DNA of 64,000 nucleotides from Mariprofundus ferrinatatus. GTDB taxonomy: Bacteria; Pseudomonadota; Zetaproteobacteria; Mariprofundales; Mariprofundaceae. The position numbers were made by a program, and so were the translations under genes. The stretch spans positions 496,001 through 560,000 of the forward strand of contig NZ_CP018800.1 of the NCBI RefSeq assembly GCF_002795825.1. Direction: 5' to 3'. Of the stretch, positions 1 to 64,000 are shown piece after piece (position 1 is the stretch's first letter; every line of letters begins with the position of its first letter). The notes under the pieces were generated by a model. The model was given only the letters and a program-made list of their open reading frames with translations, made no database searches and was not told where the DNA came from.

Positions 1-981
1 ATCTTCATAGGCGATCGTCTCGGCACGGATAAAGCCTTTTTCAAAATCGTTATGGATCACAGCCGCCGCTTTCGGCGCAGTGTCGCCGCGATGGATGGTC
101 CAGGCACGCACCTCTTTGACTCCGGCAGTAAAGTAGGAGATCAGGTCGAGCAGCGTATACGCCTCGCGAATGACGGTGTTCAGGCCCGGTTCGGCGAGCC
201 CCAGATCGGCAAGGAACTCATCTCTTGAATCTGCATCCATCTCAACAAGTTCAGATTCGATTTGCGCCGACACCACGGCCACGCGTGCCCCCTCCTGGGC
301 GGCATACTCGCGCACCTTCTCCACATATGCATTGCCATCGGGCAGCGAGCCATCATCGACATTGGTGACGTAAAGAACCGGTTTGTCGGTCAGCAGCCAC
401 AGCTCTCTGAGTTTCTTCTTCTCGTCGTCGCTCAGCCCCTGCCTGCGAACGGGTGTTCCATCCTCAAGCGCCTTCAGAACCCGCTGCTGCAGCTCAAGCT
501 GCGCCCTGGCATCCTTGTCGCCGGTTTTTGTGAGCTTCTCAACGCGGATGTTCGCCTTCTGAACGGTCTCCATATCCTTGAGCATCAGTTCGGTATCGAT
601 GATCTCAATATCGGAGATCGGATCGACCTTGCCAGCCACATGGGTGACATTCTCATCCTCGAAGCAGCGGACCACATGGGCGATGGCCGCACACTCGCGG
701 ATGTTGGCAAGGAATTTGTTCCCCAGCCCCTCACCGGATGAGGCGCCTGCAACCAGTCCGGCAATGTCGACAAATTCTACCACGGCATGCTGGATCGCTT
801 GCGGGTTGACGATTTTGGCCAGTTCATCGATGCGCCGGTCTGGAACCGGAACGATTCCAACGTTCGGGTCGATCGTGCAGAAGGGGTAGTTGGCCGCTTC
901 TGCTCCGCCGCCGTTCAGCGCATTGAACAGGGTGGATTTACCTACATTGGGGAGACCGACAATGCCGATACTTAATGCCAT
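1..981 (-). CDS. ychF: Ribosome-binding ATPase/GTPase YchF (C-terminus cut by window edge)
   Basis: Obg-family P-loop NTPase that binds ribosomes and prefers ATP; universally conserved, linked to translation and oxidative stress. The N-terminus begins [20 protein letters not shown], with the Walker A at about residues 8–16, the family switch sequence [10 protein letters not shown], and [19 protein letters not shown] as the DxxG region. The reading frame is open for 327 codons up to base 1 with no stop, so roughly the last 36 residues of a usual 363-residue protein lie outside the window. ATG at 981 is the natural family start. It is the last gene of rplY–pth–ychF, 27 bases after pth. Identity is secure. 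Confidence 0.96.
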
Positions 982-1008
982 GGATTGCTCCTGAAATTTG
1001 CTTCCATA

Positions 1009-1584
1009 TTAATTGTTCAAAGAGAGGTGGATGCGGTTGGCTGCAGTGTCGGCCCTGCCGTCGAGCAGCGTGCCGATTTCATCCATCAGCGCTGCAAAGA
1101 TACGGTTTTCATCCGCGCGATCGCCCTCATCCGCTTTGCCCAGAACCCAGGCCGAAACATCGTCGTGGGGCGGGCGCCCGATGCCGATCTTGATGCGGGT
1201 ATAGTTCGCTGTTTCCAGATGGGCGTTGAGGGACTTCAGCCCGTTATGGCCGCCGTGGCCGCCACCGCTTTTGATCCTGAGTTTCCCGCTTGGCAGGTCG
1301 AGATCATCGTAAACCACAAAGATATCCTCGACATCCACCTGATAGTAGCGGGCCAGGGCCCCGACGGCTTCACCGCTGTGATTCATGAATGTTTGCGGTT
1401 TAATCAGCAAAACGCGCTGGCTTGGCGAGCGGTTCCAGATTGATGTTTCGGCATGAAAACGAGGGGCTGCGTCAAAGCGCAGCCCCTCCGATTTTGCCAG
1501 CAGGTCGAGAAAACGAAAGCCGATGTTGTGGCGCGTCTGCTCGTATTTGCTGCCGGGATTACCCAGGCCGACAAGCAGCTTCAC
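1009..1584 (-). CDS. pth: Peptidyl-tRNA hydrolase
   Basis: Cleaves the ester bond of peptidyl-tRNAs that drop off the ribosome, recycling tRNA; cytoplasmic and essential in most bacteria. The 191 residues match the usual length. Family motifs visible are VGLGNPGSKYEQTRHNIGF at the N-terminus with the catalytic His (about residue 19), QTFMNHSGEAV, VVYDDLDLPSGKLRIK (catalytic Asp near residue 93) and GGGHGGHNGLKS. It starts 6 bases after the rplY stop, so the two are very probably co-transcribed. The rplY–pth–ychF order is common in proteobacteria. Confidence 0.97.
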   Translation of the reverse strand: MKLLVGLGNPGSKYEQTRHNIGFRFLDLLAKSEGLRFDAAPRFHAETSIWNRSPSQRVLLIKPQTFMNHSGEAVGALARYYQVDVEDIFVVYDDLDLPSGKLRIKSGGGHGGHNGLKSLNAHLETANYTRIKIGIGRPPHDDVSAWVLGKADEGDRADENRIFAALMDEIGTLLDGRADTAANRIHLSLNN

Positions 1585-1590
1585 TGAAAC

Positions 1591-2223
1591 TTAGTCCTCA
1601 GCGGACTCTTCAGCGGCTTCAGCAGCCTCGCCTTCTTCACTTTCGCCACCACCGGCACCCTTCGGAGCCGAGATGTTGAGCACGGTGAAGTTGGTGTCGT
1701 GGTGAATCTCAACACCCTTAGGCAGCGCAACGTCTTCGATGTGAACGGTGTCGTTCATGTCGAGTTCAGAGCAGTCGATCTCGATGTGCTCAGGAATGGA
1801 GTCCGCACGGCAGGAAACTTCCAGCGAGTGACGGATCAGTGCAACCATGCCGCCCTTGGCAACGCCCGGGCATTTTTCGAAGTTGATGGCCACAACAGGG
1901 ACATCCATGGTGATGCTGTCTTTGGCGGATACACGCATAAAATCAAGATGGGTCGCGGTGTCCATCAGTGGGTCGTACTGGGAGTCCTTCAGCAGTACGG
2001 TGTTCTTGCCGCGTGAGCCTTTCACCTTCACTTCAAGCATGGAAGTGTGGAAATGCTCTTCATTCAGCAGCTTGGAAACTGTGTTGTAGTCCATGCTGAT
2101 CGGCAGGTCAGGTTTGTCGCCGCCATAGATAATGCCAGGCAGTTTGCCTGCACGGCGCAGGCGGCGGGTTGCGCCACGGCCGGTCTCTTCACGAAGCTCA
2201 GCTTCTACAATATAATCACTCAT
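1591..2223 (-). CDS. rplY: 50S ribosomal protein L25 / general stress protein Ctc (long form)
   Basis: Binds 5S rRNA in the large ribosomal subunit. The 210-residue protein is the two-domain CTC/TL5 form: an L25 domain (about residues 1–95, with GRGATRRLRRAGKLPGIIYG) followed by the beta-rich TL5 C-terminal domain and a very acidic tail of Glu and Ala. A longer frame runs upstream to 2346, but the ATG at 2223 is preceded by a GGAGG at 2231–2235 and aligns with family starts (MSDYIVEAELREETGRG), so it was chosen. First gene of the rplY–pth–ychF unit; its promoter must lie in 2224–2430. Confidence 0.96.
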   Translation of the reverse strand: MSDYIVEAELREETGRGATRRLRRAGKLPGIIYGGDKPDLPISMDYNTVSKLLNEEHFHTSMLEVKVKGSRGKNTVLLKDSQYDPLMDTATHLDFMRVSAKDSITMDVPVVAINFEKCPGVAKGGMVALIRHSLEVSCRADSIPEHIEIDCSELDMNDTVHIEDVALPKGVEIHHDTNFTVLNISAPKGAGGGESEEGEAAEAAEESAED

Positions 2224-2439
2224 CGTATATCCTCCAAAAATAACACCGTCGGGTTGTCCCGTGACGGAGTCGCGTCGATAGTGGTTTTCAACGCGGGCGC
2301 GCACTCTATGCACTGCAGCGTAAAAGTCCAATTGTTGTATAGTCACAGTGTGGGGTGTAGAGGTTGGTATATATGGGGAGAGGACGATGGCGGAGGGAGC
2401 TGGATTGACGGATTGTGATTGCAGGACACGGTTGCGCGG

Positions 2440-2694
2440 ATGAGCCTCCAGGCGGTAATGATTTTAATCCTGCTGGTCTGCATGAATGCGACGTTCGGCT
2501 TCTATGTCTATATCCGCTGTTGCCCTCGTGAAGAGGTGATGATTGCCATGCGTGAAGATGAGTATGCCCGCTTCGAGGATGCTGTGCCGCCAATGAAAAT
2601 GCTCAACCCGTTAGGCCGGAGAATTGCGCTTCTTACCTATGCCAGCGCTTCCGCTTCGCTGCTGCTGATCTCCGAGCTTTATCGCAACCTTTAG
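2440..2694 (+). CDS. Small hypothetical membrane protein
   Basis: I do not recognise this 84-residue protein. It has two likely membrane helices: one near the N-terminus (about residues 3–24, beginning LQAVMILILLVCMNATFGF) and one near the C-terminus (about residues 61–80, IALLTYASASASLLLIS), with a charged loop containing REDEYARFED between. ATG at 2440 was preferred; a TTG at 2419 would add seven residues, and neither has a clear ribosome-binding site. It is followed by a good rho-independent terminator at 2782–2814, which supports it being a transcribed gene. Function unknown. Confidence 0.55.
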   Translation: MSLQAVMILILLVCMNATFGFYVYIRCCPREEVMIAMREDEYARFEDAVPPMKMLNPLGRRIALLTYASASASLLLISELYRNL

Positions 2695-2781
2695 GCCGCT
2701 GCTGATCAAACGCACCAATCCGGCAGGGCCCGACCCCCTTACCGGGAGCCTGGAACAGCTTCAGCCCTATGTTCCGATCAC

Positions 2782-2814
2782 CAGGCGGAGGTTCAGTGTC
2801 CGCCTGCTCTTTTT
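2782..2814 (+). terminator. Rho-independent terminator after the small membrane protein
   Basis: An 8-bp GC-rich stem (2782–2789 with 2799–2806), a 9-base loop and a T-rich run to 2814. It lies inside the 3' end of the convergent gene at 2793–3146, so that gene's last codons form part of the hairpin. Confidence 0.7.
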
Positions 2815-3146
2815 AATATCCGCAGTTGCTCTTTCAGGGTAACTATTTCAGCCATCATTCCAAACAGTTCAGTCGATAACTCCTCTCTTATTTTCGTCAT
2901 GGCGCTGTTTGCCTGATTCGCCACTGCTTCTACCTCATGGCTGGTTGCCGTCGGCGGCAGCATCAGATTCATCTCCAGATTGATGCCTTTAATATATCTG
3001 TCCAGTACCTTTTCGGCTTCGGCACGCATAAAGCTGAACGATTCAGCACCCTCTGCGCCGATCTGCACAGCAAGCTCCTGAATGAAATCGTCAACGATTG
3101 TCGCTGTTCGCGATTTACTCGCCGGGAACGGAATTACCTGGCCCAT
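2793..3146 (-). CDS. Hypothetical small coiled-coil protein
   Basis: A 117-residue soluble protein that I do not recognise. It opens MGQVIPFPASKSRTATIVDD, a polar N-terminus, followed by predicted long helices rich in Glu, Lys and Leu; the C-terminal third (EELSTELFGMMAEIVTLKEQ and onward) has heptad-like spacing suggesting a coiled coil. No signal peptide or catalytic motif is visible. ATG at 3146 is preceded by AGGAG seven bases upstream; a GTG at 3152 would add two residues. It converges on the gene at 2440–2694 and shares its 3' end with that gene's terminator. Possibly a regulatory or oligomerising protein, but this is a guess. Confidence 0.6.
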   Translation of the reverse strand: MGQVIPFPASKSRTATIVDDFIQELAVQIGAEGAESFSFMRAEAEKVLDRYIKGINLEMNLMLPPTATSHEVEAVANQANSAMTKIREELSTELFGMMAEIVTLKEQLRILKRAGGH

Positions 3147-3509
3147 TGTCACTCTCCTGCCGCCCTGGGTTTGCCATCATTGCAGGGCGGTAATGCATTT
3201 GTTCACTTGGGTGCCAGGACCCAAGGGTTCACACTTACATCTCCTGATATCTATTATTTATATCGCAACAGGTCGGTTCGGCTTTAGTTTGCTTTTGCGT
3301 GTCATGTGCAGCCCTGCCGGATAGCACTCATTGAGACGTTGATATGTAAATGGCCTGCACCCTTCGGGCGCAACAGCTGCAGATCATCTCTCCCGATGCT
3401 TTACTGGGAGCGGGGGGCAGGCAGGCGGCGAAACAGGTCGGAAATTCGGGTTGAACTGTCGCCCCGCACTCTCACAATAGGGCGCAGTGTTTATGGGTGA
3501 GGAGGCGGC
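3147..3509. other. Intergenic stretch without a recognisable gene
   Basis: 363 bases between two divergent small genes. It holds a 7-bp hairpin (3206–3212 with 3219–3225) and an AT-rich patch around 3240–3270 that could carry promoters for the minus-strand gene. Longer open frames here show no recognisable protein features. I see no RNA gene. Confidence 0.5.
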
Positions 3510-3716
3510 ATGGATATTGATCTTAAAAAACTTGATGATGGCGCCAGGGCTGTAGTCGTGATGATCTGGTTTGCAGCCATCGGCATTACACTCGTCAGCG
3601 GTGGCTCAGAGCAGCTTGGTTTCGCGATCGTGCAGGCGCTGGTCTGGACACTCATGTTTATGGTTTTCTACATGCTTGGCAGATGGATTTATAAAATCAA
3701 ACGCAATAAGGGTTGA
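3510..3716 (+). CDS. Small hypothetical two-helix membrane protein
   Basis: A 68-residue protein with a short acidic/basic N-terminus (MDIDLKKLDDGARAVVVMIW) and two predicted transmembrane helices (about residues 14–30 and 37–58), ending in a positively charged tail RWIYKIKRNKG, which would place the C-terminus in the cytoplasm. A GAGGAGG motif lies just upstream of the ATG. No family recognised; similar small membrane proteins are frequent next to envelope genes, and a lipid acyltransferase gene follows 94 bases downstream on the same strand. Confidence 0.6.
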   Translation: MDIDLKKLDDGARAVVVMIWFAAIGITLVSGGSEQLGFAIVQALVWTLMFMVFYMLGRWIYKIKRNKG

Positions 3717-3810
3717 TCTTCCACACGAAACTGGCGGCTAACGCATGCCATGCATTGATGCTAACTTTACGACAGTTGTTTAACCCGACTCTGGAGGCGT
3801 GCAAAAACGG

Positions 3811-4446
3811 ATGAAAGATCGATTGATTGCATGGCTGCTGCCGCGACTGATCAAAGTGGTGATCGCCTTTCTGTCGCATACGGTCCGCTGGCAATATGTC
3901 GGCGACCGCTATGACCCTGCCGATCCTGCCCGCCATATCTTTGCTTTCTGGCACGCTCGCCTGCTGATGATGGGAACCGGGCTGAAGGGGTGTCGCGGTT
4001 ACACGCTGATCTCCGAGCATCGCGACGGCGCCCTGATCGCCGATGCTCTGCATCTGCAGGGGTTCAGGACAATCCGTGGTTCATCGACGCGCGGAGGCGC
4101 CAGGGCCCTGCTGCAGATGGTGCGCACCTTTGAGAAGGAGCGGTGCGATTTCGGCATTACACCGGACGGGCCGAAGGGGCCGCGTGAGAAGGTGAAGATC
4201 GGAACGGTGCAGCTGGCGAAGAAAACCGGGCTGCCAATCCGTCCGGTCTGTTATGCGAGCAGAAGACAGTGGCGCATCACCTCATCGTGGGATCACTTCT
4301 ATATTCCCAAGCCGTTCAGTCGGGGCGTGTTCGTCTATGGTGAGCCGGTATCTATCGCTGAAGATGCGGATGATCAGGAGTCACTAAAGCGTGTTCAGCA
4401 GGCGATGGATGAGGTCCAGCAAAAGGCGGACAGTTACTTCTCCTGA
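3811..4446 (+). CDS. DUF374 lysophospholipid-acyltransferase-like protein
   Basis: Membrane-associated acyltransferase-like protein of the DUF374 family, related to LPLAT enzymes that acylate lipid A or lysophospholipids. The 211 residues show the diagnostic blocks: HIFAFWHARLLMM (a variant of the FWH(G/A)RL block), the RGSSTRGGARALLQM block after it, and PDGPKGPREKVKIGTVQLA, the substrate-phosphate-binding segment. An N-terminal hydrophobic stretch (RLIKVVIAFLSHTV) would hold it at the inner membrane. ATG at 3811 has GGAGG 13 bases upstream; a GTG at 3799 is too close to the same GGAGG (one base). The precise acyl acceptor cannot be told from sequence. Confidence 0.85.
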   Translation: MKDRLIAWLLPRLIKVVIAFLSHTVRWQYVGDRYDPADPARHIFAFWHARLLMMGTGLKGCRGYTLISEHRDGALIADALHLQGFRTIRGSSTRGGARALLQMVRTFEKERCDFGITPDGPKGPREKVKIGTVQLAKKTGLPIRPVCYASRRQWRITSSWDHFYIPKPFSRGVFVYGEPVSIAEDADDQESLKRVQQAMDEVQQKADSYFS

Positions 4447-4629
4447 CGACTGACTTTCTTGCAGGTTGCTCCCAGATCAGCATGCCAGTGCAATCCAAAA
4501 CGATACCCTGCTGCAATAGACGACTGGCTTAGAACGTCCAAGTTTGGACAACTACACTTTCAACTAATGTCTGCCATTCGCGGCAAAATTGCATGCGCAG
4601 CAATAAAATGCGCTCAATTTATGGCGTTG

Positions 4630-4812
4630 TTAGTTACCCGTTCCATGGCAGTGGTGGATTTGGGCCTCCGCTTCTAACCAATCGTGTAGCTGACAGTCTC
4701 CTTCAAAGCCGCGTTTTTCAGAAAGGAAATAAGCAGCATTAGAGATTCTTTCCCTGATCTGTTCGGGATTATTTTTAGCACCCCGATTTGAAACTTTTAT
4801 TTTTCTGGTCAT
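4630..4812 (-). CDS. DUF2934-type small protein
   Basis: A 60-residue basic-to-acidic protein whose core EQIRERISNAAYFLSEKRGF plus DCQLHDWLEAEAQI matches the pattern of DUF2934 proteins (Arg-Glu-Arg-Ile start, aromatic middle, and a terminal WLxAEAEL-like motif). Members are short and of unknown function, often in accessory or stress-related settings. ATG at 4812 is preceded by GGAG six bases upstream; GTG at 4824 is less likely. It is flanked by about 180 bases on each side without clear genes, in an AT-richer patch. Family assignment is from motif recall, not a search. Confidence 0.7.
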   Translation of the reverse strand: MTRKIKVSNRGAKNNPEQIRERISNAAYFLSEKRGFEGDCQLHDWLEAEAQIHHCHGTGN

Positions 4813-5059
4813 TTGTGACTCCACTAGATCAGGCTGAAATTCTGATCAAGATGTCTAGGCTATACCTAAGCATGGCGATAGATATAAATTAAACCGCCAC
4901 TGATTTACTCGACACACTCTGAGTGCCCGTTGTTGGCCGACTGTTGCCGATCACGACAGGCGACTCACGGCCAACCCCGGCCATTCAGAAATAGCGCGTT
5001 GCAATTTATCAACGCAAATCATCCGCATGTGATATACTTAGATATGCGAGGTGTATCAT

Positions 5060-5458
5060 ATGGCGCTTTTTCATCATGTCGAAGACTCAAAGCCACTATG
5101 CGAATTATTTTCGGAAATAATGAGGTTGTTCGGACATGAAATCATTTCGTTTAGCAACGGGCTTAAATATTTAGAATACATCGAAGATGAGGAAGCTGCT
5201 TGCCCTGTAGCTGTATTTACTGACATAGATATGCCTGTAATGGATGGGTATGAGATGATAGAAAAAGTCATCGGAAGATATCCCAATCGTTTAATTGTGG
5301 TTCTCTCTGCTCATGCAGAAAGAGGAAATGTGAATGAAATACATGTATTTCAGCATGTGGATAAACCATTCCAAGCTTCATCCTTGGAGAAATTAGCTAA
5401 GGTATTAATTGCTAAAAAGCTCTCTCTTGGAGCAAGTGCTGATTTGCTGAATGTCTGA
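5060..5458 (+). CDS. Stand-alone response-regulator receiver protein
   Basis: A single CheY-like receiver domain of 132 residues with no output domain. Landmarks are present: acidic residues in VEDSKP near the N-terminus, the phospho-acceptor Asp in TDIDMPVMDGYEM, the switch Ser in VVLSAHAERG and the conserved Lys in VDKPFQ. GAGG sits at the right distance before ATG 5060 (a GTG at 5051 is also possible). No histidine kinase or operon partner lies nearby; the base composition is visibly more AT-rich than the flanking housekeeping genes, suggesting acquisition or relaxed selection. Likely works with a distant kinase. Confidence 0.8.
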   Translation: MALFHHVEDSKPLCELFSEIMRLFGHEIISFSNGLKYLEYIEDEEAACPVAVFTDIDMPVMDGYEMIEKVIGRYPNRLIVVLSAHAERGNVNEIHVFQHVDKPFQASSLEKLAKVLIAKKLSLGASADLLNV

Positions 5459-5639
5459 AAGTGGCCGTTATTGCCCCCTGGAGATCGGCAGGCATTGGCC
5501 GTTCTAAGCCAGTCATCATATTGCAGCGGAGTGCAGGTTTAGAGCTCCTGGCCATCACGGAAAAACGCCAGTGCAATCCCTGTCGGGCTTCTATAGTGTC
5601 AGCATAAGTTTACGATAAATAACCGAAACAGGGGTGTGT

Positions 5640-6257
5640 ATGAATCAATTTCCATCACCGTTTTTCCGTTGGCGTCCACACCCGTGGCACGGACTGGAGG
5701 TGGGCCCTGAACCACCCAGACGCGTGCAGGCATTTATCGAAATATGCCCCTTCGATATGGTGAAATATGAGGTGGATAAAGCGACTGGTTACCTGCGTGT
5801 GGACCGTTCGGTGCGTTCATCTTCGCAGCATCCGACCCTCTACGGTTTTATTCCGAGGACATACTGTGGCGAACGTGTCGGCAAGCTGATGGAAGAGGCC
5901 AGCCGCGGCGATGGCGATCCGCTCGATATCTGCGTGATTACCGAACGCCCGATCTCCAAGACCGAGATTATTCTCAATGCCCGCGTGGTCGGCGGCCTGC
6001 CGATGTGCGACAATGGCGAGGCGGATGACAAGATCATCGCTGTCATCGAGGACGATCCGTTATGGGCGAAGGTGGATGATATTGCTGAGTTGCCACCGGC
6101 GCTGATTGACCGCCTGATGCACTATTTCCTCACCTACAAGTATGTGCCGGGCAAGGAGCATCAGGTGTCGATCGGAGAGCCGTACGGCTATGAGCATGCC
6201 AGGGTGGTGATCGAAGCGGCAATCAACGACTACAACGAAAACTTCGGAGGGCAGTAA
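5640..6257 (+). CDS. ppa: Inorganic pyrophosphatase (family I)
   Basis: Hydrolyses pyrophosphate to phosphate in the cytoplasm, pulling biosynthetic reactions forward. The 205-residue protein has the family I signature [15 protein letters not shown] with three metal-binding Asp residues, plus [21 protein letters not shown] and the downstream [12 protein letters not shown] block. It is slightly longer than the E. coli enzyme owing to an N-terminal extension ([19 protein letters not shown]). ATG 5640 was chosen over an upstream GTG. The stop lies 10 bases from the convergent amidohydrolase gene, with no terminator seen between. Confidence 0.93.
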
Positions 6258-6267
6258 CCACTCCCGA

Positions 6268-7593
6268 CTACATGGTTGCCAGCTTTGCCATTGCCGTGGC
6301 GAGCAGTGATGCGCCGGCGGCAATCTGTGCAGGGGAGCTGTATTCGTCGCGGGAGTGACTGATGCCGGCACGGCAGGGGATAAAGATCATGCCGACCGGA
6401 ATCCGGGAGCCGTCGTGGCGCATCTGAGAGGCGACTGTGCCCGCATCATGCCATGCGCCGCTCGGCAGCCGCATCTGGCTGAGATTGAGTTCGTCGCACC
6501 CGTCAGCAAGTAAGGCCTGAATGTCGGGGTCCAGTTCGGCGATGCCCGGCTGATCTGAAAATGTGTCGATTTCGACAGTCACGCCGAACCGCACGGCTGT
6601 ATTTTGAATCAGGGCGAATGCCTTTTCACAGTAACTGTTCACCACTTCGGCATCCGCTCCCCGCACCTCGAACGAGAAGCAGGCCGCGCCGCTCACCTTG
6701 GTGACGGCGTTGTCATTGAGCGGAAGTCGGGCGGAGTCGTGTATGTGCGGGTTGATCATGCCGACAGTCTGTACGAGATCGGCGCCGTTGCTGTTTGTGC
6801 GCTGCATCAGGTGATCAAGTTCCACCTGCATGTATGCCATAGCCAGGTTGGCATCCTGCCTGAATTCACTGCCCATCGGGGTGGCGCCGGAGTGGTCGAA
6901 TGTGCCGCGAATCCTGATCCAGCTGCGTTTTGAACCGCGAATCGCTGTCACGATGCCAATATCCAGATTTCCGGTTTCGAGAACTTTTCCCTGCTCGATA
7001 TGCAGTTCAATAAAGGCGGCAATCGAGTCGCGCTCGGCACTGCTGATGGCCGGCTGGCTGCGCTTGATACATACCGGATCCACGCCCTGGCTGAGCATCG
7101 CATCTGCAAGCGTCACTCCCTGCCATGTTTTTTCCAGCGCTTGCGGTTCAAGTGTGGCGAATGCAGCCCGGGAGCCAATGGATGTCACCCCGAAGGTGGC
7201 AGACTCCTCGCCGCGCCAGACGCGCAGGCGAACCCCCCGTGTTAATACCGATTCTGACTGCTGAATCGCAAGCAGCGCTTCAAGCCCGGCAACAACACCC
7301 GCTGTGCCGTCGAAATTGCCGCCGCCCGGTACGGTGTCGATATGCGAGCCGGTCTCGATCCATTCGGAATAGTTGCCGGCTGATTCAATGATAAGGTTGC
7401 CGGCGGCATCGTAGCGGCAATTAAGACCGCGGCCGGATGCGGCCTGTTCGAGAAGGGCCATGGCCGCGCTCTCCGGATCGGAGTAGGGGGGGCGCAGGAA
7501 TCCGTTTGCCGCATTGCCGTCAATGGCTCCCGTGGCATTGAGCGGGGCATATCGCCGCTCGATCGCCTCAGGATGAATGCGGATAGAGTTCAT
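6268..7593 (-). CDS. M20-family amidohydrolase (allantoate / N-carbamoyl-amino-acid hydrolase type)
   Basis: Metal-dependent hydrolase of the hydantoinase/carbamoylase family, which cleaves N-carbamoyl amino acids, allantoate or ureidoglycolate. The 441-residue protein shows the dimetal ligand blocks in order: ETGSHIDTVPGGGNFDGTAG, RGEESATFGVTSIGSRA, IELHIEQGKVLE, and the C-terminal AGISHSRDEYSSP. The lid/dimerisation domain with FDHSGATPMGSEFRQDA lies in the middle. ATG 7593 gives the normal N-terminus (MNSIRIHPEAIERRYAPL). It starts 37 bases after prs on the same strand and may be co-transcribed. Substrate cannot be assigned; no purine or hydantoin catabolism genes are nearby. Confidence 0.86.
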   Translation of the reverse strand: MNSIRIHPEAIERRYAPLNATGAIDGNAANGFLRPPYSDPESAAMALLEQAASGRGLNCRYDAAGNLIIESAGNYSEWIETGSHIDTVPGGGNFDGTAGVVAGLEALLAIQQSESVLTRGVRLRVWRGEESATFGVTSIGSRAAFATLEPQALEKTWQGVTLADAMLSQGVDPVCIKRSQPAISSAERDSIAAFIELHIEQGKVLETGNLDIGIVTAIRGSKRSWIRIRGTFDHSGATPMGSEFRQDANLAMAYMQVELDHLMQRTNSNGADLVQTVGMINPHIHDSARLPLNDNAVTKVSGAACFSFEVRGADAEVVNSYCEKAFALIQNTAVRFGVTVEIDTFSDQPGIAELDPDIQALLADGCDELNLSQMRLPSGAWHDAGTVASQMRHDGSRIPVGMIFIPCRAGISHSRDEYSSPAQIAAGASLLATAMAKLATM

Positions 7594-7630
7594 GTGAGCA
7601 ATCCGTCGCTTTGGCGACGATGCGCAGAGA

Positions 7631-8578
7631 TCAGCCGTAGAGGCTGCTGATCGAACGTGCGTCGTAGATGCGCGTAATCGCTTCACCCATCAGCTGGGCA
7701 ATTGTAATAATGCGCACTTTTCCGGTTTTCATGATCTTTTTCGGTTGCTTGATGCTGTCTGTTACCACCAGTTCGTGCAGGCCGGAATTGGCGAGGCGCT
7801 CGGACGCCGGGCCGGAAAGAACACCGTGTGAGGCGTAGGCGCTGACCTTGGTGGCGCCCTTTTCAAGCAGCGCATCCACTGCACCGCACAGGGTGCCTGC
7901 CGTATCAACCATGTCGTCTATGAGGATGCAGTGTTTGCCTTTGACCTCACCGATAATGTTCATCACCTTGGCCACATTGGGTGCGGGGCGACGTTTGTCG
8001 ACGATGGCCATGTCCACGTGCAGGCGGTTAGCCAGAGCGCGGGCGCGAACCACGCCGCCAACATCCGGAGATACGATGATGGTATTTTCCATATCATTTC
8101 TGGCTTCGATATCTTTGGCAAACAGCGGAATGGCGAAGATATTATCTACTGGAATGTCGAAAAAGCCCTGAATCTGGGTGGCGTGGAGGTCGAGGGTGAG
8201 AATCCGCGTGGCACCGGCGCGACTGATCAGGTCGGCAACCAGCTTGGCCGAGATGGGGGTGCGTCCGGCACTTTTACGATCCTGTCGGGCATAGCCGAAA
8301 TATGGAATTACGGCACAGATGTTGCGGGCCGAGGCGCGTTTGGCCGCATCGATAAAAATCAGCAGTTCCATCAGGTTGGAGTTGCACGGTTTGCTGGTGC
8401 TCTGGATAAAGAAGGCATCCAGGCCGCGGATGGTCTCCTGAACCTGAAGGAAGATTTCACCATCTGAAAAACGCTGCATGTAGATCTCGCCCAGAGGCTT
8501 TCCGATGTGTTCACAGATATCTTGTGCAAGCGGCGGATTGGATGTGCCGGAAAAAAGCCGAAGTTTCTCGTGGACCAT
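7631..8578 (-). CDS. prs: Ribose-phosphate pyrophosphokinase
   Basis: Makes PRPP from ribose 5-phosphate and ATP for nucleotide, His and Trp synthesis. The 315-residue protein matches class I enzymes: SGTSNPPLAQDICEHIG at the N-terminus, RFSDGE, the ATP-binding YFGYARQDRKSAGRTPISAK flexible-loop region, the HATQIQGFF segment, and the PRPP loop CILIDDMVDTAGTLCGAVDA. ATG at 8578 is preceded by AGGAG about 11 bases upstream; the frame is open further back but overlaps tRNA-Gln. Standing directly after ispE and tRNA-Gln is the usual proteobacterial arrangement. Confidence 0.97.
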   Translation of the reverse strand: MVHEKLRLFSGTSNPPLAQDICEHIGKPLGEIYMQRFSDGEIFLQVQETIRGLDAFFIQSTSKPCNSNLMELLIFIDAAKRASARNICAVIPYFGYARQDRKSAGRTPISAKLVADLISRAGATRILTLDLHATQIQGFFDIPVDNIFAIPLFAKDIEARNDMENTIIVSPDVGGVVRARALANRLHVDMAIVDKRRPAPNVAKVMNIIGEVKGKHCILIDDMVDTAGTLCGAVDALLEKGATKVSAYASHGVLSGPASERLANSGLHELVVTDSIKQPKKIMKTGKVRIITIAQLMGEAITRIYDARSISSLYG

Positions 8579-8648
8579 GGTGTGATCACTCCTCTGTTCG
8601 ATAGAGCAGGCCTCATCAACCGCTTCTATCAAGGTTCTGCTGTGTAAC

Positions 8649-8723
8649 TGGCTGGGACGGCAGGATTCGAACCTGCGCATGACGGGATCAAAACCCGCTG
8701 CCTTACCGCTTGGCTACGTCCCA
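8649..8723 (-). tRNA. tRNA-Gln (anticodon UUG), CCA encoded
   Basis: On the minus strand the sequence folds into a full cloverleaf: acceptor stem TGGGACG/CGTCCCA, anticodon stem-loop with loop TTTTGAT giving anticodon TTG (UUG), T-arm GCAGG-TTCGAAT-CCTGC and an encoded CCA. Located between ispE and prs as in many proteobacteria. Its first 21 bases are also the last seven codons of ispE (including the stop), so the mature 5' end must be cut out of the ispE transcript or transcribed from a promoter inside ispE. Confidence 0.96.
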
Positions 8724-9590
8724 ATATTTTCTATCCAGCGGGTGCCTCTCCCGCATACTTCCGACATGCGTCCAGAAGCTCGGATTCTGCGCCTTGAGTT
8801 GCGCTGCTACTTTGCCGGCCTGTCCGCTATCGCTGAACAGGGCGATGCATGTAGATCCGCTACCGCTCATCCATGCCAAAACCGACTCTTTTCGCAAGCT
8901 GCTCAGTAGTTGCGACACTCCATTGCTCAGGCTGCAGGCGCTGCCTTCGAGGTCATTTCTTCCGAGGTTGGCTGAATTGGGCCGGATGGTATCCACCCCC
9001 CCATACGGGGTCAATGAACGACGGCCGCTATCCACTTCATGATCGAAGTGACGGAACACCTCGGCGGTAGAAAGTCCGCTGCCGGGCCAGACCAGCAGCA
9101 GGGTTTTCTCGGGCAAAACTTCCGGATAGTCGTTAAGCCTTTCGCCGATACCGTGCGCCCAGCTTGTCCTGCCGTAAAGAAAACAGGGGATATCGGCCCC
9201 GAACGGCGCGGCAAACGCAATAAGCTCCTGCAGGGAGCATCCTGCCTTCCAGAGCCTGTTGGCGGCCAGAAGTGCAGTTGCCGCATCGGATGAGCCGCCG
9301 CCAAGGCCTGCCTGTTCAGGGATATGTTTGACGATATGCAGTGCGAGCCCGTCGCTTATCCCGTGGCGAGCCCTGAATGCCTCCAGCAGCCGATAGACCA
9401 GGTTGCGCTCTCCCGACAGGGAGGGGTTGGAGCATGTGACTTTCAGTTCGGCGCAATCCTCGATAATCACTTCGTCGCAGATATCGGTGTAGGCGAAGCT
9501 GGTATCCAGCTCGTGCATGCCGTCATCGCGGATGGCGGTGACGAACAGGTGCAGGTTGATTTTTGCGGGAGCGGGCAGTGAGCGTTTCAT
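8703..9590 (-). CDS. ispE: 4-diphosphocytidyl-2-C-methyl-D-erythritol kinase
   Basis: GHMP kinase of the MEP isoprenoid pathway; phosphorylates CDP-methylerythritol. 295 residues. Visible motifs: PAPAKINLHLFVTAIRDDGM at the N-terminus, the ATP-binding HIPEQAGLGGGSSDAATALL (GHMP motif 2) and the C-terminal AWMSGSGSTCIALF. The ATG (9590) overlaps the lolB stop by four bases (ATGA), so translation is probably coupled. The last codons (encoding YWDVAKR and stop) lie within tRNA-Gln: the acceptor and D-arm sequence doubles as coding sequence. Confidence 0.96.
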   Translation of the reverse strand: MKRSLPAPAKINLHLFVTAIRDDGMHELDTSFAYTDICDEVIIEDCAELKVTCSNPSLSGERNLVYRLLEAFRARHGISDGLALHIVKHIPEQAGLGGGSSDAATALLAANRLWKAGCSLQELIAFAAPFGADIPCFLYGRTSWAHGIGERLNDYPEVLPEKTLLLVWPGSGLSTAEVFRHFDHEVDSGRRSLTPYGGVDTIRPNSANLGRNDLEGSACSLSNGVSQLLSSLRKESVLAWMSGSGSTCIALFSDSGQAGKVAAQLKAQNPSFWTHVGSMRERHPLDRKYWDVAKR

Positions 9591-10120
9591 GGCGTAATGA
9601 TCAGCGTGGCCTGGCGCCCCTGCTTGATGTCGGTCATCACCAGTTTCTTGGACTCTGCGTACCACTGCAGGCGGATGGCGTGACCGGAGTTCCGGCTCTC
9701 CCACAGATCCGGTTTGGCCTCAGTGAAGTGGGAAGGCATCTTGCCGAGAAGGATCAGGGCAAGCTGTTGCGGCGGCATGACAATGCCGTGGCTGCCAAGC
9801 TGATCTGCACTGATCGCCCTCCAGAAGTGGTCATTGCTGTCGCGGACCTGCATCTGGCGGCCGGCCCAGCGGAACTCCACTACCGTGCCGGTGGCGGCAT
9901 GGGTCAACCGTACATCACCGCGATCTGCCCTCTCGGCACGCCACTGTATCACCACCTGCCAGCGCCGTGTTGGCTCCATCACAATAAGGCGCCCCGAGAA
10001 GTTGCTGTAGGGGCCGATCGTCGTGGATTGTTGCGGCGGCTGTTTGGCGCATCCGGCCGTTAACGCCATGCCGATCATGAGCAATAGCGCAACAAGAGGG
10101 GGCGCGGGGATTCTCTTCAC
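9587..10120 (-). CDS. lolB: Outer-membrane lipoprotein LolB-like
   Basis: Lipoprotein receptor that accepts lipoproteins from LolA and inserts them in the outer membrane. 177 residues with a signal peptide and lipobox ALTAGC (lipidated Cys about residue 24). The mature part is the all-beta LolB type, with YSNFSGRLIVMEPTRRWQVV and the late block PPQQLALILLGKMP where family members carry their interdomain segment. Sequence match alone is moderate, but the position directly upstream of ispE (ATGA overlap) is the canonical lolB site. Translationally coupled to the TPR lipoprotein upstream. Confidence 0.82.
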   Translation of the reverse strand: MKRIPAPPLVALLLMIGMALTAGCAKQPPQQSTTIGPYSNFSGRLIVMEPTRRWQVVIQWRAERADRGDVRLTHAATGTVVEFRWAGRQMQVRDSNDHFWRAISADQLGSHGIVMPPQQLALILLGKMPSHFTEAKPDLWESRNSGHAIRLQWYAESKKLVMTDIKQGRQATLIITP

Positions 10121-11856
10121 TCGCCTTCCTGCAGCCCGCCGGCAATTTTCTTCCTGAGTTTCTCCGGGCTCTCCGTATTGGCATCAATGGCCTTCTGCCA
10201 GGCAGTTCGTGCCGCTTCCTGCTCCCCGGCCCTCCAGAGAATATCGCCGAGGTGCTCATGCATGACCGGGTCGTCTTCGACCTGTTTTATGGCTCTCTGC
10301 TGGGTCTCCAGTGCCTTTCCGTATTCGCCGCGCTTATAGTAAACCCAGGCCAGTGAGTCGAGGTAGTAGCCATCATCCGGTTTAATGCCCAGCGCCTGCT
10401 GAATAAGCATCTCAGCCTTATTCAGCTGAACACCCCTGACCGCATAGCTGTAGCCCAGGAAGTTCATGGCTTCGGAGTGCTTCGGATCAGCTGCAAGTAG
10501 CTGTATCAGGGTCTTTTCGAGCTCTTCATGCTTATTCAGATTCTCATAGGCGACTGCGCGGTTGAAGAGTATCTGCGGGTGAACAGTCTCCATCGACAGG
10601 GCGACCTCAGTCTCTTCAAGCAGGAGCCTGTACTGCTTATGGGCCAGCCGGATCGCCGAGCGCAGAAGTTGTGCATCGACATGTTGCGGATCCGACTTCA
10701 GAACCCTTTCGAGGCGTGCCATAGCCTTTTTGAACTGTTTGTCGGCAAAATCCAGCCCTGCCAGGCGCACCTGTGCATCGGGGCCTGCCTTGCCTTCGGG
10801 GTCGACAGCTTCATAAAGCTCTCTCGCCTCCGCAGGTCGTTGTAACACTTCGAGGCTGGAGGCCAGGTAAAACCTGCTTTCATCGTCCGGGTTCCCCTGG
10901 TACAGCTTCCGGAAAGTCTGTTCCGCTTTTTCAAAGTCGTGATAGCGGAAATAGAGCATGCCCAGCGTTCGCAGAATCTCCGGATTGTCACCGGTACGGG
11001 ATGCAAGATCCCTGTAGACCATAATCGCTTCCGGGATGCGCTTGTCCTGAATCATCACTTTCCCGAGCGCATGACCTACCAGAATGGCGTCCGGATTGGC
11101 CTGCAGGAAGTCGCGCAGGATCTTCTCGGCCTTGGCAAGCTTGTTCTCCTTCAGGGCTATATTGCTCAGCATCAGAACAGCTGCATCATTTTCAGGGGCG
11201 AGTTTTCTCAGGCGGTTTAGGGATATTTCTGCCGCCCGGTACTCCTGCTGCTTGAGCAGGAGCTGGGCCTGTAACAGGCGGAACTGCGGAAGCTCTTCAA
11301 TAAGGATGGCCTTATCAATGGCGGCAAGGGCGTCATCAAGACGGTTCTGGTCGGCAAGGATGCGCGCCTGCAGGTCGCGTCCCTGGATATGAACCGGATT
11401 CTTCTCAAACAGTGCATCAAGCAGCTGAAGTGCCTCTTCCTGCTTGTTGCTGCCCACTTTCAGTCGCGCCTGGGTAATCAGCAGCTTTTCGTGGTCCCCC
11501 TCCTGGAGCGGCTTTTTCAGCAGCGTCTCAATCTGCATCTCGGCCTCATCACTTCGATCCAGCTGCAGCAGCAGGCCGGCCAGCTGGACGTGTGGTTCGA
11601 TCGAATCGGGATCCCTGACTACCAGTGCGGTAAGGAATTCGGCGGCCAGTTCCGTATTGCCATCCTTGATAGCATTCTGGGCTGCCAGGTATAGAAACTC
11701 CGGCTCCATCTGCTGCATCTGTTCTGCCAGTTGCTGCTGTGCCATCTCTGTCTTGCTGCTGCTTTCATCCTGATCCGCAGGCATCTGTGTCGCACATGCC
11801 TGCAGCAGAAGGAGGGAGGAGATCAGGGCGGTGATCACGCCCGGGTAGCGGATCAT
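10117..11856 (-). CDS. TPR-repeat lipoprotein
   Basis: A 579-residue lipoprotein: signal peptide with lipobox LLLQAC (Cys about residue 21), a Gln/Glu-rich linker, then tetratricopeptide-type helical repeats through the rest of the protein. Recognisable repeats include PEILRTLGMLYFRYHDFEKA, SEAMNFLGYSYAVRGVQLNK and DPVMHEHLGDILWRAGEQEA. TPR lipoproteins upstream of lolB–ispE are frequent in beta/gammaproteobacteria and are thought to scaffold envelope complexes. Overlaps lolB by four bases and the upstream JAMM gene by four bases, so the genes form a tight operon. Exact partner unknown. Confidence 0.85.
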   Translation of the reverse strand: MIRYPGVITALISSLLLLQACATQMPADQDESSSKTEMAQQQLAEQMQQMEPEFLYLAAQNAIKDGNTELAAEFLTALVVRDPDSIEPHVQLAGLLLQLDRSDEAEMQIETLLKKPLQEGDHEKLLITQARLKVGSNKQEEALQLLDALFEKNPVHIQGRDLQARILADQNRLDDALAAIDKAILIEELPQFRLLQAQLLLKQQEYRAAEISLNRLRKLAPENDAAVLMLSNIALKENKLAKAEKILRDFLQANPDAILVGHALGKVMIQDKRIPEAIMVYRDLASRTGDNPEILRTLGMLYFRYHDFEKAEQTFRKLYQGNPDDESRFYLASSLEVLQRPAEARELYEAVDPEGKAGPDAQVRLAGLDFADKQFKKAMARLERVLKSDPQHVDAQLLRSAIRLAHKQYRLLLEETEVALSMETVHPQILFNRAVAYENLNKHEELEKTLIQLLAADPKHSEAMNFLGYSYAVRGVQLNKAEMLIQQALGIKPDDGYYLDSLAWVYYKRGEYGKALETQQRAIKQVEDDPVMHEHLGDILWRAGEQEAARTAWQKAIDANTESPEKLRKKIAGGLQEGE

Positions 11857-12356
11857 GCAGGCTCCTGAATGCGGATTTCCTGAAACCGGTTGCCACTGTC
11901 GTTGACGGACCAGCAGCGCAGAGATGCCGCTTTTCCATCACAGATGCTGACAATCGGATAGGCGAACCCCTCCCACGCGCTGCCGAGATCTGTTGGCGAT
12001 GGTTTGGCGGGGCAGTCCGGATGCGAGTGATAGACACCCACGATCTCAAGGCCGCTGCCGCGCAGCTCGCGGTCGATGCGCTGATAGGCAGCAGGATCGA
12101 GCTCAAAGCGGTCTGCCGCCCGTTCACTGTTCAGGTTATCCACCTGCCGGACTTCGCTGATTTGCCACCCCTCTGCATCCAGCCTGCCGATCAAAAGGCC
12201 GCAGATCTCGTGCGGATAGCCTGACTCGCCCTGTTCTTTGATTGCCTTCAGGCAATCATCAGCAATACGGAGTCGGTTTGATGATTCAGCCGCGTCGATG
12301 ATGTCGAGATATTCGGGGCTTCTGAATCGTTCAGGTTCGTAAACGGCTGTAGTCAA
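11853..12356 (-). CDS. JAMM/MPN-domain metallopeptidase (M67 type)
   Basis: Zinc isopeptidase/desampylase-like protein of the JAB1/MPN/Mov34 family. The catalytic pattern is complete: Glu in GYPHEICGLLIG, then HSHPDCPAKPSPTD, i.e. H-x-H followed seven residues later by Ser and two later by Asp (Zn ligands). Bacterial relatives process ubiquitin-like sulfur carriers or remain unassigned; no ThiS/MoaD-like gene is nearby. The start is unclear: there is no ATG or GTG in the right place. TTG at 12356 has GGAG eight bases upstream and gives 167 residues; TTG at 12401 would give 182. First gene of the operon leading into the TPR lipoprotein and lolB. Confidence 0.85.
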   Translation of the reverse strand: MTTAVYEPERFRSPEYLDIIDAAESSNRLRIADDCLKAIKEQGESGYPHEICGLLIGRLDAEGWQISEVRQVDNLNSERAADRFELDPAAYQRIDRELRGSGLEIVGVYHSHPDCPAKPSPTDLGSAWEGFAYPIVSICDGKAASLRCWSVNDSGNRFQEIRIQEPA

Positions 12357-12469
12357 GTTGAATGCTCCATGGGCACTATGATGGGTCGGGTGGTGTGGCA
12401 ATCCTGTATAGGCCGCGGCCTAGCCTATCGTCTGCCCACGGCTTGCCAACTACCTGCTAAGCGTAGGCC

Positions 12470-12502
12470 AAAAAAAAGGGAAGGCAAAATGCCTTCCCTT
12501 TT
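12470..12502 (-). terminator. Rho-independent terminator of rplM–rpsI
   Basis: A 12-bp perfect stem (12474–12485 with 12491–12502) with a 5-base loop; on the minus strand the stem is followed by eight T residues (complement of 12470–12477). It lies 21 bases past the rpsI stop. Confidence 0.92.
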
Positions 12503-12522
12503 GAAACAGCTGCTTCCGAAAC

Positions 12523-12915
12523 TTAGCGTTTGGAGAACTGTGGAGCGCGACGGGCCTTTTTAAGACCGGCTTTCTTACGCTCAACCTTACGTGAGTCGCG
12601 GGTCAGGAAGCCTGCAGATTTCAGGGTTGGACGAAGGCCCGCATCATATTCGAGCAGAGCACGGGCCAGACCGTGACGAATGGCGCCTGCCTGACCGGAG
12701 ATGCCGCCACCGTTTACGTTAACGCGAACATCAATGCGACCGGAGAGCTGGGTCTCGGTCAGTGGCAGAAGTGCCTGCTGACGTACGATCTCAACCGGGA
12801 AGTAGTTTTCCACTTCGCGACCGTTCACCAGAACCTTGCCACTGCCGGACTGGATGATTACTCGGGCTACGCTACGTTTGCGGCGGCCAGTGCCGCGGTA
12901 CATTGTCTCTGCCAT
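12523..12915 (-). CDS. rpsI: 30S ribosomal protein S9
   Basis: Small-subunit ribosomal protein whose C-terminal tail reaches the P-site tRNA. The 130 residues are the normal size, with [20 protein letters not shown] near the N-terminus, [20 protein letters not shown] in the centre and the basic tail ending in the conserved SKR (here APQFSKR). Lies 28 bases downstream of rplM in the standard rplM–rpsI operon and is followed by a strong terminator. Confidence 0.98.
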
Positions 12916-12943
12916 CTTATCGTTTCCTCTATGCGTCTAACGC

Positions 12944-13375
12944 TTAATTCAGTTTCAGTGCTTCAGGCTGCTGTGCGGTGTGCGGATGATCGCTGCCAGC
13001 GTAAACCTTCAGCTTTTTCAGCATGGAACGGCCCAGAGGACCTTTCGGCATCATGCCTTTGACGGCTGCTTCAATGATGCGCTCAGGATGCTGTGCACGC
13101 TGTTTACCCAGCGTGATGCTCTTCAGACCGCCGGCAAAACCAGTGTGGCGGTAATAAACTTTGTCGCTCTCTTTGTTGCCGGTTACAGCAACTTTTTCAG
13201 CGTTGATGACGATAACATGGTCACCACAATCAGCATGCGGGGTGTACTGCGGACGATGTTTGCCGCGCAGAACAGTTGCTACCTGAGTTGCCAGTCGGCC
13301 AAGTACGAGATCAGAGGCATCTACAATATACCATTTGCGTTCAACATCGCCGGGGCGAACAGTCCAAGTACGCAT
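12944..13375 (-). CDS. rplM: 50S ribosomal protein L13
   Basis: Large-subunit ribosomal protein. 143 residues from ATG 13375: [20 protein letters not shown] near the N-terminus, [20 protein letters not shown], and the C-terminal [20 protein letters not shown] are family blocks. Longer starts exist to 13417, but the bases of an upstream in-frame ATGGAG provide the GGAG ribosome-binding site six bases before ATG 13375, so those codons are leader, not protein. In E. coli this operon is repressed by L13 binding its leader; the leader here was not recognised as structured. Confidence 0.97.
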
Positions 13376-15236
<1,861 letters not shown>

Positions 15237-15255
15237 TTGTCGGGTTATTAACCGA

Positions 15256-15301
15256 AGAGGCACAAAGAGGCTAAGCAACCTTAGCATCTCTTTGTGCCTC
15301 T
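15256..15301. terminator. Long hairpin between guaB and guaA (terminator or attenuator-like)
   Basis: A near-perfect inverted repeat: 14 bp (15256–15269 with 15288–15301) plus 6 bp (15270–15275 with 15280–15285), loop of four bases and a two-base bulge (15286–15287). Only a weak T-run follows (TGATTTTA), so it may be a processing or partial-termination site rather than a full terminator between the two cooperating genes. Confidence 0.65.
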
Positions 15302-15323
15302 CTGATTTTATGGTGAGTATATA

Positions 15324-16871
15324 ATGGAAAAGATTCTGATTCTGGATTTTGGTTCACAGTACACGCAGCTGATCGCACGACGTGTTCGTGAAGCTCAGGT
15401 TTACTCCGAGTTGCACCCCTGGGATATGAGCGAACAGGAGATTCGCGACTTTAACCCCTCCGGTATCATTCTTTCAGGTGGACCGAACTCTGTTTACGAG
15501 GAGGAGACTCCGAAGGCGCCGCAGGTGGTGTTCGAGCTTGGCGTACCTGTACTTGGTATCTGCTACGGTATGCAGACGATGGCTGCTCAGCTGGGCGGCG
15601 CTGTTGAAACCGGGCATGTGCGGGAATTCGGCTATGCCGAGCTGAAAAGGACCGGAGACTCCCCGCTGCTGCGCGGCATTGAAGATAAGGAGGGGGGTGT
15701 TCTTGACGTCTGGATGAGTCACGGTGATAAGGTGGCTGCGTTGCCGGACGGCTTTGAGGTGATCTGTTACAACGACTCCACCCCGATTGCCGGCATGGCG
15801 GATGAGAGCCGTCGTTTCTATGCGCTGCAGTTCCACCCTGAAGTAACCCATACCCATCAGGGCAAGGCGATGCTGTCACGTTTTGTACACGACATCTGCG
15901 GTTGCGGCCGTGAGTGGACCATGCCGCACTATATTGACGAGGCGGTTGCGAAAATCCGTGAGCAGGTAGGCGATGAAGAGGTGATTCTCGGTCTGTCCGG
16001 CGGTGTTGATTCATCGGTGGCGGCAGCCCTGTTGCAGCGCGCCATTGGTGATCAGCTCACCTGCATCTTTGTTGATAACGGCCTGCTTCGCCTGAATGAG
16101 GCTGAGCAGGTAATGGAGATGTTCGCCCACAACCTCGGTGTAAAGGTGGACCATGTTGATGCATCCGAGAAGTTCATGAGCGAGCTGGCGGGCGTCTCCG
16201 ACCCTGAAGCCAAGCGCAAGATTATCGGTCGCGAGTTCGTGCATGTGTTCCAGAAAGAGGCGGAAAGCATGCCTCAGGCCAAATGGCTCGCACAGGGTAC
16301 CATCTATCCCGACGTGATCGAATCGGCCGGTTCAAAAACCAAGAAGGCGCATACAATTAAGAGTCACCATAACGTTGGCGGCCTGCCGGATACGCTGCAT
16401 CTGAAGCTGCTTGAACCGCTGCGCGATCTCTTCAAGGATGAGGTGCGTGAGTTGGGTGTGGCGCTCGGGTTGCCGCACGACATGGTCTACCGCCATCCGT
16501 TCCCGGGTCCGGGTCTCGGCGTACGCATACTCGGCGAAGTCAAAAAAGAGTATGCCGATCTGCTGCGTCGGGCCGATGCCATCTTTATCGATGAACTGCG
16601 TGCCTCCGGCTGGTATGAGAAGACAAGCCAGGCCTTCGTGGTGTTCCTGCCGGTGAAATCGGTGGGCGTGATGGGCGATGGCCGCACTTACGAGTGGGTT
16701 GTGGCACTGCGTGCCGTTGAAACGCAGGATTTCATGACCGCCCACTGGGCAGAGCTTCCTCATGCCCTGCTTGCCAAAGTGTCCAACCGCATCATTAATG
16801 AGGTGCGTGGCATCAATCGGGTGGTTTACGATGTGTCTGGCAAGCCTCCCGCAACCATTGAGTGGGAGTAA
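15324..16871 (+). CDS. guaA: GMP synthase (glutamine-hydrolysing)
   Basis: Aminates XMP to GMP with glutamine nitrogen and ATP. 515 residues: class I glutamine amidotransferase domain with nucleophile Cys in VLGICYGMQ and the His/Glu in [11 protein letters not shown] pyrophosphatase P-loop [16 protein letters not shown]; and the C-terminal dimerisation domain with [16 protein letters not shown] and the end [20 protein letters not shown] 15324 agrees with family starts. Follows guaB after 87 bases. Confidence 0.98.
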
Positions 16872-16874
16872 CTG

Positions 16875-16902
16875 CAGGCGCAGCCTTGCGCTGTTCTGTT
16901 TT
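16875..16902 (+). terminator. Possible terminator after guaA
   Basis: A 7-bp GC-rich stem with one bulged G (16875–16882 with 16887–16893), 4-base loop, followed by TTCTGTTTT. Begins four bases past the guaA stop. Confidence 0.45.
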
Positions 16903-16962
16903 CACGCTGATTATATGGGGCGGTTCATTGCACATTCGCACTGATCTGCCTAAAGTATGACT

Positions 16963-16978
16963 TGAATATCAATATTCA
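16963..16978. repeat. AT-rich palindrome before the AAAEK lipoprotein gene
   Basis: Perfect 7-base inverted repeat TGAATAT–CA–ATATTCA, followed directly by seven T residues, 25 bases upstream of the start codon at 17004. Could be an operator or a weak terminator-like stem; position fits a regulator site of the downstream gene. Confidence 0.4.
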
Positions 16979-17003
16979 TTTTTTTCGAGAGGGGAGATTC
17001 ACC

Positions 17004-17876
17004 ATGAAAAAAATCTTTATCATGGCCTGTGTGGCGATGCTGGCAGCTTGCAGCCAGCCTGCAGAGCAGAAAAAGGCGCCTGTGGCACCGCCGCCGGTTC
17101 AGGCAATCTCTCTGGATAGTGATCAGGCGCGTTTCAGCTATGCAATAGGTATGGATATCAGCACCTCGGTGGCCCAGTTGGGTGTGGAGATCGATAGCAA
17201 AGTCCTTGCATTGGCGATTGCCGACCATCTGGCCGGTAAGGAGAGCAAGCTGACTCAGGATGAGGCAGCGACGATCAAGCAGGAGTACCTGATTGATCAG
17301 GCCATCAAACGTGCTGCTGCCGAAAAAGCAGCGGCAGAAAAGGCTGAGGCGGAGAGGATTGCTGCCGAGAAGGCCGCTGCTGAGAAGGCTGCCGCTGAGA
17401 AGGCTGCTGCTGAGAAGGCTGCTGCTGAGAAGGCTGCTGCTGAGAAGGCTGCTGCTGAGAAGGCTGCCGCTGAGAAGGCTGCTGCTGAGAAGGCTGCTGC
17501 TGAGAAGGCCGCTGCTGAGAAGGCCGCTGCTGAGAAGGCCGCTGTTGAGAAGGCTGTTGCTGAGAAGGCTGCTGCTGAGAAGGCTGCCGCTGAGAAGGCT
17601 GCCGCTGAGAAGGCTGCCGCTGAGAAGGCTGCTGCTGAGAAGGCTGCCGCTGAGAAGGCTGCCGCTGAGAAGGCTGCCGCTGAGAAGGCCGCTGCTGAGA
17701 AGGCTGCCGCTGAGAAGGCTGCCGCTGAGAAGGCTGCTGCTGAGAAGGCCGCTGCTGAGAAGGCCGCTGCTGAGAAGGCCGCTGCTGAGAAGGCTGCCGC
17801 TGAGAAGGCTGCCGCTGAGAAGGCTGCCGCTGAGAAGGCCGCTGCTGAGAAGGCTGTGCCTGCTGCGGGAAAGTAA
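17004..17876 (+). CDS. AAAEK-repeat lipoprotein, paralogue of the adjacent FKBP without the isomerase domain
   Basis: A 290-residue lipoprotein. Residues 1–16 are a signal peptide with lipobox LAAC, and up to about residue 103 it is clearly homologous to the next gene (shared MLAAC, LDSxxAR(F/L)SYAIGMDI, and IKQEY/VKQEF), i.e. the helical N-terminal domain of FKBP-type isomerases. From residue 104 to 283 the FKBP catalytic domain is absent and replaced by 36 pentapeptides, mostly AAAEK, ending in AVPAAGK. Such a Ala/Glu/Lys tract should be a long rigid helix, up to about 27 nm if continuous, comparable to the width of the periplasm. ATG 17004 follows GGGGAG. Likely a periplasmic spacer or scaffold; function unknown. 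Confidence 0.88.
17313..17852 (+). repeat. Array of 36 tandem 15-bp units encoding AAAEK pentapeptides
   Basis: 540 bases, exactly 36 units of 15 bp, mostly GCTGCCGCTGAGAAG or GCTGCTGCTGAGAAG/GCC variants. Units 3 and 4 read AEAER and IAAEK, and later variants read AAVEK and AVAEK. Because the unit is a multiple of three and contains no stop in several frames, long false open frames appear on both strands here. Confidence 0.97.
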
Positions 17877-17974
17877 TCGGTTCCCGGCTTTAATAACTCA
17901 ATCTGGCCATACGTTCGTGGCATCATGGCCGTGCAGCTATTATTTATCCTGAATGAACTCAAGGAGTACACAAC

Positions 17975-18763
17975 ATGAAAAAGATTATTGCGCTTGCCTG
18001 TCTGGCAATGCTGGCTGCCTGCGGACAGCAGGCGGAAGACAAAAAGGCCACATCGGTCAATCTTGATAGTGAAAACGCCAGACTGAGCTATGCCATCGGC
18101 ATGGATATCGGCATGTCACTGAAAACACTGGATACCAACCTTGATCGCGCTGTGATGATTGCAGCGATAAACGACCGTCTGGATGGTGTCGACACAAAAC
18201 TTTCCCAGGAAGAGGCGGGAAAGGTAAAACAGGAGTTTTTCGTAAAACAGGCACAGATCAAGGAAGCTGAGCGTAAAGCTGCCGGCGAGAAGAATGCCGC
18301 GGAGGGCGCAGCCTTTCTGACCGAGCATGCCAAGAAAGAGGGTGTGACCGTAACCGAGAGCGGACTTCACTATCAGGTGATCCGCGAGGCAGATGGCGCC
18401 AAACCGACTCTCGAAGACAGTGTTCGCGTCCACTATAAGGGAACATTGATCGATGGTACCGAATTCGATTCTTCATACAGCCGTGGTGAGCCCATCAGCT
18501 TCCCGCTGGGCGGTGTAATAGCTGGTTGGCAGGAGGGTGTTCAGCTGATGAACGTCGGCTCCAAATACCGCTTCGTGCTGCCATCGGAGCTGGCATATGG
18601 TGAGCGTGGGGCCGGCAACACGATTGGCCCGAACAGCGTACTGATTTTTGAGGTGGAACTGCTGGCTATCGTAGATGAGAAGGCGGAGGCCGAAGCGGCT
18701 GCCGCAGCTGCAGAAGCGACCCAGAAAACAGCAGAAGCTGCGCAGGAAGCTGCGAAGCAGTAA
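17975..18763 (+). CDS. FKBP-type peptidyl-prolyl isomerase lipoprotein (FkpA/Mip-like)
   Basis: Periplasmic or outer-membrane folding factor. 262 residues: signal peptide with lipobox LAAC (Cys about residue 16), N-terminal helical dimerisation domain (about 28–125), and a complete FKBP domain (about 130–233) containing VRVHYKGTLIDGTEFDSSYS, FPLGGVIAGWQEGVQLMNVG and LAYGERGAGNTIGPNSVLIF. The tail is Ala/Glu rich (EAEAAAAAAEATQKTAEAAQ). ATG 17975 follows AAGGAG. It lies 98 bases after its repeat-bearing paralogue, and the pair looks like a tandem duplication followed by domain replacement. Confidence 0.94.
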   Translation: MKKIIALACLAMLAACGQQAEDKKATSVNLDSENARLSYAIGMDIGMSLKTLDTNLDRAVMIAAINDRLDGVDTKLSQEEAGKVKQEFFVKQAQIKEAERKAAGEKNAAEGAAFLTEHAKKEGVTVTESGLHYQVIREADGAKPTLEDSVRVHYKGTLIDGTEFDSSYSRGEPISFPLGGVIAGWQEGVQLMNVGSKYRFVLPSELAYGERGAGNTIGPNSVLIFEVELLAIVDEKAEAEAAAAAAEATQKTAEAAQEAAKQ

Positions 18764-18825
18764 TTCCTGATCAGTGATGAATCGCATTTGTTTCATCATT
18801 TTGTCATAATTCGCAAATAATATTT

Positions 18826-18860
18826 GAGCCCTTCTCCTTTATCGGAGGAGGGTTCTTTGT
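18826..18860 (+). terminator. Terminator after the FKBP gene
   Basis: A 12-bp stem with two G·U pairs (18826–18837 with 18844–18855), a 6-base loop and a T-rich tail. Lies 60 bases past the stop codon. Confidence 0.75.
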
Positions 18861-18903
18861 TTAAATGATACGGTTGAGTTAATAAAAGGTATGGGGGCTT
18901 GAT

Positions 18904-19641
18904 TTGAAGACTGCACTATTAAATCAGTATCGGGTGTGGGATGCGCCAACCCGGATTTTCCACTGGGTGAACTTTACCACGGTTCTCCTTCTGATCTTTA
19001 TGGGACTGATGATGCTCTTTAAAAAGGATATGGGTATCACCAGCCTTGAAGCAAAAATCACGCTGAAAACCATTCATGTACTGATCGGTTATGTGTTTGT
19101 GTTGAATCTGCTGGTCAGGCTTGTCTGGGGTTTTGTCGGCAACCGTTTTGCGCGCTGGAGTTCCATTCTTCCGGGCAGTGGTTTCGGAACCCTGCTTTCC
19201 GGTTATCTCAACAGTATCAAAAAGGGTGATCCGCAGCAGTTTCTTGGCCATAACCCGCTCGGCAGGCTGGCTGTGACCGTTATCATGCTCTCTCTGATCG
19301 TGATGGCGATAACGGGTCTGACACGGGCCGGTACAGATATCTACTACCCGCCTTTCGGCTCCTACTTCGCTGCCAGTGTGGCTGCTGAAGGGGTCGATCC
19401 GGCATCACTGAAGCCGTATGACAAGACCGGTGTTGATGCAGCCAAGATGAAAGAGCTGGGCGCCTTCAAGGAGCCGTTTGGGGAAATTCATATCTACACA
19501 TCCTATTTCCTGATGTTTCTCATTTTGCTGCACATCTTTGTTGTTGTACGCACCGAAATCAAAGAGGGAGGCGGGCTTGTTTCTGCCATGATCTCAGGCC
19601 GTAAGGTGCTCTCAAAAGATCCGGAGGATATGAAAGATTAA
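18904..19641 (+). CDS. Cytochrome b561-type membrane protein
   Basis: Di-heme cytochrome b of the inner membrane that passes electrons between quinones and periplasmic or soluble partners. 245 residues with about four transmembrane helices and His residues in the expected positions: RIFHWVNFTTVLLLIFMGL (helix 1), TIHVLIGYVFVLNLLVRLVW (helix 2), a third helix AVTVIMLSLIVMAITGL, a long loop of about 50 residues, and YFLMFLILLHIFVVVRTEI (helix 4). TTG at 18904 is the only good start and has GGGGG six bases upstream. Followed at once by a strong terminator; no c-type cytochrome partner is adjacent. Confidence 0.87.
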   Translation: MKTALLNQYRVWDAPTRIFHWVNFTTVLLLIFMGLMMLFKKDMGITSLEAKITLKTIHVLIGYVFVLNLLVRLVWGFVGNRFARWSSILPGSGFGTLLSGYLNSIKKGDPQQFLGHNPLGRLAVTVIMLSLIVMAITGLTRAGTDIYYPPFGSYFAASVAAEGVDPASLKPYDKTGVDAAKMKELGAFKEPFGEIHIYTSYFLMFLILLHIFVVVRTEIKEGGGLVSAMISGRKVLSKDPEDMKD

Positions 19642-19648
19642 GCGTTAA

Positions 19649-19685
19649 ACAGAAACGCCCGGCAATGCCGGGCGTTTCTGTTTTT
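19649..19685 (+). terminator. Strong terminator after cytochrome b561 gene
   Basis: Perfect 15-bp stem (19649–19663 with 19667–19681), 3-base loop and a run of five T. It may also serve the convergent M14 gene, which ends at 19698. Confidence 0.93.
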
Positions 19686-19697
19686 GCGCAGGCCTAA

Positions 19698-20741
19698 TTA
19701 AATTATCGCGTCCTGACTGGCCAGACCTTCATGTTCGGCGGGATCCAGTTCGGACTGGAACACCTCAACGGACTCAGCGGCATTGGTACTGTTTCTGAAC
19801 CTGGCGAGATGAATCAGGGCATCCCCCTCATAGACCAGCGGCAGATTTGTGCGCCCGATAACGATGCCGTTGCCGGGTGCGGTAAGGCAGACCTCGTTCG
19901 CACCAAACGGATCACCCACATAACCAAGCATGTCACCCTTTTGAACTGAGGCGCCGAGAGGAACAGTCATTCTCAGAATGCCGCTCTGAGGAGAGCGAAT
20001 CCAGAAATTTGATTTAACAAATCGTGGCTGGAAGCTCTTGCTTGCAGTCGACCTGGAGAGCATCCCGATCTCCCGCATTACATTGACTACGCCGCGCACA
20101 CCCGCCCGGATACTGATCTCATCAAAGCGCAGTGCCTCTCCCCCCTCATAAACCAGCCAGGGGATATTCCTGTTTACAGCGGCCTCGCGAATCGTTCCCG
20201 GGCGCAGTCCCGCATCAATAATGATCGGTGCGCGAAATGCTTCGGCCATGCGAAGCGTTTCGGGGCAGTCGAGGTTGGCCCTGATCTGAGGGAAATTATC
20301 ACGGTGGATTGCTGCCGTATGCAGATCGATGCCATGCGTCGATTTTTCAACGATCTCTTTCATGAACAGGCTGGCAAGACGCCCTGCCAGCGATCCGATT
20401 TCTGAACCCGGGAAACAGCGGTTCAAGTCACGTCGGTCGGGCAGGTAGCGGCTCATATGGATAAAGCCGTAGACATTCACAATGGGAATGGCGATCAGGG
20501 TGCCACGAATGCGTGACAGCGTCTTCAGGCCGATCAGCCGCCGGATGATCTCTACCCCGTTAATTTCATCGCCGTGAATCGCACCACACACCAGCAGTGT
20601 GGGGCCGTTTCTCTTGCCGCGGATGACATGCACCGGCATGTGCAGGTCGGAGTGGGTGGAGAGCGGTGGAAGCGGAAACTCAACAATCGCCCGGTCTCCC
20701 GGAGCGATCCGGGTGCCGGCAATCATCAGGCCGTTACTCAT
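19698..20741 (-). CDS. M14-family succinylglutamate desuccinylase/aspartoacylase-like protein
   Basis: Zinc carboxypeptidase-like hydrolase of the AstE/aspartoacylase group. 347 residues; zinc-binding [17 protein letters not shown] (His and Glu) and the later His in [10 protein letters not shown] are intact, followed by a beta-rich C-terminal domain (about residue 250 on) resembling a lipoyl/biotinyl-like fold ([20 protein letters not shown]). Overlaps rimK by four bases (ATGA), so it belongs to the same unit; in this setting it may trim or recycle acidic amino-acid tails added by the RimK ligase, but that is inference. Confidence 0.86.
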
Positions 20742-21643
20742 CCTCTGCCCCGTGTTTTTGTGCGTCCTGATTTGGCATTCTTTTCAATACATCCGATGAT
20801 CATGCCTGCCACATCCTTGCCGGTTGCCCGTTCAATGCCTTCAAGTCCAGGTGAAGAGTTCACCTCCATGACAAGCGGGCCATGGTTGGAGCGGAGCAGG
20901 TCCACACCGGCCACATTAAGTCCCATGATGGCAGCTGCCCGTACAGCCGTGGAGCGTTCTTCCGGGGTGATGCGTACAACTTCGGCACTGCCGCCGCGAT
21001 GCAGGTTGGAGCGGAACTCCCCCTCTTTACCCTGACGCTTCATGGCTGCTACAACTTTTCCGTCAACAACAAGGCAGCGGATATCCGAACCGCCAGCCTC
21101 CTTGATAAACTCCTGTACCAGGATGTTGGCATTCAATCCGAAGAATGCCTCGATCACACTTTCTGCAGCCTTCTTGTTCTCTGCCAGAACCACGCCAATG
21201 CCCTGTGTACCTTCAAGAAGTTTAATCACAAACTGTTCGCCACCGACAGAGTTCAGCAGGTCATCAATATCATCGGGATTGCGGGCAAAACCGGTCACCG
21301 GCAGGCCGATTCCTTTGCGTGCCAGCAGCTGTATCGAGCGAAGTTTGTCGCGCGAACGTGAGATGGCAACGGACTCATTTAGCGGATACACGCCCATCAT
21401 CTCAAACTGCCTGAGCACGGCAGTACCGTAAAAGGTTACCGAGGCGCCAATACGGGGAATGACAGCATCAAACCCGTCTAGCGTCTCACCTTTATAATGA
21501 ATGGATGGCCGCATCGAGGTGATGTTCATATAGCAGCGCAGATGATCAAGAACCTGCACCTCATGTCCGCGCTCTTTGGCAGCATCTGCGAGTCTCCTGG
21601 TGGAGTAGAGTTTCGGGTTGCGGGACAGGATAGCAATTTTCAA
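20738..21643 (-). CDS. rimK: RimK-type ATP-grasp glutamate ligase
   Basis: ATP-grasp ligase; E. coli RimK adds glutamate residues to the C-terminus of ribosomal protein S6 and can make poly-glutamate. 301 residues: N-terminal [43 protein letters not shown]-grasp [20 protein letters not shown], and the Mg-binding [12 protein letters not shown] with flanking Asn. Catalytic landmarks are intact. It follows the retropepsin-like gene by 26 bases and overlaps the M14 gene, a three-gene cassette. Start ATG 21643. Confidence 0.93.
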
Positions 21644-21669
21644 GCTTTATCTCCTAGATGATAAACTGT

Positions 21670-22104
21670 TTATGATTTGGGCTTGCCAAGCAGGTACGAC
21701 TCCTGCGGATCTACTGTGAATGTGCCATGCATTGCGGTTCGTCCGAGCAGCATTCGAAACTTCATGTTTTCTCGGTTGGTAAGCGTGATCTCTACCGTTT
21801 TTTTGCAGTCACCTAGCTGCAGTGTGGTGGAAATGACCGGACGTAGTTCCCGGTGGCCGCCGGAATCGGTGACATTGCGCTCGTCGAGAAGGGGGGCAGT
21901 GCACTTTTTCACGACAGATGCGTCGTGCTGAAAGGGGTGAATGCTGAAACGCACATATGCGACCCCACGCTTTTCGAATCTTTCCAGTTCGAATGTGTGC
22001 AGCGCGGAAGTGCGGGCACCGGTATCCACCTTCATCTTGATCGCATCGATGCCGAGCTCCGGCAGAGATCCCCATTCGCGCCATCCAAGCGTGATTTTAT
22101 CCAT
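21670..22104 (-). CDS. RimB-like retropepsin-fold aspartic protease (DUF785 type)
   Basis: A 144-residue protein of the group annotated as putative ATP-dependent zinc protease/RimB. It shows a single retropepsin-type active site: KMKVDTGARTSALH (D-T-G-A) and the later hydrophobic-Gly block FRMLLGRTAMHG, as in one half of a pepsin-like dimer. Members are genetically linked to rimK; published work on RimB suggests it removes glutamate tails or degrades modified S6. First gene of the cassette, upstream of rimK. ATG 22104. Confidence 0.85.
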   Translation of the reverse strand: MDKITLGWREWGSLPELGIDAIKMKVDTGARTSALHTFELERFEKRGVAYVRFSIHPFQHDASVVKKCTAPLLDERNVTDSGGHRELRPVISTTLQLGDCKKTVEITLTNRENMKFRMLLGRTAMHGTFTVDPQESYLLGKPKS

Positions 22105-22153
22105 GATTAAAGACCTGTTCCTGTAGAAGGGTGCCGCAATGTCTCAACTGTAA

Positions 22154-23104
22154 TTACCACCACTTGCGAACCTTGAAGATGATGGCCAGCACGATAGCCA
22201 GCAGAAGCATGCTCCAGACAGAGAGGGTAAACCCGTTCGGGTGACTCAGTATCTCCATGTGGGTGAAGTTCATGCCGAAGATGCCGGCGATAATACCCAT
22301 CGGGGTCATCACGACAGTTATAACCGCAAGGAACTTCATCACATCATTCAGCCGCTGGCTGAGCAGCGACTGAACAGCCTGCATCACATTAAGTGCATGC
22401 TCAGCTTTCGATTCGGCAAGCGCGGCAGCCCGGTGCATATGCTCAAGGGCATCAGCGAGAACGACGCTGCTGTGATACGTTTCGTCGATCTTCAGCTTTT
22501 CAATGACTGCTGCGTTAGTTATTCCAAGCCTAGCCAGAGCAGAGAGCTCTTTGCGCATGCTCAGAAGGTGAGAGAGGTCAGCCTTGCTGACATCTGCAAG
22601 GCACTCATCCTCGAACTCATCAATATCTTCACGGAGGATATAAACGCGCTGCAACAGGTGATCAACAAGTTTGTGAATAATTCTGGAGACGCACTCGGCA
22701 ACAGTGAGATCCACCATCTCCTTGCTGGAAAAACGGTGGTGTCGCTCTTCAGGCCAGATCAGGCAGACCATCTCTTTATCGGCCAGGATCGATACGCTGG
22801 TGGTCAGGCTCTCTTCCTCATCGCTCTTTTTGTCGATGGGAAAACGAAGAATAATATGAACTGTTTCGCCTGCCATCCGGGTAAAGTGGGGGGGGTGGTT
22901 CGGGTTGCGAATATCCTTGATATGCAGGTCGTCCAGAGAAAAACGCTCCTGGATAGCGTCAAGAATCTCATCCGATGGATTGGCCAGACGAAGCAGTGTT
23001 TGCTTACCTTCAAGTGCCTCCTGCCAGGAGACAGGATGCATGCCGGCAAGCTTGTGGCTTATTACATCTTCACGGTGTTCAACTGGCGAATGCTCTGACT
23101 GCAT
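22154..23104 (-). CDS. CorA-family divalent metal transporter
   Basis: Pentameric channel for Mg2+ (CorA) or Zn2+ (ZntB-like). 316 residues: a large cytoplasmic N-domain, a long helix (LSHLLSMRKELSALARLGIT and onward), then two C-terminal transmembrane helices with the hallmark GMN in GIIAGIFGMNF. The protein ends with a short basic tail FKVRKWW. The conserved Gly-Met-Asn is intact, supporting a working channel; which metal is used cannot be told. GGAG precedes ATG 23104. Stands between rim genes and ileS without tight spacing. Confidence 0.88.
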   Translation of the reverse strand: MQSEHSPVEHREDVISHKLAGMHPVSWQEALEGKQTLLRLANPSDEILDAIQERFSLDDLHIKDIRNPNHPPHFTRMAGETVHIILRFPIDKKSDEEESLTTSVSILADKEMVCLIWPEERHHRFSSKEMVDLTVAECVSRIIHKLVDHLLQRVYILREDIDEFEDECLADVSKADLSHLLSMRKELSALARLGITNAAVIEKLKIDETYHSSVVLADALEHMHRAAALAESKAEHALNVMQAVQSLLSQRLNDVMKFLAVITVVMTPMGIIAGIFGMNFTHMEILSHPNGFTLSVWSMLLLAIVLAIIFKVRKWW

Positions 23105-23185
23105 ACAGTCTCCTTATTGCAACAATATAGATGATGTTATGCGGGATTGGAAACAGAGCGGTCCGTGACCTTATTTGAAAATAAG

Positions 23186-23207
23186 CACCCCGGCTTCAGC
23201 CGGGGTG
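23186..23207 (-). terminator. Terminator downstream of ileS
   Basis: Perfect 9-bp GC-rich stem (23186–23194 with 23199–23207), tetraloop, followed on the minus strand by a T-rich stretch (TTATTTTC). Begins 8 bases past the ileS stop. Confidence 0.75.
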
Positions 23208-23214
23208 ACGAATA

Positions 23215-26004
23215 CTAGCCTGCAACTGCCTCGAAACAGCGCGGACAGAGCCCATCATGGATGTCATGAGACGCATCCGCGGGGCTGCCCACATTCCAGC
23301 AGCGAGGGCATTTAATGCCCTCTGCTGGGCGCACAGACAGGTTGTGTCCTTCCTCAACTCTGGCCACGATGAACAGCTGTTCCCAGCTCTCATTCAGCGA
23401 TGCTGCAAATGAACCCTCCAGATTTGGAATGGTAACGGTTGCGGCAATGGATGAGCCGACAATCTTCTCTTTCTTGGCCTGATCGAGTGCCATGTTCACC
23501 TGTTCACGGATATCGAAGAAGCGATCCCATGCAGCCTCATCCACCTTGATATCTGCAACCGGATGGAAGTGGTGCATGTGAATCGAGTTTGCTGGTGAAC
23601 CGGGCAGGAACTCCCATGCCTCTTCGGCCGTGAACGGAAGGATCGGAGCGACAAGGCGTATCAGGGTGTCGGCCAGATCATAGATCGTGGCGCGGGCTGA
23701 AGCGCGGCGTTTGGAGTCTGCGCTGTCGCAGTAGAGGCGATCCTTGATCACATCGAGGTAGAAGCCGCCGAGGTCGACCGAGCAGAAGTTATGCACCTCC
23801 TGATGGATACGGTGGAAGGCGTAGTTCTGGTAGGCCTCATCGACGTTTCGGGCTACCACCGAGAGGCGGTGTGAGGCCCACTGGTCAAGTGGCATGCGCT
23901 CGGCAAGTGGGACACTGTCGGTTTCAGGATTGAACCCGTCGATATTGCCAAGCAGGAAACGAACGGTGTTGCGGATACGACGATAGGCTTCGGCAAGCTG
24001 TTTCAGAATATCATCGGAGATGCGGATATCTGCCGAGTAGTCGCTTGATGCGATCCACATGCGCAGGATATCGGCTCCCATCTGCTGGATCACCTTCTGC
24101 GGCGCGATCACATTGCCTTTTGATTTGGACATCTTGTTGCCGTTCTTGTCGACAACGAACCCATGTGTCAGCACGCCTTTGAACGGCGCCACGCCACGGG
24201 TGCCTACGCTCTCAAGCAGGGAGGACTGGAACCAGCCGCGATGCTGGTCGCTCCCCTCCAGATAGAGGTCGGCCGGGCTGTCCAGTTCGGGCCGCTGTTC
24301 CAGTACGCAGGCGTGGGTGCTGCCGGAATCAAACCATACATCGAGGATGTCGGTCTCTTTCGTGAATTCGCTGCCGCCGCAATCGGGGCAAACCGAATCT
24401 TTCGGCAGGAATGCCGAAACATCTTTGGCGAACCAGACATCGGCACCACCCTCTTCAACCTGCAGTGCAATACCTTCGAGGACATCGGCTGTGGTGACCG
24501 CATGCGATGAACAGCCATTGCAGCGGATGGCTGTAATCGGAACGCCCCAGTTGCGCTGGCGTGAAACACACCAGTCCGGCCGCTGTTCGACCATCCCGCG
24601 GATGCGATTCTCGCCCCATTCAGGGGTCCATTTCGTTTTGCCGATTTCAACAAGCGCCTTGTTGCGCAGGTCGTTGGTATCCATAGAGATAAACCACTGC
24701 GGCGTAGCGCGGAAGATCAGCGGGTTGTGGCAGCGCCAGCAGTGCGGATAGGAGTGTTTCACCTCGCTGGTTTCAAGCAACGCACCGCAGTCGCGCAGGT
24801 GATCGATCACGATGCCGTTGGCCTGATAGACATGGCGGCCGGCAACCACAGGGGTCGCTTCATCGAAGATGCCGGTATCTCCGACCGGATTAAAGGCCTT
24901 CAGGCCGTACTTCATGCCGATTTCGTAATCTTCCTGGCCGTGGCCCGGCGCGGTATGCACGCTGCCGGTGCCGGCTTCTAGGGTGACATGGTCTCCGACA
25001 AGGATCGGTGCCTCCTGCTCAAGGTAGGGGTGGCAAAATTTGCGGTTATCCAGCTGGCTGCCGGTGAAACGGGCAACCACATCGCCTGTGCCGCCGATCT
25101 CGGCCATCACGCCTTCGCGCAGCTCCTCGGCCAGGATAAGAATCTCTCCCGCCTTGAGGTTACAGTTCTCGCCACAGTCCGTAATCTTCACGGCAGAGTA
25201 TTCGATCTCCGGGCCGACAGAAACGGCGAGATTCGCAGGGATGGTCCACGGCGTGGTGGTCCAGATTACGATCGATACGTCACCTTTCAGTTCCGGTGCG
25301 ATGTCGTTCAGGTCGTCGATGGCAGCGAACTTCACATAGATCGAGTGGGATGTGTGATCTTCATACTCCACTTCGGCCTCGGCCAGTGCCGTGGCGCATG
25401 AGACGCACCAGTGTACCGGCTTGGCGCCCTTGTAGAGGCCGCCATTGGAGAGGAAACGGCCAATCTCGCGAACGGTGTTGGCCTCAAAATGATAATCCAT
25501 GGTGATGTACGGGTTGTCCCAGTCGCCAATAACGCCTAGACGCTTGAACTCCTCACGCTGCACATCAACCTGACCCTGTGCATATTCACGGCACTCGGCG
25601 CGGAACTCGGAGTCGCTGATATCTTCTTTTTTGCGCTTCTTCTTTTTGAACTTCTCCTCCACCTTCAGTTCGATCGGCAGGCCGTGGCAATCCCAGCCGG
25701 GAACATAGGGGGCATCAAATCCCATCATGGAGCGGGAGCGGACAACGATATCCTTGAGAACCTTATTGACGGCATGTCCGATATGGATGTTGCCGTTTGC
25801 ATAGGGAGGGCCGTCATGCAGATGGAATTTCGGAGAATCTTTGCGGGTTTCACGAAGTTTGGCGTAGATGTTTTCCGCTTCCCAGTATGCCAGCCGTTTC
25901 GGCTCATTCTGCGGCAGGTTGCCGCGCATCGGGAAATCGGTTTTCGGCAGGAAAACGGTCGGTCGGTAATCGAAAGATTCTTGCGTCTGGTTATCGTTGG
26001 CCAC
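23215..26004 (-). CDS. ileS: Isoleucyl-tRNA synthetase
   Basis: Charges tRNA-Ile; class I enzyme with editing (CP1) domain. 929 residues, normal for the bacterial type. HIGH motif in [25 protein letters not shown] in [20 protein letters not shown], editing-domain segments such as [20 protein letters not shown] and [13 protein letters not shown], and a C-terminal zinc site (KCPRCWN … LCPRCFEAV). The start is a GTG at 26004 with GGAG six bases upstream; the nearby ATG (26006) is in another frame. Terminator follows. Confidence 0.97.
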
Positions 26005-26121
26005 ATCTAGCTCCGTTGCATGGGTTCAAAGGTTGCGCATGATAGGCAAAAGCAATGCATTTGTCTCATTGATCTGAAATAGCAGGTGACTGGAAGCGGT
26101 CGCTGCAGAAAACACTTCCGG

Positions 26122-27042
26122 TCAGGAGAGGATACCCCTTGCATCGTCGCAGTCTCTGGCAATCTGTGTGGCCAGATCTGCATGGCCGGTAAACTTGCGA
26201 TCTTCGCGGATACGCTTTACGAATTTCACGTTCAGGCACTGATCATAAAGATCCGGGGAGTCATCCAGCAGATGGGTCTCCAGCAGCAGCGTACGGCCAT
26301 TGAAGGTGGGGCGGTAACCGAGATAGGCGGCACCCTTCCACTCACGATCACATGTGTTGGCCAGAACTGCGTAAATGCCGACAGGTGGATGGGCGAGATC
26401 GGCAACATCGATATTGGCAGTGGGGAAGTTCATCTGGCGGCCGCGTTTATCACCGTGCAAGACAGTACCGGCGATCGAGTAGTCACGCCCGAGCAGGTTT
26501 TTCGCCAGCTCGAAATCGGCCGCCTCAACCGCCGAGCGAATGCGTGATGATGAGACTACAGCGCCGAGCATCTCAAAGGCGGCGGCCTCGGATACGGTAA
26601 ATCCTACTTCGTCACCGAGGGTACGCAGGTCATCAACATGGCCTTCACGGTCATGACCGAAGGCAAAATCATAGCCGACATGGATATGGTTGAATCCGAA
26701 GGTTTCAAAAAGCGTGCGCGAGAACTTTTCGGCAGGCCAGGTAGCAAGCTCTTTGGTGAACTCCAGCAGCAACACTGCATCCACGCCCTCCGCTTCAAGA
26801 TAGTGCAGCTTCTCCTGCAGATGGCACAAACGGCGTGGCGCCTCTTCAGGGTAGAGCACCGCACGCGGGTGTGGTTCAAAGGTGACAACGATAGTGGGGC
26901 CGCCGGCACACAGCGCGTGGCCGCGTGTTTCAGCCAGCACCTGCTCATGGCCCATATGCACGCCGTCAAAGTTGCCGACAGTAATCGCGCCGCCACGAAT
27001 CTCAGAGGCATTTGCCTCATCCCATGAGTGAAAAATCTGCAT
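26122..27042 (-). CDS. ribF: Bifunctional riboflavin kinase / FAD synthetase
   Basis: Converts riboflavin to FMN and FMN to FAD. 306 residues: N-terminal adenylyltransferase with TVGNFDGVHMGHEQVLAETR (HxGH-type), HVGYDFAFGHDREGHVDDL, the ISSTxxR-like VSSSRIRSAVEAAD, and C-terminal kinase domain with GTVLHGDKRGRQMNFPTANI (the PTAN motif). Directly upstream of ileS (117 bases), a very common neighbour order (ribF–ileS, often followed by lspA; no lspA is present here). Confidence 0.96.
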   Translation of the reverse strand: MQIFHSWDEANASEIRGGAITVGNFDGVHMGHEQVLAETRGHALCAGGPTIVVTFEPHPRAVLYPEEAPRRLCHLQEKLHYLEAEGVDAVLLLEFTKELATWPAEKFSRTLFETFGFNHIHVGYDFAFGHDREGHVDDLRTLGDEVGFTVSEAAAFEMLGAVVSSSRIRSAVEAADFELAKNLLGRDYSIAGTVLHGDKRGRQMNFPTANIDVADLAHPPVGIYAVLANTCDREWKGAAYLGYRPTFNGRTLLLETHLLDDSPDLYDQCLNVKFVKRIREDRKFTGHADLATQIARDCDDARGILS

Positions 27043-27136
27043 GGCAGAACTCTATCGCTTCGCGGGAAAATAAAACAGCCGGTCGGAATGAGGGTCAGGG
27101 TTGAGCTGTTCGGCATGAAAGGGCACGATTCCCTCC

Positions 27137-28207
27137 ATGGATATTGTGACGCAGGGTTTGGCTGGAGCTGTGCTGGCTCAGAGCTTTTCGAAGCAACATG
27201 AAACGCGCATGGCAATGGGGATCGGTTTTCTTGCTGGCTTACTTGCCGATATCGATGCGCTTTTTACCCAGTCCGAGACTGACCCTCTGCTGCAGCTCGA
27301 TTTCCACCGCCACTTTACCCACTCACTGTTTTTCATTCCGGCTGGCGGGCTGATCGCTGCTCTATTGATGTGGCCAGTGCTGAAAAAACACCTGCCATTC
27401 AAACGGCTGCTGGTTTTCACTACAGCGGGATACGGAACCTCCGGCCTGATCGATGCCTGCACATCTTACGGAACCTCGCTTTTATGGCCCCTCTCCGATG
27501 AACGGATTTCCTGGAACATCATCTCGATTCTTGACCCGCTCTTCTCGATCGCTCTGATTGCTGCGATTCTGTTTGCAGCTGTAAAAAGAACACCCCGCTA
27601 TGCAGTTTTCGGAATCTGCTTTGCCATCTCATACCTTTTGGTTGGTTTTGCACAGCATGAACGGGTTGAGGCGATGGCGATGGCTGCAGCTGAAGCCCGC
27701 GGCCATCATGTGGAACGCATCGAGATTAAGCCGACAATGGGCAACCTTATTCTCTGGCGCTCGATCTATGAGGCGGATGGCCATTTCTATGTTGATGCTT
27801 TTCGCGCTGGTCTGGATGAAGAGAAAATCTATCAGGGCGAGTCGACCAAGCGTTTCGAGCTGGCGGACTTGCCGCAGCTATCCAGGGACTCGGTTGTAGC
27901 CGAGGACATCAAGCGTTTCGATTTCTTCTCCGACGGATATATTGCCCTGCACCAGAGTGATGATGTGTCAATTATCGGAGATATCCGCTACTCGATGCTT
28001 CCAACCTCTGCAAAGCCGATCTGGGGCATTGAACTGGATCTCTCCGATCAGCAAAAACATACACCTTTTAATCAGTTTCATGACGCATCTGATGTCACCC
28101 GCCAGGCATTCATCGACATGCTCTTGGGCGAGGATGTTCGTGTCGTACTTGAGGGTGTCTCTGATGATCCCAGAGTCATGACTGAGCTTCCAGAGAAACA
28201 GATTTAA
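27137..28207 (+). CDS. DUF457/YdjM-like membrane-bound metal-dependent hydrolase
   Basis: Integral membrane protein of the family named inner-membrane metal-dependent hydrolase (YdjM). 356 residues: an N-terminal half with about five hydrophobic helices carrying His/Asp motifs (LLADIDALFTQ and HRHFTHSLFFIP, the conserved H-x3-HS block) and a soluble C-terminal half (about residues 175–356). Real substrates in this family are unknown. ATG 27137; divergent from ribF with 94 bases between. The base composition and codon choice look like the neighbours'. Confidence 0.82.
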   Translation: MDIVTQGLAGAVLAQSFSKQHETRMAMGIGFLAGLLADIDALFTQSETDPLLQLDFHRHFTHSLFFIPAGGLIAALLMWPVLKKHLPFKRLLVFTTAGYGTSGLIDACTSYGTSLLWPLSDERISWNIISILDPLFSIALIAAILFAAVKRTPRYAVFGICFAISYLLVGFAQHERVEAMAMAAAEARGHHVERIEIKPTMGNLILWRSIYEADGHFYVDAFRAGLDEEKIYQGESTKRFELADLPQLSRDSVVAEDIKRFDFFSDGYIALHQSDDVSIIGDIRYSMLPTSAKPIWGIELDLSDQQKHTPFNQFHDASDVTRQAFIDMLLGEDVRVVLEGVSDDPRVMTELPEKQI

Positions 28208-28223
28208 CGACCATCCGCTATCT

Positions 28224-28244
28224 GATGCCGGATGCCGGATGCCG
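28224..28244 (+). repeat. Three tandem copies of a 7-bp unit (GATGCCG)
   Basis: Three exact GATGCCG copies just past the DUF457 gene's stop codon, inside a GC-rich spacer of 101 bases. Probably a minor slippage product. Confidence 0.85.
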
Positions 28245-28308
28245 GAGCGCGCGGCGGTGAATGGTTGCATTGAAGGTTATCCGTTGATTTGTGCCCCGGC
28301 GAGCCAGC

Positions 28309-29166
28309 TTATGTATGCAGTTGAAATGATGAGATATCGATAGGGTTTTGCGCCAGCGAATCGGAAATTTTTTCATGCATGCATTCGAGAGCAGCGCAAT
28401 CGGACAGATGTGCTGTCGCATACATATCTGCTGTATGACAGAGCCTGGCCAGAAGGGATGATTCCGGCTTGTGGCATTCGCCGATGGCCAGGCACATATC
28501 CTCGGGACAATTCCACATGCGTAACAGACGCATGCCTGCCTCATCATGGTTGACGCCATAGCACGCCTCCTCCATCTCGATCAGGGCATCACCATGAAGA
28601 TGTCCGGTCTCCTGCTCAAAATATGAGAAGTCCACGTTTAATCCAAGGGCCACCCGGCCAATATCGTGTAAAAGGCCGGTCATGAATGCGAGTTCATGAC
28701 TGATGTTGTTCTGATCTGGATCGATCTGCTTTGCCAGATGTTCCGTTAATATGGCCACTCCAAAAGCATGCGCCCAGAATGCACGGATAATTGCCATGTC
28801 CGTGGACAAGCAGAGGCCATACATGAGTGACATCGTGGAGGCGATATGGGCGGTCTCACGTGAACCCAGGCGGGTAATGGCCTTGCTGAGTTCGCCGACT
28901 GGAGTGTTTGCAGGATTGAACGCAGCTGAATTGGCAACCTTGAGGATCATGGTCGAGGTTGCCTGGTCGCTGCGAATAACCTCTGCCAGATCGTGCGCGT
29001 CTGAATCAGAGTCCTTGATGATTTTCTGGATCTTCACAAAACGGTCTGGCAACGAAGGAAGTTCTTTGCATAAAGAGAGTAACTCGAGTGTTGATTCACG
29101 ATCATAAGCCGGCTCAATCATCGGTGTCTCCAATAGGGGTTCATCACGCCATTTGCTAACTTTCAT
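28309..29166 (-). CDS. HDOD-domain signalling protein
   Basis: 285-residue protein made almost wholly of an HDOD domain, a catalytically degraded HD-like fold that acts in signalling, often with c-di-GMP systems. It has PSLPDRFVKIQKIIKDSDSD, EVIRSDQATSTMILKVANSA, ITRLGSRETAHIASTMSLMY and HDIGRVALGLNVDF, the order seen in HDOD proteins; the last retains an HD pair. ATG 29166 is preceded by GGGAGG seven bases upstream; the open frame continues back to 29295 but that part overlaps the kinase gene. It follows the kinase gene by 88 bases and is likely its operon partner. Confidence 0.88.
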   Translation of the reverse strand: MKVSKWRDEPLLETPMIEPAYDRESTLELLSLCKELPSLPDRFVKIQKIIKDSDSDAHDLAEVIRSDQATSTMILKVANSAAFNPANTPVGELSKAITRLGSRETAHIASTMSLMYGLCLSTDMAIIRAFWAHAFGVAILTEHLAKQIDPDQNNISHELAFMTGLLHDIGRVALGLNVDFSYFEQETGHLHGDALIEMEEACYGVNHDEAGMRLLRMWNCPEDMCLAIGECHKPESSLLARLCHTADMYATAHLSDCAALECMHEKISDSLAQNPIDISSFQLHT

Positions 29167-29254
29167 ACTTCCTCCCGGAATCAACAGAGCTTGTTGATGC
29201 GTCTGCTTGATTTCCCATCGTTTACTCTGCTCACCCGCTATGCTCCGGCACGCT

Positions 29255-30832
29255 TTATCGGATGATCTCTTTGATGCGATGACTAAGCGTATCAATATCC
29301 AGAGGTTTTCTCATGACAAGACTCCTCTCAATTCGCTCTTCAGGCCTTAAAGCCTCTTTTTTGTCATAACCGGTAGCGAATATGATCGGGATATCAGGAT
29401 TGATTTCCCGCATGCGAAGGGCGGCTCTGGATCCTCCCAGCCTGGGCATGACAACATCCATGATGACCAGGGCGATACCCTGATTGTTTGAAAAGATGTC
29501 GACGGCTTCCAGCCCGTCTGCTGCAGTAAGAACATGGTAGCCCAGGTTTTCAAGAACCCCCTGGGTTGTTTCTAGAAGGTCAGCTTCGTCATCTACAAGC
29601 AGGATGGTCTCCCCTTCTCCCTCTTCGATCTCTGTTTCGTTATATGCTGCCATGGCCTGCTCTTCTTCAGCTATAAGTGGCAGATACAGATGAATGGTTG
29701 TTCCCTGATTCTCCTTGCTCTCAATATTCAGGATACCGTTATGCTCCTGAATAGCCCTGTGTACCATGGCAAGCCCCAGTCCGGTCCCTTTACCCACCTC
29801 CTTGGTGGTGAAGAAGGGGTCAAGGACATGGGCGATATCCTCCTGCCTGATGCCAGTGCCGTTGTCGCTTACTCTCACATGGGCATAATAATCAGATGAT
29901 GCATCAGGGTGTGTATTGATGAAATGTTCATCCACTTCGAACTCATCAAGGCGGATTATAATCCTGGGTTCGGGCCTCTCTGCCACAGCGTCTTGCGCAT
30001 TGATGATCAGATTCAGCAGCACCTGATGCAGTTGTGTGGCATCAGCATTGATGGTCAACTCCTGGTTGCAGAACTCATAGGTCACGATGGTGCTTTCGGG
30101 GATGGCGGCCTCAGTCAGTTTCACCGCCTCTTTAAGAAATGAGGTCAGGCTGAAGTGCTCTTTTTCAACTTCATTTGTCCTGGCAAATGTCAGTAGTTGC
30201 TGGATCATGTCAGCTGCCCGATCGGAGAGTTTCTCTATGTTATTCAGGTTGGCAAGCGCCCTGGGCTGATCCTGGAGCTTCCGCATCGCCAGAAAGAGGT
30301 TTCCTACTATGCCTCCAAGAATGTTGTTGAAGTCATGCGCAATCCCGCCCACGAGGGTGCCCAGCGCCTCCATCTTTTGTGACTGGTTGAACTGGGTCGC
30401 TGTTTTTTTCCGGTCAGAAATCTCCTTCGTAGTAGCGTGAAGAATGTCCCCGTCTTTCAACTTCAGCAGGGTGAGGTGAACTTCAGCAGGAAAAACCTCT
30501 CCATTGGTTTTCTGATGCGTCCATTCAAAGATGTTTGAGCCGGATCTGTAGGCTGCGGCAATTTGTTCATCTGCCGCTGTCCGCGAGTCTCTGCCATCCG
30601 GTTGGATCGGAGGGGAGTGTTCGCTGAGATGGCGGCCGAGGAACTCTTCTGATGAGGTACAGGCGAACATTTTCAAAGTAGCCGGGTTACAATCGAGAAT
30701 CCCATGTTCATTAAGAAACATAATGGTATCTGGAGAGGCATCATAAAGTGCCCGAAGTTTTTCTTCGTAAGGGTTCAACTTACTCACCGAATAACCACCG
30801 CTCCTTTTTTCCAGTATGCCTTTGGGTTGCAC
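29255..30832 (-). CDS. PAS-containing hybrid sensor histidine kinase
   Basis: Cytoplasmic sensor kinase of 525 residues with no membrane helix. Order: PAS domain (about 25–140, MFLNEHGILDCNPATLKMF and FEWTHQKTNGEVFPAEV), dimerisation box with phospho-acceptor His in GGIAHDFNNILGGIVGN, HATPase with NLIINAQDAV, GTGIRQEDI and GKGTGLGLAMVH, and a C-terminal receiver (about 405–525) with ILLVDDEADLL, phospho-acceptor Asp in IMDVVMPRLGG and Lys in VMRKPLD. GTG at 30832 has AGGA eight bases upstream; a GTG at 30787 (510 residues) is an alternative. The internal receiver suggests phosphorelay. Adjacent HDOD and HD-GYP genes suggest a surface or motility signalling group. Confidence 0.9.
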   Translation of the reverse strand: MQPKGILEKRSGGYSVSKLNPYEEKLRALYDASPDTIMFLNEHGILDCNPATLKMFACTSSEEFLGRHLSEHSPPIQPDGRDSRTAADEQIAAAYRSGSNIFEWTHQKTNGEVFPAEVHLTLLKLKDGDILHATTKEISDRKKTATQFNQSQKMEALGTLVGGIAHDFNNILGGIVGNLFLAMRKLQDQPRALANLNNIEKLSDRAADMIQQLLTFARTNEVEKEHFSLTSFLKEAVKLTEAAIPESTIVTYEFCNQELTINADATQLHQVLLNLIINAQDAVAERPEPRIIIRLDEFEVDEHFINTHPDASSDYYAHVRVSDNGTGIRQEDIAHVLDPFFTTKEVGKGTGLGLAMVHRAIQEHNGILNIESKENQGTTIHLYLPLIAEEEQAMAAYNETEIEEGEGETILLVDDEADLLETTQGVLENLGYHVLTAADGLEAVDIFSNNQGIALVIMDVVMPRLGGSRAALRMREINPDIPIIFATGYDKKEALRPEERIERSLVMRKPLDIDTLSHRIKEIIR

Positions 30833-31101
30833 CTTCCAGTTCCTGCCCCGAAGGGGGATAAATCAACGATCTCTACACTGCTCTCAACGAGAGTCCCTCC
30901 GATCAAACAGTATAACATAGAGTATATCGACTCGTAATCACTTTGCATTAATCATGGTGCCTCTACCTGCCATGTTAAAGGCGGGTTCATCAGAGTGGTC
31001 CGGTTATTGGCTCCTGTTGCTTATGTGTTAATGCCCCGGTTCAATGAGCAGGCATGCAGCCGGGTTTGCCCTTCAGGGAAACAGAGTGCTCGGGAGTACC
31101 T
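30833..31101. other. Spacer upstream of the kinase gene
   Basis: 269 bases before the decayed nth copy, holding a possible kinase promoter. No gene features seen. Confidence 0.45.
30909..30937 (-). promoter_or_regulatory. Possible promoter of the kinase–HDOD unit
   Basis: On the minus strand TTACGA (30937–30932), 17-base spacer, TATACT (30914–30909). The –10 is good, the –35 weak. A second TATACT lies a few bases upstream. Confidence 0.35.
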
Positions 31102-31210
31102 TTACATGGCCGTCGGCTTCTCCGGCCATTGGCATTCGGATGAGACAGGACAGGCATGGCACTTGGGTTTGCGCGCTGTGCAGGTGTAGCGGTGATGCGG
31201 ATCGGCTAAT
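31102..31210 (-). pseudogene. Decayed copy of the nth 3' end (FeS-cluster tail of endonuclease III)
   Basis: Read on the minus strand this stretch encodes RYTCTARKPKCHACPVSSEC followed by QWPEKPTAM and a stop at 31104–31102. It parallels the last residues of the intact nth gene (RYTCTARKPKCPQCPVSAEC then NWPEKISAL). All four cluster cysteines and their spacing (C-x6-C-x2-C-x5-C) are kept. Over 97 aligned bases I count 23 mismatches, about three-quarters identity, with a one-base deletion upstream. There is no start and nothing further 5': the HD-GYP gene's last codons begin at the edge. A gene fragment left by duplication or insertion. Confidence 0.88.
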
Positions 31211-32654
31211 TAGTGTTCTCATCTCCGTATTGGCGGGCGATGTCGCAGAACTCATCTTCTATGGCGACAAAGGCATCAACGATGTCGGGATCGAAGTGGG
31301 TTCCTTTTCCCTCAATGATAATCTTGCACGCCTTTTCATGGCTGAAGGCCGGCTTGTAAACCCGTTTAGAAATTAGGGCGTCGTAGACATCTGCAACGGC
31401 CATAAGGCGTCCGGAGAAGGGGATCTCATCCCCTTTTAATCCGGCAGGATAACCGCTTCCATCCCACTTTTCGTGATGGGTAAGCGAGATGTCGCTGGCA
31501 AGGATCAGGAATGAATTTGGCCCAAGACCCTTCTGGGCAACTGCCAGTGCTTCAGCACCTATGGCCGGGTGTCCCTTCATGATTTCAAACTCATCATCGG
31601 TGAGTTTTCCCGGCTTGAGCAGGATTGCATCGGGGATGCCCACCTTGCCGATATCGTGTAATGGAGCTGACTTGAAGAGCAGATCGATGGTCTCAATATC
31701 AAGGAAATCGCAGAACCTTGGATGATCCTTCAGCTTTTTGGCCAGTGCGCGAACATAGCGTTGGGTGCGAAGCAGGTGAGCGCCGGTCTCGTTGTCCCGT
31801 GTCTCTGCCAGCGATGCAAGCGACATGATGGTGATATCACGCGTGCGCCCGAGTTCCTCTGTGCGTTCTCGAATGGTATCGACCATGCGATTGGTGTGCT
31901 TGGCCATAACTCCAAACTCATCAGCAGAAGCGACAGGGATAGAGCCACTATAGTCACCGAGCGTGGTCTGCAGAAGCAGGGCATTCTGGGCATCGAACGA
32001 GCTACGGATATTGCGCGCAAAGGAGAAAATTACATTGAGCGTGTGGGGTAGCGTAACAGAAAGCACAAAGAGGAACTCCTTGATGATAGAGACGCGGCCA
32101 TCTGCCAGAGGTATGTCGTTTCCAACTTTTACCAGCCAGTCGAGATCCTTGATGACCAGGAGAATGAAGATGCCGACAATAAGGAGGACGCTGATGGTGG
32201 CAAAGATCACCATGCGTGTCGTAATCGGAAAGTAATCCTCCTCTGGCTCAATTTCTGTGTGGTTGGCAAGAACAGTTGCGGCAACGTTTCGTTCCACCTG
32301 CAGCGCAATATCGATGGCAGCAAAGAAGCCGAGGCCTGCGATGCCGACAATCAGTTTAAGGCCGCTCTCAAGTGGAAAGGAGAATGTGACGGTGTTGAAG
32401 ATCGTCAGGGAAATGCCGGTAGCAAGGAAGAGTAGAAGTTCCACCCTGAAAGCGGAGCGCACCTGGCTGTTCAGTGGTTTTTTGTTAACAAGGCTGTCCC
32501 ACAATAGTTTCCCGGCCAGATATTGAACGGCAAACAGAGTGACGATAGGGATAATTACCGAGAACGCTGGCAGCCCTTCGACAAAGGGGCATACCTGGAC
32601 GCCGTAGATAGGGATTATGACCGCTGCTGCACCATAGTGAATGATTCTTCGCAT
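31206..32654 (-). CDS. Membrane-bound HD-GYP domain phosphodiesterase
   Basis: Hydrolyses c-di-GMP (known activity of intact HD-GYP proteins). 482 residues: about five N-terminal membrane helices (e.g. AFSVIIPIVTLFAVQYLAG, MVIFATISVLLIVGIFILLV), a HAMP-like linker, and a canonical HD-GYP domain (about 300–470) with LHDIGKVGIPDAILLKPG, HHEKWDGSGYPAGLKG and ADVYDALISKRVYK. All metal ligands and GYP are present. ATG 32654 begins 16 bases after the nth stop; the gene ends at the edge of a second, decayed nth 3' end, so it is flanked by a direct repeat. Composition resembles neighbours. Confidence 0.92.
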   Translation of the reverse strand: MRRIIHYGAAAVIIPIYGVQVCPFVEGLPAFSVIIPIVTLFAVQYLAGKLLWDSLVNKKPLNSQVRSAFRVELLLFLATGISLTIFNTVTFSFPLESGLKLIVGIAGLGFFAAIDIALQVERNVAATVLANHTEIEPEEDYFPITTRMVIFATISVLLIVGIFILLVIKDLDWLVKVGNDIPLADGRVSIIKEFLFVLSVTLPHTLNVIFSFARNIRSSFDAQNALLLQTTLGDYSGSIPVASADEFGVMAKHTNRMVDTIRERTEELGRTRDITIMSLASLAETRDNETGAHLLRTQRYVRALAKKLKDHPRFCDFLDIETIDLLFKSAPLHDIGKVGIPDAILLKPGKLTDDEFEIMKGHPAIGAEALAVAQKGLGPNSFLILASDISLTHHEKWDGSGYPAGLKGDEIPFSGRLMAVADVYDALISKRVYKPAFSHEKACKIIIEGKGTHFDPDIVDAFVAIEDEFCDIARQYGDENTN

Positions 32655-32670
32655 TGGCCTGATTCCCCAG

Positions 32671-33321
32671 TTACAGTGCACTGATCTTCTCCGGCCAATT
32701 GCATTCGGCGGAGACGGGGCATTGCGGGCATTTCGGCTTGCGCGCTGTGCAGGTGTAGCGGCCATGCAGGATCAGCCAATGATGGGCGTGCTGCATAAAC
32801 GCTTTCGGAATCACCTTTAACAATCCTTTTTCGACATCGAGTGGCGTTTTGCCAGGAGCCAGCCCTGTGCGGTTACCTACGCGGAAGATATGGGTATCCA
32901 CCGCCATGGTCGGTTCCCCAAAAAGAACATTGAGTACCACATTGGCAGTCTTGCGGCCGACACCGGGCAGTGCCTCAAGCTCTTTGCGGGTTTTTGGCAC
33001 TTTTCCATCATGTCTTGAAACCAACATCTGGCAGGTGCCGATCAGGTGCTTTGCCTTGCTGTTATAGAGGCCCAGAGTGGAGATATATTTTTTCAGTTTG
33101 GTCTCGCCCAGATCGAGGATCGCCTGCGGGGTGTTGGCGACAGGGTAGAGCTTGGCGGTCGCTTTGTTGACTCCCACATCGGTGGATTGGGCCGAAAGCA
33201 TGACTGCTGCAAGCAGCTCAAATTCATTACTGTAGTTGAGTTCGGTGACCGGTTCCGGGTCAATGGCCTGCAGCTGTTCAAAAAAGGAGCGCACCTGAGC
33301 GGCACTCATGCGTTTGGTCAT
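32671..33321 (-). CDS. nth: Endonuclease III
   Basis: DNA glycosylase/AP lyase for oxidised pyrimidines in base excision repair. 216 residues: helix-hairpin-helix LEALPGVGRKTANVVLNVLF with the catalytic Lys, the catalytic Asp in VDTHIFRVGNRTGL, and the C-terminal 4Fe-4S site with four Cys in TCTARKPKCPQCPVSAEC. ATG 33321 (or 33309) is the start. It lies 14 bases after the PilP-like gene. Its 3' end is duplicated about 1.5 kb downstream beyond the HD-GYP gene. Confidence 0.97.
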   Translation of the reverse strand: MTKRMSAAQVRSFFEQLQAIDPEPVTELNYSNEFELLAAVMLSAQSTDVGVNKATAKLYPVANTPQAILDLGETKLKKYISTLGLYNSKAKHLIGTCQMLVSRHDGKVPKTRKELEALPGVGRKTANVVLNVLFGEPTMAVDTHIFRVGNRTGLAPGKTPLDVEKGLLKVIPKAFMQHAHHWLILHGRYTCTARKPKCPQCPVSAECNWPEKISAL

Positions 33322-33335
33322 GTTCAGTTGCTGAT

Positions 33336-33833
33336 CTACTCGTTGACTTCTTTCATGGTCAGGCTCACCTGACGGTCAATGATTTCTCCGGCCGGATTAA
33401 GCACCTGCTCAACCAGGAAGATGGTGTCATCGGTGATCTTCTCAATCTTGCCATTGTTCTGGCCGATGTAGTTGCCGCGGCGGACGATATATCCCTTGGT
33501 GGTGCTATCCTCCACCATAGCCACATGCTCACCGGCCATTTTGAAGATGGCGACCAGTCGCAAGGTGGCGAGGTCGAACTCCTCGAGTTTTTCGCGTTTG
33601 CGGTCGGAGAGGCGCATCTGGGTTTCCATGAGTGCTGCCTGTCCGCGTGTGGCCATACGCACCAGATAGGAGGAGAAGGGGTCGCGCAGGTTGGTGAAAT
33701 CGATTTCGGGCGCATTAACCTGGCGGCTCATAGCATCAGGGATTGCATCACCTTCCGCCATTGCAGCCGTTTCCGCCGATGCCGTAAAAGCACCGGTCAT
33801 GCAGATCACTATCAGCCCTGACCAAAGCCTCAT
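33336..33833 (-). CDS. PilP-like type IV pilus assembly protein (orphan)
   Basis: 165 residues with a signal peptide (WSGLIVICMTGAFTASAET) but no lipobox Cys, unlike typical PilP lipoproteins. The mature part has the PilP features: a disordered N-terminal piece with RDPFSSYL, then the beta domain LEEFDLATLRLVAIFKMAG, DSTTKGYIVRRGNYIGQNNG and DDTIFLVEQVLNPAGE. PilP connects the inner-membrane PilMNO complex to the secretin PilQ, but none of these genes is nearby. ATG 33833 with GGAGG five bases upstream. Co-directional with nth, HD-GYP, kinase and HDOD genes. Confidence 0.78.
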   Translation of the reverse strand: MRLWSGLIVICMTGAFTASAETAAMAEGDAIPDAMSRQVNAPEIDFTNLRDPFSSYLVRMATRGQAALMETQMRLSDRKREKLEEFDLATLRLVAIFKMAGEHVAMVEDSTTKGYIVRRGNYIGQNNGKIEKITDDTIFLVEQVLNPAGEIIDRQVSLTMKEVNE

Positions 33834-33848
33834 GGTCTCCTCCATAGC

Positions 33849-33899
33849 GCAGTAAAACAGGCAGTAAAACTGCGAGCGAGTGTAATTAGAGCAGTAAAA
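33849..33899. repeat. Three direct copies of GCAGTAAAA upstream of the PilP-like gene
   Basis: Exact 9-mers at 33849–33857, 33861–33869 and 33891–33899, spaced 12 and 30 bases start to start. They sit just upstream of the pilP-like start codon (minus strand) and could be a regulator's binding sites or chance. Confidence 0.6.
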
Positions 33900-33989
33900 T
33901 CAATGCGATGCAAAGCAATTCTCAGAATCTGCGACACCGGTTCGAGTCCAAATGTCCGGAGAGCGGCGCTGAATGCGGTCTCTTTCAAT

Positions 33990-34442
33990 CTACGTTCTGC
34001 CAGAGCTTCCAAAACCGCCGGCGCCGCGTTCTGTCTCAGAAAGCCCGGAAACCTCATGAAAGTCGGCCTGCACGAACGGCGCAATAATCATCTGGGCAAT
34101 ACGATCACCGCGATTGACGATAAATGGTTCTTTGCCGTGATTGATCAGGATCACGCCAACCTCGCCACGGTAGTCTGCATCGATCGTGCCCGGGCTATTG
34201 AGTACGGTAATGCCATGTTTCAGGGCAAGGCCTGAGCGGGGGCGGATCTGGGCCTCGAAGTTGTCCGGCAGAGCCATGGCAAATCCGGTTTTGATCAGTT
34301 GATGTTCCCCCGGTTGAATCACCACAATTTCATCAATTGCTGCGCGCAGGTCGGCGCCGGCTGCGTGTGTTGTTGCGTAGAAGGGGAGGTCGATTCCATC
34401 GCCATGCGGCAGTTTCTGAATATGTACAATCGGGTTACTCAT
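33990..34442 (-). CDS. dut: Deoxyuridine 5'-triphosphate nucleotidohydrolase
   Basis: Hydrolyses dUTP to dUMP, keeping uracil out of DNA; homotrimer. 150 residues with the five dUTPase motifs: [42 protein letters not shown] (motif 3 with catalytic Asp), [12 protein letters not shown], and the C-terminal [13 protein letters not shown]-loop-like tail that closes over the active site. Overlaps coaBC by four bases (ATGA); the coaBC–dut order is usual in proteobacteria. Confidence 0.97.
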
Positions 34443-35620
34443 GATTCCAGCTCCATGATGTGTTGAATAATCTGTTCGGCAAAAGCCTGTTTGGATTCAC
34501 TGTCGATCGGCACCTCACGCTCTGCGGTCACCCACCAGCCGCCAGCACGTTCCGAGCCCATGTTGCCGATATCGTTGGCGACAATTGCATCGACACCCTT
34601 CTGTTCCAGTTTACTGCGGGCATATCCGGTGTGGTTCGATGATTCTGCAGCAAAAGCAATCACGTGAGAGGGGCGCTGATACATTGCTGCGACCTCAGCT
34701 ACAATATCAGGGTTGGCGATAAGTTCGACGTTCATTGATTTGGTGTCGTTACGTTTCAGCTTCCCGGAGTGGGTCTCCTGAAACCGAAAATCACTGACGG
34801 CAGCGGTTGCGATAAAGGTGTTCGCATCTTTGGCAGTATCAATGCAGGCAGCCAGCATCTCATCCGCTGATGTGACATTGATGCGTTTGACCAGCGGATG
34901 CGCATCGGGTGTGCCGGGGCCGGCAATCAGCGCGACTTCGGCTCCCATGACTGCAGCGGCAGATGCGAGCAGGGCCCCCAGTTTCCCGCTGGCACGGTTG
35001 GTAAGCAGGCGCACAGCATCCCATGCCTCTGCTGTTGGACCTGCATTGATCACCCAGCGCTGATCTTGAAGAGTCTGTTCGGTGAGCAGTGGAAGCAGGG
35101 CGGAAACAATATTCTCAGGTTCGGAGAGGCGACCGGAGCCCTCTTCGCCGCAAGCCAGTTGCCCCGATTCAGGGCCGATGAAACGGATGCCCCGTGTTGT
35201 CAGTGCTTCGACATTTCGACGGGTGGCATCGGATTCCCACATCGAGCTGTTCATGGCCGGCGCCAGCAGGGTTGGTGCCTTGTTTACCTGCATCATGGTG
35301 GTCAGCAGGTCATCGGCAATGCCGTATGCCAGGCGGGCAAGAATATTGGCTGTAGCCGGTGCGATCACCACAGCATCGGCCCATCGCGCAAGCTGGATAT
35401 GCCCCATATTGCGTTCGGTGGTAAGATCAAAAAGCTCGGTATGCACCTCTTTGCCGGTCAGTGCCTCAAAGGTGAGAGGGGATACAAACTGGCAGGCCGA
35501 CCGGGTCATGACACAACGAACCTCTGCGCCTGCCTTGATCAGCAGGCGTACAAGTTCGGCCACACGGTAGACTGCAATACCGCCTCCGATGCCGATCAGG
35601 ATCCTCTTGCCGGCTAGCAT
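34439..35620 (-). CDS. coaBC: Bifunctional phosphopantothenoylcysteine synthetase/decarboxylase
   Basis: Two steps of CoA synthesis. 393 residues: N-terminal flavin-dependent CoaC decarboxylase (about 1–190) with [20 protein letters not shown], the PxMNxxMW block [12 protein letters not shown] and [15 protein letters not shown] with the active-site Cys; C-terminal CoaB synthetase (about 190–393) with [34 protein letters not shown] and [12 protein letters not shown]. The start ATG 35620 is only one base from the bcp stop, so bcp–coaBC–dut form one unit. Confidence 0.96.
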
Positions 35621-35621
35621 C

Positions 35622-36104
35622 CTAGCTTTGCGCTTCCTTCAGGGTGCTCAACACTTCGTCAACATGGCCGGCCACCTTCACCTTGCGCCAGACATGCGTG
35701 ATGACACCTTCAGGGTTGATGATAAAGGTTGAGCGCTCCACCCCAAGATACTCCTTGCCGTAGTTTTTCTTGATCTGCATGACGTCAAAAGCTTTGCAAA
35801 GCGCCTCATCAGGATCAGAAATCAGCGGGAAGTTGAGGTTCTGCTTTGTGGTGAAGTTCTCATGCGATTTCACCGAATCGCGGCTGACGCCGACGATGAC
35901 GGCATCTGCGGTTGAGAAGTCAGGAAGGGCATCGCGAAATGCGCATGATTCAGTAGTGCAGCCGGATGTGCTGTCTTTGGGGTAGAAGTAGAGTATGACC
36001 CATTTCCCTTGCAGGTCAGCGAGTTTCAGTCTTCCTTCGGGCCAGGTCTCAAGCTCAATGCTGACAGGTGCGGCATCACCGGGGTTGATGGAATAGTTAC
36101 TCAT
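35622..36104 (-). CDS. bcp: Thiol peroxidase Bcp (peroxiredoxin Q)
   Basis: Thioredoxin-dependent peroxidase that reduces hydrogen peroxide and lipid peroxides. 160 residues with thioredoxin-fold block WVILYFYPKDSTSGCTTESC: peroxidatic Cys in SGCTTE and, five residues on, the resolving Cys in ESCAFRD, as in the E. coli enzyme. ATG 36104 with GGAG upstream. First gene of bcp–coaBC–dut; divergent from ispH with 93 bases between. Confidence 0.95.
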   Translation of the reverse strand: MSNYSINPGDAAPVSIELETWPEGRLKLADLQGKWVILYFYPKDSTSGCTTESCAFRDALPDFSTADAVIVGVSRDSVKSHENFTTKQNLNFPLISDPDEALCKAFDVMQIKKNYGKEYLGVERSTFIINPEGVITHVWRKVKVAGHVDEVLSTLKEAQS

Positions 36105-36144
36105 TAGCAGCTCCTTCTGAATATACGGGAATCATGGATGCCAA

Positions 36145-36167
36145 AGCATAGGGTACGATGCTATGCT
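36145..36167. repeat. Inverted repeat in the bcp/ispH divergent promoter region
   Basis: AGCATAG (36145–36151) and CTATGCT (36161–36167), arms of seven bases separated by nine. It lies between two divergent genes and could be an operator; overlaps a –10-like TATGCT on the plus strand. Confidence 0.4.
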
Positions 36168-36197
36168 CCGCCACATGCCAGTTCTGGAGAGGTGGAT

Positions 36198-37130
36198 ATG
36201 AGTCAGGTGCTGTTAGCCGAGCCGCGCGGGTTTTGTGCAGGCGTGGATCGAGCTATCGAAATTGTTGAGAAGGCGCTTGAGGTTTACGGTGCGCCGGTCT
36301 ATGTGCGTCATGAGATCGTGCACAACAAGTTTGTAGTTGAGGGGCTGAAGAAGAAAGGGGCTGTCTTTATTTCCGAAGTGGATGATGCTCCTGACGGATC
36401 CCTGCTGATATTCTCTGCTCACGGTGTAAGTAAAGGGGTTCGCCAGCGAGCAGATGAGCGTGGCCTGCGCGTTATCGATGCCACCTGCCCACTGGTTACC
36501 AAGGTGCATCTGGAGCTTCTTCGCCACCACCAGAATGGTGACCAGGTGATCCTGATCGGGCATGCGGGGCACCCGGAGGTTGAGGGTACCATGGGCCAGG
36601 CCCCGGATGGGGCTGTGTTGCTTATTTCGACGGTTGACGATGTTGCATCGCTGGAGGTCAACGATCCCGGCAAGCTTGCATATGTCACCCAGACCACCCT
36701 GAGCGTCGACGATACTGTGGATATTATTGATGCATTGAAATTACGCTTCCCCCATATTCAGGGGCCGAAACGCGAGGATATCTGTTACGCAACCAGTAAC
36801 CGACAGTCGGCGGTAAAAGAGCTGTCACTCAAGTCAGATGTAGTGCTTGTAATCGGATCGAAAAATTCGTCCAATTCCAATCGCCTGCGTGAGGTGGCCG
36901 AGCGCTCAGGTTGCGCTGCTTATCTGATCGATGGCCCGGATGATATCAATCCGATCTGGTTCGGAAGTGGTGATCGTATCGGTATTTCAGCCGGTGCTTC
37001 GGCACCTGAAGTGCTCGTGGAGCAGGTGACCTGCTGGCTCAGAGAGCGGGGGTTTGCTGAACCGGAGGTTCTTAAGGTGTGCGAGGAGAATGTCACCTTC
37101 AGTTTGCCGGTCGAACTTCGCAAATGCTGA
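36198..37130 (+). CDS. ispH: 4-hydroxy-3-methylbut-2-enyl diphosphate reductase
   Basis: Last enzyme of the MEP isoprenoid pathway; iron-sulfur reductase making IPP and DMAPP. 310 residues with the three Fe-S ligand cysteines in [28 protein letters not shown] and [16 protein letters not shown], plus the substrate-pocket [14 protein letters not shown] 36198 with GGAGAGG upstream matches the family start (an open frame extends to 36138 but overlaps the promoter region). Together with ispE in this window it shows use of the MEP pathway. Confidence 0.97.
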
Positions 37131-37208
37131 ATCCGGTCGGATTTGAGGTGGACCGGGAATAGTGGTCTGACCGAGGTTGAGGCGTTAAGATTGTTGATGA
37201 AGGGAAGT

Positions 37209-37237
37209 TTTATGTCGCGGGCAGAGTGTTGTATACT
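37209..37237 (+). promoter_or_regulatory. Possible promoter of the [10 protein letters not shown] protein gene
   Basis: A good –10, TATACT (37232–37237), with a weak –35 (TTTATG, 37209–37214) 17 bases upstream. Would give a leader of about 110 bases. Confidence 0.35.
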
Positions 37238-37356
37238 ATTCTGCTAACGATTGATGTGGCTCTCAAATTGCACATTGGGGGTTAGTGTGCTACTTAAGAG
37301 GGGCGCACGACAACAGATAGATATGGTCTGTTGCTGCTTGCAGCCGGGAGGAAACG

Positions 37357-39309
37357 TTGCTGAACCGTGTAATTAAAGTACATATTATGGCGCTGACGCT
37401 ACTGGTGCCAGTTGCGTTGTTCGCAGCAAATCCGAACGTCGATTCGGTCGGCACAGTTAATAAATTGACCGCCGGTGAGAAGAGTGTCGCCGAAACGAGT
37501 GCCGAATCTGCTGGTCAGGATTATCAGCAACAGTTGAAGGTGACTGCCGCAGCTCTTGCCGCTGAGAAGGCTGCCGCTGAGAAGGCTGCTGCTGAGAAGG
37601 CCGCTGCTGAGAAGGCCGCTGCTGAGAAGGCCGCTGCTGAGAAGGCCGCTGCTGAGAAGGCCGCTGCAGAGAAGGCTGCTGCAGAGAAAGCCGCAGCAGA
37701 GAAAGCCGCTGCAGAGAAAGCTGCTGCTGAGAAAGCCGCAGCAGAGAAGGCCGCAGCAGAGAAGGCCGCAGCAGAGAAAGCCGCAGCAGAGAAATCCGCA
37801 GCAGAGAAAGCCGCAGCTGAGAAGGCCGCAGCAGAGAAAGCCGCAGCAGAGAAGGCCGCAGCAGAGAAGGCCGCAGCAGAGAAGGCCGCAGCAGAGAAGG
37901 CCGCAGCAGAGAAGGCCGCAGCAGAGAAGGCCGCAGCTGAGAAAGCCGCTGCTGAGAAAGCCGCTGCTGAGAAGGCCGCTGCAGAGAAGGCTGCTGCAGA
38001 GAAGGCTGCTGCTGAGAAAGCTGCTGCAGAGAAGGCTGCTGCAGAGAAAGCTGCTGCAGAGAAGGCTGCTGCAGAGAAGGCCGCAGCAGAGAAGGCCGCA
38101 GCAAGGGAGGCTGCCGCCAAGGTGGCAGTGGCTTCACTTCAGAATTATCAGAAGCAATTGCTGGAAATGAGTAAGCATCTGGCTGGTGAAAAGAGCAACG
38201 CAGAGTTGCTTGCTGTAAAGCGTACAGCAGAGAAAGTCGCAGCAGAGAAGATGGAGGCTGAGAGAATTGCGGCCGAGAAGCTGGCGGTGGAAAAGGCCGA
38301 AGCGATTGCAGCCGCCGAGAAGGCTGTTGCGGACAAGCTGGCTGCCGAAAGAGCTGCTGCCGAAAGAGCTGCTGCCGAAAGAGCTGCTGCCGAAAGAGCT
38401 GCTGCTGAAAGGACTGCTGCCGAAAGGGCTGCTGCTGAAAGGGCTGCTGCCGAAAGGGCTGCTGCTGAAAGGGCTGCTGCTGAAAGGGCTGCTGCTGAAA
38501 GGGCTGCTGCTGAAAGGGCTGCTGCCGAGGCTGGCGCTATAGAGGATGCTCCGGCTGATGTGGTTGTTGAAAAGAGTCCGCCTGCAGCTGAGAAAAAACC
38601 ATTTGTGGATCTATGGGATCGTGAAACGACTGCCTATGAGCCGGGTATTATATACCGGGATGAGTTTGATGGTGGTTACCTCTCTGAAGTGTGGCAGGTG
38701 CTCAATCCAAGGTCTGAGTTGATGAACTCTGATGGTGAGAGCCTGATCTTGATGACGAACAAATCTTCCCTCTCAAAAGGGCTTGTGCCTAACGTTCTGG
38801 TCTATAACGGCAGTAGTCTGAATGGAGATTATTCGGTTTCCGTGAGGGTGGATTCTGAGTTTACTGCCGGTAAGAACGGTCGGGCAGAACAGCAGGCGGG
38901 GCTGCTTCTCTATCGCAGCGGCAGCGACCACATAGGGCTGATTGTTGGCGTGGAAGATGAGGCGAACTTCAGCAAGTGTGAAGGTCGGGATTGCAGGCAG
39001 GTTGTCAGTGCCCGTTTTGTCAAGGCACTTGATGGTGAGCGTGTACAGATCAACAGCCCGTACTGGGTAGCCTGGCAAAAGCCGAAATCAACTTCGATGG
39101 CCACCCGTTTCTCGGTGTACCTCAAGATTGATAAAGTGGGCTATACCTATACTGCGCATGCAAGCCTCGACGGGAATACCTGGTATGAGATTGGGGCCGT
39201 ACCGTTCTTCAGCACCAAGCTGAAGCCGGCTCTCTTTGCCAGTGGCAATGAGGACTTTCCGTACGCACTGGTCAAGCTCGATCATCTGGTTATCAAAGAG
39301 CTTCAATAA
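37357..39309 (+). CDS. Secreted [10 protein letters not shown]-repeat protein with lectin-like C-terminal domain
   Basis: 650 residues. N-terminal signal peptide ([16 protein letters not shown]; no lipobox), a short linker ending [16 protein letters not shown], then 35 AAAEK-type units (residues 72–246; one is SAAEK), a non-repeat bridge ([20 protein letters not shown] and on), 12 AAAER-type units (328–387), and a C-terminal beta-rich domain (about 428–650) that looks like a concanavalin-A-like/DUF1349 domain: [52 protein letters not shown] and [11 protein letters not shown]. The two bridges share a YQ-x-QL…LA-x-EK motif, hinting at an internal duplication. TTG 37357 has GGGAGG five bases upstream. 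Probably a stalked envelope or surface protein whose end domain binds a glycan; ligand unknown. Confidence 0.9.
37570..38094 (+). repeat. Array of 35 tandem 15-bp units encoding AAAEK pentapeptides
   Basis: 525 bases in perfect 15-bp register. Codon use comes in blocks: GCC-GCT-GCT-GAG-AAG near the 5' end, long runs of GCC-GCA-GCA-GAG-AAG in the middle, and GCT-GCT-GCA-GAG-AAG at the 3' end. Such blocks point to recent local unit duplication. One unit reads SAAEK. Long antisense and shifted-frame open frames here are artefacts. Confidence 0.97.
38338..38517 (+). repeat. Array of 12 tandem 15-bp units encoding AAAER pentapeptides
   Basis: 180 bases, first unit LAAER, one TAAER, the rest AAAER; units are GCTGCTGCCGAAAGA or GCTGCTGCTGAAAGG. 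A separate array from the AAAEK one, with a different charged residue. Confidence 0.95.
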
Positions 39310-39327
39310 CAGGAATCTGAATGCTGA

Positions 39328-39358
39328 AAACAGGCCGCGCAAAACAGGCGGCCTGTTT
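39328..39358. terminator. Bidirectional terminator between repeat-protein gene and purB
   Basis: Perfect 11-bp stem (39328–39338 with 39348–39358), 9-base loop, with A-rich flank on one side and T-rich on the other, in the spacer of two convergent genes. Confidence 0.85.
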
Positions 39359-39360
39359 AC

Positions 39361-40857
<1,497 letters not shown>

Positions 40858-40869
40858 TTACGCTGTTTC

Positions 40870-40897
40870 TTGATTTCGATTAGGGCGGTGGCATTAT
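40870..40897 (+). promoter_or_regulatory. Possible promoter upstream of tRNA-Leu and tig
   Basis: TTGATT (40870–40875), 16-base spacer, CATTAT (40892–40897). Pattern match only. Confidence 0.3.
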
Positions 40898-40956
40898 TCG
40901 CGACCGTTTTACAGGGGGTAAGACTCGGTCTTGCTCCTTTTTTGTTAAAACGAAGT

Positions 40957-41040
<84 letters not shown>

Positions 41041-41123
41041 TTTACTAAGCTGTAGAAGGTGTCTATTTCTTCTTCCTCTCAGCGACCTGCAGCAGAAGCT
41101 GCCTGTATATTTGGAGATAATTG

Positions 41124-42449
41124 ATGATTCAGACTGAAGTAAAGTCCCTTGGAAATAACGAACATCTGGTGCATGTCACTGTGGCACAGAGCGAGTATGA
41201 CCGTATCTATGCTGACCAGATGAAGAAACTGACCACGCAGGCCAAGCTTCCGGGTTTTCGTCCTGGTAAAACTCCGAATAATGTTATCAAGAAGCAGTTT
41301 GGCTCTAAACTTCATGAGGACACCATCTCTGAGCTTCTTCAGGCGCATTATGTCACCGCGATTGAATCGTCAGGACTGACACCTGCCGTTCAGCCGAATC
41401 TCGATATTCCTGCAACACAGCCTGCAGAGGGTTTTGAGTTTACAATGAAGGTGACTACTTGGCCGAAGGTTGAGGTGAAGGGGCTGAATAAGCTGAGTTT
41501 CGACGAGACCGCGGTTGAGGTCGAAGATCAGGATATTGACCAGGTCATCGAGCGTTTGGAGAAGTCTCAGGTTAAGTTTGAGATTGAAGCCGGTCGCGCA
41601 GCCGAGAACGGCGATCAGCTGCATATCGATTTTGTCGGCTCTATCGATGGTGAAGAGTTTGCAGGCGGCAAGGGTGAGGATGTGCCGCTGGTGCTGGGCG
41701 AAGGACGCTTTATCCCTGGCTTCGAAGAGCAGCTGGTTGGCAAGAAAGCCGGAGATGATGTGGCCATCGAGGTGACTTTCCCTGAAAATTATCAGGCAGC
41801 ACATCTGGCAGGCAAAGCGGCAACTTTTGCCTCGACTGTTAAATCTGTTGGCAAGCCGGTCAATGCTGAGAATGAAGATGACCTGGCGAAGATGCTCGGT
41901 TTTGAAGATGGGGCAGCATTGCGAGAAGATGCACGGGTGCGCCTGAGTGAGGAGGCTGACTACGCCTCTTTCGAGACTACTCGTGAAGCTGCACTGGATG
42001 CACTGCTTGAGGCCAATCCGGTGGATCTTCCTGAAGCACTGATTGCTCAGGATATCCGGGAGACCACTCAGCGCGTGCTGCAGAACATGAAACAGCAGGG
42101 CGTGGAAGTGACTCCGGACATGCTCGATAACGATGAGTTCAGACAAGAGGTTCGCGAGCGCTCAGAGCGTGGATTGAAGCTCTCTGTGCTGATTCAGGCG
42201 GTTCGTGAAGCGGCAGGCATCACACTTGATGAGGCGCTGGTTGATGCGGAGCTTGATCGCCAGTCCATGCAGTATCCTGAAGCGCAGCGCGACCAGTTCA
42301 AAAACTATATTAAAGAGCAGAAGGAGCAGATGGCAGCCATTCGCGACAGACTGCTTGAGCGCCAGTGTGTTGAACATATTGTCTCTAAGGCCAAGACCAA
42401 GAGTGTGACCAAGCCGCTTTCGGTGTGGCAGGCAGAACAGGAACAGTAA
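41124..42449 (+). CDS. tig: Trigger factor
   Basis: Ribosome-associated chaperone and peptidyl-prolyl isomerase. 441 residues: N-terminal ribosome-binding domain with the G-F-R-P-G-K signature in AKLPGFRPGKTPNNVI, central FKBP-like domain (about 150–245: GDQLHIDFVGSIDGEEFAGG, FIPGFEEQLVGKKAGDD), and a C-terminal helical domain (KSVGKPVNAENEDDLAKMLG and on). ATG 41124 with GGAG seven bases upstream (a TTG three bases earlier is not needed). Followed by a terminator and clpP. Confidence 0.97.
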   Translation: MIQTEVKSLGNNEHLVHVTVAQSEYDRIYADQMKKLTTQAKLPGFRPGKTPNNVIKKQFGSKLHEDTISELLQAHYVTAIESSGLTPAVQPNLDIPATQPAEGFEFTMKVTTWPKVEVKGLNKLSFDETAVEVEDQDIDQVIERLEKSQVKFEIEAGRAAENGDQLHIDFVGSIDGEEFAGGKGEDVPLVLGEGRFIPGFEEQLVGKKAGDDVAIEVTFPENYQAAHLAGKAATFASTVKSVGKPVNAENEDDLAKMLGFEDGAALREDARVRLSEEADYASFETTREAALDALLEANPVDLPEALIAQDIRETTQRVLQNMKQQGVEVTPDMLDNDEFRQEVRERSERGLKLSVLIQAVREAAGITLDEALVDAELDRQSMQYPEAQRDQFKNYIKEQKEQMAAIRDRLLERQCVEHIVSKAKTKSVTKPLSVWQAEQEQ

Positions 42450-42459
42450 AGCTGACCGG

Positions 42460-42491
42460 GAGGGTCCTGAAAGCTCAGGGCTCTCTTTTTT
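42460..42491 (+). terminator. Terminator after tig
   Basis: 11-bp stem with G·U pairs (42460–42470 with 42475–42485), 4-base loop, six T residues. Confidence 0.8.
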
Positions 42492-42630
42492 CACAGCAGT
42501 ATCATTGCCGGCTGATGTAGGGAAGTGGCACTTAACCTGCTTGCTTTATACCTTAGTATGGAAATTGCCTCAGGACTCTTTATGCTGGGCCGCAATTGTT
42601 TATTGATCTGAAAAGAAAAAAGGAGAGTTC

Positions 42631-43251
42631 ATGAATCTGGTTCCGGTAGTTGTAGAACATACTGCACGTGGAGAGCGCTCCTACGATATCTACTCTAGGC
42701 TGCTCAAAGAGCGCATTGTTTTCCTCAATGGGCCGGTTGATGATCATGTCGCCAACCTGGTTATTGCCCAGTTGCTGTTTCTTGAGTCCGAAGGGCCGGA
42801 CAAGGATATCTACCTCTACATCAACAGTCCCGGCGGCCTGGTGACGGCTGGTCTGGCGATTTACGACACCATGAACTATATCCGCTGCGATGTGTCGACG
42901 CTCTGTGTCGGGCAGGCTGCAAGTATGGGCGCCCACCTGCTTTCATCGGGCACCAAAGGTAAGCGTTTCGCGCTGCCCAATGCCCGTATCATGATCCACC
43001 AGCCACTGGGCGGATTCCAGGGGCAGGCGACCGATATCGAGATCCATGCGCGCGAGATTCTCAAGCTGAAAGAGCGGCTGAATGAGATGATGGCTAACAA
43101 CACAGGACAGCCGCTGGAGAAGCTGGCTGACGATGTGGAGCGCGATTATTTCTTGACCGCGCAGGAAGCAAAAGACTACGGTTTGATAGATAGCGTGCTG
43201 ACGTCCCGCGAAGAAGTGAAGAACGGAGGTGTTAATGGCGACACAGAATAA
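42631..43251 (+). CDS. clpP: ATP-dependent Clp protease proteolytic subunit
   Basis: Serine protease forming a 14-mer barrel fed by ClpX or ClpA. 206 residues; catalytic triad in place at Ser98 ([13 protein letters not shown]), His123 ([10 protein letters not shown]) and Asp172 ([12 protein letters not shown]). ATG 42631 follows AGGAGAG. The gene overlaps clpX by 17 bases, so the two subunits are co-translated, the normal clpP–clpX arrangement. Confidence 0.98.
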
Positions 43252-44506
43252 CGGGGGGGACAATACCCTATACTGTTCGTTTTGCGGCAAATCGCAGCAC
43301 GATGTGAAGAAGCTGATTGCCGGCCCAACCGTATTTATCTGTGACGAATGCATTGAGCTCTGCAATGAGATTATTGTGGAGGAGCTTTCCGGAGAGCAGA
43401 AGGAGAGCAAGCAGGAGAGCGGCCTCCCCAAGCCTGCAGAAATCAAGGCATATCTTGATGATTATGTGATTGGTCAGGAGGGGCCAAAGCGCCTGCTGTC
43501 CGTCGCTGTTTATAATCATTACAAGCGTATTGCACATAATGAGAAGAGTGACGTTGAGATTTCCAAATCGAACGTACTGCTGCTTGGTCCGACCGGCTGC
43601 GGCAAGACTCTGCTGGCGCAGACACTGGCGCGTGTATTCGATGTGCCGTTTGTGATGTCTGATGCGACAACCCTGACCGAGGCCGGATATGTGGGTGAGG
43701 ATGTCGAGAATATTATCCTCAAGCTGTTGCAGGCTGCCGACTACGATATTGAGAAAGCACAGCGTGGTATCGTCTATATCGATGAGGTAGATAAACTTTC
43801 CCGTAAGGCGGAAGGGCCATCCATCACACGCGATGTTTCCGGTGAAGGTGTGCAGCAGGCGCTACTCAAGCTGATCGAGGGCACCGTAGCCTCCGTGCCA
43901 CCGCAGGGGGGGCGCAAGCACCCGCAGCAGGAGTTTATGCAGGTCGATACGACCAATATTCTGTTTATTCTGGGCGGCGCTTTTGCCGGGCTTGAGAAGT
44001 TGATTGAAGCGAAAGCAAAGCCACGATCCATCGGTTTTGGTGCGCAGGTGCAGTCGGATGATGAGAAGGATATCGGCGCTATTCTGAGCCAGGTTGAGCC
44101 CGAGGACCTGATCAAGTTCGGATTGATTCCGGAGCTGGTCGGAAGACTCCCCGCCGTGGCGACGCTGAACCAGCTTGATAAAGATGCGCTGTTCCGCATT
44201 CTGACCGAGCCGAAAAATGCACTGGTCAAACAGTATGCTGCGCTGATGAACTATGATGGTGTCGAACTGTCGTTTACCGATGATGCACTGGTTGCAATTG
44301 CCAAGAGGGCGATCGAGCGCAAAACCGGTGCGCGTGGTCTGCGTGCCATAATGGAGACGGTGATGCTGGATGTGATGTATGACATCCCGACCATGTCGAA
44401 TGTCGAGAAATGCGTGGTGAACCGCGATGCTGTTGAAGGTAAGGGTAAACCCGTTCTGGTTCTCAAGGGTGATCAGGAGATGCAGGCTGCGGAAGCGGCT
44501 TCCTGA
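43235..44506 (+). CDS. clpX: Clp protease ATP-binding subunit ClpX
   Basis: AAA+ unfoldase that recognises tagged substrates and threads them into ClpP. 423 residues: N-terminal C4 zinc domain (Cys14, 17, 36, 39 in YCSFCGK and CDECIELC), Walker [20 protein letters not shown], Walker [14 protein letters not shown], the IGF-loop region responsible for ClpP docking ([13 protein letters not shown]), and the sensor 2 [17 protein letters not shown] 43235 lies five bases after GGAGG; the upstream GTG is unlikely. Sits between clpP and lon as usual. Confidence 0.98.
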
Positions 44507-44587
44507 ATCAATTTAAATTATTTGAGAATGGTTTTCATTTCATGCGGCTTACCGCAGGCTTACCGTTTCTGGTTTAAGGAGTAATTG

Positions 44588-47020
44588 GTGGCTGAGTTAT
44601 CTAAAGAGAAAAGTGGTGAAGAGTCGATGGGGTCAGAAGATTTGCTTCCGGTTCTGCCGCTCAGGGATATTGTTGTATTTCCTCATATGATCGTGCCGCT
44701 TTTTGTCGGGCGCGATAAATCGGTCAAGGCGCTGGAAGAGGTGATGGGCTCCGGCAAGCGGGTGATTCTGCTTGCTCAGAAAGATGCCGGCCACGATGAT
44801 CCCGGAGCGGATGATCTCTATCAGATTGCTACCATTGGCAATATTCTGCAGCTGCTCAAGTTGCCGGATGGCACGATCAAGGTTCTGGTCGAGGGCGGGG
44901 AGCGTATTCAGATTGATGAGCTGCTGGTCGAAGGGCCGTTTCTGCGTGCTCGCTTCTCTCCAATGCAGGCTGTGATTGAGGATGAGCAGGAGCTTGATGC
45001 TGTTGCCCGTTCGCTGGTCAATAAATTCGAATCCTATGTGAAGCTGAACAAGAAGCTGCCTCCGGAGGTGATGGTTTCCGTCTCCGCGGTAGAGGAGGCG
45101 GATAAGCTGGCTGATACAATTGCCGCCCACCTGAATCTGAAAATTGAGGATAAGCAGGAGCTGCTTGAACTGCAAAGCGTCACTGCTCGCCTGGAGCGGC
45201 TCTACGCCCATATGGAAGATGAGATGGAGCTGCTGCAGGTGGATAAGCGCATCCGCAGCCGCGTGAAACGCCAGATGGAGAAGAGTCAGCGCGAGTACTA
45301 CCTCTCCGAACAGATGAAGGCGATTCAGAAAGAGCTGGGCGATGAGGATGCTGAAGGCGACCTGCTCAAGCTTGAAGAGAAAATTCAGAAGCTGGGGCTT
45401 TCCAAAGAGGCAAAAGAGAAGGCCGAGTCGGAACTCAAGCGCCTGAAGATGATGCCTGCAATGAGTGCAGAGGCAACAGTAGTTCGAAACTATCTCGACT
45501 GGCTGATTGAGATCCCGTGGAAAAAACGCTCCAGGGTAAGCAAGGATATCAGTGCTGCCGAGAAGGTTCTTGAGGCTGACCACTATGGCCTGGAGAAGGT
45601 GAAAGAGCGTATTCTCGAGCATCTTGCAGTTCTGCATCTGGTGCGCAAGATGAAGGGGCCGATCCTCTGCTTCGTGGGCCCTCCTGGAGTGGGAAAAACC
45701 TCTCTGGCCAAGTCGATCGCTCGTGCAACCAGGCGCGAATATATTCGTATGAGTCTGGGCGGTGTGCGTGATGAGGCTGAGATCCGGGGTCATCGCCGCA
45801 CCTATATCGGATCGATGCCGGGCAAGGTAATCCAGTCGATGAAGAAGGCCGGCACGAAGAACCCGCTGTTTCTTCTGGATGAGATAGACAAGCTGGGGGC
45901 AGATTTCCGCGGTGATCCATCATCTGCACTGCTTGAGGTGCTTGATCCCGAGCAGAATAATACGTTTAATGATCACTACCTTGAGGTCGACTACGATCTC
46001 TCTGATGTGATGTTTATTACCACGGCCAACAGTTATAACATTCCAGGTCCGCTTCTGGACCGTATGGAGATTATCCCGATCTCCGGTTATACCGAGCATG
46101 AGAAGCTTGAAATCGGTCGCCGTTATCTGCTTGAGAAGCAGCGCAATAACCACGGGTTGAAAGCGAACCAGTTGGTCATTGCGGACGATGCTCTGGTTGA
46201 GATTATTCGTTACTACACCCGTGAAGCCGGTGTGCGCAGTCTCTCCCGTGAACTTGCCAAGCTCTGCCGTAAGGTGGCGCGCAAGCTGGTGCAGTCAGGG
46301 GGCAATGAGCAGATTCATGTCTGTGCGGCCGATATTGAGCAGTTCCTTGGCGTTCGCAAGCATCGTTTCGGGTTGGCTGAAGAACAGGACCAGATCGGCG
46401 TTGTGACCGGTCTGGCATGGACCGAGGTTGGCGGGGAACTGCTGCAGATCGAAACCGCACTGATGCCAGGAAAAGGTAAGCTCACGGTGACAGGGCAGCT
46501 TGGTGATGTGATGCAGGAGTCTATTCAGGCGGCACTGACCTATGTGCGATCGCGTGCAGCAGAGCTGGGTCTGAAGCCGGACTTCCATCAGAAGGTGGAT
46601 ATCCATGTGCATGTTCCGGAGGGGGCGATTCCGAAGGATGGACCCTCAGCAGGTCTGGCCATGGCAACATCCATTGTGTCGGCGCTTACAGGCATACCTG
46701 TCAGGCGCGATGTCTGCATGACAGGTGAGATTACACTGCGTGGAAAAGCACTTCCGATCGGCGGATTGAAAGAGAAGCTGCTGGCGGCCCACCGTGGTGG
46801 TTTGACCGATGCGATTATTCCTGAAGAGAATGCCAAGGACCTGAAAGACATCCATGAGGATATTTTACAGGGATTGTCCATTCATACTGTATCAAATATG
46901 GATAAAGTGCTAGAACACGCCTTGACTCGGTTGCCAGCAGGTATGAGTATGTCCGGGAATTTTGTGCCGGGGGGCGTTGGCGATATCTATCTGGATGACA
47001 GCTCAACGGTGGCGCATTGA
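44588..47020 (+). CDS. lon: ATP-dependent protease La (Lon)
   Basis: AAA+ serine protease degrading misfolded and regulatory proteins. 810 residues: N-terminal substrate domain ([20 protein letters not shown]), Walker [20 protein letters not shown], Walker B-like [20 protein letters not shown], and the Ser–Lys dyad domain with the catalytic Ser in [18 protein letters not shown] and Lys in [21 protein letters not shown] 44588 sits six bases after AAGGAG; TTG 44585 is too close to it. Downstream is HU (hup), the standard order. Confidence 0.97.
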
Positions 47021-47044
47021 AGTAAAGAAAATCAAAAAAATCGG

Positions 47045-47075
47045 TTGACAGGATATGGGGTCTATTGCTTATAGT
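47045..47075 (+). promoter_or_regulatory. Likely sigma-70 promoter of the HU gene
   Basis: Perfect –35 TTGACA (47045–47050) and –10 TATAGT (47070–47075), spacer 19 bases (slightly long), 30 bases upstream of the start codon, in the lon–hup spacer. Confidence 0.65.
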
Positions 47076-47105
47076 TGCGGCCCATTGAACGCAGCGGGAG
47101 GAATA

Positions 47106-47378
47106 ATGAATAAAGCAGATTTGGTAAACCACGTGGCCGCATCGGCGGACCTCAGCAAGGCAGCAGCAGGCGCAGCAGTTGAAGCTGTGCTGGGCGGTAT
47201 CAGCGGCGCTCTTGCTGGCGGTAACTCCGTAAGCCTCGTAGGTTTTGGAACATTCTCAGTGGCAGAACGTGCAGCACGTACCGCACGCAATCCACGTACT
47301 GGCGACACCATTCAGGTGGCCGCATCTAAGGCGCCTAAATTCAAAGCTGGTAAGGCTCTTAAAGACGCAGTAAAATAA
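47106..47378 (+). CDS. hupB: DNA-binding protein HU
   Basis: Nucleoid-associated histone-like dimer. 90 residues, starting [20 protein letters not shown]; the conserved GFGTF in [17 protein letters not shown] and [20 protein letters not shown] (DNA-binding arms) are intact. ATG 47106 follows GGAGGAAT; an upstream start at 47055 is in the promoter. HU versus IHF: the length and arm sequence fit HU. Terminator follows directly. Confidence 0.97.
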
Positions 47379-47408
47379 CGACCTGAGAACTGGTAACACG
47401 GTTCTCTG

Positions 47409-47436
47409 AACAAGGGCTATACGCCCTTGTTTTTTT
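47409..47436 (+). terminator. Terminator after HU gene
   Basis: Perfect 9-bp stem (47409–47417 with 47423–47431), 5-base loop and T-run to 47436; the tRNA-Val gene begins two bases later. Confidence 0.9.
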
Positions 47437-47437
47437 C

Positions 47438-47513
47438 GGGCGCTTAGCTCAGCTGGGAGAGCAACGGCCTTACAAGCCGTAGGTCGCAGGTTCGAACCCT
47501 GCAGCGCCCACCA
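47438..47513 (+). tRNA. tRNA-Val (anticodon UAC), CCA encoded
   Basis: 76-nt cloverleaf: acceptor GGGCGCT/AGCGCCC, D-arm TAGCTCAGCTGGGAGAGC, anticodon loop CTTACAA giving TAC, T-arm GCAGG-TTCGAAC-CCTGC and encoded CCA. Confidence 0.97.
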
Positions 47514-47518
47514 TTATC

Positions 47519-47551
47519 AAAGGCTCTGTGTTTTATATGCAGAGCCTTTTT
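47519..47551 (+). terminator. Terminator after tRNA-Val
   Basis: 10-bp stem (47519–47528 with 47540–47549), 11-base loop, T-run. Confidence 0.82.
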
Positions 47552-47613
47552 CAGTCAGCTTAATTTTAGTTGATTTTAGGGGTGAAGATTATTAACTTGC
47601 GCCCCGCACCGCT

Positions 47614-47690
47614 GGAGCGGTAGTTCAGTTGGTTAGAATGCCGGCCTGTCACGCCGGAGGTCGCGGGTTCGAGTCCCGTCCGCTCCGCCA
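47614..47690 (+). tRNA. tRNA-Asp (anticodon GUC), CCA encoded
   Basis: 77-nt cloverleaf: acceptor GGAGCGG/CCGCTCC, D-arm TAGTTCAGTTGGTTAGAAT, anticodon loop CTGTCAC giving GTC, T-arm CGGG-TTCGAGT-CCCG and encoded CCA. A decayed copy of its 3' end and terminator lies at 47857–47914. Confidence 0.97.
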
Positions 47691-47696
47691 CATATG

Positions 47697-47728
47697 AAGC
47701 CCCTGATGGAAACATCGGGGGCTTTTTT
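47697..47728 (+). terminator. Terminator after tRNA-Asp
   Basis: 12-bp stem with one G·U (47697–47708 with 47713–47724), GAAA loop, T-run. Ends the tRNA transcript. Confidence 0.9.
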
Positions 47729-47856
47729 GTTGTGTGTGATTTGAGGCATCGGAACTGCGGACGACGACGAGAGCCCGATAGGGGCCGATGAATTGGCTGT
47801 CCTGGTAGTTTAAACGTTGAAAAAATTAACGCCCCGAAGGGTGAAGGGCAGGGGCT

Positions 47857-47914
47857 CCGGAATGGTTCCGCCCGCTCCGCTATATAAGAAGCCCAGATGG
47901 AAACCTCAGGGGTG
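47857..47914 (+). pseudogene. Decayed copy of the tRNA-Asp 3' end and its terminator
   Basis: The stretch lines up with the tRNA-Asp T-arm/acceptor end plus the following terminator: CCGCTCCGC at 47872–47880 matches the acceptor end, followed by AAGCCC-x-GATGGAAAC and a degraded GGGG. Matching upstream AT-rich sequence (GAAAAAATTAACGCCCC versus GAAGATTATTAACTTGCGCCCC) suggests that the flanks were duplicated too and the tRNA body lost. No cloverleaf can form. Confidence 0.65.
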
Positions 47915-47957
47915 CCCGAAGGGTATCTGAGAAGTGGTGCGCGCCATCGAGTGTTTA

Positions 47958-48569
47958 CTACCTGATCCTGTCATGCTCAGTAAGCCAGGCCACATAATCG
48001 CGTGCAACATTGGTCGCAGCTCTATTCAGGGCAGCTGTGGCACTCTGTGCATTCTTTGAGGCGGCGGGCACAGTGGATATAAACTCTTTGGTGGCGATGA
48101 CCGTTTTGTTCGCATAGTCGATCAGATAAAATCGAGCCCGGATCACGCCACTGGATGTTCCGTCAGCATGGATATGGTGGCTGAAATCGTACAGTGTGCT
48201 CTCAAGTAACAGGTGGGCTTCTGAAGCGGAGGTGGCCGGAATAACAGCCGCAAACCTGCCGCTTTCTTCCAATGCCAGTTGGAAGAGGACTTGCAACAAC
48301 CTTACCGGCGCATCGCTCCAGCGGCTGTATGCATAGCTGTTCAGGGCATGTTCAGCATCGCTGTATAGAATCTCGGTACCGGAGAAGGCGCGTGTTGTAC
48401 GCATTGGGGCCAGTTTAATGATAAGTTGCCCCGGTTCCGGATGCTGGCTGTTCTCAGCCCGTTCAGGCGATATCGTGTAGATATCGGCAGGAGGAACGTT
48501 TCTGGTTGCGCAGCCACTGAGCAGGCAGAGCGAGAGCAGGATCAAGGTGACAGAAATGCTATTTCTCAT
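47958..48569 (-). CDS. Auxiliary lipoprotein of an Mla/MCE-type ABC transporter (PqiC-like)
   Basis: 203-residue lipoprotein with lipobox LLSGC (Cys about residue 20). The mature domain has the features of the ABC-transport auxiliary family: ADIYTISPE, then PMRTTRAFSGTEILYSDAEH and the SxW block AYSRWSDAPVRLLQVLFQLA, followed by beta/alpha repeats (RARFYLIDYANKTVIATKEF). ATG 48569, with GAGGAGGG upstream, overlaps the MCE gene by 11 bases. Last gene of the second Mla-type operon. Outer-membrane partner of the MCE shuttle is the likely role. Confidence 0.83.
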   Translation of the reverse strand: MRNSISVTLILLSLCLLSGCATRNVPPADIYTISPERAENSQHPEPGQLIIKLAPMRTTRAFSGTEILYSDAEHALNSYAYSRWSDAPVRLLQVLFQLALEESGRFAAVIPATSASEAHLLLESTLYDFSHHIHADGTSSGVIRARFYLIDYANKTVIATKEFISTVPAASKNAQSATAALNRAATNVARDYVAWLTEHDRIR

Positions 48570-49434
48570 GGTATCCCTCCTCACCAGGACCCGGTCTCGG
48601 TTGGCTCTGCTTGAACAGTAGGTCACTCGGACTGGCTTCGGTAGCCCGGATAGTTCGTTGCATATCACCTGCCAGAATATCCAGTTCGTAAAGCAGCTGA
48701 TTCAGATATTCAAGACTCCTCCTTACATCCTGCTGCATGTTGCTACCGGAACCAGCATAGTTCTTATCAAGGCTATCAGCCAGTTTCTTCACACTGACAG
48801 AGGCGGCCTCCACCTTTCCGAAGGCCTCGGTCATACGCTTTTCCATTACAATGCCGTTATCGATAACCTGCCTGAATCCTTGCAGTTGCCCCCTGATCTC
48901 TTTGGCAAACAGGGTCGTTTCAGAGAGCAGGGCTGTGATATTGTTCAGGTTTTCCTCGCTGAGCAGACGGTCGAATTTTTCGGCAAGCAGATCGAGCGAT
49001 TTATCTATCTGGGCAAAGGTTGATGGGCTTGTCTGGATGACGGGAATATTATCACCCGTTTTCAGCAGTAGTGGCGCCTCTTTGCTGCTTTCTGTCAGTT
49101 CTATAAATACCAGGCCTGTGATGCCGAAAGACTTCAGCTTTGCCTTGGTGTCCACCTTGACGGGAGTACCGTGTTTGATTCTCAGGAGGAGCTCCGCCTC
49201 TTCGGGGTTTTCCATGTTGATGCCCATATGTTCGACGGAACCAACATCAACGCCGTTGTATTTGACGGAGGTATCGTTACTCAATCCGGCGACAGATTCT
49301 GAAAAGTAGACATAGTAGTGGTCATACTCCTCTTCGCCGCCATATTTTCCCAGCCAAAACGCGAAGGTGAGCAGCCCAGCCAATAGCAGAGAAACAAAGG
49401 CTCCTACAAGCGTATAATTAATTTTGCTTTCCAT
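48559..49434 (-). CDS. MCE-domain protein of lipid ABC transporter 2 (MlaD-like)
   Basis: Substrate-binding MCE subunit of an Mla-type phospholipid transporter, anchored in the inner membrane and reaching the periplasm. 291 residues: one N-terminal helix (YTLVGAFVSLLLAGLLTFAF), MCE domain (about 35–130) with YFSESVAGLSNDTSVKYNGV and DVGSVEHMGINMENP, then a long helical region with heptads. ATG 49434; overlaps the ATPase gene by 17 bases. Belongs to operon 47958–51342. Confidence 0.9.
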   Translation of the reverse strand: MESKINYTLVGAFVSLLLAGLLTFAFWLGKYGGEEEYDHYYVYFSESVAGLSNDTSVKYNGVDVGSVEHMGINMENPEEAELLLRIKHGTPVKVDTKAKLKSFGITGLVFIELTESSKEAPLLLKTGDNIPVIQTSPSTFAQIDKSLDLLAEKFDRLLSEENLNNITALLSETTLFAKEIRGQLQGFRQVIDNGIVMEKRMTEAFGKVEAASVSVKKLADSLDKNYAGSGSNMQQDVRRSLEYLNQLLYELDILAGDMQRTIRATEASPSDLLFKQSQPRPGPGEEGYHEK

Positions 49435-50191
49435 TCCGGCTCCGTATGCTTCCTCGCGCACCCCAGAAGAACTGTCTGACGATGGGGTTGGGGTTTTCTA
49501 TCACTTCGTTGAGGGTTCCGTCTGCAAGGATTTTGCTTTCGCCCAGCACGGCAAAGCGGTCAACGACCGTCCAGATGGAATCAAGATCGTGAGTGACCAT
49601 CACAATCGTTAAATCAAGGATATCCCGAAGTTCAAGAATCAGATTATCAAAGGCCTCGGCGCCGATCGGATCCAGCCCCGAGGTGGGCTCATCAAGAAAC
49701 AGCAGCTTAGGGTCCATGGCTAAGGCCCGTGCCAGCGAGGCTCGTTTGACCATGCCGCCACTGAGCTCGCCCGGATACAGGTCGGCTACTGTTTCAGAAA
49801 GGCCTACCATTTTAAGTTTGATGCGTATGATATCCCGAATCAGCTTTAAGGGGAGATCGGTATGTTCTCTGAGTTTGATGCTGATATTGTCTCCGACAGT
49901 GAGAGATGAGTAGAGCGCACCGCCCTGAAAGAGTACACCCCAGTTTCGTCGCAGTGTGGCGGCATTGTCATGACTGATCGTCGAAAGGTTGTGCTCAAGT
50001 ATCCTGATCTCTCCAGCGTCGGGTTTCAGCAGCATGATCATCTCTTTCAGCAATGTTGACTTGCCGCAGCCGCTACTGCCGAGCAGGCCGTAAATCTCAC
50101 CATGACGCACATTCAGGCTTATACCATCATGAACCAGATTTTTGCCAAACCGGGTGACAACATTCGATACCGAGATAGCGGTCCGGTTCAT
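49418..50191 (-). CDS. ABC ATPase of lipid transporter 2 (MlaF-like)
   Basis: 257 residues: Walker A LLGSSGCGKSTLLKEMIMLL, signature ELSGGMVKRASLARALAMDP, Walker B LLFLDEPTSGLDPIGAE and H-loop IVMVTHDLDSIW. The MVKR after the signature is typical of MlaF-type ATPases. ATG 50191 overlaps the permease stop (ATGA). Second gene of the downstream Mla-type operon. Confidence 0.92.
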   Translation of the reverse strand: MNRTAISVSNVVTRFGKNLVHDGISLNVRHGEIYGLLGSSGCGKSTLLKEMIMLLKPDAGEIRILEHNLSTISHDNAATLRRNWGVLFQGGALYSSLTVGDNISIKLREHTDLPLKLIRDIIRIKLKMVGLSETVADLYPGELSGGMVKRASLARALAMDPKLLFLDEPTSGLDPIGAEAFDNLILELRDILDLTIVMVTHDLDSIWTVVDRFAVLGESKILADGTLNEVIENPNPIVRQFFWGARGSIRSRNGKQN

Positions 50192-51342
50192 AGTCCCAGC
50201 TCCGTGAGCAGCACCGAGAAAAGTGCATCGCATGCAATGACCAGAAAGATGGCGTTGACGACGCTGATGGTGGTGTAGCGACCGATGCTTTCCGTGTTTT
50301 TGGAGACCTGGAATCCGCGAAAGCACCCGACTGCTGCAATAAGCCATGCAAAGAACGGGCCTTTGGCAATGCCGATCCACAGGTGCTTGATCTCAAGGAC
50401 GTTTTGCAGGCGGTTAAGAAATTCTGCATAGGAGAGGTTCAGATGAACGTGTGAAATAAACATGCCGCCGGCGATACCAACCAGATCAGCAAAAAAGATC
50501 ATCAGAGGCAGAATAATCATCAGCGCCAAGATGCGCGGTAACACCAGAAAGCAGTGCGGATCAAATCCCATGGTACGCATGGCATCAATCTCTTCGGTGA
50601 TTTTCATGACGCCAAGCTGGGCGGTATAAAAGGAGCCTGTCCGGCCAGCCACGACGATGGCCGTGATGAGCGGGGCAAGTTCCCGGGTGACGGAGATACC
50701 GATCATGTCCACGATAAATATGTTGGCGCCGAACTTTTCAAGCTGCACGGCCCCCTGATAGGCAATCACCACGCCGATCAGAAAGCTTGTCAGGGCGACG
50801 ATGGGCATGGCATGTACGCCTGCATCCTCAATGTTCTTCACGATGGCGCCAATGCGGATGGAGCGCGGATGCAGAAGTGAGTTGAACAGGCTTGTGAAAT
50901 GCTCGCCAATAAAGGTGAAGAACTCCATGGTATCCAGCACAAATGCGATACACTTTCTGCCGACAGTGTTAAAGGGTTTCAGGAGTCGTGATGATAAAGC
51001 CGCTTCGGGGAGGACTGATTTTCCGGCTGTAAATTTGCGCAGCAAGGCGTAGAGCTTATCATGCTCACTCTTGATGCCGGTGAGTTCAATCGGGCAGTTG
51101 TTCGACTTCAGTAGATCGTAATGGTGGATAAAAAGCAGCATGCCCGCAGAATCGATCTCTCCGATATTGGACAGATCCCATTGAATCGAGGTGTTTCGAT
51201 ATTCTCCGGAATAGCTGTCCAGTTTGTCGGAGACATCCCTGAGGGCATCAATCGTCCAATTGCCGAAGCTTTTGAGCAATATGGCGCCACTCTTACTTTT
51301 ATGCCGCTCTATCCGGGCTTTCTGCGATTGAGTTGACTGCAT
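50188..51342 (-). CDS. Permease of lipid transporter 2 with N-terminal STAS-like domain (MlaE-like)
   Basis: 384 residues, about 120 longer than the MlaE of the neighbouring operon. Residues 1 to about 120 form a soluble domain with STAS/MlaB-like features (IQWDLSNIGEIDSAGMLLFI, with the DSAG signature); the rest is the MlaE permease fold: VGRTGS-like AGRTGSFYTAQLGVMKITEE, RILALMIILPLMIFFADLVG. A fused STAS domain replaces the separate MlaB usually needed for transporter assembly. The 207-base gap upstream carries AT-rich promoter-like sequence. ATG 51342 with AGGAG upstream. Confidence 0.92.
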   Translation of the reverse strand: MQSTQSQKARIERHKSKSGAILLKSFGNWTIDALRDVSDKLDSYSGEYRNTSIQWDLSNIGEIDSAGMLLFIHHYDLLKSNNCPIELTGIKSEHDKLYALLRKFTAGKSVLPEAALSSRLLKPFNTVGRKCIAFVLDTMEFFTFIGEHFTSLFNSLLHPRSIRIGAIVKNIEDAGVHAMPIVALTSFLIGVVIAYQGAVQLEKFGANIFIVDMIGISVTRELAPLITAIVVAGRTGSFYTAQLGVMKITEEIDAMRTMGFDPHCFLVLPRILALMIILPLMIFFADLVGIAGGMFISHVHLNLSYAEFLNRLQNVLEIKHLWIGIAKGPFFAWLIAAVGCFRGFQVSKNTESIGRYTTISVVNAIFLVIACDALFSVLLTELGL

Positions 51343-51549
51343 TAGCTCCTGTCCGTTTATAAACGATAAATATACAGAGTCTCAACAAATCTATTATTAG
51401 CTTAGCATATCAAAGAGAAAACTGCAGTTCTGAGTGACTGCATCTTGACGAAAGAGCCCTCTATCATATCTGGGATTTCTGTTGTTTACATAACCAAAGA
51501 AGAGTCCACTGCATATTGATCTGCAAGTCGCGCCGCTTGCGGCAGCCTT

Positions 51550-52356
51550 CTACTTTGCGCGGCTTCTGTCCCGGCTATTGATTCCGCGTTGCATTTGTTC
51601 GGCCCTGTCGAGGTATCCAAGTTTTCTCAGTAATCCGACAAGTTCTCTGCGTGTATTGATATCCGGATTAAGGGCGAGACTGTGCTGGTAGGCCTCAATG
51701 GATGCTTCACCTTTTCCGGCATGCTTGAGAATAGAGGCGTAGCTTTTCCAGCATGGAGCGCATTGTGGAAGAAGCCGGATGGCTTTGGCTCCATGCTTAA
51801 GGCCCATGTCACCAAGCTGCTGGCGAGACTGGAAGGAGGCATGGTTAAGGTAGGCAAATCCGTTGAGTGGATCGGCCTTTATTGCCTGGTTGTACTGTAT
51901 GGTGGCGCTGACCGTGTCGCCTCGCTTTTCGGAGATTGAGGCCAGCAGGTACCACGGGGTGGCCTCGTGTTTCATATGCCGAGTCCCCTTCTCAAGCCAC
52001 TGGATTACCCGCGATGTATCCCCTTTGCGTTCAAGTGCTGATGCCAGATTCACCAGGCTTGGCAGGTGCCATGTGATGGAGAGGTTCTTTTCGTACAGCT
52101 GCATGGCATCGCTCTGATGGCCGCCCTCTTCCAGAAGTACGGCCAGATTGTAACGTGCTTCAATATTATCCGGACGCATGCGAAGTTCGGACTCCAGCGC
52201 GCGGCGAGCTTCGGTGATCTGCCCTGTTTCGATAAACTGCCTTGAAGCTTCAAACGGAGTCTCAGCATGGGTCAGAACAGGCGACAGCAGGATGGCAGCA
52301 GAACATGCTGCTGCAAAAAAATGAATTGAAGCAGTATTATTTGTGTGTCGGCGCAA
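51550..52356 (-). CDS. TPR-repeat secreted protein in Mla operon 1
   Basis: 268 residues: N-terminal signal peptide (HFFAAACSAAILLSPVLTHAE), then TPR-type repeats including IEARYNLAVLLEEGGHQSDA, PSLVNLASALERKGDTSRVI, ATPWYLLASISEKRGDTVSA and LNGFAYLNHASFQSRQQLG. The start overlaps the MCE stop by 20 bases, making it the last gene of the operon. It takes the place occupied by MlaC or MlaB genes in classical mla operons, suggesting a scaffold or accessory role; I do not recognise an exact family. Confidence 0.78.
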   Translation of the reverse strand: MRRHTNNTASIHFFAAACSAAILLSPVLTHAETPFEASRQFIETGQITEARRALESELRMRPDNIEARYNLAVLLEEGGHQSDAMQLYEKNLSITWHLPSLVNLASALERKGDTSRVIQWLEKGTRHMKHEATPWYLLASISEKRGDTVSATIQYNQAIKADPLNGFAYLNHASFQSRQQLGDMGLKHGAKAIRLLPQCAPCWKSYASILKHAGKGEASIEAYQHSLALNPDINTRRELVGLLRKLGYLDRAEQMQRGINSRDRSRAK

Positions 52357-53344
52357 TGCCCATCCTGCCTGTGGTCATCAGCATCTCTTCCATCTTCTCC
52401 TGACGTGCCCGTCGATCCGCTTTGATCTCCGGCTTCTCCTTCATCAGCTTCCATGGATTGCGTCGAATATCGCTGGAGAAGGCCTCCAGGTTTTCAGATG
52501 CTTTGCGAAGTTCGAACAGTGTGCGATAAAGGTTTTCCCGGTTGTCGATCAGGGAGTTGTTCAGCAATTCGGTGGTCTCTGCCCCTTTTTCAAAAAACGT
52601 TCGCCCGGCTTTGGCTGCTTTGGGGAGTTCAGAAACAAAGGTATCGAGATCGTTGCGATGGGTGCTGACCAGCTGATTGATATTGCGGCTGGCCTGGCGC
52701 AGCTCTTTCAGTACGGCTGGAAGTTCAACCTCAAGGGTGCGCATGGTTCTGTGCATTGATTCAGTTGTGCTGCGGAGTTGTTGCCGGTTCTCCCTGATCA
52801 TGGCTGCGAGATCTTCAGCGGCCTGGCCACTGTTTTTGATCATCTGTTGCAGGTTCTGCTTACCCTCTCCATCACCCATGCCGGAGGAGAGGGCCCTGGT
52901 CAGGGACTGGATATCATCGGTGATACTCGATGCCTTGGCAATGAAGCTGTTGATGTCTCCACCTGGATCGGAGGGGATAATGGCTCCATCTGGAAGTGGT
53001 TCCGTATCACCAGGGTTTGCCGTGAGGGCCAGGTTTTTTTCACCGACCAGCCCGCGACCGATAATGCTGGCACGGGTTGAGGCAGGCAGCTTCACATCCG
53101 GATTAAGTGCGATGGTGACCAGTGCCTTGCCGTCGCTTAAGCTGATCTCCTGGACAACGCCGACCTTGACGCCGGACATGCGTACCGGTGACTGCAGGTC
53201 AAGGCCGAGAATGTCATCGAATTCTGCCCTGACGATGTTTGTCTCCTGCTTGCTCCAGGTGATATCGCCGACCTTGCCGGTGGCGAAGGCGAGTAGTAAC
53301 AGTGCGATCAGGACAAATGCCCCCAGACGTGCATGTGGATTCAT
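52337..53344 (-). CDS. MCE-domain protein of lipid ABC transporter 1 (MlaD-like)
   Basis: 335 residues: N-terminal helix (LGAFVLIALLLLAFATGKVG), MCE domain (about 35–115) with VRAEFDDILGLDLQSPVRMS and GVKVGVVQEISLSDGKA, then a long helical region with heptad-like spacing (NRQQLRSTTESMHRTMRTLE and on), which in this family forms a tunnel or needle. Overlaps the ATPase gene by four bases and the TPR gene by 20. Operon order: alr–MlaE–MlaF–MlaD–TPR. Confidence 0.92.
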   Translation of the reverse strand: MNPHARLGAFVLIALLLLAFATGKVGDITWSKQETNIVRAEFDDILGLDLQSPVRMSGVKVGVVQEISLSDGKALVTIALNPDVKLPASTRASIIGRGLVGEKNLALTANPGDTEPLPDGAIIPSDPGGDINSFIAKASSITDDIQSLTRALSSGMGDGEGKQNLQQMIKNSGQAAEDLAAMIRENRQQLRSTTESMHRTMRTLEVELPAVLKELRQASRNINQLVSTHRNDLDTFVSELPKAAKAGRTFFEKGAETTELLNNSLIDNRENLYRTLFELRKASENLEAFSSDIRRNPWKLMKEKPEIKADRRARQEKMEEMLMTTGRMGIAPTHK

Positions 53345-54153
53345 GATTTAACGGCCTCCTCCATCTGTTTGCCCCAGATACTGCAGTTGACTGGTCCCTC
53401 GGCATGACCCTCGACCAGCTGACGCAACATCGGGTTCTGATTTGTGTGCAGCTGCCCTGATGGGATCTGCACATGAACCTTGCCATGGCAGAGCAGTGCA
53501 ATCTGATCGCTGATAATGGCCGCACTTTTCATGTCATGCGTGATACTCAGAATGGTCGTACCGGACTCCTGATGCAGGCGGGCAATCAGGCGATTAATCA
53601 CATCGGACATGATCGGATCGAGCCCCGTGGTCGGTTCGTCGAGAAAGACAATGTCCGGTTTGTGGCAGATCGAACGGGCAAGGCCGACGCGCTTGGCCAT
53701 GCCGCCGGAAATCTCGGATGGCATCTTATCCTCTATGTCGTAGAGGCCGACCCAGTGCAGCATCTCGCTGGCGCGCTCCCTCGCTTTGTGTTTGTCCATG
53801 CCGTGGCGAAGCAGGGTGAATGCCACATTCTCCCATACAGAGAGCGAATCAAACAGGGCTGCGCCCTGAAAGAGCATGCCGATGCGCTGCATGCGCCGGA
53901 GATGCTCATCCTCCGACAGGGTCAGCCAGTTCTCCCCATCGACGAGAATCTCGCCTGCATCGGGCTTGAGGATGCCGAGAATACACTTGATCAGTACGCT
54001 CTTGCCGGTGCCGGACATGCCGATGACGCAGGTGGAGCGTCCGGGCATAATGTCCAGAGTGACATCGTCGAGAATGACCTTGTCACCAAAGCGCTTGCTG
54101 AGCCCCCTGATGCTGATGCGTGGAGTCGGGACTTCGTTCACTGGAACATCCAT
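53341..54153 (-). CDS. ABC ATPase of lipid transporter 1 (MlaF-like)
   Basis: 270 residues: Walker A VIGMSGTGKSVLIKCILGIL, signature EISGGMAKRVGLARSICHKP, Walker B IVFLDEPTTGLDPIMSDVIN, H-loop ILSITHDMKSAAII. The SGTGKS P-loop and MAKR are characteristic of MlaF. Overlaps the permease gene by 16 bases. Energises lipid transport by the MlaE-type permease. Confidence 0.93.
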   Translation of the reverse strand: MDVPVNEVPTPRISIRGLSKRFGDKVILDDVTLDIMPGRSTCVIGMSGTGKSVLIKCILGILKPDAGEILVDGENWLTLSEDEHLRRMQRIGMLFQGAALFDSLSVWENVAFTLLRHGMDKHKARERASEMLHWVGLYDIEDKMPSEISGGMAKRVGLARSICHKPDIVFLDEPTTGLDPIMSDVINRLIARLHQESGTTILSITHDMKSAAIISDQIALLCHGKVHVQIPSGQLHTNQNPMLRQLVEGHAEGPVNCSIWGKQMEEAVKS

Positions 54154-54911
54154 GCGGTGAGGAAGTAGTCGGCGATCAGGATGCTCATGCAGGAGACGAC
54201 CACCGCGCGGGTGGTGGCACTGCCGACCCCTTCGGCCCCACCCTGGCAGTTAAAGCCCTCGGTGCAGCCGACAATGCCGATCAGGAGGCCGAAGAAGCCC
54301 GCCTTGACCAGCCCTGAGTAGAAGTCGTTGAGCTCCATGTAGAGGGTTGTGTTCTCAATATAGACTGCCGGGTTCTGATCGAGAAGGAAAACGCTGATGG
54401 CATAGCCGCCATAGATACCGACGTAGTCGGCGATCACGGCCAGCAGCGGCATCATCAGGGTGACGGCAAGAATGCGAGGAACGACCAGATAGCGGATAGG
54501 ATCGGTGGAGAGGGTCCAGAGTGCATCGATCTGCTCGGTGACGCGCATGGTGCCGAGCTCTGCAGCAAAGGAAGCGCCGATGCGTCCTGCCACCATCAGT
54601 CCGACCAGTACGGGTCCGAGTTCGCGCACCACCGACATCGATACCACCAGCCCGGTCAGGCTCTCTGCGGCAAAGCGGTGAAATACGATATAGGATTGAA
54701 GTGCGAGAACCATGCCGGTGAACAGTGCTGTCAGCAGCACAACAGGCAGCGACTGCACCCCGACCTGCTCGGCCTGCTGGAGCAGCATGCGCAGATGCCA
54801 GGGTCTTGACCCCATCCTGCTGACGGCACGACCGAAGGTGTGCGCGTAGAGCCCAAGCCTCACGCAGAGGCGCTCCACAAGCATTCCGGTGGCTGTCAGC
54901 GCATTGATCAC
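54138..54911 (-). CDS. Permease of lipid transporter 1 (MlaE-like)
   Basis: 257-residue integral membrane protein, the plain MlaE form without STAS fusion. Blocks: SLPVVLLTALFTGMVLALQS, VVRELGPVLVGLMVAGRIGA, ELGTMRVTEQIDALWTLSTD, VPRILAVTLMMPLLAVIADY. These match the permease of operon 2 and of E. coli MlaE. Overlaps alr by four bases (ATGA). No MlaB-like STAS gene is seen in this operon. Confidence 0.93.
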   Translation of the reverse strand: MINALTATGMLVERLCVRLGLYAHTFGRAVSRMGSRPWHLRMLLQQAEQVGVQSLPVVLLTALFTGMVLALQSYIVFHRFAAESLTGLVVSMSVVRELGPVLVGLMVAGRIGASFAAELGTMRVTEQIDALWTLSTDPIRYLVVPRILAVTLMMPLLAVIADYVGIYGGYAISVFLLDQNPAVYIENTTLYMELNDFYSGLVKAGFFGLLIGIVGCTEGFNCQGGAEGVGSATTRAVVVSCMSILIADYFLTAWMFQ

Positions 54912-55978
54912 ACCGCTATTCTCCTGACCCGCTCACCCACGCCGGTAAAGAGTGTGTAGCTGATCGTATCGATCTCTGCCGCCACCTGGTTGGCTGAAAT
55001 ATGTTCTCCCCAGAACTCCACGCTATCCCCCGCCCGAACTCCGCTGCCGGTAACATCAACCATAGTATAATCCATGCAGATGCGTCCAATCATTTGATAT
55101 TTTTGCCCCCGGATATGGACGTCTCCAATATTGGAGAGCGAGCGGGGAATGCCGTCTGCATACCCCATGCTGACAACCGCAATATCCATCGTTTTGTCTG
55201 CTGTAAACGTGGCGCCGTAGGAGACCGAAGCGCCAGTATGGATTTGGCGAACCTGCATCACCTCGCCGTTCAGGCTCATGACCGGCTTCAGGCCGACGGG
55301 CCTATCCGGAACCGGTTCGGCCCCGTAGAGGGCGATGCCGGGACGAACCACGTCAAAGGCATATTGGGGCATGGCGATGATGCCGGCACTGTTGAGCAGC
55401 GATTTTGGCGTGTTTGGTGAAAGCTGGTCGCAGATAGTGATAAAGCGCTCGGCCTGTATGCGGTTGAGCGGGTGATCCGGTTCATCGGCACATGCCAGAT
55501 GCGACATGAATCCCCTGATGTCGATGCCGGTTTCGCCAGCCATGGCGTAAAGCTCGGATGGTGTTTCTGCCCCTAGCCGGTTCATGCCGGAGTCGAATTT
55601 CAACCATACCTTTCCTCTGTGGCCGCTTTTTGCCAGCAGGCTTAGCTGGAAGGGCTCCGTGGCCGCCGGGGTCAGGTGGTGTTGCACGCATAATTTTGCA
55701 TCCTCTTCATCGAAGATGCCGGAGAGCAGCGTGATTTCGACATGGTCTTGATTGAAGGAGGGGATTGAGCGCAATTCCGCGCCTTCCGTCGCATCGGTGA
55801 CTCCAAAGCTGCGGCACCCCGCCTCCAGAAGGGCGGGGGCAACAAGATTCTGGCCGTGGCCATAGGCGTTGGCTTTGACGATGGCCATGATGCTTGCATG
55901 GCCAGCCAGATTGCTTAGAAGCCTGTAGTTGTGTTGTAGGTGGCCAATGTTGATGCGGGCAATAGCTGGTCGAGACAT
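54908..55978 (-). CDS. alr: Alanine racemase
   Basis: PLP enzyme making D-alanine for peptidoglycan. 356 residues from ATG 55978: PLP Lys in ASIMAIVKANAYGHGQNLVA, substrate segments RGFMSHLACADEPDHPLN and ALYGAEPVPDRP, the catalytic Tyr in VSYGATFTADKTMDI, and C-terminal RICMDYTMVDVTGSGVRAGD. The frame is open upstream to 56164 but the upstream part is not conserved. The stop overlaps the MlaE start (ATGA), so alr is the first gene of an envelope-lipid transport operon. Confidence 0.95.
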   Translation of the reverse strand: MSRPAIARINIGHLQHNYRLLSNLAGHASIMAIVKANAYGHGQNLVAPALLEAGCRSFGVTDATEGAELRSIPSFNQDHVEITLLSGIFDEEDAKLCVQHHLTPAATEPFQLSLLAKSGHRGKVWLKFDSGMNRLGAETPSELYAMAGETGIDIRGFMSHLACADEPDHPLNRIQAERFITICDQLSPNTPKSLLNSAGIIAMPQYAFDVVRPGIALYGAEPVPDRPVGLKPVMSLNGEVMQVRQIHTGASVSYGATFTADKTMDIAVVSMGYADGIPRSLSNIGDVHIRGQKYQMIGRICMDYTMVDVTGSGVRAGDSVEFWGEHISANQVAAEIDTISYTLFTGVGERVRRIAV

Positions 55979-56097
55979 GCAATGAATCTTGTCTGAATTT
56001 GCCTGCAGGTCAAAGGCGTCTTGTTCCATCTCTTCTGGCGTCAGAAAATATCTGCAATTTATTTCGACGACGAAGTCGTAAACTGATGGAGAAACTC

Positions 56098-56106
56098 TGC
56101 TATACT
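56098..56106 (+). promoter_or_regulatory. Extended –10 promoter element for the rhamnose/O-antigen genes
   Basis: TGC followed by TATACT (56101–56106), an extended –10 form, about 130 bases upstream of rfbA; the –35 region (56078–56083) is poor, as allowed for extended –10 promoters. It lies between divergent alr and rfbA. Confidence 0.5.
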
Positions 56107-56235
56107 CCGTAGGGTTTGCATCTGCCCGGGCAATGCTGAAGGGTGTAATCGTGTCATGTATCACGGGTTTTTCAGGGCAGATTATGAAAATGTCGCATCG
56201 CGCCTGCTTACGGGTATCTATGAAAGGGGGAGAGA

Positions 56236-57108
56236 GTGAAGGGAATTATTTTGGCAGGTGGATCCGGAACCCGCCTTCATCCGCTGACGCTTTCAGTCAG
56301 CAAACAGCTAATGCCGGTGTACGACAAGCCGATGATCTATTATCCCCTTTCCACGCTGATGCTGGCTGGTATCAGGGAGATCCTGATTATCTCCACGCCA
56401 GATGATCTGCCCAACTTCGAGCGCCTTCTTGGCGATGGTGGGCAGTGGGGGCTGAAGTTCTCGTATGCGGTGCAGCCAACTCCTGATGGCCTGGCGCAGG
56501 CATTTACAATCGGACGCGATTTTATCGGAGATGATTCTGTTGCTTTGATTCTTGGCGACAATATTTTTTATGGACAGGGCATGGTCAGACAGCTGAGAGA
56601 TGCAGCTGCCCAGTCGTCGGGGGCCACTGTGTTTGCATACCGGGTGAGGGACCCTGAACGCTATGGCGTGGTCGAGTTCAAAGATGGTTATAAAGCGGTT
56701 TCGATAGAGGAGAAGCCGGAAAGTCCTAAGAGCCACTGGGCTGTTACAGGCCTCTACTTTTATGATAACAACGTTGTAGATATCGCTGCAAACCTAAAAC
56801 CATCTGCCCGCGGTGAACTGGAAATCACTGACGTTAACCGCGCTTATCTGGAAAAAGGCACACTGAGGGTTGAAACCCTTGGTCGAGGTGTAGCATGGCT
56901 GGATACCGGCACACACGAATCACTGCTTGATGCAGCCCGCTATGTAGAGATTATTGAGCAGCGACAGGGATTGAAAATTGCGTGCCCGGAGGAGATTGCG
57001 TGGGAGATGGGGTATATTTCCGATCTGGAATTGAGAATGCTTGCCAACTGCTTGGCGAAAAATGAGTACGGTAAGTATCTTCTGCGCAGATTATCTGAGG
57101 GTAAGTGA
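56236..57108 (+). CDS. rfbA: Glucose-1-phosphate thymidylyltransferase
   Basis: Makes dTDP-glucose, first step of dTDP-L-rhamnose. 290 residues with [20 protein letters not shown] (nucleotide-binding loop), [20 protein letters not shown], and catalytic-Asp block [12 protein letters not shown], plus [23 protein letters not shown] 56236 preceded by GGGGGAGAGA. Its stop overlaps the rfbC start. First gene of the rfbACDB set. Confidence 0.96.
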
Positions 57109-57662
57109 TGAATGTTATCGAAACGGCACTTCCCGGCGTGCTGATTATTGAGCCGAAGGTGTTCGGGGATGCGCGCGGCTTTTTTCTCGAAACCTTTCAC
57201 AAGCAGCGTTATGCCGAAGCCGGCATTCCGGGCGATGGCTTGGAGTTTGTTCAGGATAATCACTCGCGTTCAAGGAAAGGGGTGTTGCGCGGTCTGCATT
57301 TCCAGCTCGAAAATCCGCAGGGGAAACTGGTTTCAGCCGGTACCGGGACTGTGTTTGATGTGGCTGCGGATGTGAATCCGGATTCGCCAACCTTTGGTCA
57401 ATGGGTGGGGGTTGAGTTGTCGGAGGAGAATCACAGGCAACTGTGGATTCCACCAGGCTATGCGCACGGATTCTGCGTCCTCTCAGATGTTGCGGATTTT
57501 CAGTATAAATGCACTGCGCTCTATCATCCTCAATCGGACAGCGGGGTGGCATGGGACGACCCTGATCTGGCGATCACATGGCCTATTAATAACCCCCTGC
57601 TGTCAGAAAAGGACAAGGCACTACCTCGTCTCTCTGCGGCCAAAAGAGATCGATTGCCATGA
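57108..57662 (+). CDS. rfbC: dTDP-4-dehydrorhamnose 3,5-epimerase
   Basis: Cupin-fold epimerase, third step of dTDP-L-rhamnose synthesis. 184 residues: EPKVFGDARGFFLETFHKQR, FVQDNHSRSRKGVLRGLHFQ with the catalytic His, the KLVSAGTGTVFDVAADV block, and the Tyr-bearing WIPPGYAHGFCVLSD. ATG 57108 overlaps the rfbA stop; an extra GTG codon precedes it. Overlaps rfbD by four bases. Confidence 0.96.
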   Translation: MNVIETALPGVLIIEPKVFGDARGFFLETFHKQRYAEAGIPGDGLEFVQDNHSRSRKGVLRGLHFQLENPQGKLVSAGTGTVFDVAADVNPDSPTFGQWVGVELSEENHRQLWIPPGYAHGFCVLSDVADFQYKCTALYHPQSDSGVAWDDPDLAITWPINNPLLSEKDKALPRLSAAKRDRLP

Positions 57663-58525
57663 AACTTCTGATTACCGGCGCAAAAGGCCAGCTTGGTAGT
57701 GAACTTGTGCGCCTTGGTTCATCTCATGAATTGTTTGCAGTGGACTATGATCAGCTGGATATCACGGACGCCAATGCCGTAATCAATTGCATCAATAACT
57801 TTAAACCCGATGCTGTGATTAATGCGGCGGCATATACGGCTGTAGACAGGGCCGAGTCGGATGTGGAAGCAGCATTTGCCGTGAATCGTGACGGTCCGAC
57901 GAATCTGGCACGAGCCTGTGGGCAATCAGATATTCCATTGATTCACGTTTCCACGGATTATGTTTTCGATGGTTCAGCGCAGAGAGCATATATAGAGAGT
58001 GATACGGTTTCTCCTTTGGGAGTATATGGCCAGAGTAAACTGGCTGGCGAAGATGCGGTAAGAAACCTCTGTCGGAAACATTTAATTCTTCGCACCAGCT
58101 GGGTGTTTTCACCGCACGGTAACAATTTTGTAAAGACGATGCTTCGCCTGGGCGCCGAGCGCGAAGGGCTGGGGGTGGTGGCAGACCAGTTTGGCAAACC
58201 CACATCGGCCGCCGAGATAGCACGGCTGATTCTGGAGACGCTTCCTGCTGCAGAGGGGAAGTGGGGTACTTATCATCTGGCGCAGCCTGATCGGATCAGC
58301 TGGTTTGGGTTTGCTGAAGCAATATTTTCTGAAGCACGCAGGCAGGGTATGGAGCTAAAGGTTCGAGAAGTGAATGCAATCTCCACAAGTGACTACCCGA
58401 CGCCTGCAAAAAGGCCTTCCAACTCTGAGTTGAATTGTGAACGGCTCGAGTCAGTGTTTGGCGTCTCGATTCGCCCGTGGCAAAAGTCATTGGCTGAAGT
58501 GATCAAGGAGTTGAAGAATGTCTGA
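57659..58525 (+). CDS. rfbD: dTDP-4-dehydrorhamnose reductase
   Basis: NAD(P)H-dependent last step to dTDP-L-rhamnose. 288 residues: Rossmann GAKGQLGSELVRL, then VINAAAYTAVDRAESDVEAA, HVSTDYVFDGSAQRAYIESD, and catalytic YGQSKLAGEDAVR. Overlaps rfbC (ATGA) and rfbB (8 bases), so the four genes are co-translated. Confidence 0.96.
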   Translation: MKLLITGAKGQLGSELVRLGSSHELFAVDYDQLDITDANAVINCINNFKPDAVINAAAYTAVDRAESDVEAAFAVNRDGPTNLARACGQSDIPLIHVSTDYVFDGSAQRAYIESDTVSPLGVYGQSKLAGEDAVRNLCRKHLILRTSWVFSPHGNNFVKTMLRLGAEREGLGVVADQFGKPTSAAEIARLILETLPAAEGKWGTYHLAQPDRISWFGFAEAIFSEARRQGMELKVREVNAISTSDYPTPAKRPSNSELNCERLESVFGVSIRPWQKSLAEVIKELKNV

Positions 58526-59543
58526 GTTCAGGCCGCAGGTGATGCTGGTGACCGGAGGTGCCGGCTTTATCGGCTGCAATTTCGTGCGTTATATGCTGGA
58601 GACTGATCCGGATGTGAAGATCGTCAATCTCGATGCGCTGACCTATGCCGGTTCTCTGGATAACCTGAAAGATCTACCGGATGCATCACGTCACACCTTT
58701 GTGCAGGGCGACATCTGTGACCGTGCGCTGATTGAAAAGCTACTGCGCGAGCATGAGGTTGATACCATTGTGCATTTTGCTGCCGAGAGCCACGTTGATA
58801 ACTCCATTGCCGGGCCCGAGATTTTCATAAAGACCAATGTACTGGGTACGTTTACATTGCTTGATGCTGCACGCGGCTATTGGCAGAAAGAGAAGGGATG
58901 GGGGGCGGATCAGTGTAGATTCCACCACATCTCCACCGACGAGGTTTACGGTACGCTGGGGGCGGATGATCCTGCTTTTTCAGAAACCACGCCTTATGCC
59001 CCGAATTCACCCTACTCAGCTTCCAAGGCGGGTTCAGATCACCTGGTTCGCGCCTGGTTTCACACCTATGGTCTGCCGGTCACCACAACCAACTGCTCGA
59101 ATAACTACGGTCCATACCAGCACGGTGAGAAGTTCATCCCCACCGTGATCCGCTCCTGCAGGGAAGGGAAATCGATTCCGGTCTATGGTGACGGATCGAA
59201 TATCCGTGACTGGCTCTATGTGCGTGACCACTGTTCGGGTATCGATACAGTTGTTCGCGGAGGCCAGCTTGGTGAGTGTTATAACATTGGTGGTATCAAC
59301 GAGTGGAAAAACATTGATATTTGCCGTTTGATCTGCCAATTGATGGATGAGCACGATTCCTCCAATGCGCCTCACGAAAAACTGATTTCCTTTGTTAAGG
59401 ATCGTCCCGGACATGATTGGCGTTATGCTATTGATGCTGCAAAGATGGGGCAGGAGCTGAGCTGGAGTCCTTCAGAAACGTTTGAAACGGGCATTCGTAA
59501 AACTTTGAAGTGGTATCTTGGTGATCATGAATCTGAAACATAA
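58518..59543 (+). CDS. rfbB: dTDP-glucose 4,6-dehydratase
   Basis: Second step of dTDP-L-rhamnose synthesis. 341 residues: NAD-binding VTGGAGFIGCNFVRYMLETD, VDTIVHFAAESHVDNSIAGP, HHISTDEVYGTLG, catalytic YSASKAGSDHLVRAWFHTYG, NNYGPYQHGEKFIPTVIR and RPGHDWRYAIDAAKMGQELS. It overlaps the following transporter gene by 17 bases, linking rhamnose supply to export. Confidence 0.96.
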   Translation: MSEFRPQVMLVTGGAGFIGCNFVRYMLETDPDVKIVNLDALTYAGSLDNLKDLPDASRHTFVQGDICDRALIEKLLREHEVDTIVHFAAESHVDNSIAGPEIFIKTNVLGTFTLLDAARGYWQKEKGWGADQCRFHHISTDEVYGTLGADDPAFSETTPYAPNSPYSASKAGSDHLVRAWFHTYGLPVTTTNCSNNYGPYQHGEKFIPTVIRSCREGKSIPVYGDGSNIRDWLYVRDHCSGIDTVVRGGQLGECYNIGGINEWKNIDICRLICQLMDEHDSSNAPHEKLISFVKDRPGHDWRYAIDAAKMGQELSWSPSETFETGIRKTLKWYLGDHESET

Positions 59544-60294
59544 TCTCAGTATAATTTTTTATCGGGCATATGCGATTATGCGTGCCGAGGTTTCATCAGG
59601 TTCACTAGGTATGTTGGTGTGGATTGTCGAACCAGCTCTATACCTTGGTGCCTTCTATCTTATTTTCTCGGTGCTAGGTATCAGAGGGGGAGAAGATGCT
59701 ATTCCTTTTCTACTTCCGGGGCTGGTTGTATGGAAGTGGTTTGCCGCGTCCGTGCATAAGGGGGGAATGTCTATTGTCGGTGGCGCTGCGATTATGCAGC
59801 AGGTTTATGTGCCTAAATATATTTTTCTTGCGACAGTATTGTTGTCTAATTTATATCAGTTTTTGATCGTGTTTGCGATATTGCTACTTTTCCTTGTTAT
59901 TTATGGACTTGTTCCCGCAGTGCTTTGGTGGCAAATGGTTCCACTTGTAGTGGTTCAATTCCTTCTAATTACTGGAGTCGCGGGAGTCTTTTCTGTGTTG
60001 ATACCTTTTTTGCGAGACCTCAAGGTGGTCTTGACGAATGGCTTGACTCTAGTGTTTTTTCTTTCCGGTATATTTTTCGATATCAGCAAGGCGCCTGAAG
60101 AATATCAGCAGATATTGTATCTAAATCCGATGGCTGTGATGGTTGAATCATACCGTGCAATTTTAGTTGATAATATGAGTCCCGACTGGGTCGGGATCGG
60201 TTATGTGCTGCTCTCATCAATACTTCTGATTGGAGTAACACTGGTTCTTCTGAGGAGATGGGATAGAAAATTTCCTAGGGTGTTGTCGGTGTGA
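59527..60294 (+). CDS. wzm: ABC-2-type polysaccharide export permease (Wzm-like)
   Basis: Inner-membrane permease of an O-antigen/polysaccharide ABC exporter. 255 residues, about six transmembrane helices, with the ABC-2 features MRAEVSSGSLGMLVWIVEPA and ALYLGAFYLIFSVLG, FLLPGLVVWKWFA, and the terminal LNPMAVMVESYRAILVDNMS block typical of polysaccharide exporters. ATG 59527; upstream TTG/GTG possible. The stop overlaps the next gene's GTG. From here to about 62600 the DNA is clearly more AT-rich than the housekeeping genes, a sign of transfer. Confidence 0.88.
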   Translation: MNLKHNLSIIFYRAYAIMRAEVSSGSLGMLVWIVEPALYLGAFYLIFSVLGIRGGEDAIPFLLPGLVVWKWFAASVHKGGMSIVGGAAIMQQVYVPKYIFLATVLLSNLYQFLIVFAILLLFLVIYGLVPAVLWWQMVPLVVVQFLLITGVAGVFSVLIPFLRDLKVVLTNGLTLVFFLSGIFFDISKAPEEYQQILYLNPMAVMVESYRAILVDNMSPDWVGIGYVLLSSILLIGVTLVLLRRWDRKFPRVLSV

Positions 60295-60995
60295 ATATGC
60301 AGAAGGGCCGTTTGGCAATGCGCGTATGTAACATAGGTGTCTGCTATAAGCAGAAGCGCGGGTTTATGCGCTCCTCGGAATACTGGGCATTGAAAAATGT
60401 TTCCTTTGACATTTTTCACGGGGAAACGCTTGGGGTGATTGGTCGTAATGGTGTGGGTAAAAGCTCACTTTTGAAAGTTCTGGCCGGAGTCATTAAGCCG
60501 GATCGTGGGCATATTGAAACGATGGTTGATTCAGTCGCTTTGCTTGGTCTTCAGGTCGGCTTTAAGCAGACTTTATCCGGCAGGGACAATGCGATCATGA
60601 ATGGAATGATGCAAGGTGTAAGCCGGACAGTGATGGAGGAAAAGCTGACTGAAATCATAGGCTTTACGGAGTTAGAGGGGTTTATTGATCAGCCAGTTTG
60701 CAATTACTCTGCTGGAATGCGTGCCAGATTGCGCTTTGCCATCGCCATTCAGTCTGATCCAGATGTTTTGCTCATTGACGAAGCATTGGGCGTTGGTGAT
60801 GCAGGATTCCGTAAAAAATCTGCGGAAGTGATTAAGAGTCGGATTGCATCCGATCAGACTGTGCTGATTGTATCTCATGACATGGATACCCTAAGAGGAT
60901 TATGTCAACGTATCTTGTGGGTTGATCAGGGGGAAACCAGAATGATTGGTCCGGTTGACGAAGTACTCTATCAATATGAAAGCAGTGGCAGGTAA
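60291..60995 (+). CDS. wzt: ABC polysaccharide-export ATPase, short form (Wzt-like)
   Basis: 234 residues, nucleotide-binding domain only: Walker A GVIGRNGVGKSSLLKVLAGV, signature YSAGMRARLRFAIA, Walker B VLLIDEALGVGDAG, H-loop LIVSHDMDTL. The SAGMxARL signature is the polysaccharide-export type. It lacks the C-terminal carbohydrate-binding domain that many Wzt proteins use to recognise the chain end, so chain-end recognition is not expected here. GTG 60291 (or ATG 60297). Confidence 0.9.
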   Translation: MNMQKGRLAMRVCNIGVCYKQKRGFMRSSEYWALKNVSFDIFHGETLGVIGRNGVGKSSLLKVLAGVIKPDRGHIETMVDSVALLGLQVGFKQTLSGRDNAIMNGMMQGVSRTVMEEKLTEIIGFTELEGFIDQPVCNYSAGMRARLRFAIAIQSDPDVLLIDEALGVGDAGFRKKSAEVIKSRIASDQTVLIVSHDMDTLRGLCQRILWVDQGETRMIGPVDEVLYQYESSGR

Positions 60996-61031
60996 AGCCT
61001 TGTATGTATTAATATCAGGTATCTAACCTCT

Positions 61032-61757
61032 ATGTGGTCGTTTAGAAAAAAAAGCTTATCTGAGCCGGGTGTAGTCCCTGCCCTTTTTCTGCACATCCAG
61101 AAAACAGCAGGAACATCCATTGTGCAAATTGCTAGTCAGTATTATGGCTCCAGTATGACCAGTCATGGCGATTGTTGGGGGCACCCCCCCTCAGATTTTG
61201 AGGGAACGCGCTTTGTTTCCGGTCATTTCGGGTATGATTATGCGAGGCATTTGATGCCTTCAAGGTATAGTTTTACTTTTCTCAGGGATCCTATGGAAAG
61301 AGTGCTTTCTATGTATTATTTTTGCAGGGAGCAGAATTCGTCTCAGTTTGAAATCTATCGGGTTGCAAGGGAACTTGATTTAGAGGGTTTCTTACGAGCA
61401 GGGTTTAAAGACCCTTTGGTCAAAAAAAACATATGGAACTCTCAGGTTTGGCAATTGGCCCATGGTTATGCCCATCTTGATAACCGGACTATTTCCGACT
61501 TTGATGGGAATGAATTGTTAACTATGGCTCTCGAACATATAGATGCCTTTTCATTTGTTGGTTTAACCGAAACATTTGAAGAAGACAAACTGGTCATATT
61601 GAATGCGCTGAATTTGCCGGACGAAAGCGTGGTCGCAAACAGAACATCTCACAGGCCATTTGCCGATGAAATTGATGTTAATTTGCGTGAGTTGATTGAA
61701 GAGCTGACAGAGTTAGACAGCCAGCTATACCAAGTTGCATTGTCGCGAAAGAAATAG
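61032..61757 (+). CDS. Sulfotransferase-family protein (PAPS-dependent)
   Basis: 241 residues with the 5'-phosphosulfate loop LFLHIQKTAGTSIVQIAS and the 3'-phosphate block FTFLRDPMERVLSMYYFCRE, plus SGHFGYDYA, the order of carbohydrate 2-O-sulfotransferases (heparan sulfate 2-OST-like). Likely sulfates a sugar of the exported polysaccharide. ATG 61032; 36 bases after the ATPase gene. Composition is AT-rich. No APS kinase or PAPS genes are seen in the window. Confidence 0.83.
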   Translation: MWSFRKKSLSEPGVVPALFLHIQKTAGTSIVQIASQYYGSSMTSHGDCWGHPPSDFEGTRFVSGHFGYDYARHLMPSRYSFTFLRDPMERVLSMYYFCREQNSSQFEIYRVARELDLEGFLRAGFKDPLVKKNIWNSQVWQLAHGYAHLDNRTISDFDGNELLTMALEHIDAFSFVGLTETFEEDKLVILNALNLPDESVVANRTSHRPFADEIDVNLRELIEELTELDSQLYQVALSRKK

Positions 61758-61815
61758 TTTAGAATGGTGAACTATGTTGAACTTATAGGCTGGCATATCG
61801 AGGAAAGGAGTTGAA

Positions 61816-62586
61816 ATGAATCACCCAAGTAATAAGTCTAGCTCAGATATGCGAAATGAATATCTCGACCTGATGCTCAAATGCTTGACCGGAAGTATTT
61901 ATCATGATGCGCCCACCAAGCTGAACAGCATTGTTGAATATGATGACGAGTTGAGAGAGTACGGATGGGACTGGCCTACCGTTGCTCACTCAATGATTGG
62001 TCGAAAGCGCATGAGGAACGTGCGGGATCTGGTTGAAAGCATTATTGGTAATAAAGTAAAAGGCGACCTCATCGAAACCGGGGTTTGGCGAGGGGGAGCA
62101 TGCATCATGATGCGTGCTGTGCTTAAAGCCTATGGTGTGACAGACCGCACGGTCTGGCTGGCTGATTCCTTCGAGGGATTGCCTAAACCGAACGTGGAAG
62201 ATTATCCGGCCGATGCAGGTGAGACTTTCCATGAATACGAAGAGCTATCGGTATCGATCGATCGGGTTCAGGAAAACTTCAGAAGATATGGGCTTCTTGA
62301 TGAGCAAGTTAAGTTTATCAAGGGTTGGTTCAAAGATACATTGCCCGGAGCCCCGATTGATAAGTTGGCGTTGATCAGACTGGATGGTGACCTGTATGAG
62401 TCAACGATACAGCCTCTGGATGCCCTTTATGACAAGTTATCCGTTGGTGGCTATGTGATTGTCGATGATTATCACGTGGTTAAGGGATGTAAGGCCGCCA
62501 TTCATGATTTCTTCAAAAAAAGGGATATCAATCCTCAGCTTGTTGAGATTGATGGTGTCGGCGTCTACTGGAAAAAAGAGCAATAA
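61816..62586 (+). CDS. TylF/MycF-type O-methyltransferase
   Basis: SAM-dependent sugar O-methyltransferase family (macrocin O-methyltransferase type). 256 residues: MIGRKRMRNVRDLVESII, KGDLIETGVWRGGACIMMRA (SAM loop), VWLADSFEGLPKPNVEDYPA, and metal/catalytic IRLDGDLYESTIQPLDALYD and YVIVDDYHVVKGC. TylF enzymes need Mg2+ and methylate hydroxyls of deoxysugars such as rhamnose derivatives, in keeping with rfbACDB upstream. GGAAAGGAG precedes ATG 61816. Confidence 0.9.
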   Translation: MNHPSNKSSSDMRNEYLDLMLKCLTGSIYHDAPTKLNSIVEYDDELREYGWDWPTVAHSMIGRKRMRNVRDLVESIIGNKVKGDLIETGVWRGGACIMMRAVLKAYGVTDRTVWLADSFEGLPKPNVEDYPADAGETFHEYEELSVSIDRVQENFRRYGLLDEQVKFIKGWFKDTLPGAPIDKLALIRLDGDLYESTIQPLDALYDKLSVGGYVIVDDYHVVKGCKAAIHDFFKKRDINPQLVEIDGVGVYWKKEQ

Positions 62587-62644
62587 GCATGGTGCGTGGC
62601 CTGTGTGCTCACAAGTGTGCTGGAAAAGTTTAAGGGGACTGTGC

Positions 62645-63481
62645 ATGAGTCAGGAAAATAGGCACAACTACGAATATGATGTTGACTTGGCGGGTCCGAC
62701 GGCACCTGCACGCGTGGTGCGACTGGTCGGCAATAACAAGCGGGTGCTGGAGGTTGGTGCGGGTCCCGGCTCGATCACCAAAATGCTCAAGGGTGCAGGC
62801 AATTGCCGGGTGACGGGACTGGAAATTGATGATACGGCAATCGTGAAGCTCAAAGAGTTCTGCGAGAGCGTTTACAAGGCGGACCTCAACGATCCGGCAT
62901 GGCCCGAACTGCTCGCCGACGAGGCTCCCTATGATGTTATTGTCGCGGCCGATGTGCTGGAGCATGTCTACAACCCGCTGGCCGTGCTCAAGGGAATGGC
63001 CGGTATCGCAGACAATCATGGCGAAGTGGTGATCTCGCTGCCGCATGTCGGTCATAACGCCATTATTGCCTGTCTGCTGGATGAGGATTTCCAGTATCGT
63101 GACTGGGGTCTGCTGGATCGCACCCATATCCGTTTCTTCGGCCTGAAGAACATGCAGCAGCTGTTTACGGATGCCGGCCTCAAGATCGTTGAAGCGCAAT
63201 TCGTGATCACTCGTCCCGAGGATAGCGAGTTCGCTAACAAGTGGAGCGGGCTGGCAGCCAATGTAAGAGCGGCGCTGGCCGGCAATAAACATGGTGAGGT
63301 CTATCAGGTGGTGGTCCGGGCGGTCGCCGCGACACGGGCCGATGCGGCTGTTGATCTGATGTCCATTCCTGTCGAAAGAAGTGCAGGTGTGACCGATGCC
63401 GGTGGTTTGGCGCGGCGACTGGCGCGGCGCTTTCTGAGCGAGGGAGCGCGGCAGAAGATTCGCTCCATGATGGGCAAGTAA
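62645..63481 (+). CDS. Class I SAM-dependent methyltransferase
   Basis: 278 residues: SAM-binding VLEVGAGPGSITKMLKGAG, acidic GLEIDDTAIVKL, and DVIVAADVLEHVYNPLAVLK (motifs IV/V of Methyltransf_11-type enzymes); a C-terminal tail of about 70 residues is Arg/Ala-rich (AGGLARRLARRFLSEGARQK). ATG 62645 with AAGGGG upstream; an upstream frame reaches 62459 but overlaps the TylF gene. GC-richer than the preceding genes. Substrate may be the glycan or its lipid carrier; not determinable. Confidence 0.85.
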   Translation: MSQENRHNYEYDVDLAGPTAPARVVRLVGNNKRVLEVGAGPGSITKMLKGAGNCRVTGLEIDDTAIVKLKEFCESVYKADLNDPAWPELLADEAPYDVIVAADVLEHVYNPLAVLKGMAGIADNHGEVVISLPHVGHNAIIACLLDEDFQYRDWGLLDRTHIRFFGLKNMQQLFTDAGLKIVEAQFVITRPEDSEFANKWSGLAANVRAALAGNKHGEVYQVVVRAVAATRADAAVDLMSIPVERSAGVTDAGGLARRLARRFLSEGARQKIRSMMGK

Positions 63482-63519
63482 CAGGCGATTTGAATAGATA
63501 GGAACAAAAGGTTGATATT

Positions 63520-64000
63520 ATGAGTGATTTGAAGGCAAAGCTGATTGCGATGTATTTTCCGCAGTTGCATGCCATTCCCGAAAATAACGAGTGGTGGGGC
63601 GAAGGCTTTACCGACTGGGTGAATGTGCAGGCTGCCACTCCAATCTTTGATGGCCACAATCAGCCCAGAGTGCCACTAAATAGGAACTACTACGATCAGT
63701 CGCAGATTGAGACGCTCTACTGGCAGATTGAGATGGCCCGGTCGCATGGCGTCTACGGATTCTGCCACTACCACTACTGGTTCGACGGCAAACAGTTACT
63801 GGAAACCCCGACCAATCTCATGTTGCAGCACAAGGACATGGAGATTCCATTTTGTCTCTCATGGGCCAATGAAACCTGGTCTAAGCGTTGGGATGGCCGC
63901 GATCATCATATTCTCGTCAAGCAAACCCATCCGCCGGTCAAGACGCGCTGGAAACTGCATTTTGATTATCTGATCAAGGCCTGGTCGGACGATCGATCCA
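63520..64000 (+). CDS. WbsX-family glycan biosynthesis protein (C-terminus cut by window end)
   Basis: First 160 codons of a protein of the WbsX/GH99-like family, which accompany O-antigen and exopolysaccharide clusters, often fused to glycosyltransferases. The opening MYFPQLHAIPENNEWWGEGF, then TDWVNVQAATPIFDGHNQPR, GVYGFCHYHYWFDGKQLLE and IPFCLSWANETWSKRWDGRD are family blocks. ATG 63520. Continues past the window; whether a glycosyltransferase domain follows cannot be seen. Confidence 0.88.
   Translation, partial: MSDLKAKLIAMYFPQLHAIPENNEWWGEGFTDWVNVQAATPIFDGHNQPRVPLNRNYYDQSQIETLYWQIEMARSHGVYGFCHYHYWFDGKQLLETPTNLMLQHKDMEIPFCLSWANETWSKRWDGRDHHILVKQTHPPVKTRWKLHFDYLIKAWSDDRS

Follow-up and report, generated by a model that had tools for sequence, protein, structure and literature searches.

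A secreted rod protein with a ConA-like domain in Mariprofundus ferrinatatus, shortened by VWA-domain deletion and related to genes heading an sfz-like polysaccharide cluster

Layout of the gene and its product

The window analysed here comprises 64,000 nucleotides of Mariprofundus ferrinatatus CP-8 (NZ_CP018800.1, positions 496,001 to 560,000), and its sequence confirms both the presence and the layout of an open reading frame of 650 codons at 37357-39309 of the forward strand (table 1). As the initial annotation proposed, the product appears to be a secreted protein made of a signal peptide, rods and a ConA-like end domain; the sequence and a Pfam profile support this description, and no lipobox Cys is present in the signal peptide. 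The orthologue of M. aestuarium CP-5 shares the TTG start region. The protein sequence shows neither a C-terminal anchor nor any known signal for export across the outer membrane.

Table 1. Features of the rod-ConA gene, in window coordinates
Feature	Position	Strand	Basis
Whole gene, 650 aa	37357..39309	+	Open reading frame; syntenic orthologue in CP-5
Shine-Dalgarno-like GGGAGG, 5 nt 5' of the TTG start	37346..37351	+	Sequence
Signal peptide, aa 1-23, without lipobox	37357..37425	+	Sequence; kept in VWA-bearing orthologues
Scar of the VWA domain (NVDSVGT versus AVLFVVDSSGS... in orthologues; ~540 bp gone in frame)	37435..37455	+	DNA alignment with CP-5; no VWA-profile match in own genome
Rod 1, 35 AAAEK-type pentads	37570..38094	+	Repeat finding and pentad count
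Middle segment, non-repetitive, Ala/Glu/Lys-rich; YQxQL motif also found where the rod region begins and in CP-5	38095..38352	+	Sequence comparison
Rod 2, 11 AAAER-type pentads (12 with the preceding LAAER)	38353..38517	+	Repeat finding and pentad count
ConA-like domain (GH43_C2, PF17851) with conserved short Cys-Cys loop KCEGRDC	38638..39306	+	Profile match, alignment
Terminator-like hairpin 3' of the gene, ahead of convergent purB	39342..39358	+	Sequence

Rod 1 (aa 72-246) is an unbroken run of 34 AAAEK pentads and one SAAEK, in agreement with the 35 units first reported. Rod 2 (aa 333-387) consists of 10 AAAER and one TAAER, also unbroken, and the 12 units initially given are reached only by counting the LAAER that precedes the run. 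TRF recovers both arrays with a period of 15 and scores of 709 and 299, far over chance. The amino-acid unit is constant while the codons vary, AAAEK being spelled in 14 DNA versions. The rods hold 57 K-to-E(+4) pairs versus 1 in the opposite direction, and their helical moment at 100 degrees is ~0.01 (rod 1) and ~0.04 (rod 2), with no hydrophobic seam. Judged by sequence, this is the SAH pattern of regular i,i+4 salt bridges without a hydrophobic seam, and the rods would be compatible with a single helix, whose rigidity we infer. In published work, Ala-rich, low-charge designs built on 7-residue repeats showed a tendency to self-association (PMC5347031), so bundling of the rods is possible. 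Pfam and NCBIfam matches to HC2, Extensin and histone-H1-like families were rejected as composition artefacts, since they are located on the rods.

The C-terminal domain (aa 428-650, 223 aa) matches the GH43_C2 profile PF17851 at 30.7 bits (E 3e-7), above the curated Pfam cut-off of 22.7 bits. All seven aligned family members match the profile at E<=0.01. A likeness to concanavalin-A-like/DUF1349 domains had been suggested previously: the ConA-like part of this proposal stands, but the DUF1349 profile stayed below threshold on the domain. AlphaFold models were poor (pLDDT 39 from a single sequence, 54 from four sequences), with an all-beta prediction. A Foldseek search of the PDB with the pLDDT-54 model, which is too poor for fold searching, gave no match at E<=0.001, and PDB sequence searches with the domain returned no relative and no solved ConA-like structure.

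Orthologues, loss of the VWA domain and a second AAAEK gene

The CP-5 orthologue occupies the same locus, in the order coaBC-bcp-ispH-gene-purB-tig; IS30-like transposase fragments lie between it and purB (L015, 9460-10661). In CP-5, ET2 and S139 the orthologues are built as signal peptide, VWA, rod and ConA, with the VWA profile above its cut-off. Aligned to CP-5 at the DNA level, the window gene shows an in-frame gap of ~540 bp, where NVDSVGT stands for AVLFVVDSSGS, and a VWA profile search of the CP-8 genome found no copy of this domain. The VWA is present in every relative with an assembled N-terminus and missing only in CP-8. As read from these comparisons, the window gene is a VWA-rod-ConA copy shortened by an in-frame VWA deletion, and it clearly illustrates how a secreted protein with repeat spacers can lose a domain without a frameshift. 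What it retains of the VWA-(rod)-ConA family is the homologous ConA domain and the signal peptide, without the VWA.

A profile scan of genome contigs matched three Mariprofundus records, the initial scan none. In OFTM123, G062 and G063 the VWA and rod reach contig ends, as expected if repeats break short-read assembly, and the ConA half of OFTM123 lies on a separate contig. Rod or linker length ranges from about 0 to 490 residues across relatives, and VWA-ConA genes without a long rod occur in G057, G071 and G248, the last from another family of the phylum. In this distant proteobacterium (L125, 3665-5931) the VWA-ConA gene adjoins a gene for a signal peptide and ConA only, and no obvious polysaccharide genes lie near it on its short contig. 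The simplest history would have VWA-ConA as the ancestral form, followed by insertion of rods and later loss of the VWA in CP-8. In the relatives the VWA probably binds a protein partner. S139, G062 and G063 carry GKAP in place of the GxTP found in the others at the usual MIDAS Thr; together with the missing domain of CP-8, this suggests that the VWA contact is dispensable.

The ConA domains of CP-8 and CP-5 are 72% identical, with dN of 0.17-0.18 and dS of 1.15-1.47, and purifying selection acts on the domain; the dN/dS of about 0.11-0.16 is a value for the pair and includes the time before the VWA loss. In likeness to the ET2, OFTM123 and S139 domains, the CP-8 domain falls 4-5 points short of the CP-5 domain, which could mean relaxed constraint after that loss.

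The window contains another AAAEK gene (16962-17876, ATG at 17004), coding for a lipoprotein with an FKBP_N domain and an AAAEK tail, adjacent to a full FKBP lipoprotein (17975-18763). The initial annotation placed both AAAEK proteins in one envelope system. Both genes are indeed present in CP-8 and CP-5, and the two rods share an 83-nt exact match in CP-8, which leaves room for recombination between them. Nevertheless, only 29 nt are common to the two rods in CP-5, as expected for low-complexity repeats. The lipoprotein is confined to CP-8 and CP-5, being missing from at least five genomes with a ConA or VWA part (ET2, S139, OFTM123, G057 and G062), and so the co-occurrence check does not support a common system. 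Over its N-terminal part it shares 52% identity with the neighbouring FKBP lipoprotein; the most plausible view is that it arose as a tandem duplicate of that gene and that a rod replaced the isomerase part. A joint system is thus highly improbable. Expanded repeats also occur in four other envelope-type proteins of the CP-8 genome, and the presence of AAAEK in two CP-8 genes is best seen as a reflection of the repeat-expansion tendency of the CP-8 and CP-5 genomes. One AAADK-pentad, lipoprotein-like protein with a C-terminal CKACH haem-type motif (L021, 7994-8920; CP-8 genome ~1694993-1695919, minus strand) gave a weak, sub-threshold Cytochrom_C match and is possibly a rod-tethered cytochrome in this iron oxidizer. 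Two more envelope-type proteins of the CP-8 genome have expanded Ala/Pro/Glu repeats (L022, 8685-9557; L023, 6905-8734).

Association with an sfz-like polysaccharide cluster

In ET2 and OFTM123 the VWA/ConA gene immediately precedes, in the same orientation, the cluster Sfz1(BcsB)-Sfz2(MshEN+GT2)-Sfz3-Sfz4(GH113)-Sfz5-CotH. It has this position also relative to the cluster in G057 and to Sfz1 in S139, whose contig stops there, giving an operon-like adjacency in four relatives. The cluster comprises BcsB, MshEN plus glycosyltransferase 2, a 499-aa membrane-type protein, GH113, a 287-aa protein and CotH. In gene order, sizes and domains it matches sfz1-6, the candidate stalk-polysaccharide genes that are named after stalk formation in the Zetaproteobacteria (PMC8250860; Koeksoy et al. 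2021).

The Sfz2 tree resolves two supported clades, A (96/99) and B (100/99). Clade A includes CP-8, CP-5, ET2 (contig 3), OFTM123, G052 (S139), G057 and G062, while clade B holds a second ET2 copy and the other genomes; ET2 thus has both cluster types (L016, L120). Each of the seven clade-A genomes has the VWA/ConA gene, compared with 1 of the 16 others (Fisher 3e-5, with no correction for kinship); the 12 genomes of the genus that have clade B alone all lack it. Co-occurrence of linked genes is partly due to shared inheritance. The VWA gene occurs without the cluster in G063 (a MAG, 78% complete, no clade A) and in G071, from another genus, and no VWA/ConA gene adjoins the clade-B (stalk-type) clusters inspected. 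A search run without positive control found no ConA match in 120 genomes of the family around G352, which carries a 52%-identity Sfz2.

CP-8 and CP-5 have clade A only, and there the rod gene lies 63-75 kb from the cluster (63 kb in CP-8), so that linkage has been lost. Their clade-A cluster occupies the site of clade B in ET2 and is flanked by the same genes, a PP2C-like one among them, which suggests in-place replacement between the clades at a shared locus. Divergent sfz homologues are reported for both strains (PMC8250860, PMC6443915), and both form only dreads (PMC5513912, PMC6443915). M. micogutta ET2, in which both clades occur, produces thin filaments and also some stalks; dreads are not reported. 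Only three isolates of known phenotype carry the VWA/ConA gene.

Possible roles and relation to known systems

The explanation we favour, holding it at about even confidence, is that the rod-ConA protein is a polysaccharide-binding matrix or anchoring protein of the VWA-(rod)-ConA family, acting in a dread-type matrix. It would be Sec-exported and non-lipidated, with two Ala-rich helical rods as expandable spacers that hold the ConA-like domain away from an N-terminal contact. The ConA-like domain would bind exported polysaccharide where filaments of iron oxyhydroxide arise, which in CP-8 and CP-5 are 'dreads'; deletion of the VWA partner contact in CP-8 would have left the rod-plus-ConA form. 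A glycan-binding role is plausible, and the link with a polysaccharide cluster in relatives strengthens the case: given the ConA-like domain, its position and its co-occurrence with a cluster for polysaccharide synthesis and export, binding of that polysaccharide would be the simplest assumption. An extracellular location and a role in the dread matrix would follow from the same reasoning. A more far-reaching and rather doubtful proposal is that clade-A sfz genes with VWA-rod-ConA (or rod-ConA) define a dedicated, previously unrecognised dread matrix protein. Clade A would then yield short shed filaments and clade B twisted stalks, the rod protein would link cell surface and polysaccharide, and the VWA loss in CP-8 would have altered how filaments are held.

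The protein might never leave the cell, a TolA-like helix spanning the periplasm while the ConA-like domain binds peptidoglycan or nascent polysaccharide before export. The lack of a lipobox, anchor or known outer-membrane export signal in its sequence is compatible with this. We consider a periplasmic spacer unlikely: a rod of ~340 residues, if helical throughout, would extend ~50 nm at 0.15 nm per residue, beyond the usual width of the periplasm, the range of rod lengths is unlike that of a fixed-gap spanner, and no Tol-Pal domain turned up among the genes of the sfz-like cluster. It is also improbable that the gene is a decaying remnant whose original job disappeared with the VWA, kept by chance with a drifting rod length. 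The restriction of the loss to CP-8 among relatives with an assembled N-terminus and the slightly faster evolution of its ConA domain point that way. However, the deletion is in frame, the gene retains an intact Shine-Dalgarno sequence, signal peptide and terminator, the rods (35 and 11 units) are preserved as amino acids while their codons vary, and the dN/dS of the CP-8/CP-5 pair is low even if it covers pre-loss time.

A further question is whether the rods matter at all, or whether they are incidental to repeat expansion in a protein that would work equally well without them. VWA-ConA relatives lacking long rods and the repeats of the four other CP-8 envelope-type proteins are compatible with this; yet all six rod-bearing relatives have long Ala/Glu/Lys rods, and the unit is kept at the protein level despite codon differences. 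We thus regard incidental rods as possible but less than likely, and retain the matrix or anchoring role with the rods as spacers.

How iron oxidizers shape extracellular oxyhydroxides, as stalks, which serve as biosignatures, versus dreads, has so far been approached through candidate polysaccharide genes only. The rod-ConA protein brings in a protein as a further candidate component, one that follows a single cluster type, and offers a testable genotype in which clade A with the rod-ConA protein would go with dreads and clade B with stalks. Its VWA-deleted ancestry and the position of its relatives just ahead of sfz-like exopolysaccharide genes go beyond the initial annotation. The domain types are known, whereas their combination and the tie to a dread-type cluster are not described in the portions of the literature covered, nor is the VWA/ConA gene named in the covered parts of published accounts of the sfz cluster and dreads. 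Neither PMC8250860 nor PMC4643136 uses 'von Willebrand', 'concanavalin' or 'lectin' in its main text.

Several known systems share parts of this architecture. GH43_C2 is a ConA-like domain from the C-terminus of beta-xylosidases; the window protein and its relatives match the profile but, unlike those enzymes, the window protein has no GH43 catalytic domain and carries the ConA domain on rods, accompanied in relatives by a VWA. With secreted VWA-domain proteins (PF00092/PF13519) the orthologues share a signal peptide and a VWA with DxSxS, the window protein lacking the latter domain. SAH domains, (EAAAK)n linkers and TolA domain II resemble the window rods in being long Ala/Glu/Lys repeats that lack a heptad seam; the window rods differ in a pentad that yields K to E(+4) pairs. 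The stalk formers' sfz includes a long, SH3-bearing CotH protein, in contrast to the shorter CotH of the cluster linked to the rod gene. The window gene is not among sfz1-6; in relation to these and to the xag-like cluster (Kato et al. 2015; PMC4643136), its relatives immediately precede a homologous exopolysaccharide cluster of six genes.
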